From positions 2,046,001 through 2,110,000 of the forward strand of contig NZ_CP069338.1 of assembly GCF_016859125.1 (NCBI RefSeq): DNA of 64,000 bases, read 5' to 3'. Origin of the DNA: Archangium violaceum (lineage in GTDB: Bacteria > Myxococcota > Myxococcia > Myxococcales > Myxococcaceae). Numbering within the stretch: position 1 is the first letter of the stretch; each line of letters starts with the position of its first letter. A program made the position numbers and the translations under genes. Shown here one piece after another: positions 1 through 64,000 of this stretch. The notes under the pieces are model-generated. The model did not search any database. It was not told the DNA's origin and was given only the letters and a program-made list of their open reading frames with translations.

Positions 1-1
1 G

Positions 2-1072
2 CTCGCCTCGGACGTGGGCCACCCGCCCCTGGCGCGCTACCTCGCCCCGCACCAGCCGGAGGTGGAGGCCGGAGAGAAGCCCCTCGCCACGCACCCGCTG
101 GATGGTGCCCCTTCCCTCGCCGCGCTGCTGGGTGAGGCCGAGCACGTCCGCTCCCTCAAGGCCCGCGCCCTGGAGGCCTCGCTCCGGGACGCGCGCGCGG
201 AAATGGAGCAGCTGGCCCGGGCCGCCACCGCCGCCGCCCACGAACCGGAGCGGTTGCGCCAGCGACTGCGTCACGAATTGCTCACGGTGGGCCGTCACGC
301 GGCTCTCAAGGCGGTGCCCGCGGACGTGCTGGTGGAGGCCTTCCGCGACGAGCTGGACGCGCGCAGTGCCTTCCACCGCTACGTGCGCCTGCCCTTCCGG
401 GGACTGGCCACCGCCCTCACCTTCCTCTCGCGCCAGGTGCGCCGCTCCTTCACCGGCCCCGAGCCCACCTCCGCCCCCGTGGTACAGGTGACCGAGGACA
501 CCCTCCGGGATGGAGTCCGGCGGATGGTGGAGCTCTTCGCCCCGGAGGTGGCCGCATGGCACGGAGATGCCCGGACGCGCGAGCTGCTCTCCGAGTCCTT
601 CGGCCCCTCCCACCTGGCGCGCCTGGACGAGCCCCTGGGCTTCGAGGCGCTCCACGCCCATGCGGCGGACCGCGACAGCCTCTACACCTTCTGCCGGGGG
701 CTGGTGGGCACGGAGCTGCAGGGCGGCATGCGCGAGGAGCTGCTGCAGACCCTCACCACGCTCGTCTACTCGGTGCCCTCGGCGGGGGCCGCGGTGGTGA
801 CGGTGGCCACCGGCGGCTTCGGCCACGACGCCGTCATCTGGGCCGGGACGCTCCTGTCCACGCCCCTGCTCGAGCGCTTCGTGGACCTGCTGGGCGCGGA
901 CATCCGCGAGCGCGTCACCCGGAAGTGGGCCGACGCCCACGGCACCACCCTCGCCCAGGCGCTCGAACGGCGCTTCTTCGCGGACCTGCTCGGCCACCTC
1001 GACACCCGGGTTTCGGACTGGGCTCGCACCGCTTCCACCCTGTCCGAGACGACCTGGCGGATCTCCTCCTGA
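2..1072 (+). CDS. C-terminal part of an unrecognised helical protein, possibly dynamin-like GTPase (5' truncated)
   Basis: The true start lies before the window: the frame is open from base 2, and the GTG at 14 has no visible ribosome-binding site. The 356 visible residues are rich in Arg, Glu, Leu and Ala and look mainly helical, with hydrophobic stretches about 260-310 residues in (around VVTVATGGFG and WAGTLLSTPLL). I see no catalytic motif. A helical body with a hydrophobic pair near the C-terminus resembles the membrane-binding end of dynamin-like GTPases, and a complete GTPase of that general layout lies at 26146-27885. This is an inference from architecture; the protein could equally be something else. 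Confidence 0.6.
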   Translation, partial: LASDVGHPPLARYLAPHQPEVEAGEKPLATHPLDGAPSLAALLGEAEHVRSLKARALEASLRDARAEMEQLARAATAAAHEPERLRQRLRHELLTVGRHAALKAVPADVLVEAFRDELDARSAFHRYVRLPFRGLATALTFLSRQVRRSFTGPEPTSAPVVQVTEDTLRDGVRRMVELFAPEVAAWHGDARTRELLSESFGPSHLARLDEPLGFEALHAHAADRDSLYTFCRGLVGTELQGGMREELLQTLTTLVYSVPSAGAAVVTVATGGFGHDAVIWAGTLLSTPLLERFVDLLGADIRERVTRKWADAHGTTLAQALERRFFADLLGHLDTRVSDWARTASTLSETTWRISS

Positions 1073-1344
1073 ACACCCGCCGTGTCAGACCCCCCGGGCA
1101 TTCTGTGTCCAACCGCATCTCGCGGACCACGAGGGCGGGTGGGAGTGCTTCGCACATGGGTTGTCCCGAGGGGGGAATGGGGTCGGTCGCAGGGGACGGA
1201 GGCCGTGTGTTCCGGCCTTCGCGGGAAGCAGGAGAGAACAGGGTGACTTTAGAAATAGGGTTGAACAAGTGACCTTTACAGTCCTGTTCCGACAACCTGA
1301 TGCGTCGTATTCCGCCTTGCCTACACTGTAGGGTGGGTTCAGGA

Positions 1345-1707
1345 ATGGACAAGAAACTGGCGAAGACGATTGGGGAGGCCGCCCGTTCGGCCCGACTGCG
1401 TGCGCAGCTCACCCAGGCGGATGTAGCGGAGATGGTCGACCTGGTGACCGAGGTGTACGGCCGTATCGAGCGCGGCGGCATGGTGCCGAGCGTTCCGACC
1501 TTGCTGCGGCTGTGCCGCGCGCTGAGGATTTCCGCGGACGAGTTGTTGGGCCTGGCGGGTCCGGATGGGTCGTTGAAGCTCGCCGAGCCACCGAGCGAGC
1601 AGGGTGAGAAGCCGGAGGTCCGCGCGGTGTTGCGCGTGCTGCGTCAGTTGGACTCCGGGCAGATCAAGCTGTTGGGCCGCCTGGCCGTCGCCCTGAAGAA
1701 GGAGTGA
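1345..1707 (+). CDS. Xre-family helix-turn-helix transcriptional regulator
   Basis: A 120-residue protein whose first 70 residues form a Cro/C1-type helix-turn-helix: TQADVAEMVDLVTEVYGRIE followed by PSVPTLLRLCRALRISADEL, the usual operator-recognition layout. The last 40 residues (PEVRAVLRVLRQLDSGQIKLL) form a helix that may dimerise. ATG 1345 is chosen because AGGA lies directly before it and the domain begins right after; an ATG at 1300 only adds residues read from an AT-richer leader. It stands alone ahead of traAB, 125 bp upstream on the same strand, so a role in controlling traA is possible but unproven. No ligand domain is present. Confidence 0.85.
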   Translation: MDKKLAKTIGEAARSARLRAQLTQADVAEMVDLVTEVYGRIERGGMVPSVPTLLRLCRALRISADELLGLAGPDGSLKLAEPPSEQGEKPEVRAVLRVLRQLDSGQIKLLGRLAVALKKE

Positions 1708-1832
1708 GCCGTCCACCAGGCCATCCACCGCTAGAGGCCGAGCCGGGAGCCGGGTACACTCCGTTCCACCCCCCACATTCCCCCCGGCCTTTACTTGACC
1801 AGAGAGGTTAGGTCAGGGGATCTTCCCGGCCC

Positions 1833-3863
1833 GTGTCCGTGCACCTCTTCCGAAGAATGGCCGCTCTGGCGGCGACGTTGCTGGTAGGGCTGGCCGTGAC
1901 GGCCCGCGCCGAGCAGTTGCCCACCGTGGTCATCACCGGAGATCCGGTGGCCCCCTCGCCCACACAGCCAGGAACTGGCTTGTGTGTGGCGTCGCGAGTG
2001 TCGACCGACCCGGGGGTGGACTTCCCACAGAGCAACTCCGGCTTCAGTGGAGGGCTGAACTCCTTCCTGGAGAGTCCTCCCGACAGCGCCAATCCCAACG
2101 CCCGCGTCACGTCGGTACTCCGGACGCTGTTCGATCTCTCGAACAACAACACCTCCGGGTTGAAGCTGAGCTACGGCGACTACGAGAACGCCGTGTCGGG
2201 CTGCCCGAGCGGGGGCTGCGACTTCTACGGTGTGGACCCTGCCTCGCCCTTCGGCAGCCGCCTGCGTGGTTACCTGAACGTCACCTCGGACATGCTGGGC
2301 CTGCCGGTCCACTTCGGGTTCTACGCGGATGACGCGGTGGCGCTCGCCATCTACGACAGGAGCTCCCGCGCCTATCAGGTGATCAACCGGCCACCGCGGC
2401 TCGGGTTCCCGACCTATCGCACGACCAATAGCGTCACCTTCGCGAAGGCGGGCCTCTACCCGGTCGAGGTGCTCTACGCGGAGGTGGGTGAGCACGCCGC
2501 GCTTGAGCTGGCGATCCTGGTCGGGACGTTCAGCGACTTCGAGAGGCCGGCGAACGAGGCGCCCGTCATCAGACTGAGTGACGCGGGCTTCTCCCTGGCC
2601 AGCCCCACCGCGTTCTACCAGACGGAGAACGGGCGCCCGTCGTACCCGGATCTGGACCAGTGCCAGCAGTGCAACCGCGAGTTCGCGAACAGGGCTGGCA
2701 ACAACGGATGCGACCCGGGCTACTACTGCAACGGAGCCGCGCTGTGCGCGCCCTGCGAGACCTCCTTCTTCTGCGGCCCCAGTTGCTCGCCCTGCGGCCC
2801 CTCCACCCCCGAGTGCCTCAACCGCAACGGCACGTACACTTGCGTCCAGTGCACGGATGACTCGCAGTGCCCGAATGGCCGCTGCGACCCGACCACCAAC
2901 GAGTGCCGCGGCTGCAAGACCGACGACCACTGCCCCAGTGGCCAGCACTGCGGCGCCGACAACGAGTGCCACGAGTGCACCACGGACGCTCAGTGCCCGC
3001 GCGGACAGGTCTGCGCGGACAACACCTGCCAGGCCTGCTCCACCCAGGACAGCTGCGCGGGAAACTCCTGCAACTGCTGCCCCGGCGGGCTCAAGTGTGC
3101 CGCGCCCACTCCCGGCGCCTCCCCCACCTGCGTGGAGTGCTCCAATGATGGCGACTGCGCCGACGGCAAGAAGTGCGACCTCGCCAACGGCCGCTGCGTA
3201 GAGCAGGTCGCCGAGTGCAACACCTCGGAGCGCTGCGGCGCTCAGTGCGCCAAATGCCCCTCCGACCGGCCCTACTGCCTGGACGGCCAGGTGTGCGTCG
3301 AGTGCCGCTCGGACCTCGAGTGCGGTGACGGCAAGTTCTGCCTCAGTGGTGAATGCGCCTCGTGCACCACGGACAAGCGCTGCGGTGGGCGTTGCGAGGC
3401 CTGCCCCTCCGAGGCGCCCTTCTGCATCACCGACGGTACCTCCGCGGGTAGTTCCTGCGTGGGCTGCCGAGAGAACGCCGACTGCGGCCCCGGTGGCACG
3501 TGCGACCCCACCACGCGCACCTGCGGCACCTCCACCTGCTCGGTGAGCTGCACCGAGGGCTCGGTGTGCTATGGCGACACCTGCGTCCAGTGCTTCGCCG
3601 ATGCCCACTGCCCCTGCGGCGGCACCTGCGACACCGCCCTCAACGTCTGCACCACCTCGTGCGACGACAGCAACGACTGCCTCGGCGTCCAGCACTGCTC
3701 GGATGCCACCCAGCAGTGTGAGCGCGGTCGACGCAAGCCCGGGACCGAAGCGCAGGGGGGCGCCTTCTGCTGCGGCACCACCGCGGACAGCACTCCCGGC
3801 GGCATCGCCCTGCTCCTGCTGGTGGCGGCCTTCCTGGCCCTCCGCCCGCGAGGCGCCGCGTGA
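1833..3863 (+). CDS. traA: TraA, outer-membrane-exchange cell-surface receptor
   Basis: In Myxococcus xanthus TraA is the polymorphic receptor that recognises kin cells and, with TraB, allows fusion and exchange of outer-membrane proteins and lipids. This 676-residue protein has the family layout: signal peptide (residues 1-26, ending VTARA), a PA14-like lectin domain at about 140-235 (HFGFYADDAVALAIYD is typical), a long Cys-rich repeat stalk at about 277-640 with many CxxC and CxxxxxC pairs, and a MYXO-CTERM tail (CCGT, hydrophobic GGIALLLLVAAFLAL, then RPR) that sorts the protein to the surface. GTG 1833 is the longest sensible start; ATG 1857 is an alternative that still leaves a signal peptide. 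The stop overlaps the traB start (GTGA). Confidence 0.93.
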   Translation: MSVHLFRRMAALAATLLVGLAVTARAEQLPTVVITGDPVAPSPTQPGTGLCVASRVSTDPGVDFPQSNSGFSGGLNSFLESPPDSANPNARVTSVLRTLFDLSNNNTSGLKLSYGDYENAVSGCPSGGCDFYGVDPASPFGSRLRGYLNVTSDMLGLPVHFGFYADDAVALAIYDRSSRAYQVINRPPRLGFPTYRTTNSVTFAKAGLYPVEVLYAEVGEHAALELAILVGTFSDFERPANEAPVIRLSDAGFSLASPTAFYQTENGRPSYPDLDQCQQCNREFANRAGNNGCDPGYYCNGAALCAPCETSFFCGPSCSPCGPSTPECLNRNGTYTCVQCTDDSQCPNGRCDPTTNECRGCKTDDHCPSGQHCGADNECHECTTDAQCPRGQVCADNTCQACSTQDSCAGNSCNCCPGGLKCAAPTPGASPTCVECSNDGDCADGKKCDLANGRCVEQVAECNTSERCGAQCAKCPSDRPYCLDGQVCVECRSDLECGDGKFCLSGECASCTTDKRCGGRCEACPSEAPFCITDGTSAGSSCVGCRENADCGPGGTCDPTTRTCGTSTCSVSCTEGSVCYGDTCVQCFADAHCPCGGTCDTALNVCTTSCDDSNDCLGVQHCSDATQQCERGRRKPGTEAQGGAFCCGTTADSTPGGIALLLLVAAFLALRPRGAA

Positions 3864-5506
3864 AGCGCTCCGTCTTCATCCCCCTCGGCCTCGCCGTGGG
3901 GCTCCTCACAACGGGGCTCGCCTCCGCGCAGGACGCCCGCTTCGACGTCCAGGCCTTCCGTCCGTTCGGCGCGGCGCAGGACCTGGTCACCGTCGGCCAG
4001 ACCCGCCCCATCTCGCACCTCTCCGTCTCCGGCGGTGCCTACCTCAACTTCGCATTGGATCCCCTGGTGCTCGTCACCGCGGGCACCAACTCCAAGGCGC
4101 TGAGCATCGTGGGCAACCGCCTCCAGCTCGACGTCATGGCGTCCGTGGGGCTCCTCGACTGGATTGAGCTCGGACTGGACATGCCCCTGGTGATGTTCCA
4201 GAGCTCGGACAACCTGGAGGCCATCGGCACCGAAGGCTTCATCCAGTCCTTTACCCCCGGAGACCTGCGCCTCACCACCAAGGTGGCCATCCCCGGCCTG
4301 CTGCGCGAGCCGGACGGCTCGGGGTGGGGCGGAGCGCTCACCTTCGGCATGGGCCTGCCCACGGGCATCCAGGACGCCTTCACCAGTGACGGCGCCACCA
4401 CATGGACGCCCGGCCTGATGATGGACTACCGCTTCGAGTCGGGAATCCTCCTGGCCTTCAACGCGGGCGTCTGGCTGCGCCCGCCGCGTGAGTTCGCCGG
4501 TGTGAAGTGGGGCAACGCCGCCACCTTCGGGATTGGCGCCGAGGTGCCCATCGTCCGCGGTTGGGGCGTCACCGCAGTGAGCACGCTGTCCGGCAGCACG
4601 CCCCTGGACAAGTTCCCCGACGATGTGCGGCAGATCCCCGCCGAGTTCCTCCTCGGCCTGCGCTGGTACAGCGGCCTCGGCCTCACCTTCACCGTTGGCG
4701 GTGGCGCCGGCTGCGGCTGCTCGCTGACAGCGCCCACGCTGCGCCTCTTCACCTCCATCATCTGGGTGCCGGCCATCACCAAGGAGTACGAGGCCATCGA
4801 GCGCTTCAAGGAGCCGCCAGAGCCGCTGCCTCCGCCCCCGCCGCCCGTGGACCCGGATGGGGACTCCGTCATCGGCGAGGGCGACCGCTGCCCGAGCGCC
4901 GCCGGCCCCGTCGAGAACGGCGGCTGCCCCGATACCGACAAGGACAGCGACGCCGTGGTGGACCGGCTGGACCGCTGCCCCGAGCACCCCATGGGCTCGC
5001 GTGGCCGCGATGGCTGCCCGCTCGCGCGCGTCGAGGGAAACAAGATCGTCATCCTCGACCAGGTCCACTTCGCCACGGACCAGGACGTCATCCTCCCCGA
5101 GTCCTTCCCCATCCTCGAGGAAGTAGCCAGCGAGCTGCTCAAGCACCTGGAGATCCAGCGGGTGCTCGTCGAGGCCCACACGGACGCGCGCGCCAGCGAC
5201 GCCTACAACAACGACCTGTCGCGCCGCCGCGCCGCGAGCGTGATGAACTTCCTGCTCGACAGCGGCATCGCCGTGGAGCGCCTGTGCTCGGCTGGCTTCG
5301 GCCGCAGCCGCCCGGTGGCCGCCAACGACTCCGAGTCGAACATGGCGCTCAACCGCCGCGTCGAGTTCACCATCCAGCCGCCCGTCAATGGGCCGCTTCC
5401 AGCCTGCCCGCCGGATCCCGCCGAGCAGGCGCTTCCGCCGGTCAAGCAGGGCAGGGGCAAGCGGCAGTCGCCGGAGCCCACCAGGTCCGCCTCGGACGCT
5501 CGCTGA
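3860..5506 (+). CDS. traB: TraB, outer-membrane-exchange partner with OmpA domain
   Basis: TraB is the obligate partner of TraA in outer-membrane exchange. This 548-residue protein starts with a signal peptide (residues 1-24, LLTTGLASAQ), followed by about 290 residues of alternating amphipathic strands that look like an outer-membrane beta-barrel. A proline run (EPLPPPPPPVD) and thrombospondin type 3-like calcium repeats (DPDGDSVIGEGDRCP, DTDKDSDAVVDRLDRCP, about 330-385) come next, then an OmpA/MotB peptidoglycan-binding domain (VEAHTDARASDAYNNDLS, RRAASVMNFL). The GTG start overlaps the traA stop by four bases, so the two are translationally coupled. Family membership is clear from the pairing; the residue limits are rough. 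Confidence 0.93.
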   Translation: MKRSVFIPLGLAVGLLTTGLASAQDARFDVQAFRPFGAAQDLVTVGQTRPISHLSVSGGAYLNFALDPLVLVTAGTNSKALSIVGNRLQLDVMASVGLLDWIELGLDMPLVMFQSSDNLEAIGTEGFIQSFTPGDLRLTTKVAIPGLLREPDGSGWGGALTFGMGLPTGIQDAFTSDGATTWTPGLMMDYRFESGILLAFNAGVWLRPPREFAGVKWGNAATFGIGAEVPIVRGWGVTAVSTLSGSTPLDKFPDDVRQIPAEFLLGLRWYSGLGLTFTVGGGAGCGCSLTAPTLRLFTSIIWVPAITKEYEAIERFKEPPEPLPPPPPPVDPDGDSVIGEGDRCPSAAGPVENGGCPDTDKDSDAVVDRLDRCPEHPMGSRGRDGCPLARVEGNKIVILDQVHFATDQDVILPESFPILEEVASELLKHLEIQRVLVEAHTDARASDAYNNDLSRRRAASVMNFLLDSGIAVERLCSAGFGRSRPVAANDSESNMALNRRVEFTIQPPVNGPLPACPPDPAEQALPPVKQGRGKRQSPEPTRSASDAR

Positions 5507-5514
5507 GAGTGGCC

Positions 5515-5531
5515 CCTGGCAAAGCGCCAGG
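5515..5531. terminator. Short hairpin between convergent traB and lipoprotein genes
   Basis: CCTGGC (5515-5520), loop AAAGC, GCCAGG (5526-5531) form a six-base-pair stem just after the traB stop and before the 3' end of the convergent lipoprotein gene. No T-run follows, so it is at best a weak or bidirectional terminator. Confidence 0.35.
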
Positions 5532-5569
5532 CGTCGGGGGTTGGAGAAGGGTGCCGGCCACCTCGGGGT

Positions 5570-6412
5570 TCAGCGGTTGGCCGTCTTGGCCTCGAAGACG
5601 ACCTCGGCCGCGGCCTTGCGCCGGCCGGCGGTGGCCGTCACCACCGTGCGCCCCGGACCCACCGCCGTCACCTGCCCGGTGGGGGACACCGTCGCCACCG
5701 ACCAGTCCGAGCTGTACCACGACACGGGCACGTCGCTGAGAACCACCCCCCGGTTGTTGAACGTCTTGGCGCGCAGTTGCAGCGTCTGCCCGGCCTTCTT
5801 GAAGACCAGGTGTGTCGGGTCCACTTCCACCCGCGCGAAGTCCGAGCGCACCACCTGCACCGGCAGGCTGCGGCTCAGCGGCGGCACCGTGGCGGTGATG
5901 GTGGCTCGCCCCGGCGCCACGCCGATCAACCGACCGTTCTCCACGCGTGCCACGGACTCGTCACTGGAGCGCCACTGAGGCGGAACATCCTGCAACGGCT
6001 TGCCCAGCTCGTTCTTCACCACGGCGGAGATGGGGATGGAGTTGCCGACCAACAGGAAGTCCGCCCCATTCACCCGGATGTCCACCAGACTCGGAATGGA
6101 CACCTGCACCTCCACCTCGGCCCGGGCCTTGCCGGACGCCGCGGCGATGGTCGTCTTTCCGGACCTGCGCGCCACCACCACCCCGTTGTCCACCGTGGCC
6201 ACCTCCGGTGCCGAGCTCACCCAGCGCAGCTTGGGGTTCTCCACCGGTTGGCCCTTCGCATCGAGCGCGACGGCCTGGAGCACCATGGACTCCCCCGAAG
6301 CGTGCAGCGGCCGGTTCTCCGGCAGCTCCAGCGAGAGCGTGGCCGGGGCGGAACGGCACGCTCCGAGCACGAGGACGGATAGCAACAGCAGCGGGCGAAT
6401 GGACGTCGGCAT
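5570..6412 (-). CDS. Lipoprotein with bacterial Ig-like (Big2) domains
   Basis: A 280-residue exported lipoprotein: signal peptide RPLLLLSVLVLGAC with the lipobox Cys at about residue 19. Three Big2-type immunoglobulin-like repeats follow, each ending in the usual pattern of a WSS/WYSSD strand, VATV or VARV, then G.TTI/G.ATITAT (RWVSSAPEVATVDNG, QWRSSDESVARVENG, SWYSSDWSVATVSPTG). Such domains occur in surface adhesins and scaffolds. The start at 6412 is chosen because the signal peptide begins there; upstream codons read Arg-rich non-coding DNA. It converges on traB and diverges from the acyltransferase gene at 6640. Its partner is unknown. Confidence 0.85.
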   Translation of the reverse strand: MPTSIRPLLLLSVLVLGACRSAPATLSLELPENRPLHASGESMVLQAVALDAKGQPVENPKLRWVSSAPEVATVDNGVVVARRSGKTTIAAASGKARAEVEVQVSIPSLVDIRVNGADFLLVGNSIPISAVVKNELGKPLQDVPPQWRSSDESVARVENGRLIGVAPGRATITATVPPLSRSLPVQVVRSDFARVEVDPTHLVFKKAGQTLQLRAKTFNNRGVVLSDVPVSWYSSDWSVATVSPTGQVTAVGPGRTVVTATAGRRKAAAEVVFEAKTANR

Positions 6413-6639
6413 CTTCACGGCGGCGGTAGGAGGGCTTGCGGGCGTACGGCGCGCGTCTCGAACGGAGGCGTACACGACTGTATTTCGATACCACCCGCGC
6501 GCAATCATTTGCGAGCCCGCTCGCCCGGCCGTCCGCCTGCTTCTGCCCGGTGCCAGACGGTGGAATGGACTCCCGCGGGACGGCGTTCGCTCGAAGGGCG
6601 TACGCTGCTCACGCTCGTGGCCAACAGGGGGACCCGTTC

Positions 6640-7416
6640 GTGATTCACAACGTCTTCGCGCTCCTCGCCCGCCTCCCGGCACGCCCTCGCAGGGCCGCCG
6701 TCCGCGGGTTGATGGACACCGTGTGGAACCTCCGCACCACCCAGCAGGTCCTCGGTCGAGAGAACATCCCCGATGAGCCCTGTCTTTTCATCTGCAACCA
6801 TCTTTCCAACGCGGATGGATTCACACTCGACCGGGCCCTGCGGCCCCGCAAGGTGTACTTCCTGGCCGGCATCAAGCTGCAGAGCACCGTGATGACCCGG
6901 CTCGGCACCGAGGCGGTGGACACCATCTTCATCCGTCCCAACTCGGCGGACATCGAGCCCCTCAAGCGCGCGGTGGAGACGCTCAAGGCGGGCCACTCGG
7001 TCCTCATCTTCCCCGAGGGGGGCCGCAGCCGGACGGGGGCGCTCACCCGGGCCAAGAAGGGGGCCAGCCTCATCGCCCGGCGGGCGGGAGTCCCCGTCGT
7101 GCCCGTCGCCCTCACCGGGACGGAAAAGTTCATGCCCATCGATGACCGGGACATGGGCCGGGAGCAGGTGCGCCGGGCCCACCTCACCGTCCGCTTCGGC
7201 CCGCCGTTCCGCATGGAGGAGCTCGAGGCGGAAACCATCGGGGCCGAGGACCCGCGCCAGGCCCTCACCGACGCGATGATGCGGCGGGTGGCCGAGCTGC
7301 TCCCCCGCCCGTACCGCGGCGTCTACGCCGACTCCGCGCCCGCGCCCGAGGCCGAGGACGAGCCGCTGGCGCCCGAGCATCCGGTGACACAGCCTTCCCC
7401 CGCCCCCAGCCGCTGA
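6640..7416 (+). CDS. 1-acylglycerol-3-phosphate O-acyltransferase-like protein (PlsC family)
   Basis: Members of the PlsC family move an acyl chain from acyl-CoA or acyl-ACP to a glycerophosphate-type acceptor at the inner membrane. This 258-residue protein has the catalytic HX4D box (NHLSNADGFTLD), the FPEGGRSRTG substrate-binding box and a VPVVPVALTGTEK block. GTG 6640 is preferred: GGGGGA precedes it at good spacing, and the predicted protein then begins as family members do. A longer frame from 6436 adds only Arg-rich residues. The last 30 residues are a Pro/Glu-rich tail (APAPEAEDEPLAPEHP). The gene stops four bases before the end of the convergent gene at 7421. Confidence 0.88.
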   Translation: MIHNVFALLARLPARPRRAAVRGLMDTVWNLRTTQQVLGRENIPDEPCLFICNHLSNADGFTLDRALRPRKVYFLAGIKLQSTVMTRLGTEAVDTIFIRPNSADIEPLKRAVETLKAGHSVLIFPEGGRSRTGALTRAKKGASLIARRAGVPVVPVALTGTEKFMPIDDRDMGREQVRRAHLTVRFGPPFRMEELEAETIGAEDPRQALTDAMMRRVAELLPRPYRGVYADSAPAPEAEDEPLAPEHPVTQPSPAPSR

Positions 7417-7420
7417 GCCC

Positions 7421-9031
7421 TCATTCCTCCGCGTGCCACTGCAGCCGGGAGGTCATCCCTCTCGGGGCGAGGCTCAGCGGTGGCAGGTAGAGCCCCAGCC
7501 GCTCGCGGGTCCACCAGGCCCCCGTCCGCCGGTGCGTCTCCAGGTCCGTCATCCGGTAGTCGTAGAGGACGGCGCGGATGTAGCGCGGCGGATGCTCGGG
7601 GAAGGGATTGTGGGCGAAGAGCTTCAGGACATCGGGAGAGCCCTCGAGCAGACGCAGCAGGAGGGCGAGCAACCAGGTGGGGGGCGAGCCCAGCGCCGCG
7701 AACCACATCTGCCAGTCCAGCCGGGGTTGGTGCGGAGCCACCTGCCTCGGCGCCCGGTCCGGGTCGCTCACCTTGTAGCGGAAGGTGTACTCGCGCCACG
7801 TCTCACCGTCGTCGGAGCCCTCGAGGGCGATTTCCGGCCGGCGCACCGTCATCACCGCGAAGAGGCCATAGGGGTTCACCAGGCGCAACGGACGGGCCTT
7901 CATCTCCAGCCAGTCCAGCCACCTCGGCGCCAGGCGACGCGGACGCTCGAAGCGGGTCAATATCTCGCTCGCCCCCAGGACGAGGAGCGGCGCCGCGGGG
8001 AGCCACGCCCCCACCGTGCGCCACACGGGCCTCGGCTTCGCGGGAGGCGGGGACGGCAGCAGGCGGCGCAGGGACGCGTCATCCAGCAGCCACAGGCCGA
8101 GCACCAGCGACTGCACATTGAAGAAGCCGTAGTTGCCCGTGGTGATGATGGCGCCCTGCAGCCCGGCGAAGAGCCAGAAGCCCGCGAGCCGCAACGGCCT
8201 GGGAGCGAAGGCGAGGAACGGGCCCACCGTCTCCAGCGCGAGCACCGACAACGTGGAGAACCGCTGCGCCTTCCTCGGCAGGTGGTGCGCGTACCAACCG
8301 CCGCGCGTGGGGAGCGGCGCCGTCTCGTAGTAGTAGTCGCAGGCGGAGAGCTCGCGCCACGTCCTGTCGCCCGACTTCAGCTTGGACACCCCGGAGCCCA
8401 GGTAGAGACGGAAGACGAGCGCCCGCAGCAGCGCCACCTGCGCCGCGGAGGGCTCGTAACGGCCCGGCCCCGGCCGAAGTCCCGCGGGCGCGGTGAGGAT
8501 TCCGAGCCCCCCCATCTCCAACAACAGCGCGTCCCACTGGAAGGAGAGGAACTCGCGCCCCGCCGAGACATAGGAGAGGTAGAGGGCCCACAGTCCCATC
8601 AGCGCCGCCTGGGGGGCGAGCCCCATCATCACCGCCACGGACAGCACCTGGCCCACGCGGATGCCTCGCACCAACGTCTTGTCCGACGCGTCCAGCCAGA
8701 ACAGCGTGGGCAGCAGGTGGAAACGCTCGCGTCCCAACGCGAGCAGCCGTGGCGAGGCGAGCAGGTCCCGCATGGGCTGGATGCCGCGCGAGCCGTAGAG
8801 GCCCCGTACCTGGCTCCCCAACGAGGTGAAGGCGATGAGGTAGAGGCCCCCCAGCGCCCGGAGGAAGAGCTGCCTCACGAGCCGGTGATGGGGTGGCGCC
8901 ACCGAGCGCGCGGAGAGCCCTTCGAGGAGTCGCGCCACCCGCCCCCTGGCCCGTCGGCGCGGCCACCGGGCGGGCAAGTAACGGAGCATCTGGAAGAACG
9001 CCTTGGCGCCTCGGGGGCTGACAGCTCGCAT
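7421..9031 (-). CDS. Lipase maturation factor-like multi-pass membrane protein
   Basis: A 536-residue membrane protein related to the lipase maturation factor family (LMF1 in animals, an ER lipase chaperone; the bacterial role is not known). Family marks are the block FLSFQWDALLLEMGGLG at about 160, GSGVSKLKSGDRTW, and a C-terminal non-membrane part with RYKVSDPDRAPRQVAPHQPRLDWQMWFAALG, the most conserved LMF segment. Several hydrophobic helices lie between residues 70 and 330. The start at 9031 has GGAGGG just upstream and removes a 20-residue leader lacking family similarity. It diverges from the gene at 9164. Confidence 0.87.
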   Translation of the reverse strand: MRAVSPRGAKAFFQMLRYLPARWPRRRARGRVARLLEGLSARSVAPPHHRLVRQLFLRALGGLYLIAFTSLGSQVRGLYGSRGIQPMRDLLASPRLLALGRERFHLLPTLFWLDASDKTLVRGIRVGQVLSVAVMMGLAPQAALMGLWALYLSYVSAGREFLSFQWDALLLEMGGLGILTAPAGLRPGPGRYEPSAAQVALLRALVFRLYLGSGVSKLKSGDRTWRELSACDYYYETAPLPTRGGWYAHHLPRKAQRFSTLSVLALETVGPFLAFAPRPLRLAGFWLFAGLQGAIITTGNYGFFNVQSLVLGLWLLDDASLRRLLPSPPPAKPRPVWRTVGAWLPAAPLLVLGASEILTRFERPRRLAPRWLDWLEMKARPLRLVNPYGLFAVMTVRRPEIALEGSDDGETWREYTFRYKVSDPDRAPRQVAPHQPRLDWQMWFAALGSPPTWLLALLLRLLEGSPDVLKLFAHNPFPEHPPRYIRAVLYDYRMTDLETHRRTGAWWTRERLGLYLPPLSLAPRGMTSRLQWHAEE

Positions 9032-9163
9032 GGGCTCCCTCCTGCACCCCCAAAACTGGGAGCCCCCGAGGCCACGTGCTCGGGACGGCAAGCCCCTCGC
9101 CCAGGAAGGGCCCGAGCGACCGGGGCTTCACGCCGCGGGCGCACGGGTGCCTAGCTTTGCCGC

Positions 9164-9817
9164 ATGAGCGAGCCCAAGGAACGAGCCCACCGCACGGTTC
9201 AGGTCCTCCCCGGTATCCATCGCTGGCACGTCAGCGATGATCGCATCGGCGGCGTGCAGAGTGATGCCTACGCCGTGGTGGCCGAGGACGGAGCGGTCAC
9301 CCTCATCGACCCGCTGCCCATCGACGAGAAGGCACTGCGCAAGCTGGGCCGGGTGGAGGCCATCGTGCTCACCGCCGGCAACCACCAGCGCGCGGCGTGG
9401 CACCTGCGCAAGGTGTTCGGCGCTCCCGTCTGGGCACCGCAGGACGCGTACGGCCTGGAGGACACACCGGACGCCACCTATGCCGGCGGCGACAACCTCC
9501 CCGGCGGACTCGTGGCCTACCACACCCCCGGCCCCGCCGAGTCCATGTACTCCCTCTGGATGGAGCGGCCCCGGAGCGTCATCTTCCTCTCGGACCTCCT
9601 CACCCACGTCGAGAAGGGCACGCCGCGCTTCGTGGACAACCAGTACCAGGACGCTCCCGGCCGCACCCGCATGAGCATCCAGCGCATCCTCGACCACCTG
9701 CCCATCGAGGTGCTCTGCTTCGCCCACGGAGAACCCATCCTGAAGGACGGCGCCTCCGCGCTCCGCCGCGCCCTGGCCGAGGACACCGAGGCCCCCGCTC
9801 CCTCCGAGCCCCTCTGA
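9164..9817 (+). CDS. Metallo-beta-lactamase-fold protein with a degenerate metal site
   Basis: A 217-residue protein with the overall MBL-fold order: SDAYAVVAEDGAVTLIDPLPID (strands leading to the first conserved Asp), VEAIVLTAGNHQRAAWHLRK where HxHxDH should be, GLVAYHTPGPAESMY, SVIFLSDLLTH and a final FAHGEPI. The usual HxHxDH is replaced by GNHQRAAW, although later His/Asp positions remain. A role as an ordinary zinc hydrolase is therefore doubtful; single-metal or binding functions are possible. The start at 9164 has no strong ribosome-binding site. I cannot assign a substrate. Confidence 0.75.
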   Translation: MSEPKERAHRTVQVLPGIHRWHVSDDRIGGVQSDAYAVVAEDGAVTLIDPLPIDEKALRKLGRVEAIVLTAGNHQRAAWHLRKVFGAPVWAPQDAYGLEDTPDATYAGGDNLPGGLVAYHTPGPAESMYSLWMERPRSVIFLSDLLTHVEKGTPRFVDNQYQDAPGRTRMSIQRILDHLPIEVLCFAHGEPILKDGASALRRALAEDTEAPAPSEPL

Positions 9818-9896
9818 CGCAAGGGCTCTGGGCACGGAGCTCCCGGGTGGCCCCCAGCTTCGATGAGAGGACCCGGGAGAGGGTCTTCCGCTGGAG

Positions 9897-11168
9897 TTAC
9901 GGCAACCGGAGCACGGCCACGTCAGGCTCGGACTTCAGCGGCGGCCCCTGCACCACCGAGAGCTGCCCGTTCTTCACCGCGCACGTCGCCTCCTCGGGGG
10001 GCACCACGCGCACGGGGTTGAGCGTCTCGGGCCGGCCGAACTTCACCGGACTGGTGGCCAGCATCAGCTCCTGCTTCTTCCCGCTGTCGCTGTCACTGTA
10101 GACGACGCTGATGCCCTTGAAGGGCGGCAGCTTCAGCTTCAGGACGTAACCCCGCTTGCCGGGCAGTTCCGCGCGCTCGACCTGGAGGGTCTGCTTGGGC
10201 GAGCCGAACGCGGGGAACACCCGGCCATCGGCGATGCGGATGCCCCACTGCGAGGGCTTCTGCGCGTCCGTGGGCTTGCCACAGCCCGTGAGCTCCTGGG
10301 GTGCCTGGGGCGCCAGCCACAGCTCGACATGGTCGTCGTTGAGCCACTTCGCGCTCGGGCCCGTCCACTTGTCGTCACGTACCTCGACGAGCAGCGTGTC
10401 CGGCGCCACCAGCAGCGCCTTCAGCGACGCGTCCTTCGGATCATCCTGGTTGCCCAGCAGGAAGTGGCCCGAGCTGAAACCACACTCACCGAGCCCCGCC
10501 TGCTTCCACCCGCCCTGGAGGTACGCCGGCTCCACCTTCACCTGGGGCAGGTATGGCAGGGTCCGCTCCCCCAGCGAGGACTCACCCGGCTCGCACGTGG
10601 GGGCGGCGACGATCACCTCGCCGCGCAGCGTCTGATGGTCCCAGAAGTCGCCACTCTCTCCTCCCTCCGAGGCCAGGGCGTCGGAGGACCGACGGCTCTC
10701 GCTCGTCAGGCGCAGTGGGGAGAGTTGCAGCGTGCGCGCGTGCGACCACCGCTCACGGCTGCCGCCCGACTGCGTGTGGGTGAAATAGTTGTCGACCACC
10801 GTCACCGAGTCCTCGCCCAGACCCCCGATGCCATAGCCGTCGTTGCACACCGACAGCAGGAGTTGGGCCGGCTGGGACGGACGCATCAGCCACCACTCGG
10901 CGGCCTCGCACTGCCCCTCCGACCGCGAACCCTGGGCCTTGCGTCCACCCGGACCGAACCGACGCCCGACGGACTGGCTCGCCGTCTCCACGTCCGCCCA
11001 CCCCAGGTCCAGCTGCTTCACCTGCAGGGGGCGGCCCTGCGCGTCCTTGCCCGCCTCGAGCGTCTCCACGACGCGACAGGGCGCGCGATTCGCACAGAGC
11101 GGATCCGCCGACGAAGCGGGCGACGCGCCCAGCAGGGACAACACCAACACGGTACCGGTAGCATTCAT
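9897..11168 (-). CDS. Exported protein with a possible C-terminal CBM9-like domain
   Basis: A 423-residue protein with a signal peptide (VLVLSLLGASPASSADP, cleaved near residue 20). The N-terminal half has paired cysteines (LCANRAPCRV) and is not recognised. The second half contains LLVEVRDDKWTGPSAKWLNDDHVELWLAP, an arrangement (short D/N-rich loop followed by HVELWL) typical of CBM9/DOMON-type beta-sandwiches that bind sugars or haem. That assignment is an inference. The gene lies 67 bp downstream of the lipoprotein gene at 11236-11598 on the same strand and may be co-transcribed with it. Confidence 0.7.
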   Translation of the reverse strand: MNATGTVLVLSLLGASPASSADPLCANRAPCRVVETLEAGKDAQGRPLQVKQLDLGWADVETASQSVGRRFGPGGRKAQGSRSEGQCEAAEWWLMRPSQPAQLLLSVCNDGYGIGGLGEDSVTVVDNYFTHTQSGGSRERWSHARTLQLSPLRLTSESRRSSDALASEGGESGDFWDHQTLRGEVIVAAPTCEPGESSLGERTLPYLPQVKVEPAYLQGGWKQAGLGECGFSSGHFLLGNQDDPKDASLKALLVAPDTLLVEVRDDKWTGPSAKWLNDDHVELWLAPQAPQELTGCGKPTDAQKPSQWGIRIADGRVFPAFGSPKQTLQVERAELPGKRGYVLKLKLPPFKGISVVYSDSDSGKKQELMLATSPVKFGRPETLNPVRVVPPEEATCAVKNGQLSVVQGPPLKSEPDVAVLRLP

Positions 11169-11235
11169 GGCGGAACAGCTTGCACCAGCTCGCGGGTCCG
11201 GTTGAACCCTCCACCGACTCGAAACCCGCGGCGCC

Positions 11236-11598
11236 TCACTTCGCCGCGGGGGGCACCACATCCACCTCGCGCGCCATCCAGTCCGTCCCACTGATGACGT
11301 AGGAGGCGCGCACCTCGGTCCCGGGCTGGAGCGCCTCCAGCCCCACCGGCTGTCCGTCTCGCATCACCCGCGTCTGTCCGTCCGTGTTCAGGACGATGCG
11401 CTTGCCGTCGGCCTCACGCAGATGCAGCGCGCTCCCGGTGGCCTGGGCGACCGTTCCCGCCACCGAGCCCGTCAGCGGATCCTCCACCGCCCGCTCCGCC
11501 GCTGGAGTAGCCGCCGTGCGAGCCTCCTCCCGCTCGCGGCAGCCCGCCCCCACCGCGAGCCCCAGGACCGTGAATCCCACCACAGTGAGCCATCGCAT
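11236..11598 (-). CDS. Small lipoprotein, DUF5666-like fold possible
   Basis: A 120-residue lipoprotein: signal peptide MRWLTVVGFTVLGLAVGAGC with the lipobox Cys at 20, then a charged linker (REREEARTAATPAAERAVED) and an 80-residue domain, GSVAGTVAQATGSALHLREADGKRIVLNTDGQTRV ... LQPGTEVRASYVISG. That pattern, a short beta-barrel of 'G.V..V....I.L....G..I.L.VD..T.V', is common in small bacterial periplasmic proteins. Its function is unknown. The start at 11598 is fixed by the signal peptide. It diverges from the dehydrogenase at 11682. Confidence 0.75.
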   Translation of the reverse strand: MRWLTVVGFTVLGLAVGAGCREREEARTAATPAAERAVEDPLTGSVAGTVAQATGSALHLREADGKRIVLNTDGQTRVMRDGQPVGLEALQPGTEVRASYVISGTDWMAREVDVVPPAAK

Positions 11599-11681
11599 GT
11601 TCCGTTCCCTCTTCCGGCCCCCTCCTCCCCAGGGTAGGCACGCACCTGGGAAGAAGCACTTCACCCGCCAGGAGCGAATCC

Positions 11682-12542
11682 ATGAACAACAAGACCGTCA
11701 TCGTGACCGGGGCCAACTCGGGCATCGGACTCGCCACGAGCATCGAACTGGCCCGCCGGGGCGCGACCGTCGTCATGGCCTGCCGCAATGCCGAGCGAGG
11801 TGAACAGGCCCTCTCCGAGGCCCGCCGGCAGAGCCGATCCGACAAGCTCGAGCTCATGCAGTGCGATCTCGGCTCGCTCGACAGCATCCGGCAGTTCGCC
11901 GCGTCCTTCCGGGCCCGGCACTCCACCCTGGATGTGCTGATCAACAACGCGGGAGTCATCTGCCTGAAGCGGGAGACGACCCGTGACGGCTTCGAGATGC
12001 AGCTCGGGGTCAATCACCTCGGCCACTTCCTGCTGACCCACCTGCTGCGTGAATCGCTCGAGCGGGCGCCCCAGGGGCGGATCATCAATCTCAGCTCGGG
12101 CGCGCACAAGACCGGATCCATCCACTGGGAGGACCCGTTCCTCACCCGGGGCTACAACGGGTGGAAGAGCTACTCGCAGTCCAAGCTCGCCAACGTCCTG
12201 TTCACGAAGGCACTCGCGCAACGGCTCCGCGGGACCTCCGTCACGGCCAACTGCGTGCACCCCGGAGGGGTCGGGACCCGCCTGGGCGTCGACCGGAACA
12301 CGGGCTTCGGCGGGGCCATCATGAGCTTCCTCAAGCTCTTCTTCCTCACGCCGGCCCAGGGCGCGGAGACGTCCGTGTACCTGGCCTCGAGCCCGGAGCT
12401 CACCCACGTCTCCGGCGAGTACTTCTACAAGAAGAAGATCGCCTCCGTGTCCAAGCAGGCGAGGGACCCGGCGCTCGCCGAGCGCCTCTGGTCCTGGAGT
12501 GAAGAGCAGGTCGGACTGTCAGGCGCCCGTCTATCGGCCTGA
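11682..12542 (+). CDS. Short-chain dehydrogenase/reductase
   Basis: A 286-residue classical-type SDR (NAD(P)-dependent oxidoreductase). The cofactor motif TGANSGIG is at residues 9-16, the structural motif NNAG near residue 90 and the catalytic YSQSK near residue 165, with NLSSGAHK supplying the catalytic Ser region. RNAERGEQAL after the second strand suggests NADP(H) use. The C-terminal part (EYFYKKKIASVSKQARDPALAERLWSWSEEQVG) is the layout seen in retinol dehydrogenase/WW-domain oxidoreductase-like members. The substrate is unknown. An 82-bp gap separates it from the divergent lipoprotein gene. Confidence 0.9.
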   Translation: MNNKTVIVTGANSGIGLATSIELARRGATVVMACRNAERGEQALSEARRQSRSDKLELMQCDLGSLDSIRQFAASFRARHSTLDVLINNAGVICLKRETTRDGFEMQLGVNHLGHFLLTHLLRESLERAPQGRIINLSSGAHKTGSIHWEDPFLTRGYNGWKSYSQSKLANVLFTKALAQRLRGTSVTANCVHPGGVGTRLGVDRNTGFGGAIMSFLKLFFLTPAQGAETSVYLASSPELTHVSGEYFYKKKIASVSKQARDPALAERLWSWSEEQVGLSGARLSA

Positions 12543-12627
12543 AGAGGAGCGAACAGAAGGTTCCATCACAAACAAAAAGTGGCCGGTGAAGGTTTAGAAC
12601 GCACCAGCACCTTCGCTCGCACGCCCC

Positions 12628-13722
12628 ATGGAAACATCACTCCCCCCCGATCAATACCGGCTCCTGGTCGAGCACGCTCCGACAATGGTGTGGCGTTCCG
12701 GATTGGACGCCCAATGCAACTACTTCAACGCCACGTGGCTGCGCTTCACGGGGCGCACGCTCGAGCAGGAGGTGGGAGACGGGTGGGTCTCGGGTGTCCA
12801 CCCGGATGACCTGCGCCGGTGCGTGGACACCTACCTCTCGAACTTCGAGCGGCGCACCGCCTTCGAGATGGAGTACCGGCTGCGACGCCACGACGGCGTC
12901 TACCGCTACATCTTCGACCGGGGCGTCCCCTTCACCGACGACTCGGGCCAGTTCGCCGGGTTCATCGGCAGCTGTGTGGACGTGCACGAGCGCCGCGAGG
13001 CGGACCGGGCCAAGGCGACGTTCCTCGCGCTCGCCACCCATGAGCTGCGCACTCCGCTCACCTCGATGCGCATGTACATGGAGGCGCTGCGCCGGCAGCT
13101 CGCGCAGGGGGCACTGGCGACGAGCAGCCCGCTCCTGCGGCTGAACGCGCAGCTCGAGCGGGTCTCCTCGCTGGTGCAGGATCTGGAGGACACCGGCCGC
13201 CTGGAAGCCGAACTGCCGCTCGTCATGCGCAAGGAGGAGCTGGAGCTGACCGAGTTCGTCCAGGCCGTCGTGGCCACCCATCGCGACACCGACACGTTCC
13301 GCTCCCGGGGACAGCAGCGCCACGTCTTCGAGCTCACCCTCCCCCCGGGCGCCCACCGCGTCCTGGCGGACCGCCAGCGCATGGAGCAGGTGCTGAACAA
13401 CCTGCTCACCAACGCGGTCAAGTACTCGCCCAAGGGAGGCACCATCCACGTCACCCTCGCTCGCGAGGGCCCGGGCCTCGCGCTGTCCGTGAAGGACCCC
13501 GGCATCGGGATTCCCGCCGCCGACATTCCCTCCCTGCCCCGGCGCTACTTCCGCGCGAGCAACGTCTCCGCCGAGAACTACCCCGGGCTCGGGCTCGGGC
13601 TGTCCCTGGTGAAGGAAATCATCGAGGCCCACGGTGGCGGGCTCCGCATCCAGAGCGAGCTGGGACGGGGAACGACCCTCACCCTCCTCCTTCCCGAGGC
13701 ACGGGAGGAGGGACGGGCATGA
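12628..13722 (+). CDS. PAS-domain sensor histidine kinase
   Basis: A 364-residue cytoplasmic hybrid-free kinase with no membrane segment. A PAS_3-type domain spans residues 8-122 (VWRSGLDAQCNYFNATWLRFTG, then VHPDDLRRC and a PAC-like end GFIGSCVDVHERRE). The dimerisation/phosphoacceptor helix follows with ATHELRTPLTS, His138 being the likely phosphorylated residue. The ATPase domain has the N box NNLLTNAVKYSPKGG, G1 DPGIGI and G2 GLGLGLSL. Its TGA overlaps the ATG of the response regulator at 13719, so the two form a translationally coupled pair. The signal is unknown. Confidence 0.92.
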   Translation: METSLPPDQYRLLVEHAPTMVWRSGLDAQCNYFNATWLRFTGRTLEQEVGDGWVSGVHPDDLRRCVDTYLSNFERRTAFEMEYRLRRHDGVYRYIFDRGVPFTDDSGQFAGFIGSCVDVHERREADRAKATFLALATHELRTPLTSMRMYMEALRRQLAQGALATSSPLLRLNAQLERVSSLVQDLEDTGRLEAELPLVMRKEELELTEFVQAVVATHRDTDTFRSRGQQRHVFELTLPPGAHRVLADRQRMEQVLNNLLTNAVKYSPKGGTIHVTLAREGPGLALSVKDPGIGIPAADIPSLPRRYFRASNVSAENYPGLGLGLSLVKEIIEAHGGGLRIQSELGRGTTLTLLLPEAREEGRA

Positions 13723-14276
13723 AGCGAGTGCTGCTCGTCGACGACGACCCGGACATCCTCGACTCGCTCACGCTGCTGCTCGAGGCCAACTACGCGGTCA
13801 CTCCCGCCGAGGACGGCGCCATCGCGCTGGAACTGCTGAGCCAACAGCGGTTCGATGTCGTGGTGCTCGACCTGATGATGCCCGTGCTCGACGGCACGCG
13901 CGTCCTCGTCGAGCTGCGCCAGCGGGGCATCCAGATTCCCGTCATCCTCATCTCCGCCCACCGGGACCTCGACCGGCAGGAGTCGCAGCACCGCCAGCTC
14001 GGCGCCTTCGCCTCGCTGCGCAAGCCCTTCGACATCCGGGAGCTGGAGAGACGACTCGAGGAGGCCCTCCGCCAGGGAGGCAACAGGGGCGGCTCCTCGG
14101 GCTCAGGGGGAGTTGGAAACGACCCGCTCCCTGGAGGTCCCCCCCCCGGCGGCGGAAGCTCCCAGAAGGGCCTGTCAGCGCTCGGCGCTCACGGCAACAA
14201 CGCCAGGGGCTGGCCGTCCAGCACGCTCAGGTGGGTGGTCTCCTCGCAGAAAATTCAGCGGGGCGCTCGGGTTTGA
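13719..14276 (+). CDS. Response regulator receiver protein with low-complexity tail
   Basis: A receiver domain fills residues 1-120: acidic pocket DDD at 8-10, phospho-acceptor Asp51 (VVLDLMMP), and Lys in SLRKPFD near 107. It is the expected partner of the kinase at 12628, whose stop it overlaps (ATGA). No output domain exists; after LEEALRQ the remaining 65 residues are Gly/Ser/Pro-rich and not recognisable. A run of nine C bases (14139-14147) lies inside this tail and the stop overlaps the 3' end of cheB by 22 bp, so the natural end may have shifted by slippage. The receiver core is secure, the tail is not. Confidence 0.85.
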   Translation: MKRVLLVDDDPDILDSLTLLLEANYAVTPAEDGAIALELLSQQRFDVVVLDLMMPVLDGTRVLVELRQRGIQIPVILISAHRDLDRQESQHRQLGAFASLRKPFDIRELERRLEEALRQGGNRGGSSGSGGVGNDPLPGGPPPGGGSSQKGLSALGAHGNNARGWPSSTLRWVVSSQKIQRGARV

Positions 14277-15331
14277 CGGGCCCGGCGCAACACGGCCGCG
14301 CAGATGGCCCCGAGCGGGAGGATTTCATCCACCGCTCCCCGCTCGATGGCCGCGCGCGGCATGCCGAACACCACGCAGCTCGCCTCGTCCTGGGCGATGG
14401 TGGTCGCCCCGGCCTGCCGCATCGCCAGCAGCCCGTCGGCTCCGTCATCCCCCATCCCCGTCAGCAGTGCTCCCACCGCGTTCTCCCCCGCCGCTCGCGC
14501 CACCGATTGGAACAGCACGTCCACGCTCGGCTTGTGTCCCGATACCCGGCCTCCGTCGAGCAGCTCCACCTGGTAGTGCCCACCGGTGCGCCGCACCCGC
14601 AGGTGCCGGTTGCCCGGCGCGATGAGCGCCCTTCCCTGCAGCACCCGGTCTCCCTGCGCGGCCTCCTTCACCTCGATGCGGCACAGCTCGTTCAGCCGCC
14701 TCGCGAACGCCGAGGTGAACAGCTCCGGCATGTGCTGCACGATGACGATCCCCGGACAGTCCGGAGGCATCGGCTCCAGCAGTTGCCTCAGCGCCTCGGT
14801 GCCGCCCGTGGAGGCGCCCACCGCCACCACCTTGTCCGTCGTCACCGCGAGCAGGGAGGGCGCTGGCCGCTGCTCCAGCGGCTCCGGCTCCAGACGCACC
14901 GGAGGCCCCCGCCGCGCCAGGCGGGTCCGCGCCCTCGCCGCGTTCCGGAGCGCCTCCACGAGCCGCGTCCGCGACTCGCGCAGGAACTCCCCCACGCCCA
15001 GTGACGGCTTGGCGATGATCTCCAACGCGCCCTCCTCCAGCGCGCGCACCGCCAGCTCCGAGCCCGGCCCCGCCAGCCCCGAGCACACCACCACCGGAAT
15101 CGGCTCGTCCTCCCGCATCAGCTCGCGCAGGAACGTCAGCCCGTCCATGCGCGGCATCTCCAGGTCCAACAGGATGACGTCCGGCCGCTGGCGCTTCATC
15201 TTCTCGCGCGCGATGAGCGGATCCGACGCCACCTCCACCGCCATACCCGGCACGCGCTCCAGGAGCATCAGCACGCCCTGGCGCACCACCGCCGAGTCAT
15301 CCACCACGAGCACCCGCAGCATTGAGATCAT
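14255..15331 (-). CDS. cheB: CheB, chemoreceptor glutamate methylesterase
   Basis: CheB removes methyl groups from chemoreceptors when phosphorylated by CheA, giving adaptation. The 358-residue protein has a receiver domain (residues 1-125; DD at 11-12, phospho-acceptor Asp56 in LLDLEMPRMDG) and a C-terminal methylesterase with the catalytic Ser in VGASTGG, His in VQHMPELF and Asp in GMGDDGA. It is the last gene of the che cluster, three bases after cheR. ATG 15331 is used; ATG 15322 would also serve. Its 3' end overlaps the convergent response-regulator gene. Confidence 0.95.
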   Translation of the reverse strand: MISMLRVLVVDDSAVVRQGVLMLLERVPGMAVEVASDPLIAREKMKRQRPDVILLDLEMPRMDGLTFLRELMREDEPIPVVVCSGLAGPGSELAVRALEEGALEIIAKPSLGVGEFLRESRTRLVEALRNAARARTRLARRGPPVRLEPEPLEQRPAPSLLAVTTDKVVAVGASTGGTEALRQLLEPMPPDCPGIVIVQHMPELFTSAFARRLNELCRIEVKEAAQGDRVLQGRALIAPGNRHLRVRRTGGHYQVELLDGGRVSGHKPSVDVLFQSVARAAGENAVGALLTGMGDDGADGLLAMRQAGATTIAQDEASCVVFGMPRAAIERGAVDEILPLGAICAAVLRRARQTRAPR

Positions 15332-15334
15332 GTG

Positions 15335-16213
15335 CTACCCGCGCGGCGCGTAGACGGTAGGCATCACCGTGCGCACGCGCCAACCCAGACCCGAGAGACT
15401 CTCGGAGTGCCCGAGGAACAGCAACCCGTTGGGAGACAGATGGTTCAACAGCCGCTCCACCGCCCGCTCCTTCGAGGCCGCATCGAAATAGATGAGGACA
15501 TTGCGGCAGAAGATGAGCTCGAAGCGCCCCACCACCCCCTGGCCATCGTTCAGGTTCACCCGCTGGAAGCGCACCAGCTCGCGCAGCTCGGGGCCCGCCT
15601 TCATCCTCCCCTCCTGGCTGCCCGTCCCCCGCAGCATGTAGGCACGCAGGTAGTGCCTCGGAATCTCCTCGGACTTCTCCAGGGGCCAGAGCGCCTGGCG
15701 CGCCCGCTCGAGGACGCGCGTGGAGAGGTCCGTCGCCTGGATCTGGATGCCCCAGCCCTCCTCCGGCGGCAGGTGGTGGCGCAGCACCATGGCCAGGGAG
15801 AACGGCTCCTCTCCCGTCGAGCACCCCGCGCTCCACACCCGCACCCGCCGCCCCTCGCCGCTCCCGGTGTCACCCCGCTCCCGCCACCGCGGCAGCACCT
15901 CGCGCTCCAGGAATTCGAAGTGCTTGGGCTCGCGGAAGAAGTGCGTCTCGTGCGTGCAGATGGCATCCAGCAGCCGCACCCGCTCCTCCGCGTCCTCCTC
16001 CGCCTTCCGCAGGTAGGCGCCGAACGACAGCCCGCCCAGCTCACGCAACCGCCGCGAGACCCGCCCCACCAGCAGCGCCCGCTTCGCCGGTGACAGCCAG
16101 ATGCCCGCCTCGCGATAGACGAGCCGCTGATAGCCGGTGAACTCCTTGTCGGTGAGCGGTGATGGCTCGGGGAGAAGCCCGGCCCCCCGCTCCTCCCGGA
16201 TGCCATCGCTCAC
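15335..16213 (-). CDS. cheR: CheR, chemoreceptor methyltransferase
   Basis: CheR transfers methyl groups from S-adenosylmethionine to receptor glutamates. The 292-residue protein has the helical N-terminal domain ([22 protein letters not shown]), the HETHFFREP signature, the SAM-binding [19 protein letters not shown] loop, IQATDLST and the late [10 protein letters not shown] motif. It lacks a TPR extension. The start codon overlaps the stop of the chemoreceptor gene (ATGA at 16210-16213), and it is followed directly by cheB, so methylation and demethylation are co-expressed with the two receptors. Confidence 0.95.
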
Positions 16214-17793
16214 GCCGCCACCTTCAACCCGTGCCCCTCGGAGCCCGCGGAAGAAAGGTACCGGGGATGGAAGTCGCGCTCGGCGCCATCCCCCACGCGG
16301 AAGAAGGACACCAACTGACTGAGTGCCTCCGCCTGCGCCGACAGCTCCTCCGCCGTGGATGCCAGTTCCTCCGAGGCCGACGCGTTGCGCTGCGTCACCT
16401 GGTCCACGTGCCCCATCACCTTGTTCATCTGCCCCACCCCACTGGCCTGCTCCACCGACGCCGCCACCACCTCCTGCACCAGGTCCGCCGTCTTCCGGAT
16501 GGACGGCACCAGTTCCGCCAGCAGCTCTCCCGAGTGCGTCGCCACCTTCATGCTGTTGGAGGCAAGCTCCGAAATCTCCTTCGCCGCCGTCCGGCTCCGC
16601 TCCGCCAGCTTGCGCACCTCCGTGGCCACCACCGCGAAGCCCTTTCCGTGCTCCCCCGCTCGCGCCGCTTCAATCGCCGCGTTGAGCGCCAGCAGGTTCG
16701 TCTGGTAGGCGATCTCCTCGATGATGGAGATCTTCCGCGCGATGGAGCTCATCGCCCCCACCGTCTCCTTCACCGCCCTGCCGCTCTCCTCCGCGTCCCG
16801 CGCGCCCTGCACCGCCATCTGCTCCATCTGCCGGCCGTGGTCCCGGTTCTGCGTGATGCTGACCGTCATCTGCTCCAGGCTGGAGGTGGCCTGCTCGACG
16901 CTGCTGGCCTGCTCGCTGGTGCCCCTGGACAGGTTCTGCGAGGAGACCGACACCTGCGCCGATGCCGAGGCCAACGTGTTGGCTCCCTGCCGCACCTCAC
17001 CGATGACCTGGTCCAACTTCCGCACCATGCGCTCCAGGGCGCTCAGCAACCGGCCCGTCTCGTCCCGCGTCTCCGAGGAGATGCGCACGGTGAAGTCCCC
17101 CTCGGCGATGCGATCCGCCACCTCCACCGCCCGAGCCAGCGGCTTGGAGATCGCCCGGGTGACGAAGAAGCAGAACAGCAGGCACACGGCGAGGCTGCCC
17201 CCCAGGACCCATTGGATCCACCCGCGTGCATCCTCGTGGGTGGCGTTCGAGTTCCCCACCGCCGTCTGGCTGGCCTTGTAGTTGATGTCCCTCAACGCCT
17301 GCAGCTGGGTGTTCGCCGAGGTGAAGCTGTGGTGCGAATGATTGGTGATGAGCTCCAGCGCCTCGGTGATCTGCTTCGCCTTCGAGAACTCGATGATCTT
17401 GTCGTGATCGGCCTCGTAGCGCTTCCAGAGGCGTCTGAACTCCTCGAGTGCGCGACGTTCCTCCTCCGAGGAGCTGAGCGACTCGAACCGCGCGAGGCTC
17501 TGCTCGAGCTTCTCGCGGTCGTCACGCATCCGCCGCTCGTAATCGTTCTGGAGCGCTTCATCCCGAGCGAGCGAGTGCAACAGCTCGGCACGGCGGAAGC
17601 TCGACATACGATCGGACGCATCAGCGAGATGGATGATGCTCGGCAGCCGATCCAGGGACACCTCATCGGAGGCACCGCGCATGGCATCCATCCGCGCGAT
17701 GGCGAAGAGCCCCTGGAAGGTGGAGAACCCCAGCAGCACGAGGAATGCGAAGAGGAGCTTCGCGGAGGTACTCAGGTCGTGGAACCAACGCAT
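16210..17793 (-). CDS. Methyl-accepting chemotaxis protein (second of two in the operon)
   Basis: A 527-residue receptor: TM1 at about 10-30 ([19 protein letters not shown]), a periplasmic four-helix-bundle-type sensor to about 180, TM2 ([19 protein letters not shown]), a HAMP domain ([25 protein letters not shown]) and a cytoplasmic signalling coiled coil whose tip reads [20 protein letters not shown], the CheA/CheW contact. It ends [10 protein letters not shown] with no CheR-docking pentapeptide. The start at 17793 is fixed by TM1. Its HAMP and signalling parts are nearly identical at DNA level to the receptor at 18380, whereas the sensor regions differ, so the two probably sense different inputs through the same CheA. 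Confidence 0.93.
16281..17130 (-). repeat. Duplicated HAMP/signalling segment, copy in the second chemoreceptor
   Basis: This segment matches 18586-19435 at a constant offset of 2305 bp at both ends, with scattered third-position differences. It covers the HAMP and cytoplasmic signalling region. The pattern indicates tandem gene duplication with later divergence of the sensor, or gene conversion keeping the signalling part alike. Confidence 0.8.
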
Positions 17794-17815
17794 ATCTGTT
17801 TTGGAGAATGTTCCG

Positions 17816-18370
17816 TTACACGGAGCTGGACGAGGAAGAGCCCGTGGGTGGTGCCGCGGGCTCAGAGGAAGCAACCACCGGGGCACTCAGTGCGCTGGCC
17901 GCCAATACCTCCTGGTCGCTGAGCACCTTGTCGATGTCCAGCAGCAGCACGAACTTCCTGCCCGTGCCCATCCGCCCCATCCCCAGCAGGTAGTCCACGT
18001 GCACCGGCGTGCCGAACGCCGGCGGCGGCATCACGTCTCCGGGCTCCAGTTCGATGACCTGGCCTATCGCGTCCGATAGCAGCCCCAGCACGATTCGCTC
18101 CCCGCCCATCCTCACCTCCACCACCACGATGCAGCTCCACTTCGTGAGGTGGGAGGGCGCCATCCCCAGCTTCACCGCCAGGTCCACCACCGGCACCACG
18201 CTTCCCCTCAGGTTGAACACCCCTCTCACCCACGGAGGGGCCCCGGGAATGCGTGTCACCGTGTCGTACTCGATGATTTCCTTCACCTGCAGGATGCCGA
18301 GCGCGTACTCCTCCCCGGCGATGATGAAACTGAGGTACTGCGTGGACGAGGCAGTGGGCTGTGTGCTCAT
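17816..18370 (-). CDS. cheW: CheW-type coupling protein
   Basis: CheW links receptors to CheA. The 184-residue protein is a single CheW domain: [50 protein letters not shown], then [15 protein letters not shown]. It ends in a 35-residue Ala/Ser/Pro tail ([17 protein letters not shown], then six Ser) not needed for the fold. ATG 18370 is chosen because AGGTGA lies six bases upstream; a GTG at 18379 abuts the stop of the preceding receptor gene. It sits between the two receptor genes. Confidence 0.93.
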
Positions 18371-18379
18371 GGCTGTCAC

Positions 18380-20098
18380 CTAGAAGCGCTTGAACTCGCG
18401 GTCCTCGTCCGTCAGCGCGACGGGTACGGAGGCACGAGGGGCTGGAGCCCCGGGGCCGACACGATTGGGAACGGCACCGTTGGCCGCGGCCTTCAAACCG
18501 TGCGCGACGGAGACGGCGTGCCCACCCGGGTGGCCGCCCGCCGGGGGCCGCGGCGTCGTCGGACGCCAGTTGCGCTCGGTACGCTCGGCGCCATCCCCCA
18601 CCCGGAAGAAGGACACCAACTGGCTGAGTGCCTCCGCCTGCGCCGACAGCTCCTCCGCCGTGGACGCCAGCTCCTCCGAGGCCGACGCGTTGCGCTGCGT
18701 CACCTGGTCCACGTGGCCCATCGCCTTGTTCATCTGCCCCACTCCGCTGGCCTGCTCCACCGACGCCGCCACCACCTCCTGCACCAGGTCCGCCGTCTTC
18801 CGGATGGACGGCACCAGCTCCCCCAGCAGCTCTCCCGAGCGCGTCGCCACCTTCACACTGCTCGTCGCCAGTCCCGAAATCTCCTTCGCCGCCGTCCGGC
18901 TCCGCTCCGCCAGCTTGCGCACCTCCGTGGCCACCACCGCGAAGCCCTTCCCGTGCTCCCCCGCTCGCGCCGCTTCGATCGCCGCGTTCAGCGCCAGCAG
19001 GTTCGTCTGGTAGGCGATCTCCTCGATGATGGAGATCTTCTGCGCGATGGAGCTCATCGCCTCCACCGTCTCCTTCACCGCCTTGCCGCTCTCCTCCGCG
19101 TCCCTCGCGCCCTGTACCGCCATCTGCTCCATCTGCCGGCCGTGGTCCCGGTTCTGCGTGATGCTGGCCGTTATCTGCTCCAGACTCGAGGTCGTCTCCT
19201 CCACGCTGCTGGCCTGCTCGCTGGTGCCCTGTGACAGGCTCTGCGAGGACGCCGACACCTGCGCCGACGCCGACGCGAGCGCACTGGAGCCCTCGCGCAC
19301 CTCGCCGATGACCTGGGCCAGCTTGCGCACCATGCGCTCCAGGGCGCTCAGCAACCGGCCCGTCTCGTCCTGCGCATCCGAGGAGATGCGCACGGTGAGG
19401 TCTCCCTCGGCGATGCGGTCCGCCACCTGCACCGCGTCGTTCAGCGGCCGGGAGATGACCCGTGCGATGAAGAGACTGAGCACCACGCCGAAGAGGAAGC
19501 TGAACCCCGTGGTGCCGATGATCCACTCCCGCGCGGTCGCATAGGCGGAATCGGAGCGTCCCGACGCCCGCTGCGCGGACTCCTGGATGGCGGCCACCAG
19601 TTCATCCAGCTTGTCGCTGGCGGCGACATAGGCCCGCCGCGAGCGGGCACGGATGACCGCCCTGGCCTCGTCCTTCTGATTCGCACGGGAGAACACGACG
19701 ACCTTGTCGTGTTCTTGCAGGAACTCATCCCAGAGCCGGGTGAACTCCTCGTACAGGAGCCGCTCCTTCTCGCGGGTGATGAGGGGCTCGTACTTGTCGA
19801 GCCCGCGATCGATGGCTTCGCGCAGCTCCCGCGACTTCCGCTCGAGCTGGGCCATCTCCTCGGGATCGGTCGAGAGGACGTGCTGCACCGCGAAGACGAG
19901 GAAGTCCGAGGTGTAGGTGTTCACGGTCGACACGTAGACGAGGCTCGGCATCCGGTCGTCGGTCACCTGATCGGTCGCGTTGTTCATCAACTCCATCTGG
20001 TTGATGGCGAAAGCTCCCAACACGAGGGTGAGGGAGCTCACGAAGATGAAGGAGAGGAGCAGCTTCGAGGAAATCTTCAGGTTGTAGAACCAGGTCAT
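18380..20098 (-). CDS. Methyl-accepting chemotaxis protein (first of two in the operon)
   Basis: A 572-residue receptor: TM1 ([19 protein letters not shown]), a four-helix-bundle sensor to about residue 185 with [21 protein letters not shown] near its start (typical 4HB_MCP), TM2 ([18 protein letters not shown]), HAMP ([19 protein letters not shown]) and a signalling domain with [20 protein letters not shown]. The last 60 residues are a Pro/Gly/Ala-rich linker ending DREFKRF, which could act as a flexible tether but is not the classical NWETF pentapeptide. It lies 27 bp after cheA, so it is probably this CheA's main receptor. Confidence 0.93.
18586..19435 (-). repeat. Duplicated HAMP/signalling segment, copy in the first chemoreceptor
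   Basis: Partner of the segment at 16281-17130, same orientation and constant 2305-bp offset where checked (CGGCGCCATC at 16281/18586, CTCGGCGATG at 17101/19406). Similarity fades in the sensor-encoding parts. Confidence 0.8.
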
Positions 20099-20125
20099 GG
20101 AATCGGTCGCGAACGAAAGAGGGGC

Positions 20126-21766
20126 TCAGGCAGCGGCGGCGGACGAGGCCGCCTTGAGGACCTGCTGAAGAAGCACGGGGACATCGAGGATGAGCGCCAC
20201 GCGGCCATCACCCATCAGGGTGGAGCCAGCGAGGCCGGGCAATCCCTGACAGGGCTTGCCCAGGGGTTTGATGACCGTCTGGCCCTGACCGAGCAGGGTG
20301 TCCACGGCGATGCCCGCCCGGCCTCGGCCCTGGCCGATGACGACGATGCTCTCGCGGGACGGGGGCTCGCCTCCGAGCGAGAGGTGTTCGCGCAGGCGCA
20401 GGTAGGGAAGCGGCTCGCCCCGCAGGTTGAAGACACCGGTGCGGCCGGGGTTGCGCTCGAGCTGGGGGAGCTCCACGCACTCGACCACGTGCTCCAGCGG
20501 AATGACGTACGTCTCTTCACCCACGCCGACGGAGAAGCCCTCGATGATGGAGAGGGTGAGCGGCAGACGCAGGAAGAAGGTGGTGCCCTTGCCGGGCGTG
20601 GTCTCCAGGGAGATGGTGCCGCGCAGCATCTCCACGTTGCGCTTCACGATGTCCATGCCCACGCCCCGGCCGGACAGCTCGGTGACGCGCTGGGCGGTGG
20701 AGAAGCCCGGCTCGAAGATGAACTGGAAGAGCTCCGCGTCCGGCCGACCCTCGTCCGGCCCCAGCAGGCCCCGCTCCCGCGCGCGCTCGAGGATGCGCTC
20801 CCGGTCCAACCCCGGCCCGTCCTCGCCCACCTGGATGACGATGCTGCCCGCCTCGTGGAAGGCGCGCATGAAGAGCGTGCCGGTGGGGTCCTTCCCACAC
20901 GCCTGGCGCACCTCGGGCGGCTCCATGCCGTGGTCCATCGCGTTGCGAACCAGGTGGGTGAGCGGATCCCGGATGAGCTCGGTGACGGTGGTGTCCACCT
21001 CCACGTCCTCGCCGCTCATCTCCAGCCGCACCAGCTTGCCGGTGGTCTGGCACAGGTCGCGCACCGTGCGCGTGAAGGTCTGGAAGGTGCGGCCGATCGG
21101 CACCATCCGCACCTTCATCACCAGCTCCTGCAGGTCCAGGTAGAGCCGGTCCGCCTCGCGGTGCGCCTCCAGCAGTTGCTGAGGCGAGTAGCGATGCGCC
21201 TGCGAGAGCATGGAGGTGAGGCGCCCGCGCGCGATGGAGATCTCCCCCGTGAGGTCCAACATCCGATCCAACCGGTCCAACCCCACGCGCAGGGTGCGCT
21301 CACGGTGGGGGGTCTCGGTGTGGCTCTCGGCCCCGAGCCGCTCCGCGCAACCGCGCGCCGCGCTGGACGCGAGGGGCCGCGCTGCCTCGACGGTGGAAGC
21401 GAGCAGCGAGTGCACATCCTTCGCGGGCAGGCGCAGGTCGGGCTCGGCCACGGGCCGCAGGCCCACCAGCTCGCGCATCGCGTCCACCGCCTGCAGCAGC
21501 AGGGTGCCCAGGCCCGAGTGCAGCACGAGCACGCCGGCCTCCAGCCGGGTGAGCAGCTCCTCGAGCGTATGGGCGAGCTCCACCGCCTCGGTCAGGCCCA
21601 TCACCGCGGCTCCGCCCTTCAGGGTATGCACCGTCCGGAAGGCCGCTCGCAGGCTCTCCGGACCGGGGCAGGACTCGAGGGTCAGCAGGTCCCTCTCCAG
21701 GGTGACGAGCTGCTCCTCCGTCTCGGTGAGGAAGACGGCGTGGACCTTCTCCAACTCGGGCTTCAT
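20126..21766 (-). CDS. cheA: CheA, chemosensory histidine kinase
   Basis: CheA autophosphorylates in response to receptor state and passes phosphate to response regulators. The 546-residue protein has an Hpt domain (P1) with His47 in TVHTLKGGAAVMG, then a 70-residue linker straight into the dimerisation domain (DRLDRMLDLTGEISIARGRL), the ATPase domain (LVRNAMDHGMEPPEVR; EDGPGLDRERIL; GRGVGMDIVKRNVE) and a C-terminal CheW-like P5. No P2 CheY-binding domain and no receiver are visible, and no cheY lies in the operon, so the output regulator is probably elsewhere or CheB alone. ATG 21766 is fixed by the start of P1. Confidence 0.95.
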   Translation of the reverse strand: MKPELEKVHAVFLTETEEQLVTLERDLLTLESCPGPESLRAAFRTVHTLKGGAAVMGLTEAVELAHTLEELLTRLEAGVLVLHSGLGTLLLQAVDAMRELVGLRPVAEPDLRLPAKDVHSLLASTVEAARPLASSAARGCAERLGAESHTETPHRERTLRVGLDRLDRMLDLTGEISIARGRLTSMLSQAHRYSPQQLLEAHREADRLYLDLQELVMKVRMVPIGRTFQTFTRTVRDLCQTTGKLVRLEMSGEDVEVDTTVTELIRDPLTHLVRNAMDHGMEPPEVRQACGKDPTGTLFMRAFHEAGSIVIQVGEDGPGLDRERILERARERGLLGPDEGRPDAELFQFIFEPGFSTAQRVTELSGRGVGMDIVKRNVEMLRGTISLETTPGKGTTFFLRLPLTLSIIEGFSVGVGEETYVIPLEHVVECVELPQLERNPGRTGVFNLRGEPLPYLRLREHLSLGGEPPSRESIVVIGQGRGRAGIAVDTLLGQGQTVIKPLGKPCQGLPGLAGSTLMGDGRVALILDVPVLLQQVLKAASSAAAA

Positions 21767-21780
21767 CTGCCCCGCGCAAG

Positions 21781-21796
21781 AGCAATCCACACGCCA
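21781..21796 (-). promoter_or_regulatory. Sigma-54-type -24/-12 promoter-like sequence before cheA
   Basis: On the minus strand the sequence reads TGGCGTGTGGATTGCT, matching TGGCACG-N4-TTGCW with exact ten-base spacing between GG and GC. The neighbouring upstream gene encodes an NtrC-family sigma-54 activator, which supports it. Against it, the predicted transcription start is only about four bases before the cheA ATG, so a leaderless message would result. Confidence 0.4.
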
Positions 21797-21880
21797 CTGT
21801 GGACCAGGTGACAACTCCTCGGAATCGCAATGAAGGACTTGGATTCCAAGGCTCTGAGTCTGGTGTCCGGAGTCTGGATT

Positions 21881-23269
21881 CTAGACTCTGGACGAGAGGC
21901 CCAGGGTCTTGAGCTTCTGGTAGAGGGAACTCCGCGGAATTCCTAGACGTTTGGCCGCTCGCTCCACGTGTCCCCCCTCGGCGGCGAGCACCCGGGCGAT
22001 GTGGCGGCGCTCCACCTCGCGAAGCGTCAGGTCCAGCTCCGAGCCCTCGGAGGAGGGCCCGGCGGGCCCGCTGGGAGGGGGAGGAAGCGCCTGGGCGATG
22101 CCGGGGTTGAAGTGCAGGTCGGCCGGCCGCAGGGTGGTCGAGGACGAGAGGAGCACGGCGCGCTCCAGCACGTTGCGCAGCTCGCGGATGTTGCCGGGCC
22201 ACGCGTAGGCGCGTAGGGCGGCCTCGGCCGCGGAAGAGAGCTCCAGGCCGGAGCGTCCCAGCTCACGTGAGAGCCCCGCGAGCAGGGTGCGGGCGATGAG
22301 GGGAATGTCCTCGGGCCGCTCACGCAGGGAGGGGATGCGCAGCGGCAGGGTGCTGATGCGGAAGTAGAGGTCCCCGCGGAAGAGCTGCGCGCGCACGGCC
22401 TCGGTCAGGTCGTGGTGGGTGGCGGCGATGAGGCGCACGTCCACCACGCGGTCCTCCACCTCGCCCAGCCGGCGGAAGCGCTTCTCCTCCAACACCTTGA
22501 GGAGCTTGGGCTGCACCTGGAGGTCCATGTCGCCCACCTCGTCGAGGAACACGGTGCCCCGGTGGGCCACCTCGAGCAGGCCCTGCTTGCGGCTGACGGC
22601 GCCGGTGAAGGCCCCGCGCTCGTGGCCGAAGAGCTCCGTCTCCAGGAACTGGGGCAACAGCCCGGCGCAGTTGAGTTGGACGAGCGGGCCTCCGGTGCGA
22701 GGGCCGTGCAGGTGCAGCCACGTGGCGAGCACGCCCTTGCCGCTGCCCGTCTCACCCTGGATGAGCACGGGGCTGTCGCTGTCCAGCACACAGCGCGCGG
22801 TGGCCTCCAGGCGGCGGATGGCCCGGCTCTCGCCGAGGAAGGGCTCCAGTTCCTCCGGACCGCTGGCGATCCGGGCCTGCTGGAGTCGGCGGGTCCGCTG
22901 GGCCTCCAACAGGCGGTCCACCAGCAGGAGCAGGGCGGGCATCTCCACCGGCTTGGGGAGGAAGTGCTCCGCGCCCAGCTTGATGGACTGGATGGCCAGG
23001 TCGAGGGACACGTGCGCGGTGAGCACCAGCACGGGGATGGAGGGGTCCACCGCGCGCAACTCCGGGAGCAGCTCGAACGCGGTGCCGTCCTTCAGGCGGT
23101 AGTCGAGCAGCACCACGTCCGGCCTATCCCGGCGGAACAACGTGCGCGCCTGGCCGCAGCCCTCCGCCTCCAGGACCTCCAGGCCCTTGGCCTCGAGGAA
23201 GTGGCGGATGCCGAAGCGGATCGACGGCTCGTCATCGACGACGAGGACCCTGCCTCGCACCGGACTCAC
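21881..23269 (-). CDS. NtrC-family sigma-54-dependent response regulator
   Basis: A 462-residue activator: receiver domain (residues 5-125; VDDE at 11-14, phospho-acceptor Asp56 in VLLDYRLKDG), AAA+ domain with Walker A GETGSGKG, the sigma-54 contact loop GAFTGA (in FGHERGAFTGAVSRK), Walker B FLDEVGDM and R-finger region RISTLPLRIPSLRER, and a Fis-type helix-turn-helix at the end (HVERAAKRLGIPRSSLYQKLKTLGL). The start is GTG 23269, overlapping the TGA of the upstream kinase (GTGA). Longer frames merely read the kinase out of frame. It likely controls sigma-54 promoters, perhaps including the one before cheA. Confidence 0.94.
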   Translation of the reverse strand: MSPVRGRVLVVDDEPSIRFGIRHFLEAKGLEVLEAEGCGQARTLFRRDRPDVVLLDYRLKDGTAFELLPELRAVDPSIPVLVLTAHVSLDLAIQSIKLGAEHFLPKPVEMPALLLLVDRLLEAQRTRRLQQARIASGPEELEPFLGESRAIRRLEATARCVLDSDSPVLIQGETGSGKGVLATWLHLHGPRTGGPLVQLNCAGLLPQFLETELFGHERGAFTGAVSRKQGLLEVAHRGTVFLDEVGDMDLQVQPKLLKVLEEKRFRRLGEVEDRVVDVRLIAATHHDLTEAVRAQLFRGDLYFRISTLPLRIPSLRERPEDIPLIARTLLAGLSRELGRSGLELSSAAEAALRAYAWPGNIRELRNVLERAVLLSSSTTLRPADLHFNPGIAQALPPPPSGPAGPSSEGSELDLTLREVERRHIARVLAAEGGHVERAAKRLGIPRSSLYQKLKTLGLSSRV

Positions 23270-24426
23270 GCCCTCACGGGAAGACACACCCGGACCTCCG
23301 CCCCACCCTCGGGGCCATGACCCACCGACACCGTTCCCTGGTGCTCCTCCACGATGCGCTGGACGATGGAGAGGCCCAGGCCCACGCCCCCCTCGCGGCG
23401 GGTGTAGAAGGGCTCGAAGACACGCGCCAGGTCCTCGGCGGAGAAGCCAGGGCCCTGGTCCATCACCACGCACTCCACCCGGGTGGCGCCCTCGTCCTGG
23501 AGCCGCCGCGCGGTGAGCCGGACGGTGCCGCCTCGCGGGGAGTGCTGGATCGCGTTGGCGATCAGATTCTGGAACACCTGGGCGAGCCGGCCTGGATCCA
23601 TGGGCACACGGGGCAGATCCGGCTCCACCTGGACCTCCACGCGCGCCGCCCACTCCCTGGCGAGGGCGGTGGTGGCGTCCACCGCTTCCGCGAGCACGCT
23701 GGAGAGGGTGCAGGGGTACAGCTCGGTGCTCGATGGCCGGCCGTAGGTGAGCAACCCGCGCATGAGCTCGTTGAGGCGCGACACCTCGCGCCTGAGCACG
23801 GAGACGTAGCGCTCGGTCCCCGGCGTATGGCCGTACTGCGCCTCGAAGGCATCCAGCGTGACGGAGATGCCGAAGAGGGGGTTGCGCACCTCGTGGGCCA
23901 CCCCCGCCACCAGCGTCCCCATCAACGACAGGGGCTCCTTGCGGCGCAGCGCATCCAAGGCCTCGCGAAGCCGGGTCTCTGTCTCGCGGCGGGCGGTGAG
24001 ATCGCGCGTCACTTTGGCGAAGCCGCGCAGCTGGCCGTCCGGGCCGTGCAGCGCGGTGAGGGTGACGAGCGCGTAGAAGCGCGAGCCGTCCCGCCGCACA
24101 CGCCAGCCCTCGTCCCGTACCTTGCCCTGGGCCTCCGCCTCGGCCAGCAGCCGCTGGGGACGGCCCGCGGCGACGTCCTCCTCGAGGTAGAGCACCGAGA
24201 GGTGCCGTCCGATGATGTCCCCGGCGCGGTAGCCCTTGATGCGCTCGGCGCCCGCGTTCCAGGTCGCGATGCGGCCATCGGGGCCGAGCATGAAGAGGGC
24301 GGCGTCGTCCACGCACTCGACCAGGAGTCGGAACCCCTCGTCGCCCCCCAGCCCGGCGGGTTCCAGGAACTGCCTCTCGGGGGTCGCGGCGACGTGTCTC
24401 GGGGTTCGACGGGGATGAGGAGACAT
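23266..24426 (-). CDS. PAS-domain sensor histidine kinase, partner of the NtrC-type regulator
   Basis: A 386-residue soluble kinase: PAS domain at about 30-148 (LFMLGPDGRIATWNAGAERIKGY, then RDGSRFYALVTLTALHG), phosphoacceptor helix with GVAHEVRNPLFGI (His178), N box QNLIANAIQHSPRGG, G1 DQGPGF and G2 GGVGLGLSI. The HEVRNPL form is typical of NtrB-type kinases that pair with sigma-54 activators, and the next gene is such an activator, with overlapping stop and start codons. ATG 24426 has no good ribosome-binding site; a start a few codons further in cannot be excluded. Confidence 0.92.
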   Translation of the reverse strand: MSPHPRRTPRHVAATPERQFLEPAGLGGDEGFRLLVECVDDAALFMLGPDGRIATWNAGAERIKGYRAGDIIGRHLSVLYLEEDVAAGRPQRLLAEAEAQGKVRDEGWRVRRDGSRFYALVTLTALHGPDGQLRGFAKVTRDLTARRETETRLREALDALRRKEPLSLMGTLVAGVAHEVRNPLFGISVTLDAFEAQYGHTPGTERYVSVLRREVSRLNELMRGLLTYGRPSSTELYPCTLSSVLAEAVDATTALAREWAARVEVQVEPDLPRVPMDPGRLAQVFQNLIANAIQHSPRGGTVRLTARRLQDEGATRVECVVMDQGPGFSAEDLARVFEPFYTRREGGVGLGLSIVQRIVEEHQGTVSVGHGPEGGAEVRVCLPVRA

Positions 24427-24532
24427 GGAGGAATCAAACCACCGGGGCGAGGGTACCCCATACGGGGTCCGGTCGCCTTCCTGACCCCCTCTCCGGCGGA
24501 CAGGCCACGGGATTCCTCCTCGTGGAGCGACC

Positions 24533-26011
24533 TCACTCCTGCATCTGCTGGCCGAAGAGGAGCTGGACGAGCGGGAGCTCCTCCTCCTTGCAGAAGACGT
24601 AGACGTGGTCGCCCGCGAGCAGCGTCGAGCGCCCCTTGGGCGGCACCAGCTCGTTGTCACGGACGATGAGCGTCACCACGGCGGACTCGGGCAGGGGGAG
24701 GTCCGCGATGGTGGCCCCCGCCACGGCCGAGGCCGGGTCGATGTAGAAGGGCACCACCTCGCCGTTGAGCAGGTGGGTGGACGTCAGCTCCATGGCGGCC
24801 GTGGGCGGAGGCGGAGCCTGGGAGACGAGCCCCAGCCGGCGCGTCACCCACCCCACCGTGGCGCCGGGGACGAGCGCGTTCACCACCACGATGAAGAACA
24901 CCACGTTGAAGATGGAGAGGGCACCGGGGGCCTGGGCCAGCACGGGGAAGGTGGCCAGGATGATGGGCACCGCGCCTCGCAGGCCCACCCATCCCACGTA
25001 GAGGGCCTGACGCCAGGGAAAGCGGAAGGGCAGCAGGCAGAGCACCACCACCAGCGGCCGGGCGATGAAGGCCAGCACGAGCCCCAGTCCCAGCCCCGTC
25101 CACGTCACCCCGACGAGCTGCGAGGGGAAGACGAGCAGCCCGAGCATGAGGAACATGCCCACCTGCGACAGCCAGGCGATGGCGTCGTGCACGCGCAGCA
25201 GGCCGCTGCGGTAGCGGATGGCCTCGTTGCCCAGCAGCATGGCGGCCACGTACACGGCGAGGAAGCCGCTGCCGTAGAAGAGCGTGGGCAGCCCGAAGGC
25301 CAGGAAGGCCAGCGACAGCGTGAGCACGGGGTAGAGGCCACCGGCCTGCAGGCGCACGCGCTTGAGCAGGAGCCGTCCCGCGTACCCGAAGCCCAGGCCC
25401 AGGGCCGCGCCCACCGCCATCTGCACGACGGCGCCCAGCAGGATGCCCCAGCCCAGGGGCTCGCCACTCACGAGCGTCTCGGTGAGCGCCATGGTGAGGA
25501 TGACGGCCATTGGATCGTTGAGTCCCGACTCCAGCTCCAGCGTCACGCCCACCCGGCGCTTGAGGAGCAGGCCGCTGCCGCGCAGCACCGAGAAGACGGC
25601 CGCCGCGTCCGTGGAGGACACGATGGCCCCCAGCAGGAGCGCGTACTTCCACTCGAAGCCGAAGAGGTGGGCGGCGAGCCCCATGAAGGCCGCCGTGCCG
25701 ATGACGCCCACCGTGGCGAGCACCGCCGCGGGCCGCAAGCCCTCCCGCACCGAGGCCAGCGGGGTGTTGAGGCCACCGTCGAAGAGGATGAGCACCAGCG
25801 CCACGGTGCCCAGCCGGAAGGTGAAGCCGTAGTCCTCGAAGGCGATGCCCCCCAGGCCCTCGGAGCCGCCCAGCACGCCGAGCAGGATGAAGACCAGCGC
25901 CACGGGCACCCCGAACCGTCCGGCGGCACGGCTGAAGAGCGCGCTCACGCCCATCAGGAGGCCGAACACGGTCAGGAGGAACGCCGTCGCCGTGGGTTCT
26001 TGGAATTGCAT
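24533..26011 (-). CDS. CPA1-type cation/proton antiporter (NhaP2/CvrA-like) with RCK-C domain
   Basis: A 492-residue inner-membrane protein that should exchange K+ or Na+ for protons. About 12 hydrophobic helices cover residues 8-395. The CPA motifs LILFDGGLNT, VSSTDAAAVFSVLR and LESGLNDPMAVILT (ion-binding Asp pair) are all present. The C-terminus (400-492; PLPESAVVTLIVRDNELVPPKGRSTLLAGDHVYVF) is a TrkA-C/RCK-C domain, which in K+/H+ antiporters of the NhaP2/CvrA class binds nucleotides or cations. It diverges from the GTPase gene. Confidence 0.92.
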   Translation of the reverse strand: MQFQEPTATAFLLTVFGLLMGVSALFSRAAGRFGVPVALVFILLGVLGGSEGLGGIAFEDYGFTFRLGTVALVLILFDGGLNTPLASVREGLRPAAVLATVGVIGTAAFMGLAAHLFGFEWKYALLLGAIVSSTDAAAVFSVLRGSGLLLKRRVGVTLELESGLNDPMAVILTMALTETLVSGEPLGWGILLGAVVQMAVGAALGLGFGYAGRLLLKRVRLQAGGLYPVLTLSLAFLAFGLPTLFYGSGFLAVYVAAMLLGNEAIRYRSGLLRVHDAIAWLSQVGMFLMLGLLVFPSQLVGVTWTGLGLGLVLAFIARPLVVVLCLLPFRFPWRQALYVGWVGLRGAVPIILATFPVLAQAPGALSIFNVVFFIVVVNALVPGATVGWVTRRLGLVSQAPPPPTAAMELTSTHLLNGEVVPFYIDPASAVAGATIADLPLPESAVVTLIVRDNELVPPKGRSTLLAGDHVYVFCKEEELPLVQLLFGQQMQE

Positions 26012-26145
26012 CCTCCCCCGCCTCTAACATGAAGCCGGCGCGGGGAGGCCCTCGTCCGAGGGGAGGCGGGGCGAGGGTTGGAAAGACGGCGCTCGCGCGA
26101 ACTCCGCGCTGGGCAGAGGCGTGCTCCTTGGCGAGGCTGGGGCCC

Positions 26146-27885
26146 GTGGACACCCTGCCCGCCCCTGAAAGACTCGAGCCCCTCCTCTCCACCGCGTTGA
26201 CCCTTCCGGCCCTGAAGCCCCACGCCGCCCGCCTCGAGCGGCTGCGCCACGACTACGCGCGCGGCCTGGAGCGCAAGGACGCGCCCCTCACCGTGGCCCT
26301 GGTGGGTGCCACCGGCGCGGGCAAGTCCACCCTGCTCAACGCGCTGGCCGGACAGCCCCTCGCGCGCGAGGGGGAGGACCGGCCCACCAGCACGGCCGCC
26401 ACCGTGTTCGCCCCCGAGGGCGCCAGCCTCGAGGACCTGGCCCAGGTGGGCGCGAGGACGGTGCGCTACACGCCGGACCCGCGAGGGCTGTGGAGCGGCC
26501 AGGTGTTCATCGACACGCCGGACCTCAACAGCGTGGCCACCGTGCACCGGGAGGTGGCGCGCGCGGCCCTGGAGCGCGCGGACGTGGCGCTGGTGGTGAT
26601 GCACCGCGGGAGCGTGGCCGAGGCCACCCAGGCCGAGTTCCTCGCCGGCTTCGCCCGGCGCCGCGCGCTCGTGTTCCTCATCAACTTCGCGGACGAGCTG
26701 TCCGCCGACTCGCGCGAGGCCCTCAAGACGCAGGCGCGCCGGCTGGCCATGGAGCAGTACGGGCTGCCAGCGGAGTCCGTGCCCGTCTTCTCCATCAGCG
26801 GCCGGGCCGCGAAGGCGGGGCAGGATCCCTCGGGCGAGTTCGGCGCGTTCCTCTTCCACCTCAAGTCCCTGGCCACGCAGGCGGTGGCCGAGCGGGTGCG
26901 GCGCGGCAACGCCCAGGGCGTGCTGGAGGAAATCACCTCGCGGGTGGAGGGCGCGCTGAAGGAGACGGAGGACACGCTGGCGCGGGCGAAGGCCGCGCTG
27001 GAGTCGGGGCTCGGGCGCGCCGCCGAGGGGCTGAGGACGGACTTCGACTCGCGGCTGGCGCTGGCGCAGGGCCACCTGGCCTCGGAGGTGCGGAGTCAGG
27101 CGGCGGGGCGCTTCTGGGGCCCGGCGGCGTGGGGCATGCGGCTCTCGTACGTGGGAGCCGGAGGCCTGGGCGCGGCGACGCTGCTGGCGCGGCGCAGCCT
27201 GCCGGTGGGGCTGGCGGTGGCGGCGACCTCCACGGTGCTGGACGCGGTGCGGGACAAGACGCGCGCCCGAGCGGCGGAGACGGCGGTGGTGGAGCCCTTC
27301 GAGGACGACCTCTCCGTGGAGGGGGCGGCGCGCGCCGCGTTGGCGGAGGCGCGGAGCCTGGCGCACGCGAGCGGGCTGTCACCGGAGACACTGGGACTGC
27401 CGGACGTGGAGACGCTGCTGGTGGAGTTGAAGTCCGCGCGCGCGAGCGCCTGGCGCTACACGGTCACCACGGCGGTGGCGGAGACGGTGGCCCGCTGGTG
27501 GCGCACGGCGCGGTGGCTGCTGTTGCCGCTCATCAACCTGCCCCTGCTGGCACTGCTGGGACACGTGGGCTACCGCGTGGTGCGCGCGTACATCGAGGGT
27601 CCGCTGCTGGGCGTGGAGTACTTCATCAACGCGGGGGCGCTCTTCGCGGTGCTGGCGGGAGGCGGGGCGCTGCTGGCCTCGGCGAGCCTGGCGGGGACGA
27701 CCCGCGCCGTGCGCCGCGCGGGCCTGGGGAGATTCACCACGCTCCTGGGAGCACTGGGGGGCCGGCTGGGAGACTCGGTCCAGGACAGCTTCCGTCCCGG
27801 ACGCGAGGCCGCCCGCTCGCTGCTGAGTCTCACCGTGGATGTCCCCTCTCCCGAGGGGAGAGGGAGTATCAATCCCGGTCGATGA
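26146..27885 (+). CDS. Membrane-associated GTPase (50S ribosome-binding/dynamin-like type)
   Basis: A protein of about 579 residues with an N-terminal GTPase domain: P-loop GATGAGKST, then FIDTPDLNS (G3, DTPG-like), and a helical middle region. Two or three hydrophobic segments near the end (LLLPLINLPLLALLGHVGY; FINAGALFAVLAGGGALLASASL) suggest membrane insertion. The clear G4 NKxD motif is replaced by LINFADEL. GTG 26146 is chosen because the upstream frame to 26029 is low-complexity and would leave no promoter space against the divergent antiporter gene. The last 14 residues (VPSPEGRGSINPGR) are read from an intergenic-type palindromic repeat. Confidence 0.82.
   Translation: MDTLPAPERLEPLLSTALTLPALKPHAARLERLRHDYARGLERKDAPLTVALVGATGAGKSTLLNALAGQPLAREGEDRPTSTAATVFAPEGASLEDLAQVGARTVRYTPDPRGLWSGQVFIDTPDLNSVATVHREVARAALERADVALVVMHRGSVAEATQAEFLAGFARRRALVFLINFADELSADSREALKTQARRLAMEQYGLPAESVPVFSISGRAAKAGQDPSGEFGAFLFHLKSLATQAVAERVRRGNAQGVLEEITSRVEGALKETEDTLARAKAALESGLGRAAEGLRTDFDSRLALAQGHLASEVRSQAAGRFWGPAAWGMRLSYVGAGGLGAATLLARRSLPVGLAVAATSTVLDAVRDKTRARAAETAVVEPFEDDLSVEGAARAALAEARSLAHASGLSPETLGLPDVETLLVELKSARASAWRYTVTTAVAETVARWWRTARWLLLPLINLPLLALLGHVGYRVVRAYIEGPLLGVEYFINAGALFAVLAGGGALLASASLAGTTRAVRRAGLGRFTTLLGALGGRLGDSVQDSFRPGREAARSLLSLTVDVPSPEGRGSINPGR
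27843..27864. repeat. Palindromic repeat core inside the 3' end of the GTPase gene
   Basis: CCCTCTCCC, loop GAG, GGGAGAGGG: a perfect nine-base-pair stem, the same core as the repeats at 32516, 32611, 43183 and 56489. The flanking ACCCTCACC arm is missing or degenerate here. It is translated as the last residues of the upstream protein. Confidence 0.7.
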
Positions 27886-27891
27886 GAGGGA

Positions 27892-28692
27892 TTAGCGGGA
27901 ACCGCCCGCGCCGTCCGAGGCCTGGGCCTCGGGCAGCTCCACGTGCTTCCGGGAGGACTGGGAGGCCGTCCGCGAGACCTGATCCATGATGGACTTGGCG
28001 CCGGGCGGGATACCACCAGCGGCCTGTTCACCCTCGCGCGGAGGGGCGCCGGCGGGCGCGAGCGACTCGTTGCCACGCGGATCGTTGGCGGCCATCACGG
28101 GCATGTCCTGGTTCTTGCCGCACGAGGGTGCCGCGATGAGGGTATCGCGCACCGGATCGCCGTAGCCGGCGATGAGGGCGGGAACGGACGGGTTGTTCCA
28201 CCCAGAACCGGCCGAGCGAGCCACCTTGAAGTGCAGGTGGGGGCCGCAGGACCATCCGGTGTTGCCCGAGTAGCCGATGAGCTGTCCCTTGCGCACCTGA
28301 TCGCCGGGCTTCACCACGACGGCGCTGAAGTGGAGATACTGGGTCTCGACGCCGCCCGAGTGCGCGACGACGACGTAGTTGGCGTACGGCGCCATCTTTG
28401 GATCACAGGCCCCCTGATTGCTGTCACCTCGCGCCAGGCGGACCACCCCATCCTCGGCGGCGACCACGGGCGTGCCGACGGGCATGCGGAAATCCCACGC
28501 ATACGTATCGTTCTGCAGGTGGCTACCCGTGTCGTGCCCCTGGCTGACCTGGAACACACGGCCGCAGCCAAAGGGGACACCCATTTCGGGGACCACGGTG
28601 TTGCGAGCAGGGGGAACCGCCGGAGCGGAAGCAAGCAGGAAGAGCGTGGGCAGGATCATGAGTGGGCCGCGCGAAAACGAAAGGAAGCCCAT
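27892..28692 (-). CDS. Exported M23-family peptidase (LytM/lysostaphin fold)
   Basis: M23 peptidases cut peptidoglycan cross-links or glycine-rich proteins with one zinc ion. The 266-residue protein has a signal peptide (LMILPTLFLLASAPAVPPA), zinc ligands in GSHLQNDTYAWDF (HxnD) and CGPHLHFKV (HLH), and the usual GTPVVAAEDGVVRLARG / YVVVAHSGGVETQYLHF core. After residue 190 there is a 70-residue polar tail without a known domain. The gene ends six bases from the convergent GTPase stop. The start at 28692 gives a normal signal peptide. Confidence 0.9.
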   Translation of the reverse strand: MGFLSFSRGPLMILPTLFLLASAPAVPPARNTVVPEMGVPFGCGRVFQVSQGHDTGSHLQNDTYAWDFRMPVGTPVVAAEDGVVRLARGDSNQGACDPKMAPYANYVVVAHSGGVETQYLHFSAVVVKPGDQVRKGQLIGYSGNTGWSCGPHLHFKVARSAGSGWNNPSVPALIAGYGDPVRDTLIAAPSCGKNQDMPVMAANDPRGNESLAPAGAPPREGEQAAGGIPPGAKSIMDQVSRTASQSSRKHVELPEAQASDGAGGSR

Positions 28693-28840
28693 GCACTATT
28701 CCAAACTCATTTCCGCCTTGCTGCTCGCCCGCTGCTCTCGCAAAGCAGGCAAGCAGGCGTCTGGGAATACTTTGGGCTCTTTTGTCTGGTTGGAGTGGGC
28801 GCACTCCAGTGAGTGAAGCAGGCGAGCGGCCGTTGGGTAG

Positions 28841-29245
28841 AGCCCCCGCTCCCCCTACTCGCGCGGCGCGAGCTTCTCCAACAACTGGGGTGGCTCCGAC
28901 TGGCAGCACATCCGGGGCGATGGGGTGGTCGAGCTCGACGCCCGCTTCGTCGTACGCCTCCTGGAGGGGGGCCTCCTGTCGGTGCGGAACCAGGGCTACC
29001 GCCACGGTCCACCCGAGGTGATGGCCGCGCTCGCCCGTGGAGAGCAGGTCCCCGCGCACGCGTATTACTTCTGCTCGGTCCTGTGGTTCGAGGCGCCGGA
29101 GGGGCGGCTCTCCTGGCTGGGCAGGACGCTCGTGCTGGCGACCGGAACACGGGAGGGAGCCGCAGTCCGATTCGAGGCCGCGGCGATGGGCCCGCCCGAA
29201 GAGGTGAACAAGAGCATGGCCACCGCCGCGGTACCGGCCCCATGA
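28841..29245 (+). pseudogene. DUF3237-family protein lacking its N-terminus
   Basis: The frame from 28841 reads SFSNNWGGSDWQHIRGDGVVELDARF, then the DUF3237 core (GLLSVRNQGYRHGPPEVMAALARGE, YYFCSVLWFEAPEG, LSWLGRTLVLATGTREG). Family members are about 150 residues and start about 40 residues earlier with a barrel strand set, which I cannot find in any upstream frame; a TAG at 28838 closes the frame. No ATG, GTG or TTG precedes the conserved WQHIRGDG segment, the first being GTG 28925 inside it. It is therefore most likely a 5'-truncated remnant, though a 106-residue product from 28925 is possible. Confidence 0.6.
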
Positions 29246-29268
29246 TGGGGTGAACGGGAGGCCACCGC

Positions 29269-29709
29269 ATGGCGCGCATGGACAGCTATGTCGAGTACAC
29301 GCTGGAGTTGCTGGAGCCGCTCGGCCTCGTGCAGGCGCGCTCCATGTTCGGTGGGTGGGGCCTGTACCACGCCGGGAGGATGTTCGGACTGATCATCCAG
29401 GAACGGCTCTACCTGAAGACGGACGACATCACGCGCCCCGCCTTCGAGTCCGCGGGGGGCGAGCCTTTCATCTATGACCCGGGCACGGGCCGCAAGCCCG
29501 TCGCCATGTCGTACTGGACCCCGCCCTCGGACGCGAGTGACGACGCCCACGCGCTGCTGCCCTGGGCCCGTCGCGCCGTGGACGCCGCCCTGCGGGTCGC
29601 GCAGAAGAAGCCCGCCAGGAAGAAGTCCACCGCGACGAAGAAGCCCGCTCCGGTGAAGGCGAAGAAACCCGCCGCGAAGAAGACGGCCCGGCCCTCGCGC
29701 CGGGCCTGA
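29269..29709 (+). CDS. TfoX N-terminal-domain protein with a histone-H1-like tail
   Basis: A 146-residue protein. Residues 1-108 match the TfoX/Sxy N-terminal domain (YVEYTLELLEPLGLVQARSMFGGWGLYHAGRMFGLI, LYLKTDD, then MSYWTPPSD), known from the competence regulator Sxy but also widespread as a stand-alone domain of unclear role. Residues 112-146 are a basic tail of Lys, Ala and Pro (KKPARKKSTATKKPAPVKA and more) like bacterial H1-type DNA-binding tails. GGGAGG lies at good spacing before the ATG. DNA binding by the tail is inferred from composition. Confidence 0.85.
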   Translation: MARMDSYVEYTLELLEPLGLVQARSMFGGWGLYHAGRMFGLIIQERLYLKTDDITRPAFESAGGEPFIYDPGTGRKPVAMSYWTPPSDASDDAHALLPWARRAVDAALRVAQKKPARKKSTATKKPAPVKAKKPAAKKTARPSRRA

Positions 29710-29802
29710 GTGTCGCCGAGCCGTCCTTCGCGCAACGTGCCCGGCGCCCTCCCCTGCCGAGGCCGCTATCCTGCCGCCTCTTCCTTCAACGGAGGCAGCA
29801 CC

Positions 29803-30198
29803 GTGGCCGCAGACACCCTCTTCATGAAGATCGTCCGAGGCGAGATTCCCTGCCACAAGGTCTGGGAGGACGACCGGCACCTGGCCTTCCTGGACATCCG
29901 TCCGCTGAGGCCGGGGCACACGCTCGTCATTCCCAAGGTGGCGGTGGACTACCTCTTCGACATGGACCCCGAGGCCTATGGGGCGCTGATGCAGGCGGTG
30001 CGCACGGTGGCCCGGCTGCTCAAGGAGCGCACCGGGTGCCAGCGCGTGGTGGAGGTGGTGCTCGGCTACGAGGTGCCGCACGCGCACGTGCACCTCATCC
30101 CCACGAATTCCATGGCGGAGATGCCGTCCTTCGGTGGCACGCCGGCCGACCACGCCGAGCTGGCGAAGCTGGCCGCCCACCTGCGCGGCGGGGCATGA
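29803..30198 (+). CDS. HIT-family nucleotide hydrolase/transferase
   Basis: Histidine-triad proteins hydrolyse nucleoside phosphoramidates or dinucleotides. The 131-residue protein has the N-terminal FMKIVRGEIPCHKVWED block, LAFLDIRPLRPGHTLVIPK and the catalytic triad HAHVHLI near residue 103. GTG 29803 has GGAGG at ideal spacing, and the frame before it (from 29710) is non-coding in style. The family's Zn-ligand variant is not obvious; it looks like a HinT/HIT-branch member. It lies 93 bp after the TfoX-like gene and may be in one transcript with it. Confidence 0.9.
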   Translation: MAADTLFMKIVRGEIPCHKVWEDDRHLAFLDIRPLRPGHTLVIPKVAVDYLFDMDPEAYGALMQAVRTVARLLKERTGCQRVVEVVLGYEVPHAHVHLIPTNSMAEMPSFGGTPADHAELAKLAAHLRGGA

Positions 30199-30313
30199 GC
30201 CCTGTCCGGGCCTGCCCTCCGGCCCGGGAATCACACACTGACGCGCCGTGACGAGCGGACGGCGGCGGCTCGTGGCAGGCTACGGGGCCTCAACCCGACC
30301 CACGAGGGACTCC

Positions 30314-32500
30314 GTGCAACAACGCATGAAGCCGGCGATCGCCGCGCTATCGCTGATGCTGCCCATGACGTCGCTGGCCGCTGGCGCCAGGAGCGCCGTG
30401 CCCCCGCCGCCCGTCGCCGCGAAGAAGGCCGTGGTGGACACCTACCACGGCACGAAGGTCGAGGACCCCTACCAGTGGCTCGAGAAGAGCGACGACCCCG
30501 AGGTCCGCAAGTGGGTGGAGGGGCAGACCGCGCACATGCGCGCGGTGCTCGACAAGCTGCCCTCGCGTGACGCCATCCGCGCCCGCCTCACCACGCTGAT
30601 GACCCACAAGTCGCCGGCCCACTTCGCGCTGATTCAACGGGGCGGCGTCTTGTTCTCCATGAAGTTCCAGCCGCCCAAGCAGCAGTCCATGCTGGTGGTG
30701 CTGAGCTCGCCCGAGGACCCCTCCACGGCGCGCGTGCTGGTGGACCCGATGGAGCTCGACCCGAGCGGCCACACCACCATCGACTTCTTCGTCCCCTCGC
30801 TGGACGGCAAGAAGGTGGCGGTGTCGCTGTCGAAGGACGGCACGGAGAGCGGTGACGTCACCGTCTACGACGTGGCCACCGGCAAGCCCCTGCCCGGCGA
30901 GGTGGTGCCCCGGGTGAACGGCGGCACCGCGGGAGGCGACCTGACGTGGAACGCGGACGGCTCGGGCTTCTTCTACACGCGCTATCCGCGCGGCGAGGAG
31001 CGCCCGGCGGCGGACCGCGACTTCTACCAGCAGGTGTACTTCCACAAGCTCGGCACGCCGACGGACAAGGACACCTACGAGCTGGGCAAGGACGCCCCGC
31101 GCATCGCCAACTTCAAGCTCGCCACGTCCGGGGATGGCGCCTTCGTGCTGGCCACCCTGGGCAACGGCGACGGCGGCGAGTACGCGCTCTACCTGCGCGG
31201 GCCCAAGGGCACCTGGACGCAGCTGTCGAAGTTCGAGGACAAGCTCATCCACGCGGAGTTCGGCAAGGACGGCGCGCTCTACGCGCTGTCGCGCAAGGAC
31301 GCGCCGCGCGGCAAGGTGCTGCGGATTCCGCTCGCCACGCCGTCGCTCGACAAGGCCACCGTCCTCATCCCCGAGGGCGAGGCCTCCATCGCGGGCTTCC
31401 GCCCCACCGCCACGCGCCTCTACGTGGTGGAGCAGCTCGGTGGCCCCTCGCGGATGCGCATGGTGGGCCTGGATGGCAAGGAGCTCGGCGTGGTGCCCAC
31501 CCCGCCCGTCTCCAGCGTGGGCGGCGCGGTGCCCCTGGGCGGTGACGACATCCTCATGACCAACGTCAGCTACACCGAGCCGCCCACCGTGTACCGCTAC
31601 GCGGCGAAGGACGGCGCGATGACGAAGACGGGCCTGGGCCGGACCTCGCCGGTGGACACCCGCAACGTGGTGGTGGACCGCGTCATGTGCACGTCCAAGG
31701 ACGGCACCCAGGTGCCACTCAACATCCTCCACGCGCGCGGCACGAAGCTCAACGGCAACAACCCCACGCTGCTCACCGGCTACGGCGGCTTCAACATCTC
31801 CCTCAGCCCCGGCCTCAACGTGCTCAACTTCGCCTTCATCGAGCAGGGCGGCGTGGTGGCCGTCGCCAACCTGCGCGGCGGCTCCGAGTTCGGCGAGGAG
31901 TGGCACGCCAATGGCTCGCTCACGAAGAAGCAGAACGTCTTCGATGACTTCCACGCCTGCGCGAAGCTGCTGGTGGACAAGAAGTGGACGAAGCCCGCGC
32001 GCCTGGCCATCCAGGGCGGCAGCAACGGCGGCCTGCTGATGGGCGCGGCGCTCACCCAGCACCCGGAGATGTACCGCACCGTGCTCGCGTACGTGGGCCT
32101 CTACGACATGCTCCGCGTGGAGCTCACGCCCAACGGCCAGTTCAACACCACCGAGTACGGCACGGTGAAGGACCCCGAGCAGTTCAAGGCGCTGTATGCC
32201 TATTCGCCCTACCACCAGGTGAAGAAGGGGGTGAAGTACCCCTCGGTGCTCTTCACCTCGGGCGAGAACGATCCACGCGTGGACCCCTTCCACTCGCGCA
32301 AGATGGTGGCCCGGCTGCAGGAGGCCACGGCCTCCAAGCGCCCGGTGCTGCTGCGCACCAACAACATGGGCCACGGCATGGGCACGCCGCTGGCCCAGAG
32401 CATCGAGGAGAAGGTGGACGTCTACTCCTTCCTCTTCCATGAGCTGGGCATGAAGTACCGCCCGGTGGACGGCAAGGTCGCCTCGCCCGCGGCGAAGTAG
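30314..32500 (+). CDS. Exported prolyl oligopeptidase (S9A family)
   Basis: Prolyl oligopeptidases cut short peptides after proline. The protein of about 728 residues has a signal peptide (MKPAIAALSLMLPMTSLAAGA), the N-terminal VVDTYHGTKVEDPYQWLE signature, a seven-bladed propeller and the C-terminal hydrolase domain with catalytic Ser in GGSNGG, Asp in SGENDPRVDP and His in NNMGHGMG. GTG 30314 follows GAGGGA at close spacing; ATG 30326, four codons in, is an equally good alternative. A signal peptide indicates a periplasmic or secreted enzyme; this enzyme class has been linked to development in Myxococcus. Confidence 0.93.
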   Translation: MQQRMKPAIAALSLMLPMTSLAAGARSAVPPPPVAAKKAVVDTYHGTKVEDPYQWLEKSDDPEVRKWVEGQTAHMRAVLDKLPSRDAIRARLTTLMTHKSPAHFALIQRGGVLFSMKFQPPKQQSMLVVLSSPEDPSTARVLVDPMELDPSGHTTIDFFVPSLDGKKVAVSLSKDGTESGDVTVYDVATGKPLPGEVVPRVNGGTAGGDLTWNADGSGFFYTRYPRGEERPAADRDFYQQVYFHKLGTPTDKDTYELGKDAPRIANFKLATSGDGAFVLATLGNGDGGEYALYLRGPKGTWTQLSKFEDKLIHAEFGKDGALYALSRKDAPRGKVLRIPLATPSLDKATVLIPEGEASIAGFRPTATRLYVVEQLGGPSRMRMVGLDGKELGVVPTPPVSSVGGAVPLGGDDILMTNVSYTEPPTVYRYAAKDGAMTKTGLGRTSPVDTRNVVVDRVMCTSKDGTQVPLNILHARGTKLNGNNPTLLTGYGGFNISLSPGLNVLNFAFIEQGGVVAVANLRGGSEFGEEWHANGSLTKKQNVFDDFHACAKLLVDKKWTKPARLAIQGGSNGGLLMGAALTQHPEMYRTVLAYVGLYDMLRVELTPNGQFNTTEYGTVKDPEQFKALYAYSPYHQVKKGVKYPSVLFTSGENDPRVDPFHSRKMVARLQEATASKRPVLLRTNNMGHGMGTPLAQSIEEKVDVYSFLFHELGMKYRPVDGKVASPAAK

Positions 32501-32515
32501 CCTCCCGAGGCCCCT

Positions 32516-32550
32516 CCCTCTCCCCCTGGGAGAGGGTCGGGGTGAGGGTA
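32516..32550 (-). repeat. Palindromic intergenic repeat, reverse orientation
   Basis: CCCTCTCCC, loop CCT, GGGAGAGGG, followed by an arm GGGGTGAGGGTA. It lies 15 bp after the prolyl oligopeptidase stop and faces a second copy at 32611 in the opposite orientation. Either copy could end transcripts from the two convergent genes. Confidence 0.8.
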
Positions 32551-32610
32551 ACGGGTTCCCACCCCAGGGTCCGTGGGCCGGCGGACCCGGGGATTCAACT
32601 CCGGATCCGG

Positions 32611-32647
32611 ATACCCTCACCCTGTCCCTCTCCCAGGGGGAGAGGGG
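32611..32647 (+). repeat. Palindromic intergenic repeat, forward orientation
   Basis: The arm ATACCCTCACCC is followed by CCCTCTCCC, loop AGG and GGGAGAGGG. It ends four bases before the stop codon of the acyl-CoA ligase gene. Together with the copy at 32516 it makes an inverted pair about 60 bp apart between two convergent genes. Confidence 0.8.
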
Positions 32648-32650
32648 AAA

Positions 32651-34468
<1,818 letters not shown>

Positions 34469-34551
34469 GTGCTCGGGCTCCTTCGGGTCGGGAGATGGGC
34501 GTTCGTCACGAGAAAGACGCCCCCTTGTGCCTGAGAACCCGGAAAGCTACC

Positions 34552-35967
34552 TCATTTGGTGTCCCTACTGGATGGGTCTGGCGGCACTTTCGGCCGCACC
34601 CCTGGTGGAAAATCCTGCTCCAACAGGTTGAACCGCCGCCAGGCGCCCCCTCGGAAGCGCAGGTAGAGGGCGAGCGCCAGTCCGCCAATATAGACAGTCA
34701 GCCAGAGCATGGCGGCGACCGCCCCCGCCCCGAGCACCCGGACGCTCACCCAGGCCCCCGGCACGAAGAGGAACCAGGCGATGGCCATCCGCATCCACAG
34801 GGTGAAGGCGGTGTCTCCGGCGGCGCGCAGCGCCTCGGCGAGGGTGGTGACCATCGCATCGAAGAGCTGCCAGGCCACGGACAGCCGGAGCATCCGCGCG
34901 CCCATGTCGAGCAACTCCCCCTCCGACGCGCCACCCGCGAAGGGCGCGAAGACCCACCGGGGCGCCAGCAGGAAGACGAGCCCCACCAGCCCCTGCCAGC
35001 AGCCCGTGAGAATGAAGGTGAGCCGCACGGCGCGCGGCACCTCGTCCCGGGCGCTCGCGCCGATGGCCTGGCCCACCACGATGGCGCCCGCGCTCCCGAT
35101 GGCGAAGGCCGGCATGAAGGCCATGGAGTTGAGCTGCATGACGGCCATCAGTGCCGCCAGCACGGTGGTGCCCAGCCCCGCCACCACCACGTTGACGAAG
35201 AAGCTGTAGGCCAGGAACTCGAAGAACCAGTTGAGGCCCGAGGGGAGGCCGAAGCGCAGCGTCCGCAGGAACTCGCGCCCGTGCAGGCGTGGCCACCGCG
35301 CGCCTCCCCCCTGGACGAGGAAGAACACGAGCAGCCCGGCGAAGGAGAGGCCCGTGGAGATGACACTCGCCCACGCGGCGCCGACAACGCCGAGCGCGGG
35401 CAGCCCGAGGTGGCCGTCGATGAGCAACCCGTTGCCCAGGATGTTGAGCACCATGGCGGCGATGCTGGCCACCATGGGCAACCGGGTATTGCCCAGGCCC
35501 GCGTAGTAGTTGGCGAGCGCCTCGAAGCCCACGACGAGCCCGCCCGACAGCAGGCGGACCTGGAGGTACGCGCCCACGCCGTCGCGCACCTCGGGGGTGT
35601 ATTCGAACAGGGAGAGCCCCGAGGGCAGCACGGGCAGCAGGGCCACGCACAGCACCTGGGCCAACCCGGCGATGGCGAGCCCATAGAAGGCGTAGCGCCG
35701 GGCTCCGCCCAGGTCCCCGGCGCCAAAGGACTGGGAGGCGAAGCTGGAGACGATGAACACCGTCCCCATGGGGAGGATGAACACCAGGTTGGAGTTCATC
35801 GCGCCCGTGGTGGCGGAGGCCAGGGCGGACTCGCCGAGGTGGGCCACCATGATGGCATCCGCGAGCCCCACCACCACCTGCGTGGAGCGCGAGACGATGA
35901 TGGGCCACGCCAGCCGCAGCAACGAGCCAATCGTCACGGCGGCGCGTTCGCCAGGAGCGCTGTGCAT
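34552..35967 (-). CDS. MATE-family multidrug efflux transporter
   Basis: A 471-residue inner-membrane protein with twelve hydrophobic helices in two symmetrical halves, as in Na+- or H+-driven MATE exporters. Typical segments are LLRLAWPIIVSRSTQVVVGLADAIMVAHLGESALA near the start, GLGNTRLPMVASIAAMVLNILGNGLLI in the middle and AIGSAGAIVVGQAIGASARDEVPRAVRLT in the second half. The last 45 residues are cytoplasmic (LRFRGGAWRRFNLLEQDFPPG). The substrate is unknown. It lies 42 bp downstream of cydB on the same strand but is probably a separate unit, since a start with its own signal follows the cydB stop. Confidence 0.9.
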   Translation of the reverse strand: MHSAPGERAAVTIGSLLRLAWPIIVSRSTQVVVGLADAIMVAHLGESALASATTGAMNSNLVFILPMGTVFIVSSFASQSFGAGDLGGARRYAFYGLAIAGLAQVLCVALLPVLPSGLSLFEYTPEVRDGVGAYLQVRLLSGGLVVGFEALANYYAGLGNTRLPMVASIAAMVLNILGNGLLIDGHLGLPALGVVGAAWASVISTGLSFAGLLVFFLVQGGGARWPRLHGREFLRTLRFGLPSGLNWFFEFLAYSFFVNVVVAGLGTTVLAALMAVMQLNSMAFMPAFAIGSAGAIVVGQAIGASARDEVPRAVRLTFILTGCWQGLVGLVFLLAPRWVFAPFAGGASEGELLDMGARMLRLSVAWQLFDAMVTTLAEALRAAGDTAFTLWMRMAIAWFLFVPGAWVSVRVLGAGAVAAMLWLTVYIGGLALALYLRFRGGAWRRFNLLEQDFPPGVRPKVPPDPSSRDTK

Positions 35968-36009
35968 GGCCCGACTCCTAGCACGGCGCTCCGAGCCCCT
36001 GGCGCGCGA

Positions 36010-37020
36010 CTACCGGGAGGCGCCTCGAGGTGAGGACTGGAACACACGCAGCAGGAACAGCAGCGAGGGGAAGATGAGGGCCGCGCCCACCGCGAGCGCC
36101 ACCAGCAGGGCCCGCAGCGTGGACTCGGGCGCCGCCGTCCGCTGGAGGGTGAGGTCCGGCACCACCAGGTAGGGGTACTGGGAGACAGCCCACCCCACCA
36201 CGATGAGGCCCACCTGCGCCGCCGCCGCCATGCGCGCCAACCAGAAGCGCCGGGTGAGCAGCAGCCCGAAGGCCGCCACCGCCGCCACGGCCGTCGCCGC
36301 GTGCAACGTCAACGCGAAGGGCGAGTCCGTCAGCCCGGCCCACACCCGGGGCGCCCCCTCGCGCGCGAGCGCCAGCACGCCGAAGGCCGCCAGGAACACC
36401 GCCACGCCCGCCCCGAGCGCCCGCTCGCGGAAGTCCTCCTGGAGCGCGGGCTCGCGCGTCTCGGCGAGCAGGTACACCGCCGCCAGGAAGGCGAAGAGGC
36501 ACAGGGCGAGCAGCCCCACCGCCAGCGCGAAGGGGGACAGCCACCCGGCGAAGAAGCCGCTCTCCACCACGGTCCCCCGCACGCGGATGTCCCCGCTCAC
36601 CACGGCGCCCACGCACATGCCCAGCAGCGCCGGGGACAGCACGCTCGCCACGCTGAAGACGACCCCCCAGCGGCGCTGCACCCTGTCGCCGCGCGCGTCG
36701 TAGGCGCGGAAGGTGAAGGCCGTACCCCGGAAGACGATGCCCAGCAGCAGCAGCGTCAGCGGCACGTGCAGCGCCACCGACAGCACCGCGAAGGCCCGGG
36801 GGAAGGCCGAGAAGAGGATGACGACGCCGATGATGAGCCAGACGTGGTTCACCTCCCACACCGGGCCAATGGCCTTGGAGATGAGCGCCCGCTGCTCCGC
36901 CTTGCGAGGCCCCGAGGCGAGCAGATCCCACACGCCCCCGCCGAAGTCCGCGCCCCCGAAGAGCGCGTAGAGGACGAAGGCGGTCACCAGCGCGCCGCCC
37001 AGGAACAGTTCAGTGGGCAT
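36010..37020 (-). CDS. cydB: Cytochrome bd-type ubiquinol oxidase subunit II
   Basis: CydB is the haem-free membrane partner of CydA. The 336-residue protein has about eight to nine helices, starting LGGALVTAFVLYALFGGADFGGGVWDLLA and ISKAIGPVWEVNHVWLIIGVVILFSAFP, both characteristic. FRGTAFTFRAYD follows. Its start overlaps the cydA stop by 11 bp, giving tight coupling. No cydX- or cydCD-like gene is nearby. Together with the short-loop CydA it forms a bd-type quinol oxidase used at low oxygen or under nitric-oxide or cyanide stress. Confidence 0.94.
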   Translation of the reverse strand: MPTELFLGGALVTAFVLYALFGGADFGGGVWDLLASGPRKAEQRALISKAIGPVWEVNHVWLIIGVVILFSAFPRAFAVLSVALHVPLTLLLLGIVFRGTAFTFRAYDARGDRVQRRWGVVFSVASVLSPALLGMCVGAVVSGDIRVRGTVVESGFFAGWLSPFALAVGLLALCLFAFLAAVYLLAETREPALQEDFRERALGAGVAVFLAAFGVLALAREGAPRVWAGLTDSPFALTLHAATAVAAVAAFGLLLTRRFWLARMAAAAQVGLIVVGWAVSQYPYLVVPDLTLQRTAAPESTLRALLVALAVGAALIFPSLLFLLRVFQSSPRGASR

Positions 37021-38338
37021 GGGACACCTCCCGCGGCTCCTCGTTGCCCGGCAGCGTGCCCGCCACCTGCCGCACCAGGAGGAACACCACCATCGCGCCC
37101 AGGAAGAGGTAGGCGAGCGTGAACGTCCAGAAGGGCACCGCCAGGTTCGGCACCGGCGTCACCGCGTCCGCCGTGCGCATCACCCCGCGGATGATCCACG
37201 GCTGGCGACCCCACTCGGTGACGAGCCACCCCGCCTCCATCGCCACCACGCCGAGCGGCCCACACAGCAGCCAGCCCCACAGCATGCGCCGTCCCTCGGG
37301 CCACGCCTTGTGCCGCCAGCGCAGGAAGAGCGTCACCACCGCGAGCAGCGCCATCAGGCTTCCCGTGCCCACCATGAGCTGGAAGGCCAGGTGCACCTTG
37401 AGCACCGGGGGCCACTCGTCACGAGGGAACTGGTCCAGCCCCCTCACCTCGGCGTTCGGGTCGGCGAAGGCCAGCAGGGACAGCCCCCTGGGTATCTCCA
37501 GTCCGTAGCGCGTGGTGCGCGACTCCTCGTCCGGAAGCCCGCCCACGGTGAGCGGCGCGCCACGCTGGGTCTCGAAGAGGCCCTCGGCCGCCGCCAGCTT
37601 CGCCGGCTGCTCCCGGGCGATGTGTTCCGCCTGCTGGTGTCCCGCGAGCGGTTGCAGCAGCGCGGTGATGCACGCCATCGGCAGCGCGATGGAGAGCGCC
37701 TTGCGGTGGAACGTCGCCCCCGGGTGGCGCAGCAGCACGAAGGCATGGATGCCCGCCATGACGAAGGCGCTCGACTGGTAGCAGGCGAGCAGTGTGTGCA
37801 CCACCTGGTACTGCCAGCCCGGGCTGAACATCGCCGCCACCGGATCCACGTTCACCGGCCCGCCCGGCGTGGGCGTGAAGCCCGCGGGGTGGTTCATGAA
37901 GGCATTGACCAGCGTGACGAAGAAGGCGCTCGCCGCGCCGCTCAACGCCACCATCACCCCCGAGAAGAGGTGCAGCCCCGAGGGGATCCGCTCCCGACCG
38001 TACAGGTAGATGCCGAGGAACACCGCCTCGGTGAAGAAGGCCGTCCCCTCCAGTGAGAAGGGCAGCCCTATCACTTCCCCGTAGGTCCCCATGAACTCGG
38101 GCCACAGCAGCCCCAGCTCGAAGGACAGCACCGTGCCGCTCACCGCGCCCACCGCGAAGAGGATGGCCGTCCCCTTCGCCAGCTTGCGGCTCAGCGCCAC
38201 GTAGTCCGCGTCTCCCGTCCTCCGGGCCTTCAGGTCACTGAGCACCATCAGCAGCGGCAGCGCGATGCCCGCCGCCGCGAAGACGATGTGGAAGGCGAGG
38301 GACATCCCCATCTGTGCGCGTGCGTAGAGCAGATCCAT
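37010..38338 (-). CDS. cydA: Cytochrome bd-type ubiquinol oxidase subunit I (short Q-loop type)
   Basis: CydA holds the haems and the quinol site. The 442-residue protein has the N-terminal LLYARAQMGMSLAFHIVFA with the axial His17, LEGTAFFTEAVFLGIYLYG, and the late GWLVTEWGRQPWII. The quinol loop after KLAAAEGLFET is short, ending FPRDEWPPVLKVHLAFQLMVGTG, as in the cyanide-insensitive (CIO) subgroup rather than the long-loop E. coli type. ATG 38338 lies inside a 15-bp palindrome, and no normal ribosome-binding site is visible. The gene begins an operon with cydB. Confidence 0.94.
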   Translation of the reverse strand: MDLLYARAQMGMSLAFHIVFAAAGIALPLLMVLSDLKARRTGDADYVALSRKLAKGTAILFAVGAVSGTVLSFELGLLWPEFMGTYGEVIGLPFSLEGTAFFTEAVFLGIYLYGRERIPSGLHLFSGVMVALSGAASAFFVTLVNAFMNHPAGFTPTPGGPVNVDPVAAMFSPGWQYQVVHTLLACYQSSAFVMAGIHAFVLLRHPGATFHRKALSIALPMACITALLQPLAGHQQAEHIAREQPAKLAAAEGLFETQRGAPLTVGGLPDEESRTTRYGLEIPRGLSLLAFADPNAEVRGLDQFPRDEWPPVLKVHLAFQLMVGTGSLMALLAVVTLFLRWRHKAWPEGRRMLWGWLLCGPLGVVAMEAGWLVTEWGRQPWIIRGVMRTADAVTPVPNLAVPFWTFTLAYLFLGAMVVFLLVRQVAGTLPGNEEPREVSHAH

Positions 38339-38347
38339 GACATGGAT
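38333..38347. promoter_or_regulatory. Palindrome across the cydA start codon
   Basis: ATCCATGACATGGAT is a perfect 7-1-7 inverted repeat that contains the cydA ATG. A partly NsrR-box-like stretch (GATGAATCTGATTTATGC, 38345-38362) overlaps its upstream half. Either may be an operator that blocks transcription or translation of cydAB. Confidence 0.35.
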
Positions 38348-38408
38348 GAATCTGATTTATGCTCGAATTCTACGCAATCACCAATTCTAATGGACCTACC
38401 AAGACTGA

Positions 38409-38443
38409 ACGCGGCGCCCTCCCGTCACAGGAGGGTGCCGCGT
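38409..38443 (-). terminator. Strong hairpin terminator after the DUF3618-like gene
   Basis: ACGCGGCGCCCTCC pairs with GGAGGGTGCCGCGT around the loop CGTCACA: a 14-base-pair stem with one mismatch. It lies 22 bp after the stop of the minus-strand gene at 38466 and before the cydA promoter region. No T-run follows, as is common in high-GC bacteria. Confidence 0.65.
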
Positions 38444-38465
38444 TCCACGTCTCGAGCCCAGGGCA

Positions 38466-38996
38466 CTACGCGTGTGCAGGGGACTGGTTGATACGCAGCC
38501 CGAGACGTTTCCTGCCCTGCGGCTCCGGGCCTTGCTCGGAGGCAGGAACCAGCGACTGCACGGCCCTCCTGGCCATGGCCCAGGCCAGCGTGCTGGCGAA
38601 GATGAGCACGAGCTTCCGGCCGAGCTCGATGCCGATGGGGCCCTCACTGGCGCGGGAGGCAACCCGCTCCGGATGCTCCCAGGCGCGCCGCAGGGCCTCC
38701 CGGCGATGCTTCCACAACAATTCCTCGTAATGGCGGTGCCTCCACCCGGCGACGGCAATGCCCATGACGACCAGCCCCAGCGCGACGCCGCCCGCCTTCA
38801 TCAACACGTCGCGGTTCTTGCCGAGCGCCTGACGGACCTGGTAGCGCACGTCCATGGCGCGCTCGCGGCGCCGGTCCAGCTCCTCGAGGGTGAGGAGCAG
38901 CTCGTCGCGCAGACGGTCCGCCGTCTTCTCCACCTGCTCCCGGTCGTCCATGCCGGCGGTGATGCGTCCGCCCCCCTTCTTCTCCTGCTCGCTCAT
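38466..38996 (-). CDS. DUF3618-like membrane-anchored protein
   Basis: A 176-residue protein: an acidic/helical N-terminus (DREQVEKTADRLRDELLLTLEELDRRRERAMDVRYQVRQ), one clear membrane helix near residue 75 (AGGVALGLVVMGIAVAGW), a His/Arg-rich segment and a second weaker helix near 135 (KLVLIFASTLAWAMARRAV). This resembles DUF3618 proteins, which often follow a YqjE-type holin-like protein and are tied to membrane stress in other bacteria. Its ATG overlaps the stop of that gene (ATGA). The function is unknown. Confidence 0.8.
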   Translation of the reverse strand: MSEQEKKGGGRITAGMDDREQVEKTADRLRDELLLTLEELDRRRERAMDVRYQVRQALGKNRDVLMKAGGVALGLVVMGIAVAGWRHRHYEELLWKHRREALRRAWEHPERVASRASEGPIGIELGRKLVLIFASTLAWAMARRAVQSLVPASEQGPEPQGRKRLGLRINQSPAHA

Positions 38997-39397
38997 CGCA
39001 GTGTCTCCCGGGTGCGGGCGATGTCCGTCTTCAATCGTTCCTGGGTGTGGGGCAGGGGCTTCTTGGGCAGCCGCTTGTAGCCCGCGAAGGCCAGCCCCCC
39101 CGATAGCAGCAGCAGGAAGGCCCCCACCAGGAGCACGCCGAGCCACTCCGACAGCGGCAGCGCCAGGCCCACCGTCACGAGGAGGGCCGCCAGACTCACC
39201 AGCCCCAGCACGGCCCCAGCCCCCAGGAGGATGCCCGAGATGCGCGCCGCCTTCATCTCCTCGCGCAGTTCCTTCTTGGCGTGCAGCACCTCGGCGCGCG
39301 CCAGCAGCCGGGCTTCCTCGATGGCATGGCGGATGAGCTCCGCCGTCGATAGCGATTCCAGTTGTCTGCGCTCCAGACGCTCCGATTCCAGTTCCAC
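38993..39397 (-). CDS. Phage-holin-3-6/YqjE-type membrane protein
   Basis: A 134-residue protein with an N-terminal amphipathic helix (LERRQLESLSTAELIRHAIEEARLLARAEVLHAKKEL) followed by two membrane helices (ISGILLGAGAVLGLVSLAALLVTVGLAL and WLGVLLVGAFLLLLSGGLAFAGY), the YqjE/DUF1469 layout. The name comes from similarity to holins, but no phage genes are present. GTG 39397 has GGGAGG at suitable spacing; longer frames read out-of-frame Arg/Gly-rich DNA. It is co-transcribed with the DUF3618-like gene. The cellular role of this family is unclear. Confidence 0.82.
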   Translation of the reverse strand: MELESERLERRQLESLSTAELIRHAIEEARLLARAEVLHAKKELREEMKAARISGILLGAGAVLGLVSLAALLVTVGLALPLSEWLGVLLVGAFLLLLSGGLAFAGYKRLPKKPLPHTQERLKTDIARTRETLR

Positions 39398-39570
39398 GTC
39401 GCCGCCTCCCGGGGCATCCGGCGGGCCCTCCCGTTGTGGTACCAGGTACGTCCCGCTCTCTCTCGCGGAAGGTGGGCGCGGAATGAGACCGGGGGAAGTC
39501 GGGTCGCCAGGAAGCGCGAGGTGCCCGGCCGCCTCCTCTCCCGGGAGGGAGCGGGCAGCCAGGGGCTCGA

Positions 39571-40614
39571 TCAGCGGCGGCGCTTGTGCGGGTTCTGCTG
39601 GGCGAGCGCGGTGGCCAGCGTCTCGCGCACCTGCCGTGCCTGGAAGAGCCGGTCCGCCGTGTCCAGCAGCGTCTCCGCGTACAGCACGTGCTTGCGCAGC
39701 CGCGCGGGGATGGCGGCCGTGCCCAGGTGCGCGCCGAGGAGGGCACCCGTGCAGGCCGCGGCCACGTCGGCCTCGCCCCCGCAGCGCAGCGCCAGCCCCA
39801 CCGCCTGACGGAAGTCGTGCGGCACCTTGAGCGTCGCGAACAGGCTGGTGAGCAGCACCGGCACCACATGCGGCGGCAGGCCGTCCACGCCCCGGAGCTG
39901 ACTGGGCGGCACGCTCACCTTGCGCAACTGCCCGAGCGCCCGCGCCGTGTCCCACGTCAGCAGCCGGGGCAGGTGCCGCAGCTCCTCGGCCAGTTCCTTG
40001 TCGTGCGCCGCCGCCGACAGCGCCAGCTCCTCGCAGAAGGCGGCGGGCGTGAGGGGCTCCTTCGTCGTGAGTCCCAGCGCCACCGCCTGCGCGAAGGCGG
40101 CCGCGGCCGCCGCGCACGTGGGATCCTTGTGCGTCAGCACCGACAGCACGCCCGCGTCGTGGCGGATGCGCACCCGGCTCTTGCTCTCGAAGAGGCCCAC
40201 CACCACCGCGCGGCTGAGCACCGAGTGGCACTTCACGCCCAGCGGCGCTCCCGCGCTCATCCACGGAGTGCCCTGCGCCAGCTTCTGCAGCGCCTCGGCC
40301 AGCTGCTTGGGCGGCTGGAGGATGATGCCCTCCTGCCACAGCCACGCGAAGTGCGCCGCCGCGCTGCGTCCATCCACCTTCCCCTCGCGGATGACGCTCT
40401 CGGCCGCCGCCAGCATCAGCTGCGTGTCATCCGAGAACTGGCCCTTGGCGAACTTCCCCCGTGGCCGGGGCGCGAAGTCCTCCGCCAGTCCAGGAAGGCG
40501 AGCCAGGCTCGCCGGAGGGATGCCGCGCAGGGGAAAACCGAGGGCATCCCCGATGGCGAGTCCCAGGAATGCCGCTTGAAACCTGTCCTGGCGCTCGGCG
40601 GGAGTCAGCGACAT
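39571..40614 (-). CDS. ADP-ribosylglycohydrolase-family protein with a variant metal site
   Basis: ADP-ribosylglycohydrolases (ARH/DraG) remove ADP-ribose from proteins using two Mg ions. The 347-residue protein has FLGLAIGDALGFPLRG, FSDDTQLMLA (metal-binding DDT) and GLALRCGGEADVAAACTGALLGAHLG. In most relatives the last motif is GGDTDT; here GGEADV replaces the first Asp with Glu and loses the Thr, so activity may be changed. Central features (HKDPTCAAAAAAFAQAVALGL) fit the family. ATG 40614 is preferred over TTG 40626. It is monocistronic. Confidence 0.87.
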   Translation of the reverse strand: MSLTPAERQDRFQAAFLGLAIGDALGFPLRGIPPASLARLPGLAEDFAPRPRGKFAKGQFSDDTQLMLAAAESVIREGKVDGRSAAAHFAWLWQEGIILQPPKQLAEALQKLAQGTPWMSAGAPLGVKCHSVLSRAVVVGLFESKSRVRIRHDAGVLSVLTHKDPTCAAAAAAFAQAVALGLTTKEPLTPAAFCEELALSAAAHDKELAEELRHLPRLLTWDTARALGQLRKVSVPPSQLRGVDGLPPHVVPVLLTSLFATLKVPHDFRQAVGLALRCGGEADVAAACTGALLGAHLGTAAIPARLRKHVLYAETLLDTADRLFQARQVRETLATALAQQNPHKRRR

Positions 40615-40761
40615 GGGGAGCGGCAAGATAACCGAGCCGCGTTCAGTGACTAGCCCCGTCTTTCATCTCTTCGTGAGTTCCTCGCATGCCGACGCACAGC
40701 TTGGGTGAAGGGCGCTCTCCCACCACAAGGTACGCGCGCACGTGCGGTGCATGGCACGCAA

Positions 40762-40785
40762 CGTGCCCGGCGGACGACGGGCACG
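40762..40785 (-). terminator. Hairpin after the nitric-oxide-stress operon
   Basis: CGTGCCCG, eight-base loop, CGGGCACG: a perfect eight-base-pair stem beginning 12 bp after the stop codon of the last operon gene (40797). It probably ends the operon transcript. No T-run is seen. Confidence 0.6.
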
Positions 40786-40796
40786 GTGCGGGCGTA

Positions 40797-41054
40797 TTAC
40801 GGATCGCGACCGAGGTTGACAACCGCCTGCAGTCTCGCCACGACGGCCTGCGCGCCCTGGTGCAGGTGCTCGCCATCCCAGAGTGCCGGTGTGCTGTGTC
40901 CACCCCGTTCTCGCCAGGCCGCCTCCGCATCGGGAAAGGCGACATTGCGAAAGCGCACCCGGTCCTCGAGCTCGTAGTCCACCACGTAGCGGCGCGCTTC
41001 CGCCGAGGGCGGGTCCGCGATGCGGTGGAAGAGCTCCAGCACGTGACCCGTCAT
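40797..41054 (-). CDS. Small thioredoxin-fold-like protein at the end of the nsrR operon
   Basis: An 85-residue protein: VLELFHRIADPPSAEARRYVVDYELEDRVRFRNVAF, then STPALWDGEHLHQGAQAVVARLQAVV. The order strand, helix with a substituted active site, strand, cis-Pro-like STPAL, strand and helix resembles a glutaredoxin or GST N-terminal half. The CxxC is absent (RIADPPS in its place), so it is not a disulphide reductase. Its place 11 bp behind nsrR in the same transcript suggests a role in nitrosative or redox stress; this is inference. I do not recognise a named family. Confidence 0.7.
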   Translation of the reverse strand: MTGHVLELFHRIADPPSAEARRYVVDYELEDRVRFRNVAFPDAEAAWRERGGHSTPALWDGEHLHQGAQAVVARLQAVVNLGRDP

Positions 41055-41065
41055 GGCTGGACCTC

Positions 41066-41527
41066 TCAGCCCGCCCCGCCCACATCCACCGTGGGCTTGA
41101 GGAAGTAGGCGGACAGCTTGCGCGGGCTGCGCCGCAGGATGTCCTCCAGCGTGTATTGGTCGAGCGTGGCCAGGAAGGAGCGTGTCGCCTCGTTGAGCAC
41201 GCCGATGAGCCCACAGGCCGGAGTGATGGGGCAGTTGTTCCGCTCCCCATCGAAGCACTCCACGATGTGGAAGTCCGGCTCCATGTGCCGCACCACCTGC
41301 CCCACGGAGATCTCCGAGGGCGGCCGCGCCAGGACGACGCCTCCGGCCCGCCCCGGCCTCACCTCCACGAAGCCGTGGCGGCCCAGGCCCTGCACCACCC
41401 GGACGAGGTGGTGCTTGGAGATGCCATAGGCGTCGCTTACCTCGCCCGTGGAGACCACCCGATCCGGGTTGGCCGCGAGGTACAGCAGCACGCGCAGCGC
41501 GTAGTCAGCGTGAAGCGTCAGATGCAC
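41066..41527 (-). CDS. nsrR: NsrR, nitric-oxide-sensing Rrf2-family repressor
   Basis: NsrR holds an iron-sulphur cluster that reacts with nitric oxide, releasing repression of NO-detoxifying genes. The 153-residue protein has the Rrf2 winged helix (LHADYALRVLLYLAANPDRVVSTGEVSDAYGISKHHLVRVVQGL; GGVVLARPPSEISVGQVVRHMEP) and three cluster cysteines, Cys91, Cys99 and Cys105, in CFDGERNNCPITPAC; the CxITPAC part matches E. coli NsrR (CHITPAC). The start overlaps the end of the reductase gene by 23 bp. NsrR-type boxes lie before the first operon gene, so autoregulation is likely. Confidence 0.9.
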   Translation of the reverse strand: MHLTLHADYALRVLLYLAANPDRVVSTGEVSDAYGISKHHLVRVVQGLGRHGFVEVRPGRAGGVVLARPPSEISVGQVVRHMEPDFHIVECFDGERNNCPITPACGLIGVLNEATRSFLATLDQYTLEDILRRSPRKLSAYFLKPTVDVGGAG

Positions 41528-42521
41528 TGGCCATCACTCCCGCTCCCCCCTGAGGCGGGGGAGTGCTCGGGAGGAAGGCATCCGCGTGGATCTCCTTGAG
41601 CGACAGCCCGGCCAGGAAGAGCTTCTTCCTCAGGGATAGCACCAGGTCCGGGCTGCCGCACAGGTACCCCCTCCAGCCGGCCGGCCGAGGGCATACCTCC
41701 TTGATGATCGCGTCCAGCGCTCCCACCGTCACCCCCACCCGCGCCTGTCCCTTCGAGACGCAGGGCCTGTACTGGAGTTGGGGATGGCGCGACTGCAAGG
41801 CCCGGAGCTCCTCCACGAGGTACAACCCCGAGACGTCCACCGCGCCGTGGAAGAGCCAGATGGGTCCGGTATGCCCCCGCTCCAGCGCGTCCCGGATGAT
41901 GCCGTAGAGCGGCGCCAGGCCCGTGCCCGTCCCCACCAACAGCAGCGACTGCTCCGGCCGCCCCGGCACGTAGAAGCACTCGCCCGCGGGTCCTTGGAGC
42001 TCCAACACATCACCGGGCCGGGCCTCCTCGAAGAGCCAGCCGCTCATCCGGCCTCCGGGGACACGGCGGACATGCAGCGCCAGGGTGTCCTCGTGCGGCA
42101 GACTCGCCAGCGAGTAGCTCCGGGCCAGTCCATCCGTCCGGAGCACGGACACGTACTGGCCGGCCCGGTACTCGAAGTCCCCCTCGGGACGCAGCCGCAC
42201 GCACAGCACACTGTCGCTGAGTCTTTCCAGCGAGGTGATGCGCGCGGGCACCCGCAGGTCCGCGCCCGCCCCGGCCACCTCGAGCTCACCTTCCGGCTGG
42301 CACGCGCACGCGAGGAAGTAGCCCCGCGCCTTCAGCGTCTCCTTCAGCCCCACCTGCGCCCGGGCCGGCACCTCGCCGCGCTCGGCTCGCATCAGGCAGG
42401 ACTGACACGCCCCCGCCCTGCACGAGTGCGGCACCTCCACCCCCCGCCGCAGCAGCCCGTCGAGCACCGACTCGCCTTCGTCCAGCCCGTACCACTGCCC
42501 CTCGTGCTTGACCCTCGCCAT
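41505..42521 (-). CDS. 2Fe-2S ferredoxin / FAD-NAD(P)H reductase fusion
   Basis: A 338-residue electron-transfer protein. Residues 1-85 form a plant-type 2Fe-2S domain (SCRAGACQSC, fourth Cys in FLACACQP). Then come an FAD domain with the RSYSLAS flavin motif and a NAD(P)H domain (LLVGTGTGLAPLYG, then GYLCGSPDLV). This order is that of oxygenase reductases such as BenC or MmoC. Here it sits 20 bp behind a truncated haemoglobin and ahead of nsrR, so it may supply electrons for haemoglobin-based NO dioxygenation, doing the job of the reductase half of flavohaemoglobin Hmp. Substrate and partner are inferred. Confidence 0.9.
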   Translation of the reverse strand: MARVKHEGQWYGLDEGESVLDGLLRRGVEVPHSCRAGACQSCLMRAERGEVPARAQVGLKETLKARGYFLACACQPEGELEVAGAGADLRVPARITSLERLSDSVLCVRLRPEGDFEYRAGQYVSVLRTDGLARSYSLASLPHEDTLALHVRRVPGGRMSGWLFEEARPGDVLELQGPAGECFYVPGRPEQSLLLVGTGTGLAPLYGIIRDALERGHTGPIWLFHGAVDVSGLYLVEELRALQSRHPQLQYRPCVSKGQARVGVTVGALDAIIKEVCPRPAGWRGYLCGSPDLVLSLRKKLFLAGLSLKEIHADAFLPSTPPPQGGAGVMASASDASR

Positions 42522-42541
42522 GCGAGTGCCCCCTCTCGTCC

Positions 42542-42931
42542 TCAGCGGTTGAGCACGTCCGCCCGCGCGCTCCCGGCGATCGCCAGCACCTGCTCCACCA
42601 GCGGCTTCGCCACGCCCAGCTCCGTCAGCGTCGCCGACAGGTGCTCCACCACCGCGTCGAAGTGCGTGTCGTTCAGCCCCTGCCGCACCAGGTGCGCGTG
42701 CCCCTTGCGCATGTCCTTGCCCGAGTAGGCGCTCGGGCCCCCGCACACCATCGTGAGGAACGCCTTCTGCTTCGCCGCCTGGCGCTCCATGTCCACGTCC
42801 TCGAAGAAGTGGCTGATGCGCTCGTCCGACAACACCTTCCGGTAGAAGAGCTCCACCGCCGCCGCCATCGCCGGCTCCCCGCCAATCCGCTCGTACAGGC
42901 TGCTCTGCTTCTCCGCGACGCTGGTGCTCAT
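42542..42931 (-). CDS. Truncated haemoglobin (group I-like)
   Basis: A 129-residue 2-on-2 globin: SLYERIGGEPAMAAAVELFYRKVLSDERISHFF (helices A-B-E with the GG hinge), then GGPSAYSGKDMRKGHAHLV where the His before LV is the likely proximal haem ligand, and FDAVVEHLSATLTELGV. The distal Tyr is at FYRKV. Group I members oxidise nitric oxide to nitrate if they have a reductase. It is the first gene of the NsrR operon, with two NsrR-like boxes 39-81 bp upstream of its ATG. The start at 42931 is fixed by a GGGGAG signal and homologous length. Confidence 0.92.
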   Translation of the reverse strand: MSTSVAEKQSSLYERIGGEPAMAAAVELFYRKVLSDERISHFFEDVDMERQAAKQKAFLTMVCGGPSAYSGKDMRKGHAHLVRQGLNDTHFDAVVEHLSATLTELGVAKPLVEQVLAIAGSARADVLNR

Positions 42932-42969
42932 GTGTGCCCGCTCCCCCGGACCGGCTCGGGTCCGACAAT

Positions 42970-42988
42970 GATGCATCTCAAATGCATC
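42970..42988. promoter_or_regulatory. NsrR-like operator 1
   Basis: GATGCATCTCAAATGCATC: GATGCAT, five-base spacer, ATGCATC, a perfect 7-5-7 inverted repeat. Read with flanks it ends ATGCATCTT, closely following the known NsrR consensus (AAGATGCAT-N5-ATGCATCTT). It lies 39 bp upstream of the truncated haemoglobin ATG, in an AT-rich patch. Confidence 0.75.
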
Positions 42989-42995
42989 TTTTAAT

Positions 42996-43012
42996 GTGCA
43001 TATGGAATGCAC
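42996..43012. promoter_or_regulatory. NsrR-like operator 2
   Basis: GTGCATATGGAATGCAC: GTGCAT, ATGGA, ATGCAC, a perfect 6-5-6 inverted repeat with the same spacing and core as operator 1. The centres are 25 bp apart, roughly 2.4 helical turns, so two dimers could bind side by side. Confidence 0.6.
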
Positions 43013-43182
43013 CTTTTTGAACGAGACGTCAAGAGGGCGCGCACTGTCCGTGCGTCCGGGCAACTGGGGTTCAGTGATGTTGAGGGGGGACGGCTCGCGG
43101 TCAGGGGGCTCGAGAGTGGGAGCCTCGCGTCCTGCACCGCAGGGCCCTTGGGGCCCGTACCGAGGTACTGCTCAGGGGGCGA

Positions 43183-43220
43183 GATACCCTCACCCCCACC
43201 CTCTCCCAGGGGGAGAGGGG
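43183..43220 (+). repeat. Palindromic intergenic repeat
   Basis: The arm GATACCCTCACCCCC is followed by CCCTCTCCC, loop AGG and GGGAGAGGG. It ends 10 bp before the stop codon of atpC and may end the ATP-synthase transcript. Confidence 0.8.
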
Positions 43221-43230
43221 GCGGCGTTCA

Positions 43231-43635
43231 TCAGCGCATCGTGGCGGCGGACATTCGCGCCGTCTCGCGACGCACCGTGGCCTGCTCGATGTCGAAGCGC
43301 ACGTCGTCCGACGACATGCCGCGCAGACGCTCCTGCGCCTCCTGCATCCGCCGGCGCGCCGCCTCCACGTCGATGCCCGTCACCGCCTCGGCCACGTCCG
43401 CGAGCACCAGCACCTTGTCGTTGCTCACCTCGGCGAAGCCGCCCGCCACGAAGTAGTACTCGCGCCGACCTCCATCGATCAGCGTCAGCACCCCCGGCTC
43501 CATCAGCGACAGGAACGGCGTGTGGCCCGGCCGAACGCCGAACAGACCCTTGCCGCCCGGGACGATCGCCTCGTCCGCCTGCACCGACAGGATGCGCTTC
43601 TCGGGGGTCACAATCTCGACCGTCAGCTTGGCCAT
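43231..43635 (-). CDS. atpC: ATP synthase F1 epsilon subunit
   Basis: AtpC forms part of the central stalk and inhibits ATP hydrolysis. The 134-residue protein has the N-terminal beta-sandwich (KLTVEIVTPEKRILSVQADEAIVPGGKGLFGVRPGHTPFLSL; YYFVAGGFAEVSNDKVLVLAD) and the C-terminal helical hairpin (VEAARRRMQEAQERLRG). The usual operon order puts atpC directly after atpD, but here a 181-residue exported protein gene lies between. The terminal helix is of normal length. Confidence 0.95.
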   Translation of the reverse strand: MAKLTVEIVTPEKRILSVQADEAIVPGGKGLFGVRPGHTPFLSLMEPGVLTLIDGGRREYYFVAGGFAEVSNDKVLVLADVAEAVTGIDVEAARRRMQEAQERLRGMSSDDVRFDIEQATVRRETARMSAATMR

Positions 43636-43666
43636 GGGCTTCCGTGCTCCCTGGGTACCGCTCTTT

Positions 43667-44212
43667 TCAGAAGGTCAGCTTGTGGGACTTGCCGCCCACC
43701 GTCTCGAACTCGATGTGCCCGGCGTCCGTCAGACGCGGGCCCTTGCCCGGAACCCCGAGCAGTCCTTCCAACCACTTGAGGTGCTGGCCCAACTGCCGCA
43801 CCTCCGGTAGCTCGCGCTGGGCCACGAAGCTCAACAGGCTCCGCTCCTGCACCCGCCCACCCTGGCGGTCGTACTCCACCGCCACCACCGTGTTGGCCCA
43901 CGCGGGCACCTTCCTGTACCGCTTGCCGGGCAGCTTCTTCGTGCCCTTGGGCGCCAGCGGGAAGAGCACCCACACCCGCGCTCCGTCGTTGGAGACGAAG
44001 TACAGGTCATCCACCCCGCCCACGCACTCCTTCAGCGTCCAGAGCGGCCCGCTCTCCTTCGACACCTCCAGCGTGCACTGCCCGGGGGCCTTCTCCACCA
44101 GGCGCACGCTGAAGGTACCGTTGGCGCTCACCCGCGTACGGCTGGCGCGCTCCGCGGCGGACGCCGGGAGCGACACCAGCAACAGCATCACGATGAGGGC
44201 GGAGCGCGACAT
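43667..44212 (-). CDS. Exported protein inserted between atpD and atpC
   Basis: A 181-residue protein with a signal peptide (ALIVMLLLVSLPASAAE, cleaved near residue 20) and no recognised domain. The body is a beta-rich sequence: GTFSVRLVEKAPGQCTLEVSKESGPLWTLKEC, DDLYFVSNDGARVWVLFPLAP. Two cysteines (about 12 residues apart in the CTLEV..KEC region) may pair. Only 30 bp separate it from each neighbouring atp gene, so it is probably in the same transcript. A link to ATP synthase is not expected for an exported protein; a similar gene layout in other myxobacteria would show whether it is fixed. Confidence 0.75.
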   Translation of the reverse strand: MSRSALIVMLLLVSLPASAAERASRTRVSANGTFSVRLVEKAPGQCTLEVSKESGPLWTLKECVGGVDDLYFVSNDGARVWVLFPLAPKGTKKLPGKRYRKVPAWANTVVAVEYDRQGGRVQERSLLSFVAQRELPEVRQLGQHLKWLEGLLGVPGKGPRLTDAGHIEFETVGGKSHKLTF

Positions 44213-44242
44213 CCGAGCGGACCTTCCGGCGCGGCCGGCGGA

Positions 44243-45769
<1,527 letters not shown>

Positions 45770-45805
45770 TCAAGCTTCAAGGCCCCGCGGCCAGAAGCGT
45801 AACTT

Positions 45806-46714
45806 CTACTTCAGAGCCTCCGCGCCGGACACGATCTCCATCAGCTCCTTGGTGATCACCGCCTGACGCGTGCGGTTGTAGGTGAGCGAGAGGCTGGCGA
45901 TCATGTCCGTGGCGTTGCTCGTCGCGTTTTCCATAGCGCTCATACGGGCGCCATGCTCGCTGGCGACGCTCTCCAGCAGGGAGCGGTACAGCTTGATGGA
46001 TACCGCCTGGGGCACCAGCCGATCGAGCACGTCCTGACGGCCCGGCTCGTACTTGAAGTCCACCAGGGCCTGGGTGGGCGCGGCCACCGGCGCGGCCTGA
46101 CCGACCTCGGCGGCCGTGGGGGCGCCCACCGACAGCGTCTGCAGCGGCAGCAGCTGCGCCACGGTCACCTTCTGGCTGATGGCGGAGATGAACTCGTTGT
46201 AGATGACGTAGACGGCGTCCACTTCCCCCTTGAGGAAGCGGGCGCTCAGTTCCTCGGCCACCTGCGAGGCGTGGGGGTAGTCCAGCCGCTGGTAGAGGTA
46301 GCCGAAGTCCTTGCGCATCTTCTGGCCGCGCTGGCGGAAGAAGTCGTTGCCCTTGCGGCCAACGCTGGAGACCTCGACCTCCCAGCCGCTGTTCTCGAAG
46401 AGGAAGCGGCTGGCGCGCCGGATGACGTTGGAGTTGAAACCGCCCGCCAGGCCGCGGTCCGAGGTGAGCAGCAGCACCTCCACCTTGCGCACCGGGCGCG
46501 AGGCGAGCAGCGGATGCGCCAGCCCCTCGCCCTCGGAGCGGGTCGCCAGGTCGGAGATGATCTGGTCCAGCATCTGCGCGTAGGGACGCGCGGCGATGAT
46601 GGCGTCCTGCGCCTTGCGGAGCTTCGCGGCGGCCACCATCTTCATCGCCTTGGTGATCTGCCGCGTGTTCTTCACCGAGCGGATGCGCTTGCGGATGTCG
46701 CGAAGGGACGCCAT
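45806..46714 (-). CDS. atpG: ATP synthase F1 gamma subunit
   Basis: AtpG is the rotating shaft. The 302-residue protein has the N-terminal coiled coil ([33 protein letters not shown]), the [18 protein letters not shown] segment and the C-terminal coiled coil ([41 protein letters not shown]). ATG 46714 follows an AGGAG signal. It is the first gene of this transcript: the next gene upstream is divergent, and atpA and atpH, which normally precede atpG, are absent from the window. Confidence 0.96.
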
Positions 46715-46955
46715 GGGGCCACCAACTCCTGTGGAAACGCGGGCGTGAGCCCCTCCAGGAGGAGCGGAGCCCGGACGCGGCCCCCTATATAGGGCGGTGT
46801 GGCGGCCGGTCAACCGTGGCCTTCCAACAAGTGGAGCCCCGAGACCGATGCCGGGCATCCAGGCACGGCGTCCCCCCTTCCCCGGGGGTGCCGGACCGGA
46901 CCCGGAGACTTAGCCTTGGAGGGCAGGTTCCCATCGTTCGGCGGAGCTCTGACAC

Positions 46956-47378
46956 ATGGCGACCCTCCGTGGCCCGGTACTCATCGTGGAGGACGACCCG
47001 GACATCCGGGAGGCCCTCCAGAACTTCCTGGAGTCCAATGGCTACCCGGTCCTCGCGGCGAGCCACGGCAAGGAGGCCCTCGAGCTCATAGGGCACGGGC
47101 CCCGGCCGGCGGTGGTGGTGCTCGACATGTCCCTGCCCGTCATGGATGGCAACCGGCTGCTCACGGCCCGCAAGGGGGATGCCACGCTGCGCTCCATCCC
47201 CGTCATCATCCTCTCGGCGGCCATGGCGGGGATGAGCCCGAGGGACCGGGCCCTGTACGCGTCCAGCTACGGGGTGGCCGCCTTCCTGGGCAAACCGGCC
47301 GAACCCCAGCAGGTCCTGGAGGCCGTGGAGCGGCATTCGCTGAAGGCCGAGGAGCCGACCGCCGGTGTCCCCGTGTGA
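46956..47378 (+). CDS. Stand-alone response regulator receiver protein
   Basis: A 140-residue single-domain receiver: VEDD at 11-14, phospho-acceptor Asp57 (VVLDMSLPVMDG), Ser/Thr switch in ILSAAMAG and Lys in AFLGKPAEPQQ. No output domain, so it works by protein interaction or as a phosphorelay intermediate. No kinase is next to it; the closest che or kinase genes are more than 20 kb away. GGAG lies at good spacing before the ATG. A 241-bp gap separates it from the divergent atpG gene and should hold both promoters. Confidence 0.9.
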   Translation: MATLRGPVLIVEDDPDIREALQNFLESNGYPVLAASHGKEALELIGHGPRPAVVVLDMSLPVMDGNRLLTARKGDATLRSIPVIILSAAMAGMSPRDRALYASSYGVAAFLGKPAEPQQVLEAVERHSLKAEEPTAGVPV

Positions 47379-47424
47379 GCACCAGGCAAGAGAGCGATTT
47401 CCCAAAGGGAATGAAGGGACGAGA

Positions 47425-48114
47425 ATGGGCCTCCCGGCGGTTGGGCCGGGGACCATGGGGAGAGGCGGCAACAGAGCACGTCGGGTGCGCCGGTGGATCC
47501 TGGGGCTGCTGGCCACGGGCCTGGCGGCGCTCGTGTGCGTGTGGCTCGTTTCCCTCTACGTCGAGGCGAGCTACCTGGATCGCATCATCCCCCGGGCCGA
47601 GGCACCCCAGAAGCCGGTGGCGCTCGTGTACGGGGCGGGGCTTGCCCCCGGGGGCGTCCCCTCGGCGGTGCTGGCCCAACGGCTGGATGCCGCCATCGAC
47701 CTCTACCACTCGGGCAAGGTGGACACGCTGCTGCTCAGCGGGGACAACTCGGACCGCTTCCATGACGAGACGCGGGCCATGGTGCGCTACGTGCTGGACC
47801 GGGGCGTACCGGCCTCCGCGGTACAGGAGGACGACGCGGGCCTGTCCACCTATGACAGCTCCGTGCGGGCCCACACCGTCTTCGGCGTGCAGGAGGCGGT
47901 GCTCGTCACCCAGCGTTTCCACCTGACGCGCGCCCTCTACATCGCCAACTCGGTGGGCATCGACGCATGGGGGGTGGCCGCGGACGAGGGGCGGCCGCGC
48001 ACCCACCGCTACGCCCTGCGCGAGACGTTCTCCCGGGTGCTGGCCCTGGGCATGGTGCTGGCCCAGGCGGAGCCCCGCTACCCTTCCGGCCGGACGCTGC
48101 CCCCGTCGCGCTGA
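47425..48114 (+). CDS. SanA/YdcF-family (DUF218) membrane protein
   Basis: A 229-residue protein: short basic N-terminus (GRGGNRARRVRRW), one membrane helix (ILGLLATGLAALVCVWLVSLYV) and a DUF218 domain (VALVYGAGLAPGGVPSAVLAQRLDAAIDLYHSGKVDTLLLSGDN, then DDAGLSTYDSSVRAHTVFGVQEAVLVTQRFHLTRALYIANSVG). SanA-type proteins guard the envelope barrier in enterobacteria; the activity is not known. ATG 47425 is used; ATG 47455 is an alternative. It begins 46 bp after the response regulator stop, same strand, and may share its transcript. Confidence 0.87.
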   Translation: MGLPAVGPGTMGRGGNRARRVRRWILGLLATGLAALVCVWLVSLYVEASYLDRIIPRAEAPQKPVALVYGAGLAPGGVPSAVLAQRLDAAIDLYHSGKVDTLLLSGDNSDRFHDETRAMVRYVLDRGVPASAVQEDDAGLSTYDSSVRAHTVFGVQEAVLVTQRFHLTRALYIANSVGIDAWGVAADEGRPRTHRYALRETFSRVLALGMVLAQAEPRYPSGRTLPPSR

Positions 48115-48214
48115 GCCACCTGACAGGCAGGCAGCCGCGCTCTGTTGCGTGGAATCCATCGGGTTCGCACCGTTGGCTCGGAGCAGCCAACCCGGCGTGC
48201 TCGGAGGAAACACC

Positions 48215-48487
48215 ATGCGTTTCAAGAATCTCGGGTCCGAGGACGTGGGCGAGTCCGAATCCCTGCGCAACCGGGACCCCGTCACCGGCCAGGAGCAGAT
48301 CAACTTCACCGACGCGGAGCTGACCGCGACCCCGCCCCTCGAGGACGATCCGGACTTCCGGGACATCCTCCCGGATCAGATTCACGAGTTCCGGCGGGGT
48401 GACGAGGAGGAGCAGGAGGAGGAAATCACCGCCCGTCCGAGGGAGCCGTTGCGGCCCGTGCCGCCCAACGACATGCCCGAGGGCTAG
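48215..48487 (+). CDS. Small acidic protein of unknown function
   Basis: A 90-residue protein without signal peptide or membrane helix, strongly acidic and Pro-rich (DELTATPPLEDDPDFRDILPDQIHEF, then EEEQEEEITARPREPLRPVPPND). I recognise no family. GGAGGAAA at ideal spacing before ATG 48215 and consistent codon usage argue for a real gene. It lies between the SanA-like gene and the AI-2E-type permease on the same strand, 18 bp before the latter's TTG start, and is probably co-translated with it. Confidence 0.7.
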   Translation: MRFKNLGSEDVGESESLRNRDPVTGQEQINFTDAELTATPPLEDDPDFRDILPDQIHEFRRGDEEEQEEEITARPREPLRPVPPNDMPEG

Positions 48488-48504
48488 GTGGGAGGACCGC
48501 TCGC

Positions 48505-49641
48505 TTGGCGATCCCCACACGACCCCGCTCCCAGGTGACGCCCCGGACGGTGTGGACGGTGGCGTTGAACGTGCTGGCGTTGGTGGCCGTGCTGTGGCTG
48601 TTCGCCAAGGCCTGGACGGTGCTGACCTGGGTGATGGTGGCCCTGTTCCTGGCGCTGGCGGCGAACCCGCTGGTGCGCTGGCTGGAGGCGCGAGGGGTGC
48701 GCCGGGGCCTGGGCGTGCTGGCGGTGTCCCTGCTGGGGCTGGGCCTGCTGGGGGCCCTGTTGATGACGCTGGTGCCGATGCTCATCGAGCAGGGCCGCGG
48801 GCTGGTGAGGGCGGCACCGGACTATATCGAAAGGCTCCAGCGCCACCCCTGGGTGCAGAAGCTGGACGAGCGCTATGACCTCATCGACCGGGTGTCCGCG
48901 GAGCTGCGCAACCGGATATCGATGGCGCCAGGGCCGGTGCTCGGGGTGGTGACGAACATCCTCCGAGAGCTGGCGGCCGGGATGACCATCGCAGTGCTGA
49001 CGGTCTTCTTCCTGCTGTTCGGAGCGGACCTGTTCGACAAGGCACTGCAGTGGGTGGAGCCGTCACGGCGCGAGCACTGGCGGAACCTGGGTCACGAGAT
49101 GCACCGCACGGTGGGCGGTTACGTGGCGGGAGCCTTCCTCATCTCGTTCATCGGCGGCGGGGTGACGGCGGTCTCCATGCTGCTGCTGGGGGTGCCCTAC
49201 TTCCTGCCGCTGGGACTGGCCATGGCGGTGCTGGGACTCATCCCCTTCGTGGGCTCCTTCCTCGGCGCCATCCTGGTGTCGGTGACGACGCTCGCCTCGG
49301 TGGGCACGAAAGAGGGCCTCGTCGCGCTGGGCGTGTTCCTGGTCTACCAGCAGGTGGAGGGCAACCTGCTGCAGCCGCTCATCCAGCGCCGGACGCTGAA
49401 GATGAACCCGCTGCTCATCGCCCTGGTGATGCTGGTGGGCACCAGCTTGACGGGTCTCATCGGCGCCCTGCTCGCGCTGCCCATCGCCGGCGCGGTGCAG
49501 GTGCTGCTCCAGGACCGGCTGGTGCAACTGCGCGAGCAGTGGCGCAATGGCAAGGAGGGAGAGACGCGAGTCATCCTCGCGCCCGAGGACGCGGGACCCC
49601 GCGAAGGGCCCCCCGCCGAGCCACCCGCCATCCAGCACTGA
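48505..49641 (+). CDS. AI-2E-family (PerM-type) transporter
   Basis: A 378-residue inner-membrane protein with about eight helices and the family's large extracytoplasmic loop. Conserved parts are VALFLALAANPLVRWLEARGVRRGLGVL, YVAGAFLISFIGGGVTAVSMLLLGVPYFLPLGLAMAVLGLIPFVGSFLGAI (the most conserved core) and VYQQVEGNLLQPLIQRRTLKMNPLLIALVMLVG. Members export AI-2, ions or unknown small molecules. TTG 48505 follows GGGAGG at suitable spacing. The 40-residue C-terminal tail is Glu/Pro-rich. Confidence 0.9.
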   Translation: MAIPTRPRSQVTPRTVWTVALNVLALVAVLWLFAKAWTVLTWVMVALFLALAANPLVRWLEARGVRRGLGVLAVSLLGLGLLGALLMTLVPMLIEQGRGLVRAAPDYIERLQRHPWVQKLDERYDLIDRVSAELRNRISMAPGPVLGVVTNILRELAAGMTIAVLTVFFLLFGADLFDKALQWVEPSRREHWRNLGHEMHRTVGGYVAGAFLISFIGGGVTAVSMLLLGVPYFLPLGLAMAVLGLIPFVGSFLGAILVSVTTLASVGTKEGLVALGVFLVYQQVEGNLLQPLIQRRTLKMNPLLIALVMLVGTSLTGLIGALLALPIAGAVQVLLQDRLVQLREQWRNGKEGETRVILAPEDAGPREGPPAEPPAIQH

Positions 49642-49685
49642 GCCTCGTCCCCACTCGAGAAGAAGAGTCAGGGAGCCGACACGGC

Positions 49686-51455
49686 TCAGCGCCGGCCGCG
49701 CGCGGCGCCACGCTTGCTGGCGGTCCGGGTGCTCGCGGCCTTGCGCGCGGGAGCCTTCTTCGCGGCCTTGCGCGCGGGAGCCTTCTTCGCGGCCGCCTTC
49801 CTCGCCGGAACCTTCGCGGCCGTCTTCTTGGTCGCCGCCTTCTTCGCGGGGGCCTTCTTCGCCGGGGCCTTCGCCGCCGCCTTCTTCGCGGGGGCCTTCT
49901 TCGCCGGGGCCTTCTTCGCGGGGGCCTTCTTCGCCGGGGCCTTCTTCGCGGGGGCCTTCTTCGCGGGGGCCTTCTTCGCGGGGGCCTTCTTCGCCGGGGC
50001 CTTCTTCGCGGGGGCCTTCTTCGCCGGGGCCGGAGCCGCCGGAGCCGGAGCCGTCTTCGCCGCCGCCGTCTTCGTTGGGGCCTTCTTGGCCGGGGCCTTC
50101 TTCTCCGCGGCCTTCCTGGCCGGGGCCTTCGCGGCGGGCTTCACCTCGACAGGAGGATTCACCGGGCCCTCCCTACCAGTGGGGGACGTGGACTGGGCAG
50201 ACACCGTCTTCGCGGCCGTCTTCACCACTGCGGCAGCACCCTTCGCAGCCGTCTTCACCCCGGCGGCGACCTTCTTCACCGCTGTCGGTACGGGCACCAC
50301 GGGCTCGGCTTGATCCTCCGCGGAGGACTGCAGGAGTTGCACCACACGGCGCTCAGCGGCGGCCACCACGGGCTGTAGCAGTCCCTCATCGGCCTCTTCG
50401 TCGGCCGCAGCCCGATCCTGCTCGGCCACCTCCTCCTCGGCCTCCTCTTCATCGTCAGCCTGGGCCGTGGCCTGCTCCTCCTCGGTCTCCTCGTCCTCGG
50501 CTGTGGCCTCGGTCTCCTCGTCCTCGTCCCTGGCTGAAGCCTGTTCCGCCTCGGTCTCCTCGGCCTCCTCCTCGTCGCCCTCCTCCGCCTCGGCCGTGAC
50601 CTCCTCCGCCTCCTCCTCGTCGCCCTCCTCCGCCTCGGCCGTGACCTCCTCCGCCGCCTCCTCCTCCTCGGCTGAAGCCTGTTCCACCTCGGCCGTGACC
50701 TCCTCCTCCTCGGCTGAAGCCTGTTCCGCCTTGGCCTCCTCTGCCTCCTCCTCGTCGCCCTCCTCCGACTCGGCCGTGACCTCCGCTGCCTCGGCCGCGA
50801 CCTCCTCCTCGTCCTCGGCTGAAGCCTGCTCCGCCTTGGCCTCCTCCGCCTCGGCCGTGACCTCTTCCTCCTCGTCCTCCTCCTCTTCCGCTGGCTGCCC
50901 GCCCTCCTCGTATTCCACGTGGAGATCGTTCAGGGCGCCCTGCACCGCGGAGAGGGCCCGGGCGAAGGTCCTGTCACCGAACTCCTCCACCTCGGCGGGG
51001 GGCACGAGCACCTCGAGCATGTCGCGCAGCGAGCGATACAGCCGCAACTCGCGCTTCTCCGTCTCCCAGGTGCCGTAGATCCAATCATCGTCCGAGAGCG
51101 TCTCCGCCCAGCTCGGCAGGGGGCTATCGGCCTGCTCCACCATGGCGGACTTGCGCGCCGCGAAGAGCTGCCGGTGGGGGCCCTTCACCCCGATGCGCCA
51201 GACGCCCGCAGCCGGCAGGCTCTCCAGCTTCAGGCGCGTCTTCTCCAGCACGCTGGGCGCGCCCTCGGGGCCATGCAGCGGGAAGAGGGTCACATCTCCC
51301 TGGAACTCACCACCGTCGAACCTCTGGTACAGCAGGCCGAGCTCCACGGGGAAGGGCACCCCGCACTCGGTCTCCGCCCGCCGGACATCGTCCGGTCCCA
51401 CTCCGGCTGCGGTCCGCTTCGCCGACTTCTGAAGTCCCTCCAGCCACTCGTACAT
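49686..51455 (-). CDS. SMI1/KNR4-domain protein with acidic and histone-H1-like regions
   Basis: A 589-residue three-part protein. Residues 1-150 are an SMI1/KNR4 domain (DDVRRAETECGVPFPVELGLLYQRFDGGEF), a fold common in immunity and scaffold proteins. Residues about 185-355 are extremely Glu/Ala-rich with degenerate EEEVTAEAEE-type repeats. Residues about 400-589 are Lys/Ala/Pro repeats (units of AKKAP) ending SKRGAARGRR, like histone H1. The order acidic-then-basic recalls CarD-type architecture in myxobacteria. Strong low complexity in the DNA makes repeat number unstable. DNA or chromatin binding by the tail is inferred. Confidence 0.85.
   Translation of the reverse strand: MYEWLEGLQKSAKRTAAGVGPDDVRRAETECGVPFPVELGLLYQRFDGGEFQGDVTLFPLHGPEGAPSVLEKTRLKLESLPAAGVWRIGVKGPHRQLFAARKSAMVEQADSPLPSWAETLSDDDWIYGTWETEKRELRLYRSLRDMLEVLVPPAEVEEFGDRTFARALSAVQGALNDLHVEYEEGGQPAEEEEDEEEEVTAEAEEAKAEQASAEDEEEVAAEAAEVTAESEEGDEEEAEEAKAEQASAEEEEVTAEVEQASAEEEEAAEEVTAEAEEGDEEEAEEVTAEAEEGDEEEAEETEAEQASARDEDEETEATAEDEETEEEQATAQADDEEEAEEEVAEQDRAAADEEADEGLLQPVVAAAERRVVQLLQSSAEDQAEPVVPVPTAVKKVAAGVKTAAKGAAAVVKTAAKTVSAQSTSPTGREGPVNPPVEVKPAAKAPARKAAEKKAPAKKAPTKTAAAKTAPAPAAPAPAKKAPAKKAPAKKAPAKKAPAKKAPAKKAPAKKAPAKKAPAKKAPAKKAAAKAPAKKAPAKKAATKKTAAKVPARKAAAKKAPARKAAKKAPARKAASTRTASKRGAARGRR
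49841..50030. repeat. Tandem 15-bp coding repeat (AKKAP units)
   Basis: About twelve head-to-tail copies of a 15-bp unit (GCCTTCTTCGCGGGG on the plus strand, one base varying) encode the Lys-Lys-Ala-Pro-Ala tail of the SMI1/H1-like protein. Coordinates are approximate. Copy number is expected to vary between strains. Confidence 0.85.
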
Positions 51456-51637
51456 ATCCCCTCCGCGTCGAAGGGCCCCAACTTATGGCACCCGGGGCCT
51501 GCTGCGCAGTGCGCCTCGTCGGATATTGTGCACAGCCAGCGCCCCCGTGGGCAGCCTTTCCACACCCTCCGGGAGCCGCTGATCCCGTGTTGAGTCAACC
51601 CACGGGAACACCCTCCACATCCCCTCGCGGAGTCCCC

Positions 51638-52171
51638 ATGCGACGTCTCCTCCTCCTGATCCCCCTCGCCCTCTCCCTGATCGCCTGTGGCGCCGGCCAC
51701 GAAGGCACCGTCACCTATTCGGTGAACCTCAAGCCCGGCGACGTGACGGGCAGCACCATCGCCAACGACCTGCGCGTGGAGCCGGGTGATGCCCAGTGGA
51801 CAACCTTCCTGAACCAGGCCCGGGACACCCTGGGCGAGGCCCCCACCCGCTTCGAGGTGACCGGCGCGCGCATGCAGCTCGACGTGACGAAGTCGAAGAA
51901 CGTGGGCACGCTCCAGGAGGTGCTCACCGGCGAGACGACGGCCTACCTGCGCTCCAGCGAGACCGGGGCCCAGGTCGACATCGCCTCCGTCGAGGAATCC
52001 CGGGGAAGCGCCCAGGTGGACATGGATACGACCGGCAACTCCCTTGAGACCCTGGACACCAGCCTGGCGAGGGGCGACTTCCGCCTCGGACTGCGCGGAA
52101 CCACCACCCGGAGCACCGGCAGCGACTTCGAGGCCGTCATCATCCTCACCCTCGACGTCACGGCTCGCTGA
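51638..52171 (+). CDS. Lipoprotein of unknown function
   Basis: A 177-residue lipoprotein: signal peptide MRRLLLLIPLALSLIAC with the lipobox Cys at 17, then a beta-rich domain (GTVTYSVNLKPGDVTGSTIANDL, RFEVTGARMQLDVTKSKNVGTLQEVLTGET). No known domain is recognised. GGAG at good spacing precedes ATG 51638, and the signal peptide fixes the start. It is on the opposite strand to the SMI1/H1-like gene, with a 182-bp divergent gap, and 127 bp before the DUF4142 gene. Confidence 0.75.
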   Translation: MRRLLLLIPLALSLIACGAGHEGTVTYSVNLKPGDVTGSTIANDLRVEPGDAQWTTFLNQARDTLGEAPTRFEVTGARMQLDVTKSKNVGTLQEVLTGETTAYLRSSETGAQVDIASVEESRGSAQVDMDTTGNSLETLDTSLARGDFRLGLRGTTTRSTGSDFEAVIILTLDVTAR

Positions 52172-52298
52172 GCTCCGACTCCAGGGCCCCCCTGCCCGAC
52201 CGGGGGGGCCTCGCTCGCCGGCCCGCCTTCCCCCCCTGTCCTCCCGCCCCCTCCCGAGCCCAGCTTCTCCCGGAAAAGACCGACAAGGAGTGGAGCAC

Positions 52299-53033
<735 letters not shown>

Positions 53034-53093
53034 GCCGCCAGGGGCGCCCGCTACTCCGGTTGAAGCGGGCGCACCGCGCGGTTAGGCAGGGGC

Positions 53094-53438
53094 ATGGCAC
53101 ATCCCGTGAGCTACGACGCGACGACGGAGACCTTCGACGCGCTGGTGCTGCAACCGAAGGACGAGCTGGTGGTGGTGGACTTCTGGGGGCCCGGCTGCCC
53201 CAACTGCGACATCTACGCGGCGGCCGAGCCCGCGCTCCTGTCCGAGCTGGAAGGGGCCAGGATGCGCGTGGTGAAGGTGAACGCGTACGAGCACGAGGAG
53301 CTGGCGCGGCGCTTCGGACTGTACGGCATCCCCACCTTCCTCCTGTTCCGCGACGGCAAGCTGCTCGGGAAGATGAGCCAGTACCATGGACGCGAGTACT
53401 GGCTCGGCGTCGTCAGAGAGCACCTGCCTTCGGCCTGA
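53094..53438 (+). CDS. Thioredoxin-fold protein
   Basis: A 114-residue cytoplasmic thioredoxin: ELVVVDFWGPGCPNCDIYA with the redox motif CPNC instead of CGPC, the central MRVVKVNAYEHEELARRFGLYGIPTFLLFRDGK (cis-Pro in GIPTF), and a C-terminal helix. The Pro-Asn pair would shift the redox potential relative to CGPC; the effect is not predictable from sequence. No signal peptide, so it acts in the cytoplasm. It follows the DUF4142 gene by 60 bp. Confidence 0.92.
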   Translation: MAHPVSYDATTETFDALVLQPKDELVVVDFWGPGCPNCDIYAAAEPALLSELEGARMRVVKVNAYEHEELARRFGLYGIPTFLLFRDGKLLGKMSQYHGREYWLGVVREHLPSA

Positions 53439-53441
53439 GCG

Positions 53442-54488
53442 CTAGCGGCGCAGCTCGGGGAAGGGCGAGGTCGGCGAGCTGTAGCGCCCGGTCACCAGTG
53501 ACCAGCGCACGTTGCCGTGGATCCACGCCTTCATCCCCTCCACGTACGAGAGCACCCGGGGGTCCACCGGCCCCGACGCCAGCAGCTCCTCCTCGCACGC
53601 GATGAACGCGTCCGTGTCCGCGTTGATGAGCGAGATGGCCTCGGAGATGGCCTCCTCCAGACCCAGCTGCCGGTTGACCTGGAGCACGTACACGAAGTTG
53701 TTCGGGTTGTTGTGCCAGAGGACCTCCTTCTCGAAGGAGAAGAGGTCGTTGGTCAGCCCCACTACCCGCGTGCACAGGTGCCGCATCCGCTGCACGAGCG
53801 GCAGCTGGAAGAGCGCCTCGGGCAACTCCTGCCCCTCCTGCGCGAACTCCACCAGATCCTGGGCCGTGTACATGGCCGAGTCCATGGAGCGCTGCTCGAT
53901 GTAGGGCTCGAGCTCGGGGACGTTGCCCGCGGCCCAGTTCCGCGCGGCCGGAAGCGTGCCCCGGTAGAGGTAGTCCTCCGCGTCACGGGCGAAGCGCTCC
54001 AGCCACATGTCGCTCGCCAGCCGGCGCATGCGCGTGTGCAGCTCATGGGTGAAGCGCTCGAGCGGCGTCGCGCGGGTGCGCAGGGGCCCACCTCTCAGCA
54101 CCTTCAGGCACGATTCCACATACGCTTGGAGGTATTCCGGACGCTGGCCCACCTCCTCCTGCTCGTCGGCCTCGTCGTCGAAGAGGAACAGCCACACGTG
54201 CCAGTCATTGCACAGCTCCAGCCGCTCCCGCGCCCCCTTCGGGTAGGTGTACGCCGTGAGCAGCCCGAACTGGCTCGCATCGAAGCGCCGCACCTGGGAC
54301 GGCACCTTGGGCAGCAGCTCCACCGCGAGCACCCGCGCCCGCGTGGCCCGCTCGATGGCCTTCGCGTGCAGGCTCGGCGCCGACGGGCAGGACGGGGGCA
54401 TTCTCAGCGACGACAGGCTGGGACCCCGAAGCAGTGGCACCTCTTCTGACAAGGCAGCTGCGGAACCCGGGTTGATGGCCATCAGCAT
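53442..54488 (-). CDS. Class I terpene synthase
   Basis: Terpene synthases turn prenyl diphosphates such as farnesyl diphosphate into cyclic terpenes. The 348-residue protein has the Mg-binding Asp-rich motif (LFLFDDEADEQ) near residue 105, the NSE triad NDLFSFEKE near residue 245, and the late Arg-Tyr pair (SLVTGRYSSPTSPF). These fit bacterial sesquiterpene cyclases of one alpha domain. ATG 54488 has GAGGTG four bases upstream; ATG 54482 is a close alternative. It has no neighbouring P450, prenyltransferase or other pathway gene, so the product is unknown. Confidence 0.93.
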   Translation of the reverse strand: MLMAINPGSAAALSEEVPLLRGPSLSSLRMPPSCPSAPSLHAKAIERATRARVLAVELLPKVPSQVRRFDASQFGLLTAYTYPKGARERLELCNDWHVWLFLFDDEADEQEEVGQRPEYLQAYVESCLKVLRGGPLRTRATPLERFTHELHTRMRRLASDMWLERFARDAEDYLYRGTLPAARNWAAGNVPELEPYIEQRSMDSAMYTAQDLVEFAQEGQELPEALFQLPLVQRMRHLCTRVVGLTNDLFSFEKEVLWHNNPNNFVYVLQVNRQLGLEEAISEAISLINADTDAFIACEEELLASGPVDPRVLSYVEGMKAWIHGNVRWSLVTGRYSSPTSPFPELRR

Positions 54489-54791
54489 CGGCACCTCGCG
54501 ACAGGAGGTCCCCAGACAGACAGGGACGCAATCCCTTACTACCCGACCACGCTGTAATTTTGCAACTTTGCTGCAAAGACCACATTGTAGGCTCGAGTGG
54601 CCGAGCGGGGCCTCCGTTCTCCTGGTATCTAACGAATTGAGAACATCGGAGTAGTGGTAATCACTGAGTCTCACGACAACCCAATGAGTTCGGAAAGGCA
54701 ACATTTCTGTTGAACGCAAGGTAAACGGGCCACGTTTCCTCCGAGCCGAGCAGAAAATGATGGCATTGCAGTACGTACAGAGGAGCCCGCG
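54489..54791. promoter_or_regulatory. 303-bp AT-rich divergent region before the terpene synthase and HAD genes
   Basis: This gap is much poorer in GC than its flanks. It contains TTTGCA-N7-TGCAAA (54559-54577), a possible regulator-binding inverted repeat 71 bp before the synthase start, and AGTG-GTAAT-CACT (54653-54665). No ORF with a ribosome-binding site is seen. It should carry two promoters. Confidence 0.45.
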
Positions 54792-55460
54792 ATGCCCACC
54801 GCCACCTTCGACATGCTCGGCACCTTCTTCAGCCTGGAGTCCCTGCGGCCGAGGCTGTCGGCATTGGGAGTCCCCGCGCCAACGCTCGAGCTGTGGTTCG
54901 CCGAGAGCCTCCGGGACTTCTTCGCCCTGTCGCATGCCGGTGGCTATGCCCCCATCCGGGAGGTTCTCGAGGCCGCCCTGCCCCGGACCCTCGCGCTGGT
55001 GGGGAGGGGCGACGTGGCACCCGCCCACACGGCGCAGGTGCTGGAGGGACTGAAGGAGCTGGAGCCCGCCGAGGGCGCGCACGAGGCCTGCGAGCTGCTC
55101 TCCCGCGCCGGGTGGAAGTTGATCGCCCTCACCAACGGGGGCGAGGCGTCCACCCGCGCACTGCTCACCCGCGCGGGGCTGCTCGATCGGTTCAGCGCCG
55201 TGCTCTCCACGGACTCCGTGCGCACCACCAAGCCACACCCGACGGTGTATGCGGTGGCCCGGGAGCGCGCGGAGGGCGAGCCGTGGATGGTGGCCGCGCA
55301 CGCGTGGGACCTCCAGGGCGCGAAGCGGGCCGGAATGCGCACCGCGTGGGTGTCCCGCAAGGAGCAGCGCTGGCTCGACGTCTTCCCGGAGCCCGAGGTG
55401 CGGGCACCGGACCTCGCCACCGTGGCGCGCGAGCTGCTCGGCACGGCGCGCCAGGGCTGA
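54792..55460 (+). CDS. HAD-superfamily hydrolase (haloacid dehalogenase-type)
   Basis: HAD hydrolases use an Asp nucleophile to remove phosphate or halide. The 222-residue protein has motif I FDMLGTFF (nucleophile Asp; the +2 acidic residue of phosphatases is absent, as in L-2-haloacid dehalogenases), a helical cap, motif II LTNGG, motif III KPHP and motif IV AAHAWDLQGAKRAG. These fit the haloacid dehalogenase type II group, though activity cannot be told. The ATG follows a GAGG signal. It diverges from the terpene synthase. Confidence 0.9.
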   Translation: MPTATFDMLGTFFSLESLRPRLSALGVPAPTLELWFAESLRDFFALSHAGGYAPIREVLEAALPRTLALVGRGDVAPAHTAQVLEGLKELEPAEGAHEACELLSRAGWKLIALTNGGEASTRALLTRAGLLDRFSAVLSTDSVRTTKPHPTVYAVARERAEGEPWMVAAHAWDLQGAKRAGMRTAWVSRKEQRWLDVFPEPEVRAPDLATVARELLGTARQG

Positions 55461-55467
55461 CTCGCGC

Positions 55468-56466
55468 TCAGTCCAGCAGGACGCGGCGGCCGTCGTCCTC
55501 CGACACCATGGCCGCCGAGAGGATGCGCTGCACCGTGGCCGCCTCCTCCACCGACGCCAGGTCCAAGTCCACCTCGGGCGGCTCCCCGAGCATCTCGAGG
55601 AACCGGCGCGCCGTCTCCACGTGGGCCTCGGCCCAGGGCTCGCGTCCCCCCGGCCTCGGCTCGAGTCCCGGAGCCAGCTCGCGCCACGCGCCGGACTCGA
55701 AGCACCGCACCGGCGAGACACACCACCCCTCGCGCGCGGGGATGAAGCCTCCGGAGAAGCCGGCCTCCCAGTCCGCGCCCAGCAGGGACCAGCCCCCGTG
55801 CAGCCCGGGCTCCGGACTGGCCGCGTGCGTCAGGACGAGCACGGCCCCACTGGAGAGCCCCACGTGCAGCGCCGCCGTGTGCACCGGGCGGCCGGACAGC
55901 GAGGCCTGCACCCAGGTGGGCGAGGCCCCCGTCAGCCACAGCGCCGCGTCCAGCAGGTGCGAGACGCCACCGAAGTCCGCCGAGTGTCCCTGCCAGGCCC
56001 CGGGCTCCCGCGCGTCCGTGGGGACGAAGTTGTTGCGCATCGTGAGGACCAGGTGGTGCGCCGCGTGCTCCGACAGCCAGGCCCGCAGTGCCCTCAGCGG
56101 CGGCAGCATCCGGTAGGGGAAGTTCACGACGCACGGGCGCTTCGCGCGACGGGTCTTCTCGACGAGGGCCTCGGCGTCCTCCCGGGTGAGCGTCAGGGGC
56201 TTCTCGCAGAGCACCGCGAGCCCCGCGTCCACCGCCGCCTCCACGTGCTCACGGTGCAGCGCGTCCGGGCTCGCCACCACCACCACGTCCACCACCGCGC
56301 ACAGCTCCCGCACGTCCGTCGTCGCCAGGGGAATGCCCTCGCGTGAAGCAACCTCCCGCGTGGGCTCCAGGTGCTGCCCGCACAGCGCCACCACCTCGGC
56401 CCCCGCCGCGCGGAAGGCTCCGACGTGCATCAGCCCCCACTTCGTTCCGATGACTCCGATTCGCAT
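55468..56466 (-). CDS. Gfo/Idh/MocA-family oxidoreductase
   Basis: A 332-residue NAD(P)-dependent oxidoreductase: Rossmann start MRIGVIGTKWGLMHVGAFRAAGAEVVALCG, the VVVVASPDALHREHVEAAVDAGLAVLCEKPLTLT signature (the EKP motif holds the catalytic Lys) and a C-terminal half-barrel with GVSHLLDAALWLTG (His in the family's substrate region). The substrate is unknown; sugars or sugar-like compounds are usual. The start at 56466 is where family similarity begins; ATGs at 56490 and 56484 lie next to the repeat at 56489. It converges on the HAD gene. Confidence 0.9.
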   Translation of the reverse strand: MRIGVIGTKWGLMHVGAFRAAGAEVVALCGQHLEPTREVASREGIPLATTDVRELCAVVDVVVVASPDALHREHVEAAVDAGLAVLCEKPLTLTREDAEALVEKTRRAKRPCVVNFPYRMLPPLRALRAWLSEHAAHHLVLTMRNNFVPTDAREPGAWQGHSADFGGVSHLLDAALWLTGASPTWVQASLSGRPVHTAALHVGLSSGAVLVLTHAASPEPGLHGGWSLLGADWEAGFSGGFIPAREGWCVSPVRCFESGAWRELAPGLEPRPGGREPWAEAHVETARRFLEMLGEPPEVDLDLASVEEAATVQRILSAAMVSEDDGRRVLLD

Positions 56467-56488
56467 GGGCACGAGCATGGGCATGGAC

Positions 56489-56525
56489 ATACCCTCACCC
56501 TAGCCCTCTCCCAGGAGGAGAGGGG
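56489..56525 (+). repeat. Palindromic intergenic repeat, slightly diverged
   Basis: The arm ATACCCTCACCC is followed by CCCTCTCCC, loop AGG and AGGAGAGGG, with one mismatch in the right half of the stem. It touches the upstream alternative start codon of the oxidoreductase gene. Confidence 0.8.
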
Positions 56526-56632
56526 ACATCCACGGTGGGGCACGCCTACCCGCTCCCGGTGCTCGTCCCGGCTGCGCTCCCCTGCTCCCGACGCTACATT
56601 CCGCCCCTCCGTACACCCCAGAAGGAGTCGTC

Positions 56633-58681
56633 TTGAGAATCGCCGCTCTCACCCTCGCGGCCGCCCTCGGCGCGGCCGGCTGCTCCCACTCGACCATGAC
56701 GAATCCCGAGCCCTCCTCCTCCCTTCAGGCCGAAGCCCGCCAGTCTCCGCCCGCCCCCGAGGGCTCCAAGCTCATGTCCGGCACGCTCGAGGCCTTCGAC
56801 GCCTCCTGCTCCGCCGACCTGGAGAGGGCCCGCGCTCGAATCGCCACCCTGAAGACCCTGAAGCCCGCCACCAACGGCCGCGCCGTCCTCGAGGCCTATG
56901 ACGAGGCCACGGCAGCGATCGGCAATGCCCTCAGCCGCTCCAGCCTCACCCGCGAGGTGCACCCCCAGGCGGCCTTCCGCGATGCCGCCCGCGCGTGCGA
57001 GCAGAAGGCGGACTCCCTCAACGTGGAGATCTCCCAGGACCGCGGCGTCTATGACGCCCTGGCCGCCGTGGACCTCTCCCAGGCCGATGCCGCCACGCGC
57101 TATTGGATGGAGCGCACCCTGCTCGACTTCCGCCGCGCCGGCGTGGACCGCGACGACGCCACCCGCGCGAAGGTGAAGACGCTCAACGAGGAGATCCTCA
57201 AGCTCGGCCAGACCTTCAACCAGAACATCGCCGAGGACGTGCGCGAGGTGGAGCTCGACCCGAAGGAGCTCGCCGGCCTCCCCGAGGACTTCATCAAGGC
57301 CCACGCGCCGCGCGCCAACGGCAAGGTGGTCATCACCTCCAACTACCCCGACTACTTCCCCTTCATGACGTACGCCCGCGATGGCAAGGCGCGCGAGAAG
57401 GTGTGGCGCGCCTACCACCAGCGCGCGTACCCGAAGAACCAGGAGGTGCTCGAGCAGCTCATCGCGAAGCGCCACGAGCTGGCCACGCTCCTGGGCTACC
57501 CCACCTGGGCCGCGTACGTCACCGAGACGAAGATGACGCGCACGCAGCAGGTGGCCTCGGAGTTCATCGACAAGGTGGCCGCCACCGCCGAGCAGCGCGC
57601 GAAGCAGGAGTACGCGGACCTGCTGGCCCGCAAGAAGAAGGACGACCCCAAGGCCACCGTGCTCGAGCCCTGGGACCAGGACTACTACGAGGACCGGCTC
57701 AAGGCCGAGCGGCTCGGGTTCGACTCGCAGTCGCTGCGCCCCTATCTCGAGTACGGGCGCGTGAAGAAGGGCGTGATGGACATCACCTCGCGCATGTGGG
57801 GCATCACCTACGTGCCGGTGAAGGACGCCGCGGTGTGGCACCCCGAGGTGGAGGCCTACGACGTCACCGAGAACGGCACGCTGCTGGGCCGCATCTACCT
57901 GGACATGCACCCGCGTGACGACAAGTACAAGCACGCGGCGCAGTTCGACGTCGTGGCGGGGCAGGCCGGCAAGCGCTACCCGGAGGGCGCGCTGGTGTGC
58001 AACTTCCCCAAGGAAGGCGCGCTGATGACGCAGGACGAGGTGGAGACGTTCTTCCACGAGTTCGGCCACCTGCTGCACCACGTCTTCGCCGGCCGCCAGC
58101 AGTGGAAGGGGATTACGGGCATCTCCACCGAATGGGACTTCGTGGAGACGCCCTCCATGCTGCTGCAGCAGTGGGCCGCCAACCCCACCATCCTCCAGGA
58201 GTTCGCCCGCCACCACCAGACGGGTGAGGTCATCCCCGCCGCGCTGGTGGAGAAGCTCCGCGCGTCGAAGGAGTTCGGCAAGGGCCTGTGGACGCGCCGG
58301 CAGATGTTCCTCGCGGCGGTGTCGCTGGACTACTACTCGCGCGCGCCGGGCTTCGACACCACCGAGGCCCTGAAGAAGCTGCAGGAGAAGTACAGCCCGT
58401 TCCGCCACGAGTACCGCGACGGCACGTACTTCCAGCTCGCCTTCGGCCACCTGGAGGGGTACTCGGCCGCCTACTACACGTACGTCTGGTCGCTCGTCAT
58501 CGCCAAGGACCTGGAGACCGAGTTCCAGAAGCACGGCTACCTGGATACGGCCACCACGATGAAGTACCGCAAGACGGTGCTCGAGCCCGGTGGCTCCAAG
58601 CCCGCCGCCGACCTGGTGAAGGACTTCCTCGGCCGGCCCTACGGCTTCGAGGCCTACCGCGCGTACCTCGACGCGAAGTAG
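56633..58681 (+). CDS. M3-family oligopeptidase lipoprotein
   Basis: A 682-residue zinc metallopeptidase: lipoprotein signal MRIAALTLAAALGAAGC, then the helical M3 body (LNEEILKLGQTFNQNIAEDVREVELDPKELAGLPEDF) and the catalytic FFHEFGHLLHHV, with the third zinc ligand in ISTEWDFVETPS. The enzyme should be lipid-anchored in the outer or inner membrane, unlike the cytosolic OpdA/Dcp homologues. TTG 56633 is strongly indicated by AAGGAG at good spacing and by the signal peptide that follows; no ATG gives a better start. It probably degrades short peptides during scavenging of prey. Confidence 0.92.
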   Translation: MRIAALTLAAALGAAGCSHSTMTNPEPSSSLQAEARQSPPAPEGSKLMSGTLEAFDASCSADLERARARIATLKTLKPATNGRAVLEAYDEATAAIGNALSRSSLTREVHPQAAFRDAARACEQKADSLNVEISQDRGVYDALAAVDLSQADAATRYWMERTLLDFRRAGVDRDDATRAKVKTLNEEILKLGQTFNQNIAEDVREVELDPKELAGLPEDFIKAHAPRANGKVVITSNYPDYFPFMTYARDGKAREKVWRAYHQRAYPKNQEVLEQLIAKRHELATLLGYPTWAAYVTETKMTRTQQVASEFIDKVAATAEQRAKQEYADLLARKKKDDPKATVLEPWDQDYYEDRLKAERLGFDSQSLRPYLEYGRVKKGVMDITSRMWGITYVPVKDAAVWHPEVEAYDVTENGTLLGRIYLDMHPRDDKYKHAAQFDVVAGQAGKRYPEGALVCNFPKEGALMTQDEVETFFHEFGHLLHHVFAGRQQWKGITGISTEWDFVETPSMLLQQWAANPTILQEFARHHQTGEVIPAALVEKLRASKEFGKGLWTRRQMFLAAVSLDYYSRAPGFDTTEALKKLQEKYSPFRHEYRDGTYFQLAFGHLEGYSAAYYTYVWSLVIAKDLETEFQKHGYLDTATTMKYRKTVLEPGGSKPAADLVKDFLGRPYGFEAYRAYLDAK

Positions 58682-58714
58682 CCTGTCGGGCGACTCTTCC
58701 CAGGGGGCAGGTCC

Positions 58715-59302
58715 GTGGACAGCCGTGAGGCGTTGAACCTTCGCATCCGAGCAGCGACCGAGAAGGATCAGCTGCTCGGCATCTTCTTCGACAGCTCCCA
58801 GGAGAACCTCGAGCGGATGCTGGGCCCGGCGGCGGCGATGGCCGTGCGCGCGGAGATCCTCGGCTCGCGCAGCGTCGTGAGCTTCTTCCGCTACCCGGTG
58901 GCCGACCTCCTCAAGCTGGCCGACCTGGGCGTGCAGCGAAGCAAGACGGGCGGGAGCAACTACGACGGCTCCATCGCGGAGTTCGGCCGCGCGGCGGTGA
59001 ACTACTTCTTCGACTCGCAGGCGGGCAAGATGATGTCCTTCCTGTCGGGAGACGAACCGCACCGGCTCATGGCGAGCTCGCCCTCCGCCTACAAGGCCGT
59101 CACCACCTTCGGTGAACGCACGTACGAGCGGATGGGACCCCGCTCTGGCCGGCTTCTCTGCCAGGGAGAGCTGCTCGGCCCGGCGTGGATGCAGGGCGTG
59201 GTGGAGCAGGCCCTCCTGAAGGCGGCGAAGGTGACCGCGCGCGTGCGCGTGGAGGTGAAGAACGCCTCCGGCACCGACTTCACCGTCCATGTGGAGTGGT
59301 AG
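58715..59302 (+). CDS. DUF2378/TIGR02265 family protein
   Basis: A 195-residue protein of the myxobacterial paralogous family TIGR02265 (DUF2378), of which these genomes hold many copies. Marks are LRIRAATEKDQLLGIFFDSSQENLERMLG, EILGSRSVVSFFRYPVADLLKLAD and MMSFLSGDEPHRLMASSPSAYKAVTTFGERTYERMGP. The function is unknown; some relatives are fused to or near signalling domains. GTG 58715 follows GGGGG, a fair ribosome-binding site. The gene starts 33 bp after the peptidase gene. Confidence 0.9.
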   Translation: MDSREALNLRIRAATEKDQLLGIFFDSSQENLERMLGPAAAMAVRAEILGSRSVVSFFRYPVADLLKLADLGVQRSKTGGSNYDGSIAEFGRAAVNYFFDSQAGKMMSFLSGDEPHRLMASSPSAYKAVTTFGERTYERMGPRSGRLLCQGELLGPAWMQGVVEQALLKAAKVTARVRVEVKNASGTDFTVHVEW

Positions 59303-59345
59303 CTTCCGCCGCCCACGCAGTCATGCAGTCGAACCCGGAGCACAC

Positions 59346-60011
59346 ATGGAAGCCATCAGCACCCCACGGGTGAAGATCTGCTGCATCTCCAGCGTCGAGG
59401 AGGCCTGAGCCGCCATCCGCGCCGGCGCCTCCGCGCTGGGGCTCGTCTCGTCGATGCCCAGCGGACCCGGCGTCATCTCGGAGTCCCTCATCGCGGAGAT
59501 CGCCGCCGCCGTGCCGCCTCCCATCGCCACCTTCCTGCTCACCTGCGGCCAGGACGCGGGCGACATCATCGCGCAGCAGCGGCGCTGCCGGACCAACACC
59601 GTGCAGATCTGAGATCGCCTCACCAACGGGAGCGACGCGGACCTGCGGGGGGCCATGCCCGGCGTGTCGCTCGTGCAGGTCATCCACGTGACGGGCGAGG
59701 AGTCACTGGAGGAGGCCCTGAGCGTGGCGCCACACGTGGACGCGCTGCTGCTCGACTCGGGCAATCAGTCCCTGGCTGTGAAGGAGCTGGGCGGCACCGG
59801 ACGCGTCCATGACTGGACCATCAGCCGGCGCATCCGCGAGCAGGTGCGCGTGCCCATCTTCCTCGCCGGTGGGTTGAAGGAAGAGAACGTGGGCGAGGCC
59901 ATCCAGCAGGTGGGCCCGTTCGGACTGGACCTGTGCAGCAGCGTGCGGACCGCGGGCAAGCTGGACGAGGCGAAGCTGGCGCGGTTCTTCGCGCGAGTCC
60001 GCGCCGCCTGA
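59346..60011 (+). pseudogene. Phosphoribosylanthranilate isomerase-like gene with two in-frame TGA codons
   Basis: One frame from ATG 59346 to the TGA at 60009 reads as a TrpF-like barrel: KICCISSVEEA, AAIRAGASALGLVSSMPSGPG, IATFLLTC, GVSLVQVIHVTGEESLEEALSV, DALLLDSGN, PIFLAGGLKEENV, GLDLCSSVRTAGKLDEAKL. TGA occurs at codons 21 (59406) and 89 (59610). The first sits where W or another residue is expected. The KICG motif has become KICC. Two stops plus a changed conserved Gly point to a decayed paralogue, not the cell's tryptophan enzyme. Readthrough or sequencing error is less likely. Confidence 0.82.
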
Positions 60012-60024
60012 CCTGGAGGATTCC

Positions 60025-60600
60025 TCACGCGGCCCCACGCCCCGTAGGCGTGGGGATGTGAGGCCCCCGGGAGCCGGGACGAGCCCTCGCCCGCCACACG
60101 GCCGCCGTGTAGTCCACCACCGAGGCGAGCGCCGTCAGGCCCACGGCAATCACCAACGGACGCACCAGCACCGGCACCAGCAGCACCGCCAGGAGCGCTC
60201 CGAGTTGCAGGGTCGTCACCACCTTGCCCAGCATCCGGGCCTTGAATTGTACGGGCCGGAACCGCGGCACGATGCGCGCCACCACGAAGCCCAGCCCCGT
60301 CGCCACGTCGCGCACCACCAGGATGCCGAACTCCAGCGGCGTCAACCTGCCCTCCAGGACGAAGGCCAGCAGCGCCACCATGACGAAGGCCCGGTCCGCG
60401 ATGGGATCGATGAGCGCGCCCCAGGGCGACTCCAGGTGTTTGTGACGGGCGATATACCCGTCCAGGAAGTCCGTCAGCGCCGCGGCAACCACCAGGCCCA
60501 CCCGGACCAGCGGGTCTTCCAGCACGACGAAAACGGCCGCGAGGGGCAGACGGGACAGGGACAGCGCGTTGAGGAGCGTGAGGCTCGTGCGGCGGCGCAT
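60025..60600 (-). CDS. CDP-alcohol phosphatidyltransferase (PgsA-like)
   Basis: An inner-membrane enzyme that joins CDP-diacylglycerol to an alcohol such as glycerol-3-phosphate. The 191-residue protein has the signature DFLDGYIARHKHLESPWGALIDPIADR, i.e. D..DG..AR....G...D...D with the four metal and catalytic Asp residues, plus about five membrane helices. It lacks neighbours that would name the alcohol; PgsA (phosphatidylglycerol phosphate synthase) is the closest fit by length and by the LLNALSLSRLPLA start. The pseudogene ends 13 bp before its stop, converging. Confidence 0.88.
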   Translation of the reverse strand: MRRRTSLTLLNALSLSRLPLAAVFVVLEDPLVRVGLVVAAALTDFLDGYIARHKHLESPWGALIDPIADRAFVMVALLAFVLEGRLTPLEFGILVVRDVATGLGFVVARIVPRFRPVQFKARMLGKVVTTLQLGALLAVLLVPVLVRPLVIAVGLTALASVVDYTAAVWRARARPGSRGPHIPTPTGRGAA

Positions 60601-60675
60601 ACGCCGAAATTAAGAATGACTCCCGCCCCTTGCATGCCAAGCGACGAGCCCCTGCCCGCTCCTCCGCTCTCCCTT

Positions 60676-61467
60676 CTAGCCGTTGTCCGAAGGTTCCGCG
60701 TCGGACGGCTTGTCGTGCAGGAAGAAAGCCCCCGCGAACCGCATCACCGCCATCGCCAATGGCAGCAAGCTCCACAAGGCGGAGGTACCGAGCACGAGGA
60801 GGAAGGCGCCCAACCAGGGTAGTCCCGCGAGCACTACCAGCAGGAGCAGGAGGTTGTGCAACCACGGCCTCCGCGACTCCAGCTCGGCTCCCGTCACGAA
60901 AGCTGGCAGGAACGAGGTGAGGGTCACCAGCAGCGCCCAGAGCAGAACCAACGGCCACGCATCCGTGCCCTTGCTGATGCCGAAGAGGAGCACGGGCAGC
61001 AGCTCCACCATCCCCGCCACACTGGTCAACACCGCGCCCAGACCGTGGCGCGAGCGACGCTCCGACCCCGCTCCGGTGGCCTTCCGTTCGGCGGCACGCG
61101 CCTCGGCGAACAGCTCCGGTGGCACCTCCAGCGCATGCGGATAACCGAGCTCCGCCAACGCCAGCACCGCCGCGTGCCCCACCCGACGCCCATCGCGGCC
61201 CGTGAACGTACAGACCTGCGCATCCTCCAGGAGGTCGTGCAGCAGCTCCGCCCGCTCCCGCGCGTCCTCTCCGGGCGCCAGTGGCAGCGAGAGCCCGCGC
61301 AGGAGCGCATCCACGTCGGAGCGGCTCACTCCCGGGGCTCGCACCTGCTCCAACAGCTCGCGAGGGGACGGCAGCTCGCGAGGGGACGGAATCTCCCCGA
61401 GGCTCACGAGCTCGGAGTCCTCGACGGTCGCTTCAGCAGCACGGACGGAGGGGCGTGAACGTTCCAC
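60676..61467 (-). CDS. Membrane protein of unknown function
   Basis: About 263 residues. The first half is soluble, with two SPREL repeats (EIPSPRELPSPRELLEQV) and a helical segment (DARERAELLHDLLEDAQVCTFTGRDGRRVGHAAVLALAELGYPHALEV). From residue 150 come four hydrophobic helices (LTSVAGMVELLPVLLFGI; PLVLLWALLVTLTSFLPAFVTG; LLLLLVVLAGLPWLGAFLLVLG; ALWSLLPLAMAVMRFAGAFFL) and a short polar end. I recognise no family. GTG 61467 is a guess, since no ribosome-binding site is clear. It diverges from the VWA remnant. Confidence 0.65.
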   Translation of the reverse strand: MERSRPSVRAAEATVEDSELVSLGEIPSPRELPSPRELLEQVRAPGVSRSDVDALLRGLSLPLAPGEDARERAELLHDLLEDAQVCTFTGRDGRRVGHAAVLALAELGYPHALEVPPELFAEARAAERKATGAGSERRSRHGLGAVLTSVAGMVELLPVLLFGISKGTDAWPLVLLWALLVTLTSFLPAFVTGAELESRRPWLHNLLLLLVVLAGLPWLGAFLLVLGTSALWSLLPLAMAVMRFAGAFFLHDKPSDAEPSDNG

Positions 61468-61603
61468 GATGGACTTCAGCCTGTCCCATCCCCGCCTCGG
61501 AGGGAAGGGCACCCGGCCAGTCACCCGCTTCCCGGAAACCCGCCGCGAGCGCCGTTGCCCAAGGGCTCCGACAGACGAAATCCACCCACCCTGGAGGCAG
61601 TGC

Positions 61604-62540
61604 ATGAGGCGGAACCCCCTGCCCGTCACGGGTGTCGTGTGCGCGCTGGCCGTCGCGAGCGGGACGCTCGGCGGATGTCAGCGCCCCGAGGAAGAGCGGC
61701 CGCTCGCGATGGAGCGGAAGGAGTATCGGAAGGAGAAGCTCGCGGAGCCGGTGGCCATGAAGGTCTTCAGCGCGGACAGCGGAGGCACCGCCCAGGGGCT
61801 CGGAGGACTCGGGCTCAGGAGCTCGCTTCAGGGGGCGGGCGGCGGCGCGGCCATAGGGATAGGTGGTATCGGAAGCATTGGGACCCGGGGTCGGGGAGGA
61901 GGCAGTGTCGCCTTCGGGCAGGCAGGCCTCGGCGTTCACCCCCGGCAACCACGACTACGTGGACTCGCTCATGGCCGTGCGCCGCATCTTCCAGGAGCAG
62001 CTCGGCGGAACCCTGGAGGTCATCGCCCAGGACGTGAAGCTCCAGGTGGAGTTCGACCCCGCGCAGGTGGCCCGCTACCGGCTCGTGGGCTACGAGAACC
62101 GGAACATCGCCGACAGGGACTTCCGCGACGACAAGGTGGACGCGGGGGAGCTCGGCTCCGGGCACACGGTCACCGCGCTCTACGAGTTGGAGCTCAAGCC
62201 CGAAGCGGGCGAGGGCCTGGCCACCGTGCGCCTCCGCGCCAAACGGCCCCGGGGCGAGACGGCCTCGGAGCACGTGTACCGCTTCCCCGCCAGCGCGCTC
62301 GCGTCCTCCTTCACCAAGGCGCCCCAGGACCTGCGCTTCGCCACCGCCGTCATGGGCGCCGCGGAACTGCTGCGCCACAGCCCGCACGCCGAACGCTGGA
62401 GCCTGGCGCAGGTGGTGAGAATCGCCCGGGACGCCACGCCTCGCGGCAACGCCGAGCGCGAGGAGTTCATCGAGTTGCTGGAGCGCGTGCGCACATTGGG
62501 GAGCTCGGTGGCCCGGGGTGGGGGCCACACGGCCAACTAA
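61604..62540 (+). pseudogene. VWA-domain lipoprotein remnant: VWA domain deleted and frame shifted
   Basis: The 5' part (61604 to about 61920) encodes a lipoprotein signal (LAVASGTLGGCQRPEEE) and the Gly-rich linker of YfbK-type VWA proteins (GIGTRGRGGG). The 3' part, in another frame from about 61920, encodes the YfbK C-terminal (DUF3520-like) domain: FTPGNHDYVD, VIAQDVKLQVEFDPAQVARYRLVGYENR, DKVDAGELGSGHTVTALYELELKP. Intact homologues have a VWA domain of several hundred residues between these parts; here it is gone and the junction changes frame. GGAGG precedes ATG 61604. It is a two-step decay product. Confidence 0.75.
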
Positions 62541-62591
62541 GCGGAATCATAGAGGTTTACATCCAGGCCCGGGTTCTAGTAGGGCGCAACC

Positions 62592-63203
62592 ATGCCCATT
62601 CTCGCTCTCGTCCGACACGGTCAGTCCCTGTGGAATCATGAGAACCGCTTCACCGGCTTCGTGGACGTTCCCCTGACGGAGAAGGGTCGCTCCGAGGCCC
62701 GGGAGGCCGCCAAGGCCCTGGATGGCCTGAAGTTCGACGTGGCCTACACCTCGGCGCTCACCCGCGCCCAGGAGACGCTGGCCATCATCCTGCAGACGCT
62801 CGGCCAGCCCATCCCCGTCATCCGCGACGCCTCGCTGAACGAGCGCCACTACGGCGATCTCCAGGGCCTCAACAAGGAGGACGCCGCCAAGCGCTGGGGA
62901 GACCACCAGGTGAAGCTGTGGCGCCGCTCCTACGACACGCCGCCCCCCAATGGCGAGTCGCTGGAGATGACGGCCAGGCGAGTGCTGCCCTTCTACGACC
63001 GCGCCATCGCGGGCGACCTGCGCCAGGGCAAGAACGTGCTCGTGGTGGCGCACGGCAACTCCAACCGCTCCCTGGTGATGAAGCTCGACAAGCTCACCGG
63101 CGAGCAGGTGGTGGGACTGGAGCTCGCCACCGGCGTACCGCTCATCTACGAGCTGTCCACCGAGTGCGAGGTCCTCAGCAAGCGCGACACCGCGGCGAAG
63201 TAA
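62592..63203 (+). CDS. gpmA: 2,3-bisphosphoglycerate-dependent phosphoglycerate mutase
   Basis: The enzyme interconverts 3- and 2-phosphoglycerate in glycolysis and gluconeogenesis. The 203-residue protein has the catalytic LVRHGQSLWNHENRFTGF (His at 9), the second acid LNERHYGDLQG, and the second His in VVAHGNSNRSL. At 203 residues it is shorter than E. coli GpmA (about 250), as in several deltaproteobacterial forms that lack the C-terminal extension. A short 51-bp gap separates it from the VWA remnant. The start ATG is at 62592. Confidence 0.95.
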   Translation: MPILALVRHGQSLWNHENRFTGFVDVPLTEKGRSEAREAAKALDGLKFDVAYTSALTRAQETLAIILQTLGQPIPVIRDASLNERHYGDLQGLNKEDAAKRWGDHQVKLWRRSYDTPPPNGESLEMTARRVLPFYDRAIAGDLRQGKNVLVVAHGNSNRSLVMKLDKLTGEQVVGLELATGVPLIYELSTECEVLSKRDTAAK

Positions 63204-63213
63204 TGCCTGTCCG

Positions 63214-64000
63214 ATGAGGCCCACCTCGATGATGGGCCCCGGCAGTGGCAGTTCCGCGTCACCTCGAACCAGGGCCCTGTCGGTACTTCTGGCCCTGGTC
63301 GCTTTCATGCTGCTCGAAGGGTGCACCGCGGGCCCTCGTCTTCGCGCTCCAGGGAATTCACCGGTAGAGGTGGCGGGCAGCGCAGGTGGCTTCTTCGAGC
63401 AGGAGCCGGATGCGTTCCAGATGGTGCAGGAGGCATGCGGCCTGGAAGGTGCATCACGGCACCCAGTAGGAGCCGCACTCTACCTGGAGCAGGCGCGTCA
63501 ACTCCGGAGCGGGTTAGCGAAAATACGCGTGACGCAGCGGAACTTCGCTCCGCTTCGCGCCCTCTCTCTGTTGCTGCGCGAGGTGCTCACGGGTGGCAAG
63601 CGTGTGGGCTACGCGGAGCTGGTGCGGCGCACGGAGCGCTTCCGACACCTCGTCATGGTGCGCCCGGATGGCTACCTGGTAACGACGCTCCACGGCGAGC
63701 CCATCCAACGACTGGGCGCAGTGAAGCTCGAGGATGGCGAATTCAAGGTGCTCCGGCTCGTGGTCGGAGCCTTCTACTTTTCGCACGGCGGTGTCCTCTA
63801 TCCGGTGAATGAGGCGCTCCAACGGCGCGACACCAGCCCCTGGGCCGAAGTAGGACTGGGGCGAGACCCGCTCAATGCCGCGCTGGATGGGGCGCAGGAG
63901 GCAATGGGTGAACTGGCGCTCGCGCTCGCCCAGTCCATCCTCCACCCCATCCGAAGTGCCGAAGGTCTCACGCAACTACCCACCACGGTGGCACGGCTGA
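63214..64000 (+). CDS. N-terminal part of a lipoprotein, SitA-type toxin-like (3' truncated)
   Basis: The frame from ATG 63214 stays open to the window end (262 codons). It starts with a 36-residue leader ending in a lipobox (LLALVAFMLLEGC). The mature part reads QMVQEACGLEGASRHPVGAALYLEQARQL, then YAELVRRTERFRHLVMVRPDGYLVTTLHGEPIQRLG and VVGAFYFSHGGVLYPVNEALQ. From memory this long lipoprotein N-terminus resembles those of myxobacterial polymorphic toxins (SitA-type) that are passed between cells by TraA/TraB exchange, with a toxic domain at the unseen C-terminus. That identification is an inference. Codon use is a little less GC-biased than nearby genes. Confidence 0.6.
   Translation, partial: MRPTSMMGPGSGSSASPRTRALSVLLALVAFMLLEGCTAGPRLRAPGNSPVEVAGSAGGFFEQEPDAFQMVQEACGLEGASRHPVGAALYLEQARQLRSGLAKIRVTQRNFAPLRALSLLLREVLTGGKRVGYAELVRRTERFRHLVMVRPDGYLVTTLHGEPIQRLGAVKLEDGEFKVLRLVVGAFYFSHGGVLYPVNEALQRRDTSPWAEVGLGRDPLNAALDGAQEAMGELALALAQSILHPIRSAEGLTQLPTTVARL

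Follow-up and report, generated by a model that had tools for sequence, protein, structure and literature searches.

Arrangement and conservation of the globin locus

A gene for a truncated globin is followed by genes for an iron-sulfur flavoprotein reductase and an NsrR-type regulator, which raises the question whether their products act together in the removal of nitric oxide (NO), and which of the neighbouring genes belong to such a unit. The original prediction had taken four genes for a split flavohaemoglobin operon. In the window (the whole stretch of 64,000 nucleotides that was analysed) the four open reading frames were found at the places, in the order and on the minus strand as had been described. 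The first three are referred to here as the cassette and are listed with the neighbouring genes.

42542-42931, minus strand: group I truncated globin, 129 aa (Pfam Bac_globin, 4e-19; PDB cyanoglobins, 1e-34)
41505-42521, minus strand: NAD(P)H reductase, 338 aa, with N-terminal [2Fe-2S], FAD and NAD domains (Pfam Fer2, FAD_binding_6, NAD_binding_1)
41066-41527, minus strand: NsrR-type Rrf2 repressor, 153 aa, GTG start (Rrf2, 5e-36)
40797-41054, minus strand: 85-aa GST-N/thioredoxin-like protein without CxxC, a flanking resident of the ATP synthase locus
43231-43635, minus strand: atpC (ATP synthase epsilon), the border of the insertion, named on the basis of sequence and of its place after atpD
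39571-40626, minus strand: ADP-ribosylglycohydrolase-like gene, a neighbour of the 85-aa gene whether or not the cassette is present, named from its sequence

In the window the 5′ part of nsrR overlaps the end of the reductase gene by 23 bp, and the 85-aa gene starts 11 bp past nsrR. In a PDB search the globin comes closest to cyanoglobins and further group I truncated globins of solved structure. The 2/2 globin profile is present together with Tyr30 (B10), Phe43 (CD1), Gln55 (E11) and the proximal His78, as in a group I (N) truncated globin, and these four residues are invariant in 82 of 82 globins; positions E7 and E10 are occupied by Gln51 and Lys54. The closest named genome found for the globin in a scan of GTDB species genomes was that of Archangium violaceum (91%). 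Cys34, 39, 42 and 72 of the reductase are invariant in 72 of 72 sequences, and its closest named families are oxygenase reductases.

Conservation was surveyed in 145 genomes of the order, 53 of which hold the globin at ≥72% identity. The reductase gene lies a few tens of bases downstream of the globin gene in all 53, and nsrR comes next in all 51 genomes with a contig long enough to test. Since globin and reductase are kept together in 53/53 genomes, the gene order is not due to chance. The predicted neighbourhood of a group I truncated globin and a separate 2Fe-2S/FAD/NAD(P)H reductase is thus borne out by the Pfam and PDB matches and by this linkage, and globin, reductase and nsrR form a real module.

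The pair is also present outside the Myxococcaceae. The GTDB scan returned 29 further globin loci, including several near-duplicate metagenome-assembled genomes (MAGs), and the reductase gene is directly downstream in 18 of them. These pairs occur in Gammaproteobacteria, Armatimonadota, Lentisphaerota and Polyangia, namely in Methylomonas, Neptuniibacter, Gallionella, other Gammaproteobacteria, Chthonomonadaceae, Lentisphaeraceae and one Polyangia MAG, and 11 of the 18 are flanked by NsrR or an Rrf2 relative. Reductases encoded beside related globins of other phyla show 40-51% identity. One 79%-complete genome (L036, 2443-3969) encodes a fusion protein of a Fer2-FAD-NAD reductase with a truncated globin that is more distantly related; the protein has a C-terminal tail with two CxxC pairs. 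Two Neptuniibacter loci (L151 and L155) carry two tandem globin copies ahead of the reductase, in L151 apparently as one reading frame of 268 aa.

An NsrR-type regulator and its operators

The model scores do not decide between NsrR (124 bits) and RirA (122 bits) for the regulator, both being under the cut-offs, and the NsrR equivalog cut-off of 182 bits is clearly missed. The protein has an Rrf2 domain with the three cysteine ligands and the Asp8 typical of NsrR; Cys91, Cys99, Cys105 and Asp8 are conserved across relatives, and the best PDB match is NsrR. We therefore name it NsrR-type on account of its cysteine triad and Asp8, of the PDB match, and of the DNA box together with its target. 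The assignment of nsrR to the same operon as globin and reductase holds, in agreement with its position in the 51 testable genomes. The genome of the window encodes only one close NsrR relative.

The original prediction had missed two palindromes that lie ahead of the globin gene:

42968-42990, minus strand: operator palindrome of NsrR type AAGATGCATTTGAGATGCATCAT, the nearer one, some 37 bp ahead of the globin start
42993-43015, minus strand: second NsrR-type palindrome AAGGTGCATTCCATATGCACATT, scoring 17/22 to the consensus

The palindrome AAGATGCATTTGAGATGCATCAT has one mismatch to the consensus (0 expected by shuffling), and nowhere else in the 12.7 Mb genome is the pattern matched perfectly; a reversed control pattern gave zero matches there. 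AAGGTGCATTCCATATGCACATT has two mismatches to the genome-wide pattern and, with both strands considered, is among few such sites in the 12.7 Mb; a second box at a similar spacing was seen within this genus. An NsrR-type box precedes the globin gene in 53/53 relatives, with scores of 15-22 out of 22. A larger NsrR regulon was considered for the genome of the window and rejected, as no other perfect box was found in the 12.7 Mb. Beside a two-mismatch palindrome at 7668409 no recognisable NO-related gene was seen. The likeliest reading of these sites is a private circuit in which NsrR would control its own operon.

Relation to Hmp and NorR

Hmp was not found in the genome of the window. Among the 145 genomes a full-length Hmp above the cut-off is encoded in seven (genera g6 and g7), all without the cassette, and Hmp was found in 0 of the 53 cassette genomes. 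A partial match of 43% in genome G075 is not a full Hmp and was left out of this count. In genus g7 four genomes have Hmp versus three with the cassette, and three genomes (G042, G067 and G069) have neither. The genome counts behind this exclusion are not independent, and probably reflect few events of gain or loss, so that p values computed for it, with the partial match in G075 included as an eighth Hmp, deserve caution. A divergently oriented norR adjoins each of the seven hmp genes (87-100% identity to the reference norR), and two of the hmp-linked norR products scored well above the NorR cut-off; an NsrR box was not found at any of the seven. As the Hmp genomes carry norR and no NsrR box, both the sensor and the enzyme seem to differ in these sister genomes while the task stays the same. 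Close relatives would thereby have swapped one defence against NO (NsrR, truncated globin and reductase) for another (NorR and Hmp).

The same reaction is proposed for Hmp and for the cassette, with NAD(P)H and FAD as the electron source, and their distributions are mutually exclusive in this family. Hmp is a single polypeptide of a 3/3 globin and an FAD/NAD part, and lacks a 2Fe-2S domain, whereas the cassette encodes a group I 2/2 globin and a separate reductase with an N-terminal ferredoxin domain, which is nearest to oxygenase reductases. In the search with the Hmp model (NF009805) the reductase part alone gave a match, which was far below the cut-off, and the genes are separate. The term split flavohaemoglobin is therefore inappropriate: an origin by splitting of Hmp was rejected because the domain families of both components differ from those of Hmp and, judged from these families, the resemblance to Hmp is a convergence.

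A distal lysine in the reductase-linked globins

In the PDB-search alignment, position 54 of the globin corresponds to the distal histidine of the cyanobacterial globin, which we take to be His46 (E10), a haem ligand in that protein. Lysine occupies E10 in 52/53 myxobacterial globins and in 18/18 distant reductase-linked globins, and in 2 of the 11 unlinked ones. The reductase-linked globins group together in the tree, with poor support, so the correlation of Lys-E10 with linkage is largely attributed to shared ancestry. Lone globin paralogues are nested among the linked ones, and three of four of these have Met at E10. The second globin of the window's genome (51% identical) likewise has Met at E10 and no reductase beside it.

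In Chlamydomonas THB1, which has NO dioxygenase activity, the haem iron, ferric or ferrous, is ligated by a distal lysine, which diatomic ligands displace (PMC4304232). Because of the pattern at Lys54 (E10) and the lysine ligation in THB1, a Lys-His haem is predicted for the module, with Lys54 as a ligand that would be displaceable as in THB1. More tentatively, these features might be the marks of a distinct class of NO dioxygenases with a wide distribution. In such a system the reductase would dock through its [2Fe-2S] domain on the Lys(E10)-ligated truncated globin, reduction or ligand arrival would free the lysine for O2, and in myxobacteria the system would trade places with NorR/Hmp; we hold this wider proposal possible, and would sooner expect it to fail.

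Proposed function and alternatives

Globin and reductase probably form a two-protein NO dioxygenase that takes the place of Hmp, and together with NsrR they would make up a self-contained module induced by NO. The sensing of NO, the passage of electrons from reductase to globin and the dioxygenation of NO are predicted from sequence and gene context. Without NO, NsrR (presumably with a [4Fe-4S] cluster) would occupy one or both palindromes upstream of the globin gene and silence its own operon. NO would attack the cluster, NsrR would leave its box, and globin, reductase and NsrR would then be made from one message. Electrons would pass from NAD(P)H to FAD and the [2Fe-2S] cluster of the reductase and on to the ferric globin; the ferrous globin would bind O2 and the oxy-globin would convert NO to nitrate. 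The NO dioxygenase reading is preferred because the pairing is conserved in several phyla, NsrR boxes precede the operon, the module and NorR/Hmp exclude each other, and a natural fusion exists. Of the original idea of a two-component NO dioxygenase with an extra 2Fe-2S domain this core is retained, while the split-Hmp interpretation and the fourth gene are given up. Against the preferred reading stand the regulator's score, below the NsrR cut-off and near that for RirA, the possibly few events behind the exclusion of Hmp, the more distant globin of the fusion and the three genomes with neither system; the reductase may serve further acceptors too.

Globin and reductase could also be an NsrR-controlled redox pair with another main job, such as removal of peroxide or peroxynitrite, anoxic reduction of NO or nitrite, or the handling of O2 during nitrosative stress. 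In vitro, truncated globins are active in several ways, and for one from Roseobacter peroxidase activity has been reported (PMC4319818). The NsrR-type operator and the replacement by NorR/Hmp in sister genomes point instead to aerobic NO removal, and we regard another main job as unlikely.

It is quite improbable that the reductase serves a different acceptor, for example an oxygenase or an Fe-S repair system, and shares its promoter with a globin that acts alone. Such a role would fit the oxygenase reductases as its closest named families, and Myxococcaceae do fuse relatives of the reductase to 4Fe-4S/phosphonate-binding and desaturase domains. The cassette contains no oxygenase, however, and the globin-reductase pair, always adjacent in the myxobacterial set, recurs in several phyla and is matched by the L036 fusion. 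At five loci (L037-L041) in genomes of genera g3, g15 and g24, proteins of 1000-1100 aa combine this type of reductase with 4Fe-4S and phosphonate-binding domains.

With regard to the preferred NO dioxygenase module, the hypothesis itself is already known: for Legionella pneumophila, the genome of which lacks hmp, glbN-lpg2536 (cyanoglobin and ferredoxin reductase) was predicted as the sole NsrR target and as oxidising NO like Hmp (Rodionov 2005, PMC1274295), a proposal repeated by Gardner 2012 (PMC3820574). The myxobacterial cassette agrees with it in that the gene of a cyanoglobin-type globin directly precedes that of a ferredoxin-type NAD(P)H reductase, an NsrR operator lies upstream with few or no other targets, and the host has no hmp. 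Unlike the Legionella set, which is described as a two-gene unit and was compared by description only as far as lpg2536 is concerned, the cassette has nsrR as third gene of the operon. A literature search found no experimental test of lpg2536 or of the myxobacterial set. New are the scale of conservation, the mutual exclusion with NorR/Hmp, the reductase-associated distal lysine, and the rejection of the fourth gene.

Other systems resemble the cassette in part. Bradyrhizobium Bjgb-Flp likewise consists of separate globin and flavoprotein genes, there for NO detoxification with mutant phenotypes, but its single-domain globin is homologous to the haem domain of Hmp, NasS-NasT act as regulators, and Flp is shared with the nitrate reductase NasC (PMC4724949). 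In Heterosigma NR2-2/2HbN, which serves NO removal, a group N truncated globin is attached to an FNR-type reductase, in this case as part of a eukaryotic nitrate reductase polypeptide (PMC9837059, PMC3820574). Chlamydomonas THB1 is likewise a group I truncated globin with a distal lysine; it has NO dioxygenase activity and is reduced by separate flavoprotein systems (PMC4304232, PMC7082302). It differs in being eukaryotic. To our knowledge, neither a linked reductase gene nor NsrR is known for THB1.

Conserved linkage, a related fusion and the shared operator name the probable electron partner of the globin. If the preferred reading is true, the module would explain NO handling in these genomes, and the cassette hosts are culturable myxobacteria with no Hmp to mask a phenotype.

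The fourth gene belongs to the ATP synthase locus

The ATP synthase flank of the cassette had gone unnoticed in the original prediction. Cassette-less sites in Myxococcaceae have the order atpG-atpD-181aa-atpC-[85 aa]-ADP-ribosylglycohydrolase-like gene. In 36 testable genomes, window included, the three-gene cassette separates atpC from the 85-aa gene; since the 85-aa gene directly follows atpC in cassette-less relatives, the cassette appears to have landed between the two. Genera g4 and g5 (Citreicoccus, Corallococcus) carry the cassette at another place, and their 85-aa gene still follows atpC. Deeper relatives (L118-L120 and L127) have the 85-aa gene after atpC too, which identifies this adjacency as the older state. 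The conserved 181-aa protein (43667-44212 in the window) is found between atpD and atpC throughout Myxococcaceae and interrupts the usual atpD-atpC neighbourhood.

The four-gene order assumed for relatives holds for globin-reductase (53/53) and for nsrR (51/51 testable), while the 85-aa gene follows nsrR in only 37 of the 51. By its position in these genomes the 85-aa gene is an old flanking neighbour and not an ancestral part of the module; given the 11-bp spacing, it may now be co-transcribed with the cassette. A single functional operon of all four genes, with the 85-aa GST-N-like protein in NO or thiol chemistry, would be in line with this spacing, the frequent position after nsrR and a probable co-transcription, but is very improbable, as the gene follows atpC directly where the cassette is absent, stays there in g4 and g5, and is present in 99/145 genomes, many of them without the globin. 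A four-gene unit was therefore rejected.

For the 85-aa protein itself a Pfam match was not found and a PDB profile search returned nothing. Among its relatives there are weak matches to GST N-terminal domains (best E 7e-4, GST_N_3), and two AlphaFold models (pLDDT 46 and 53) were too poor for use. The earlier description as a thioredoxin-fold-like protein without CxxC is correct as to the missing motif, and the fold is plausible from the weak match in relatives.

Related globins in other contexts

In three Verrucomicrobiota loci (L168, L170 and L172) genes read from their sequences as NsrR, lipoprotein-like and cytochrome-c-like precede a related globin, which has His at E10 and no such reductase, and possibly uses a different electron donor. 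A Corallococcus-type genome (L044, 1839-3881) encodes, next to a CheA-like gene, a protein that combines a truncated globin with PAS and methyl-accepting chemotaxis domains, i.e. a truncated-globin chemotaxis sensor in contrast to the usual 3/3 globin-coupled sensor; a similar globin is present in a long frame at L043. In an alphaproteobacterial MAG (L174, 4560-7499) a CheA-type histidine kinase contains, between its Hpt and dimerisation domains, a group I truncated globin domain whose distal residue E10 is Met, and L177 has a similar globin.
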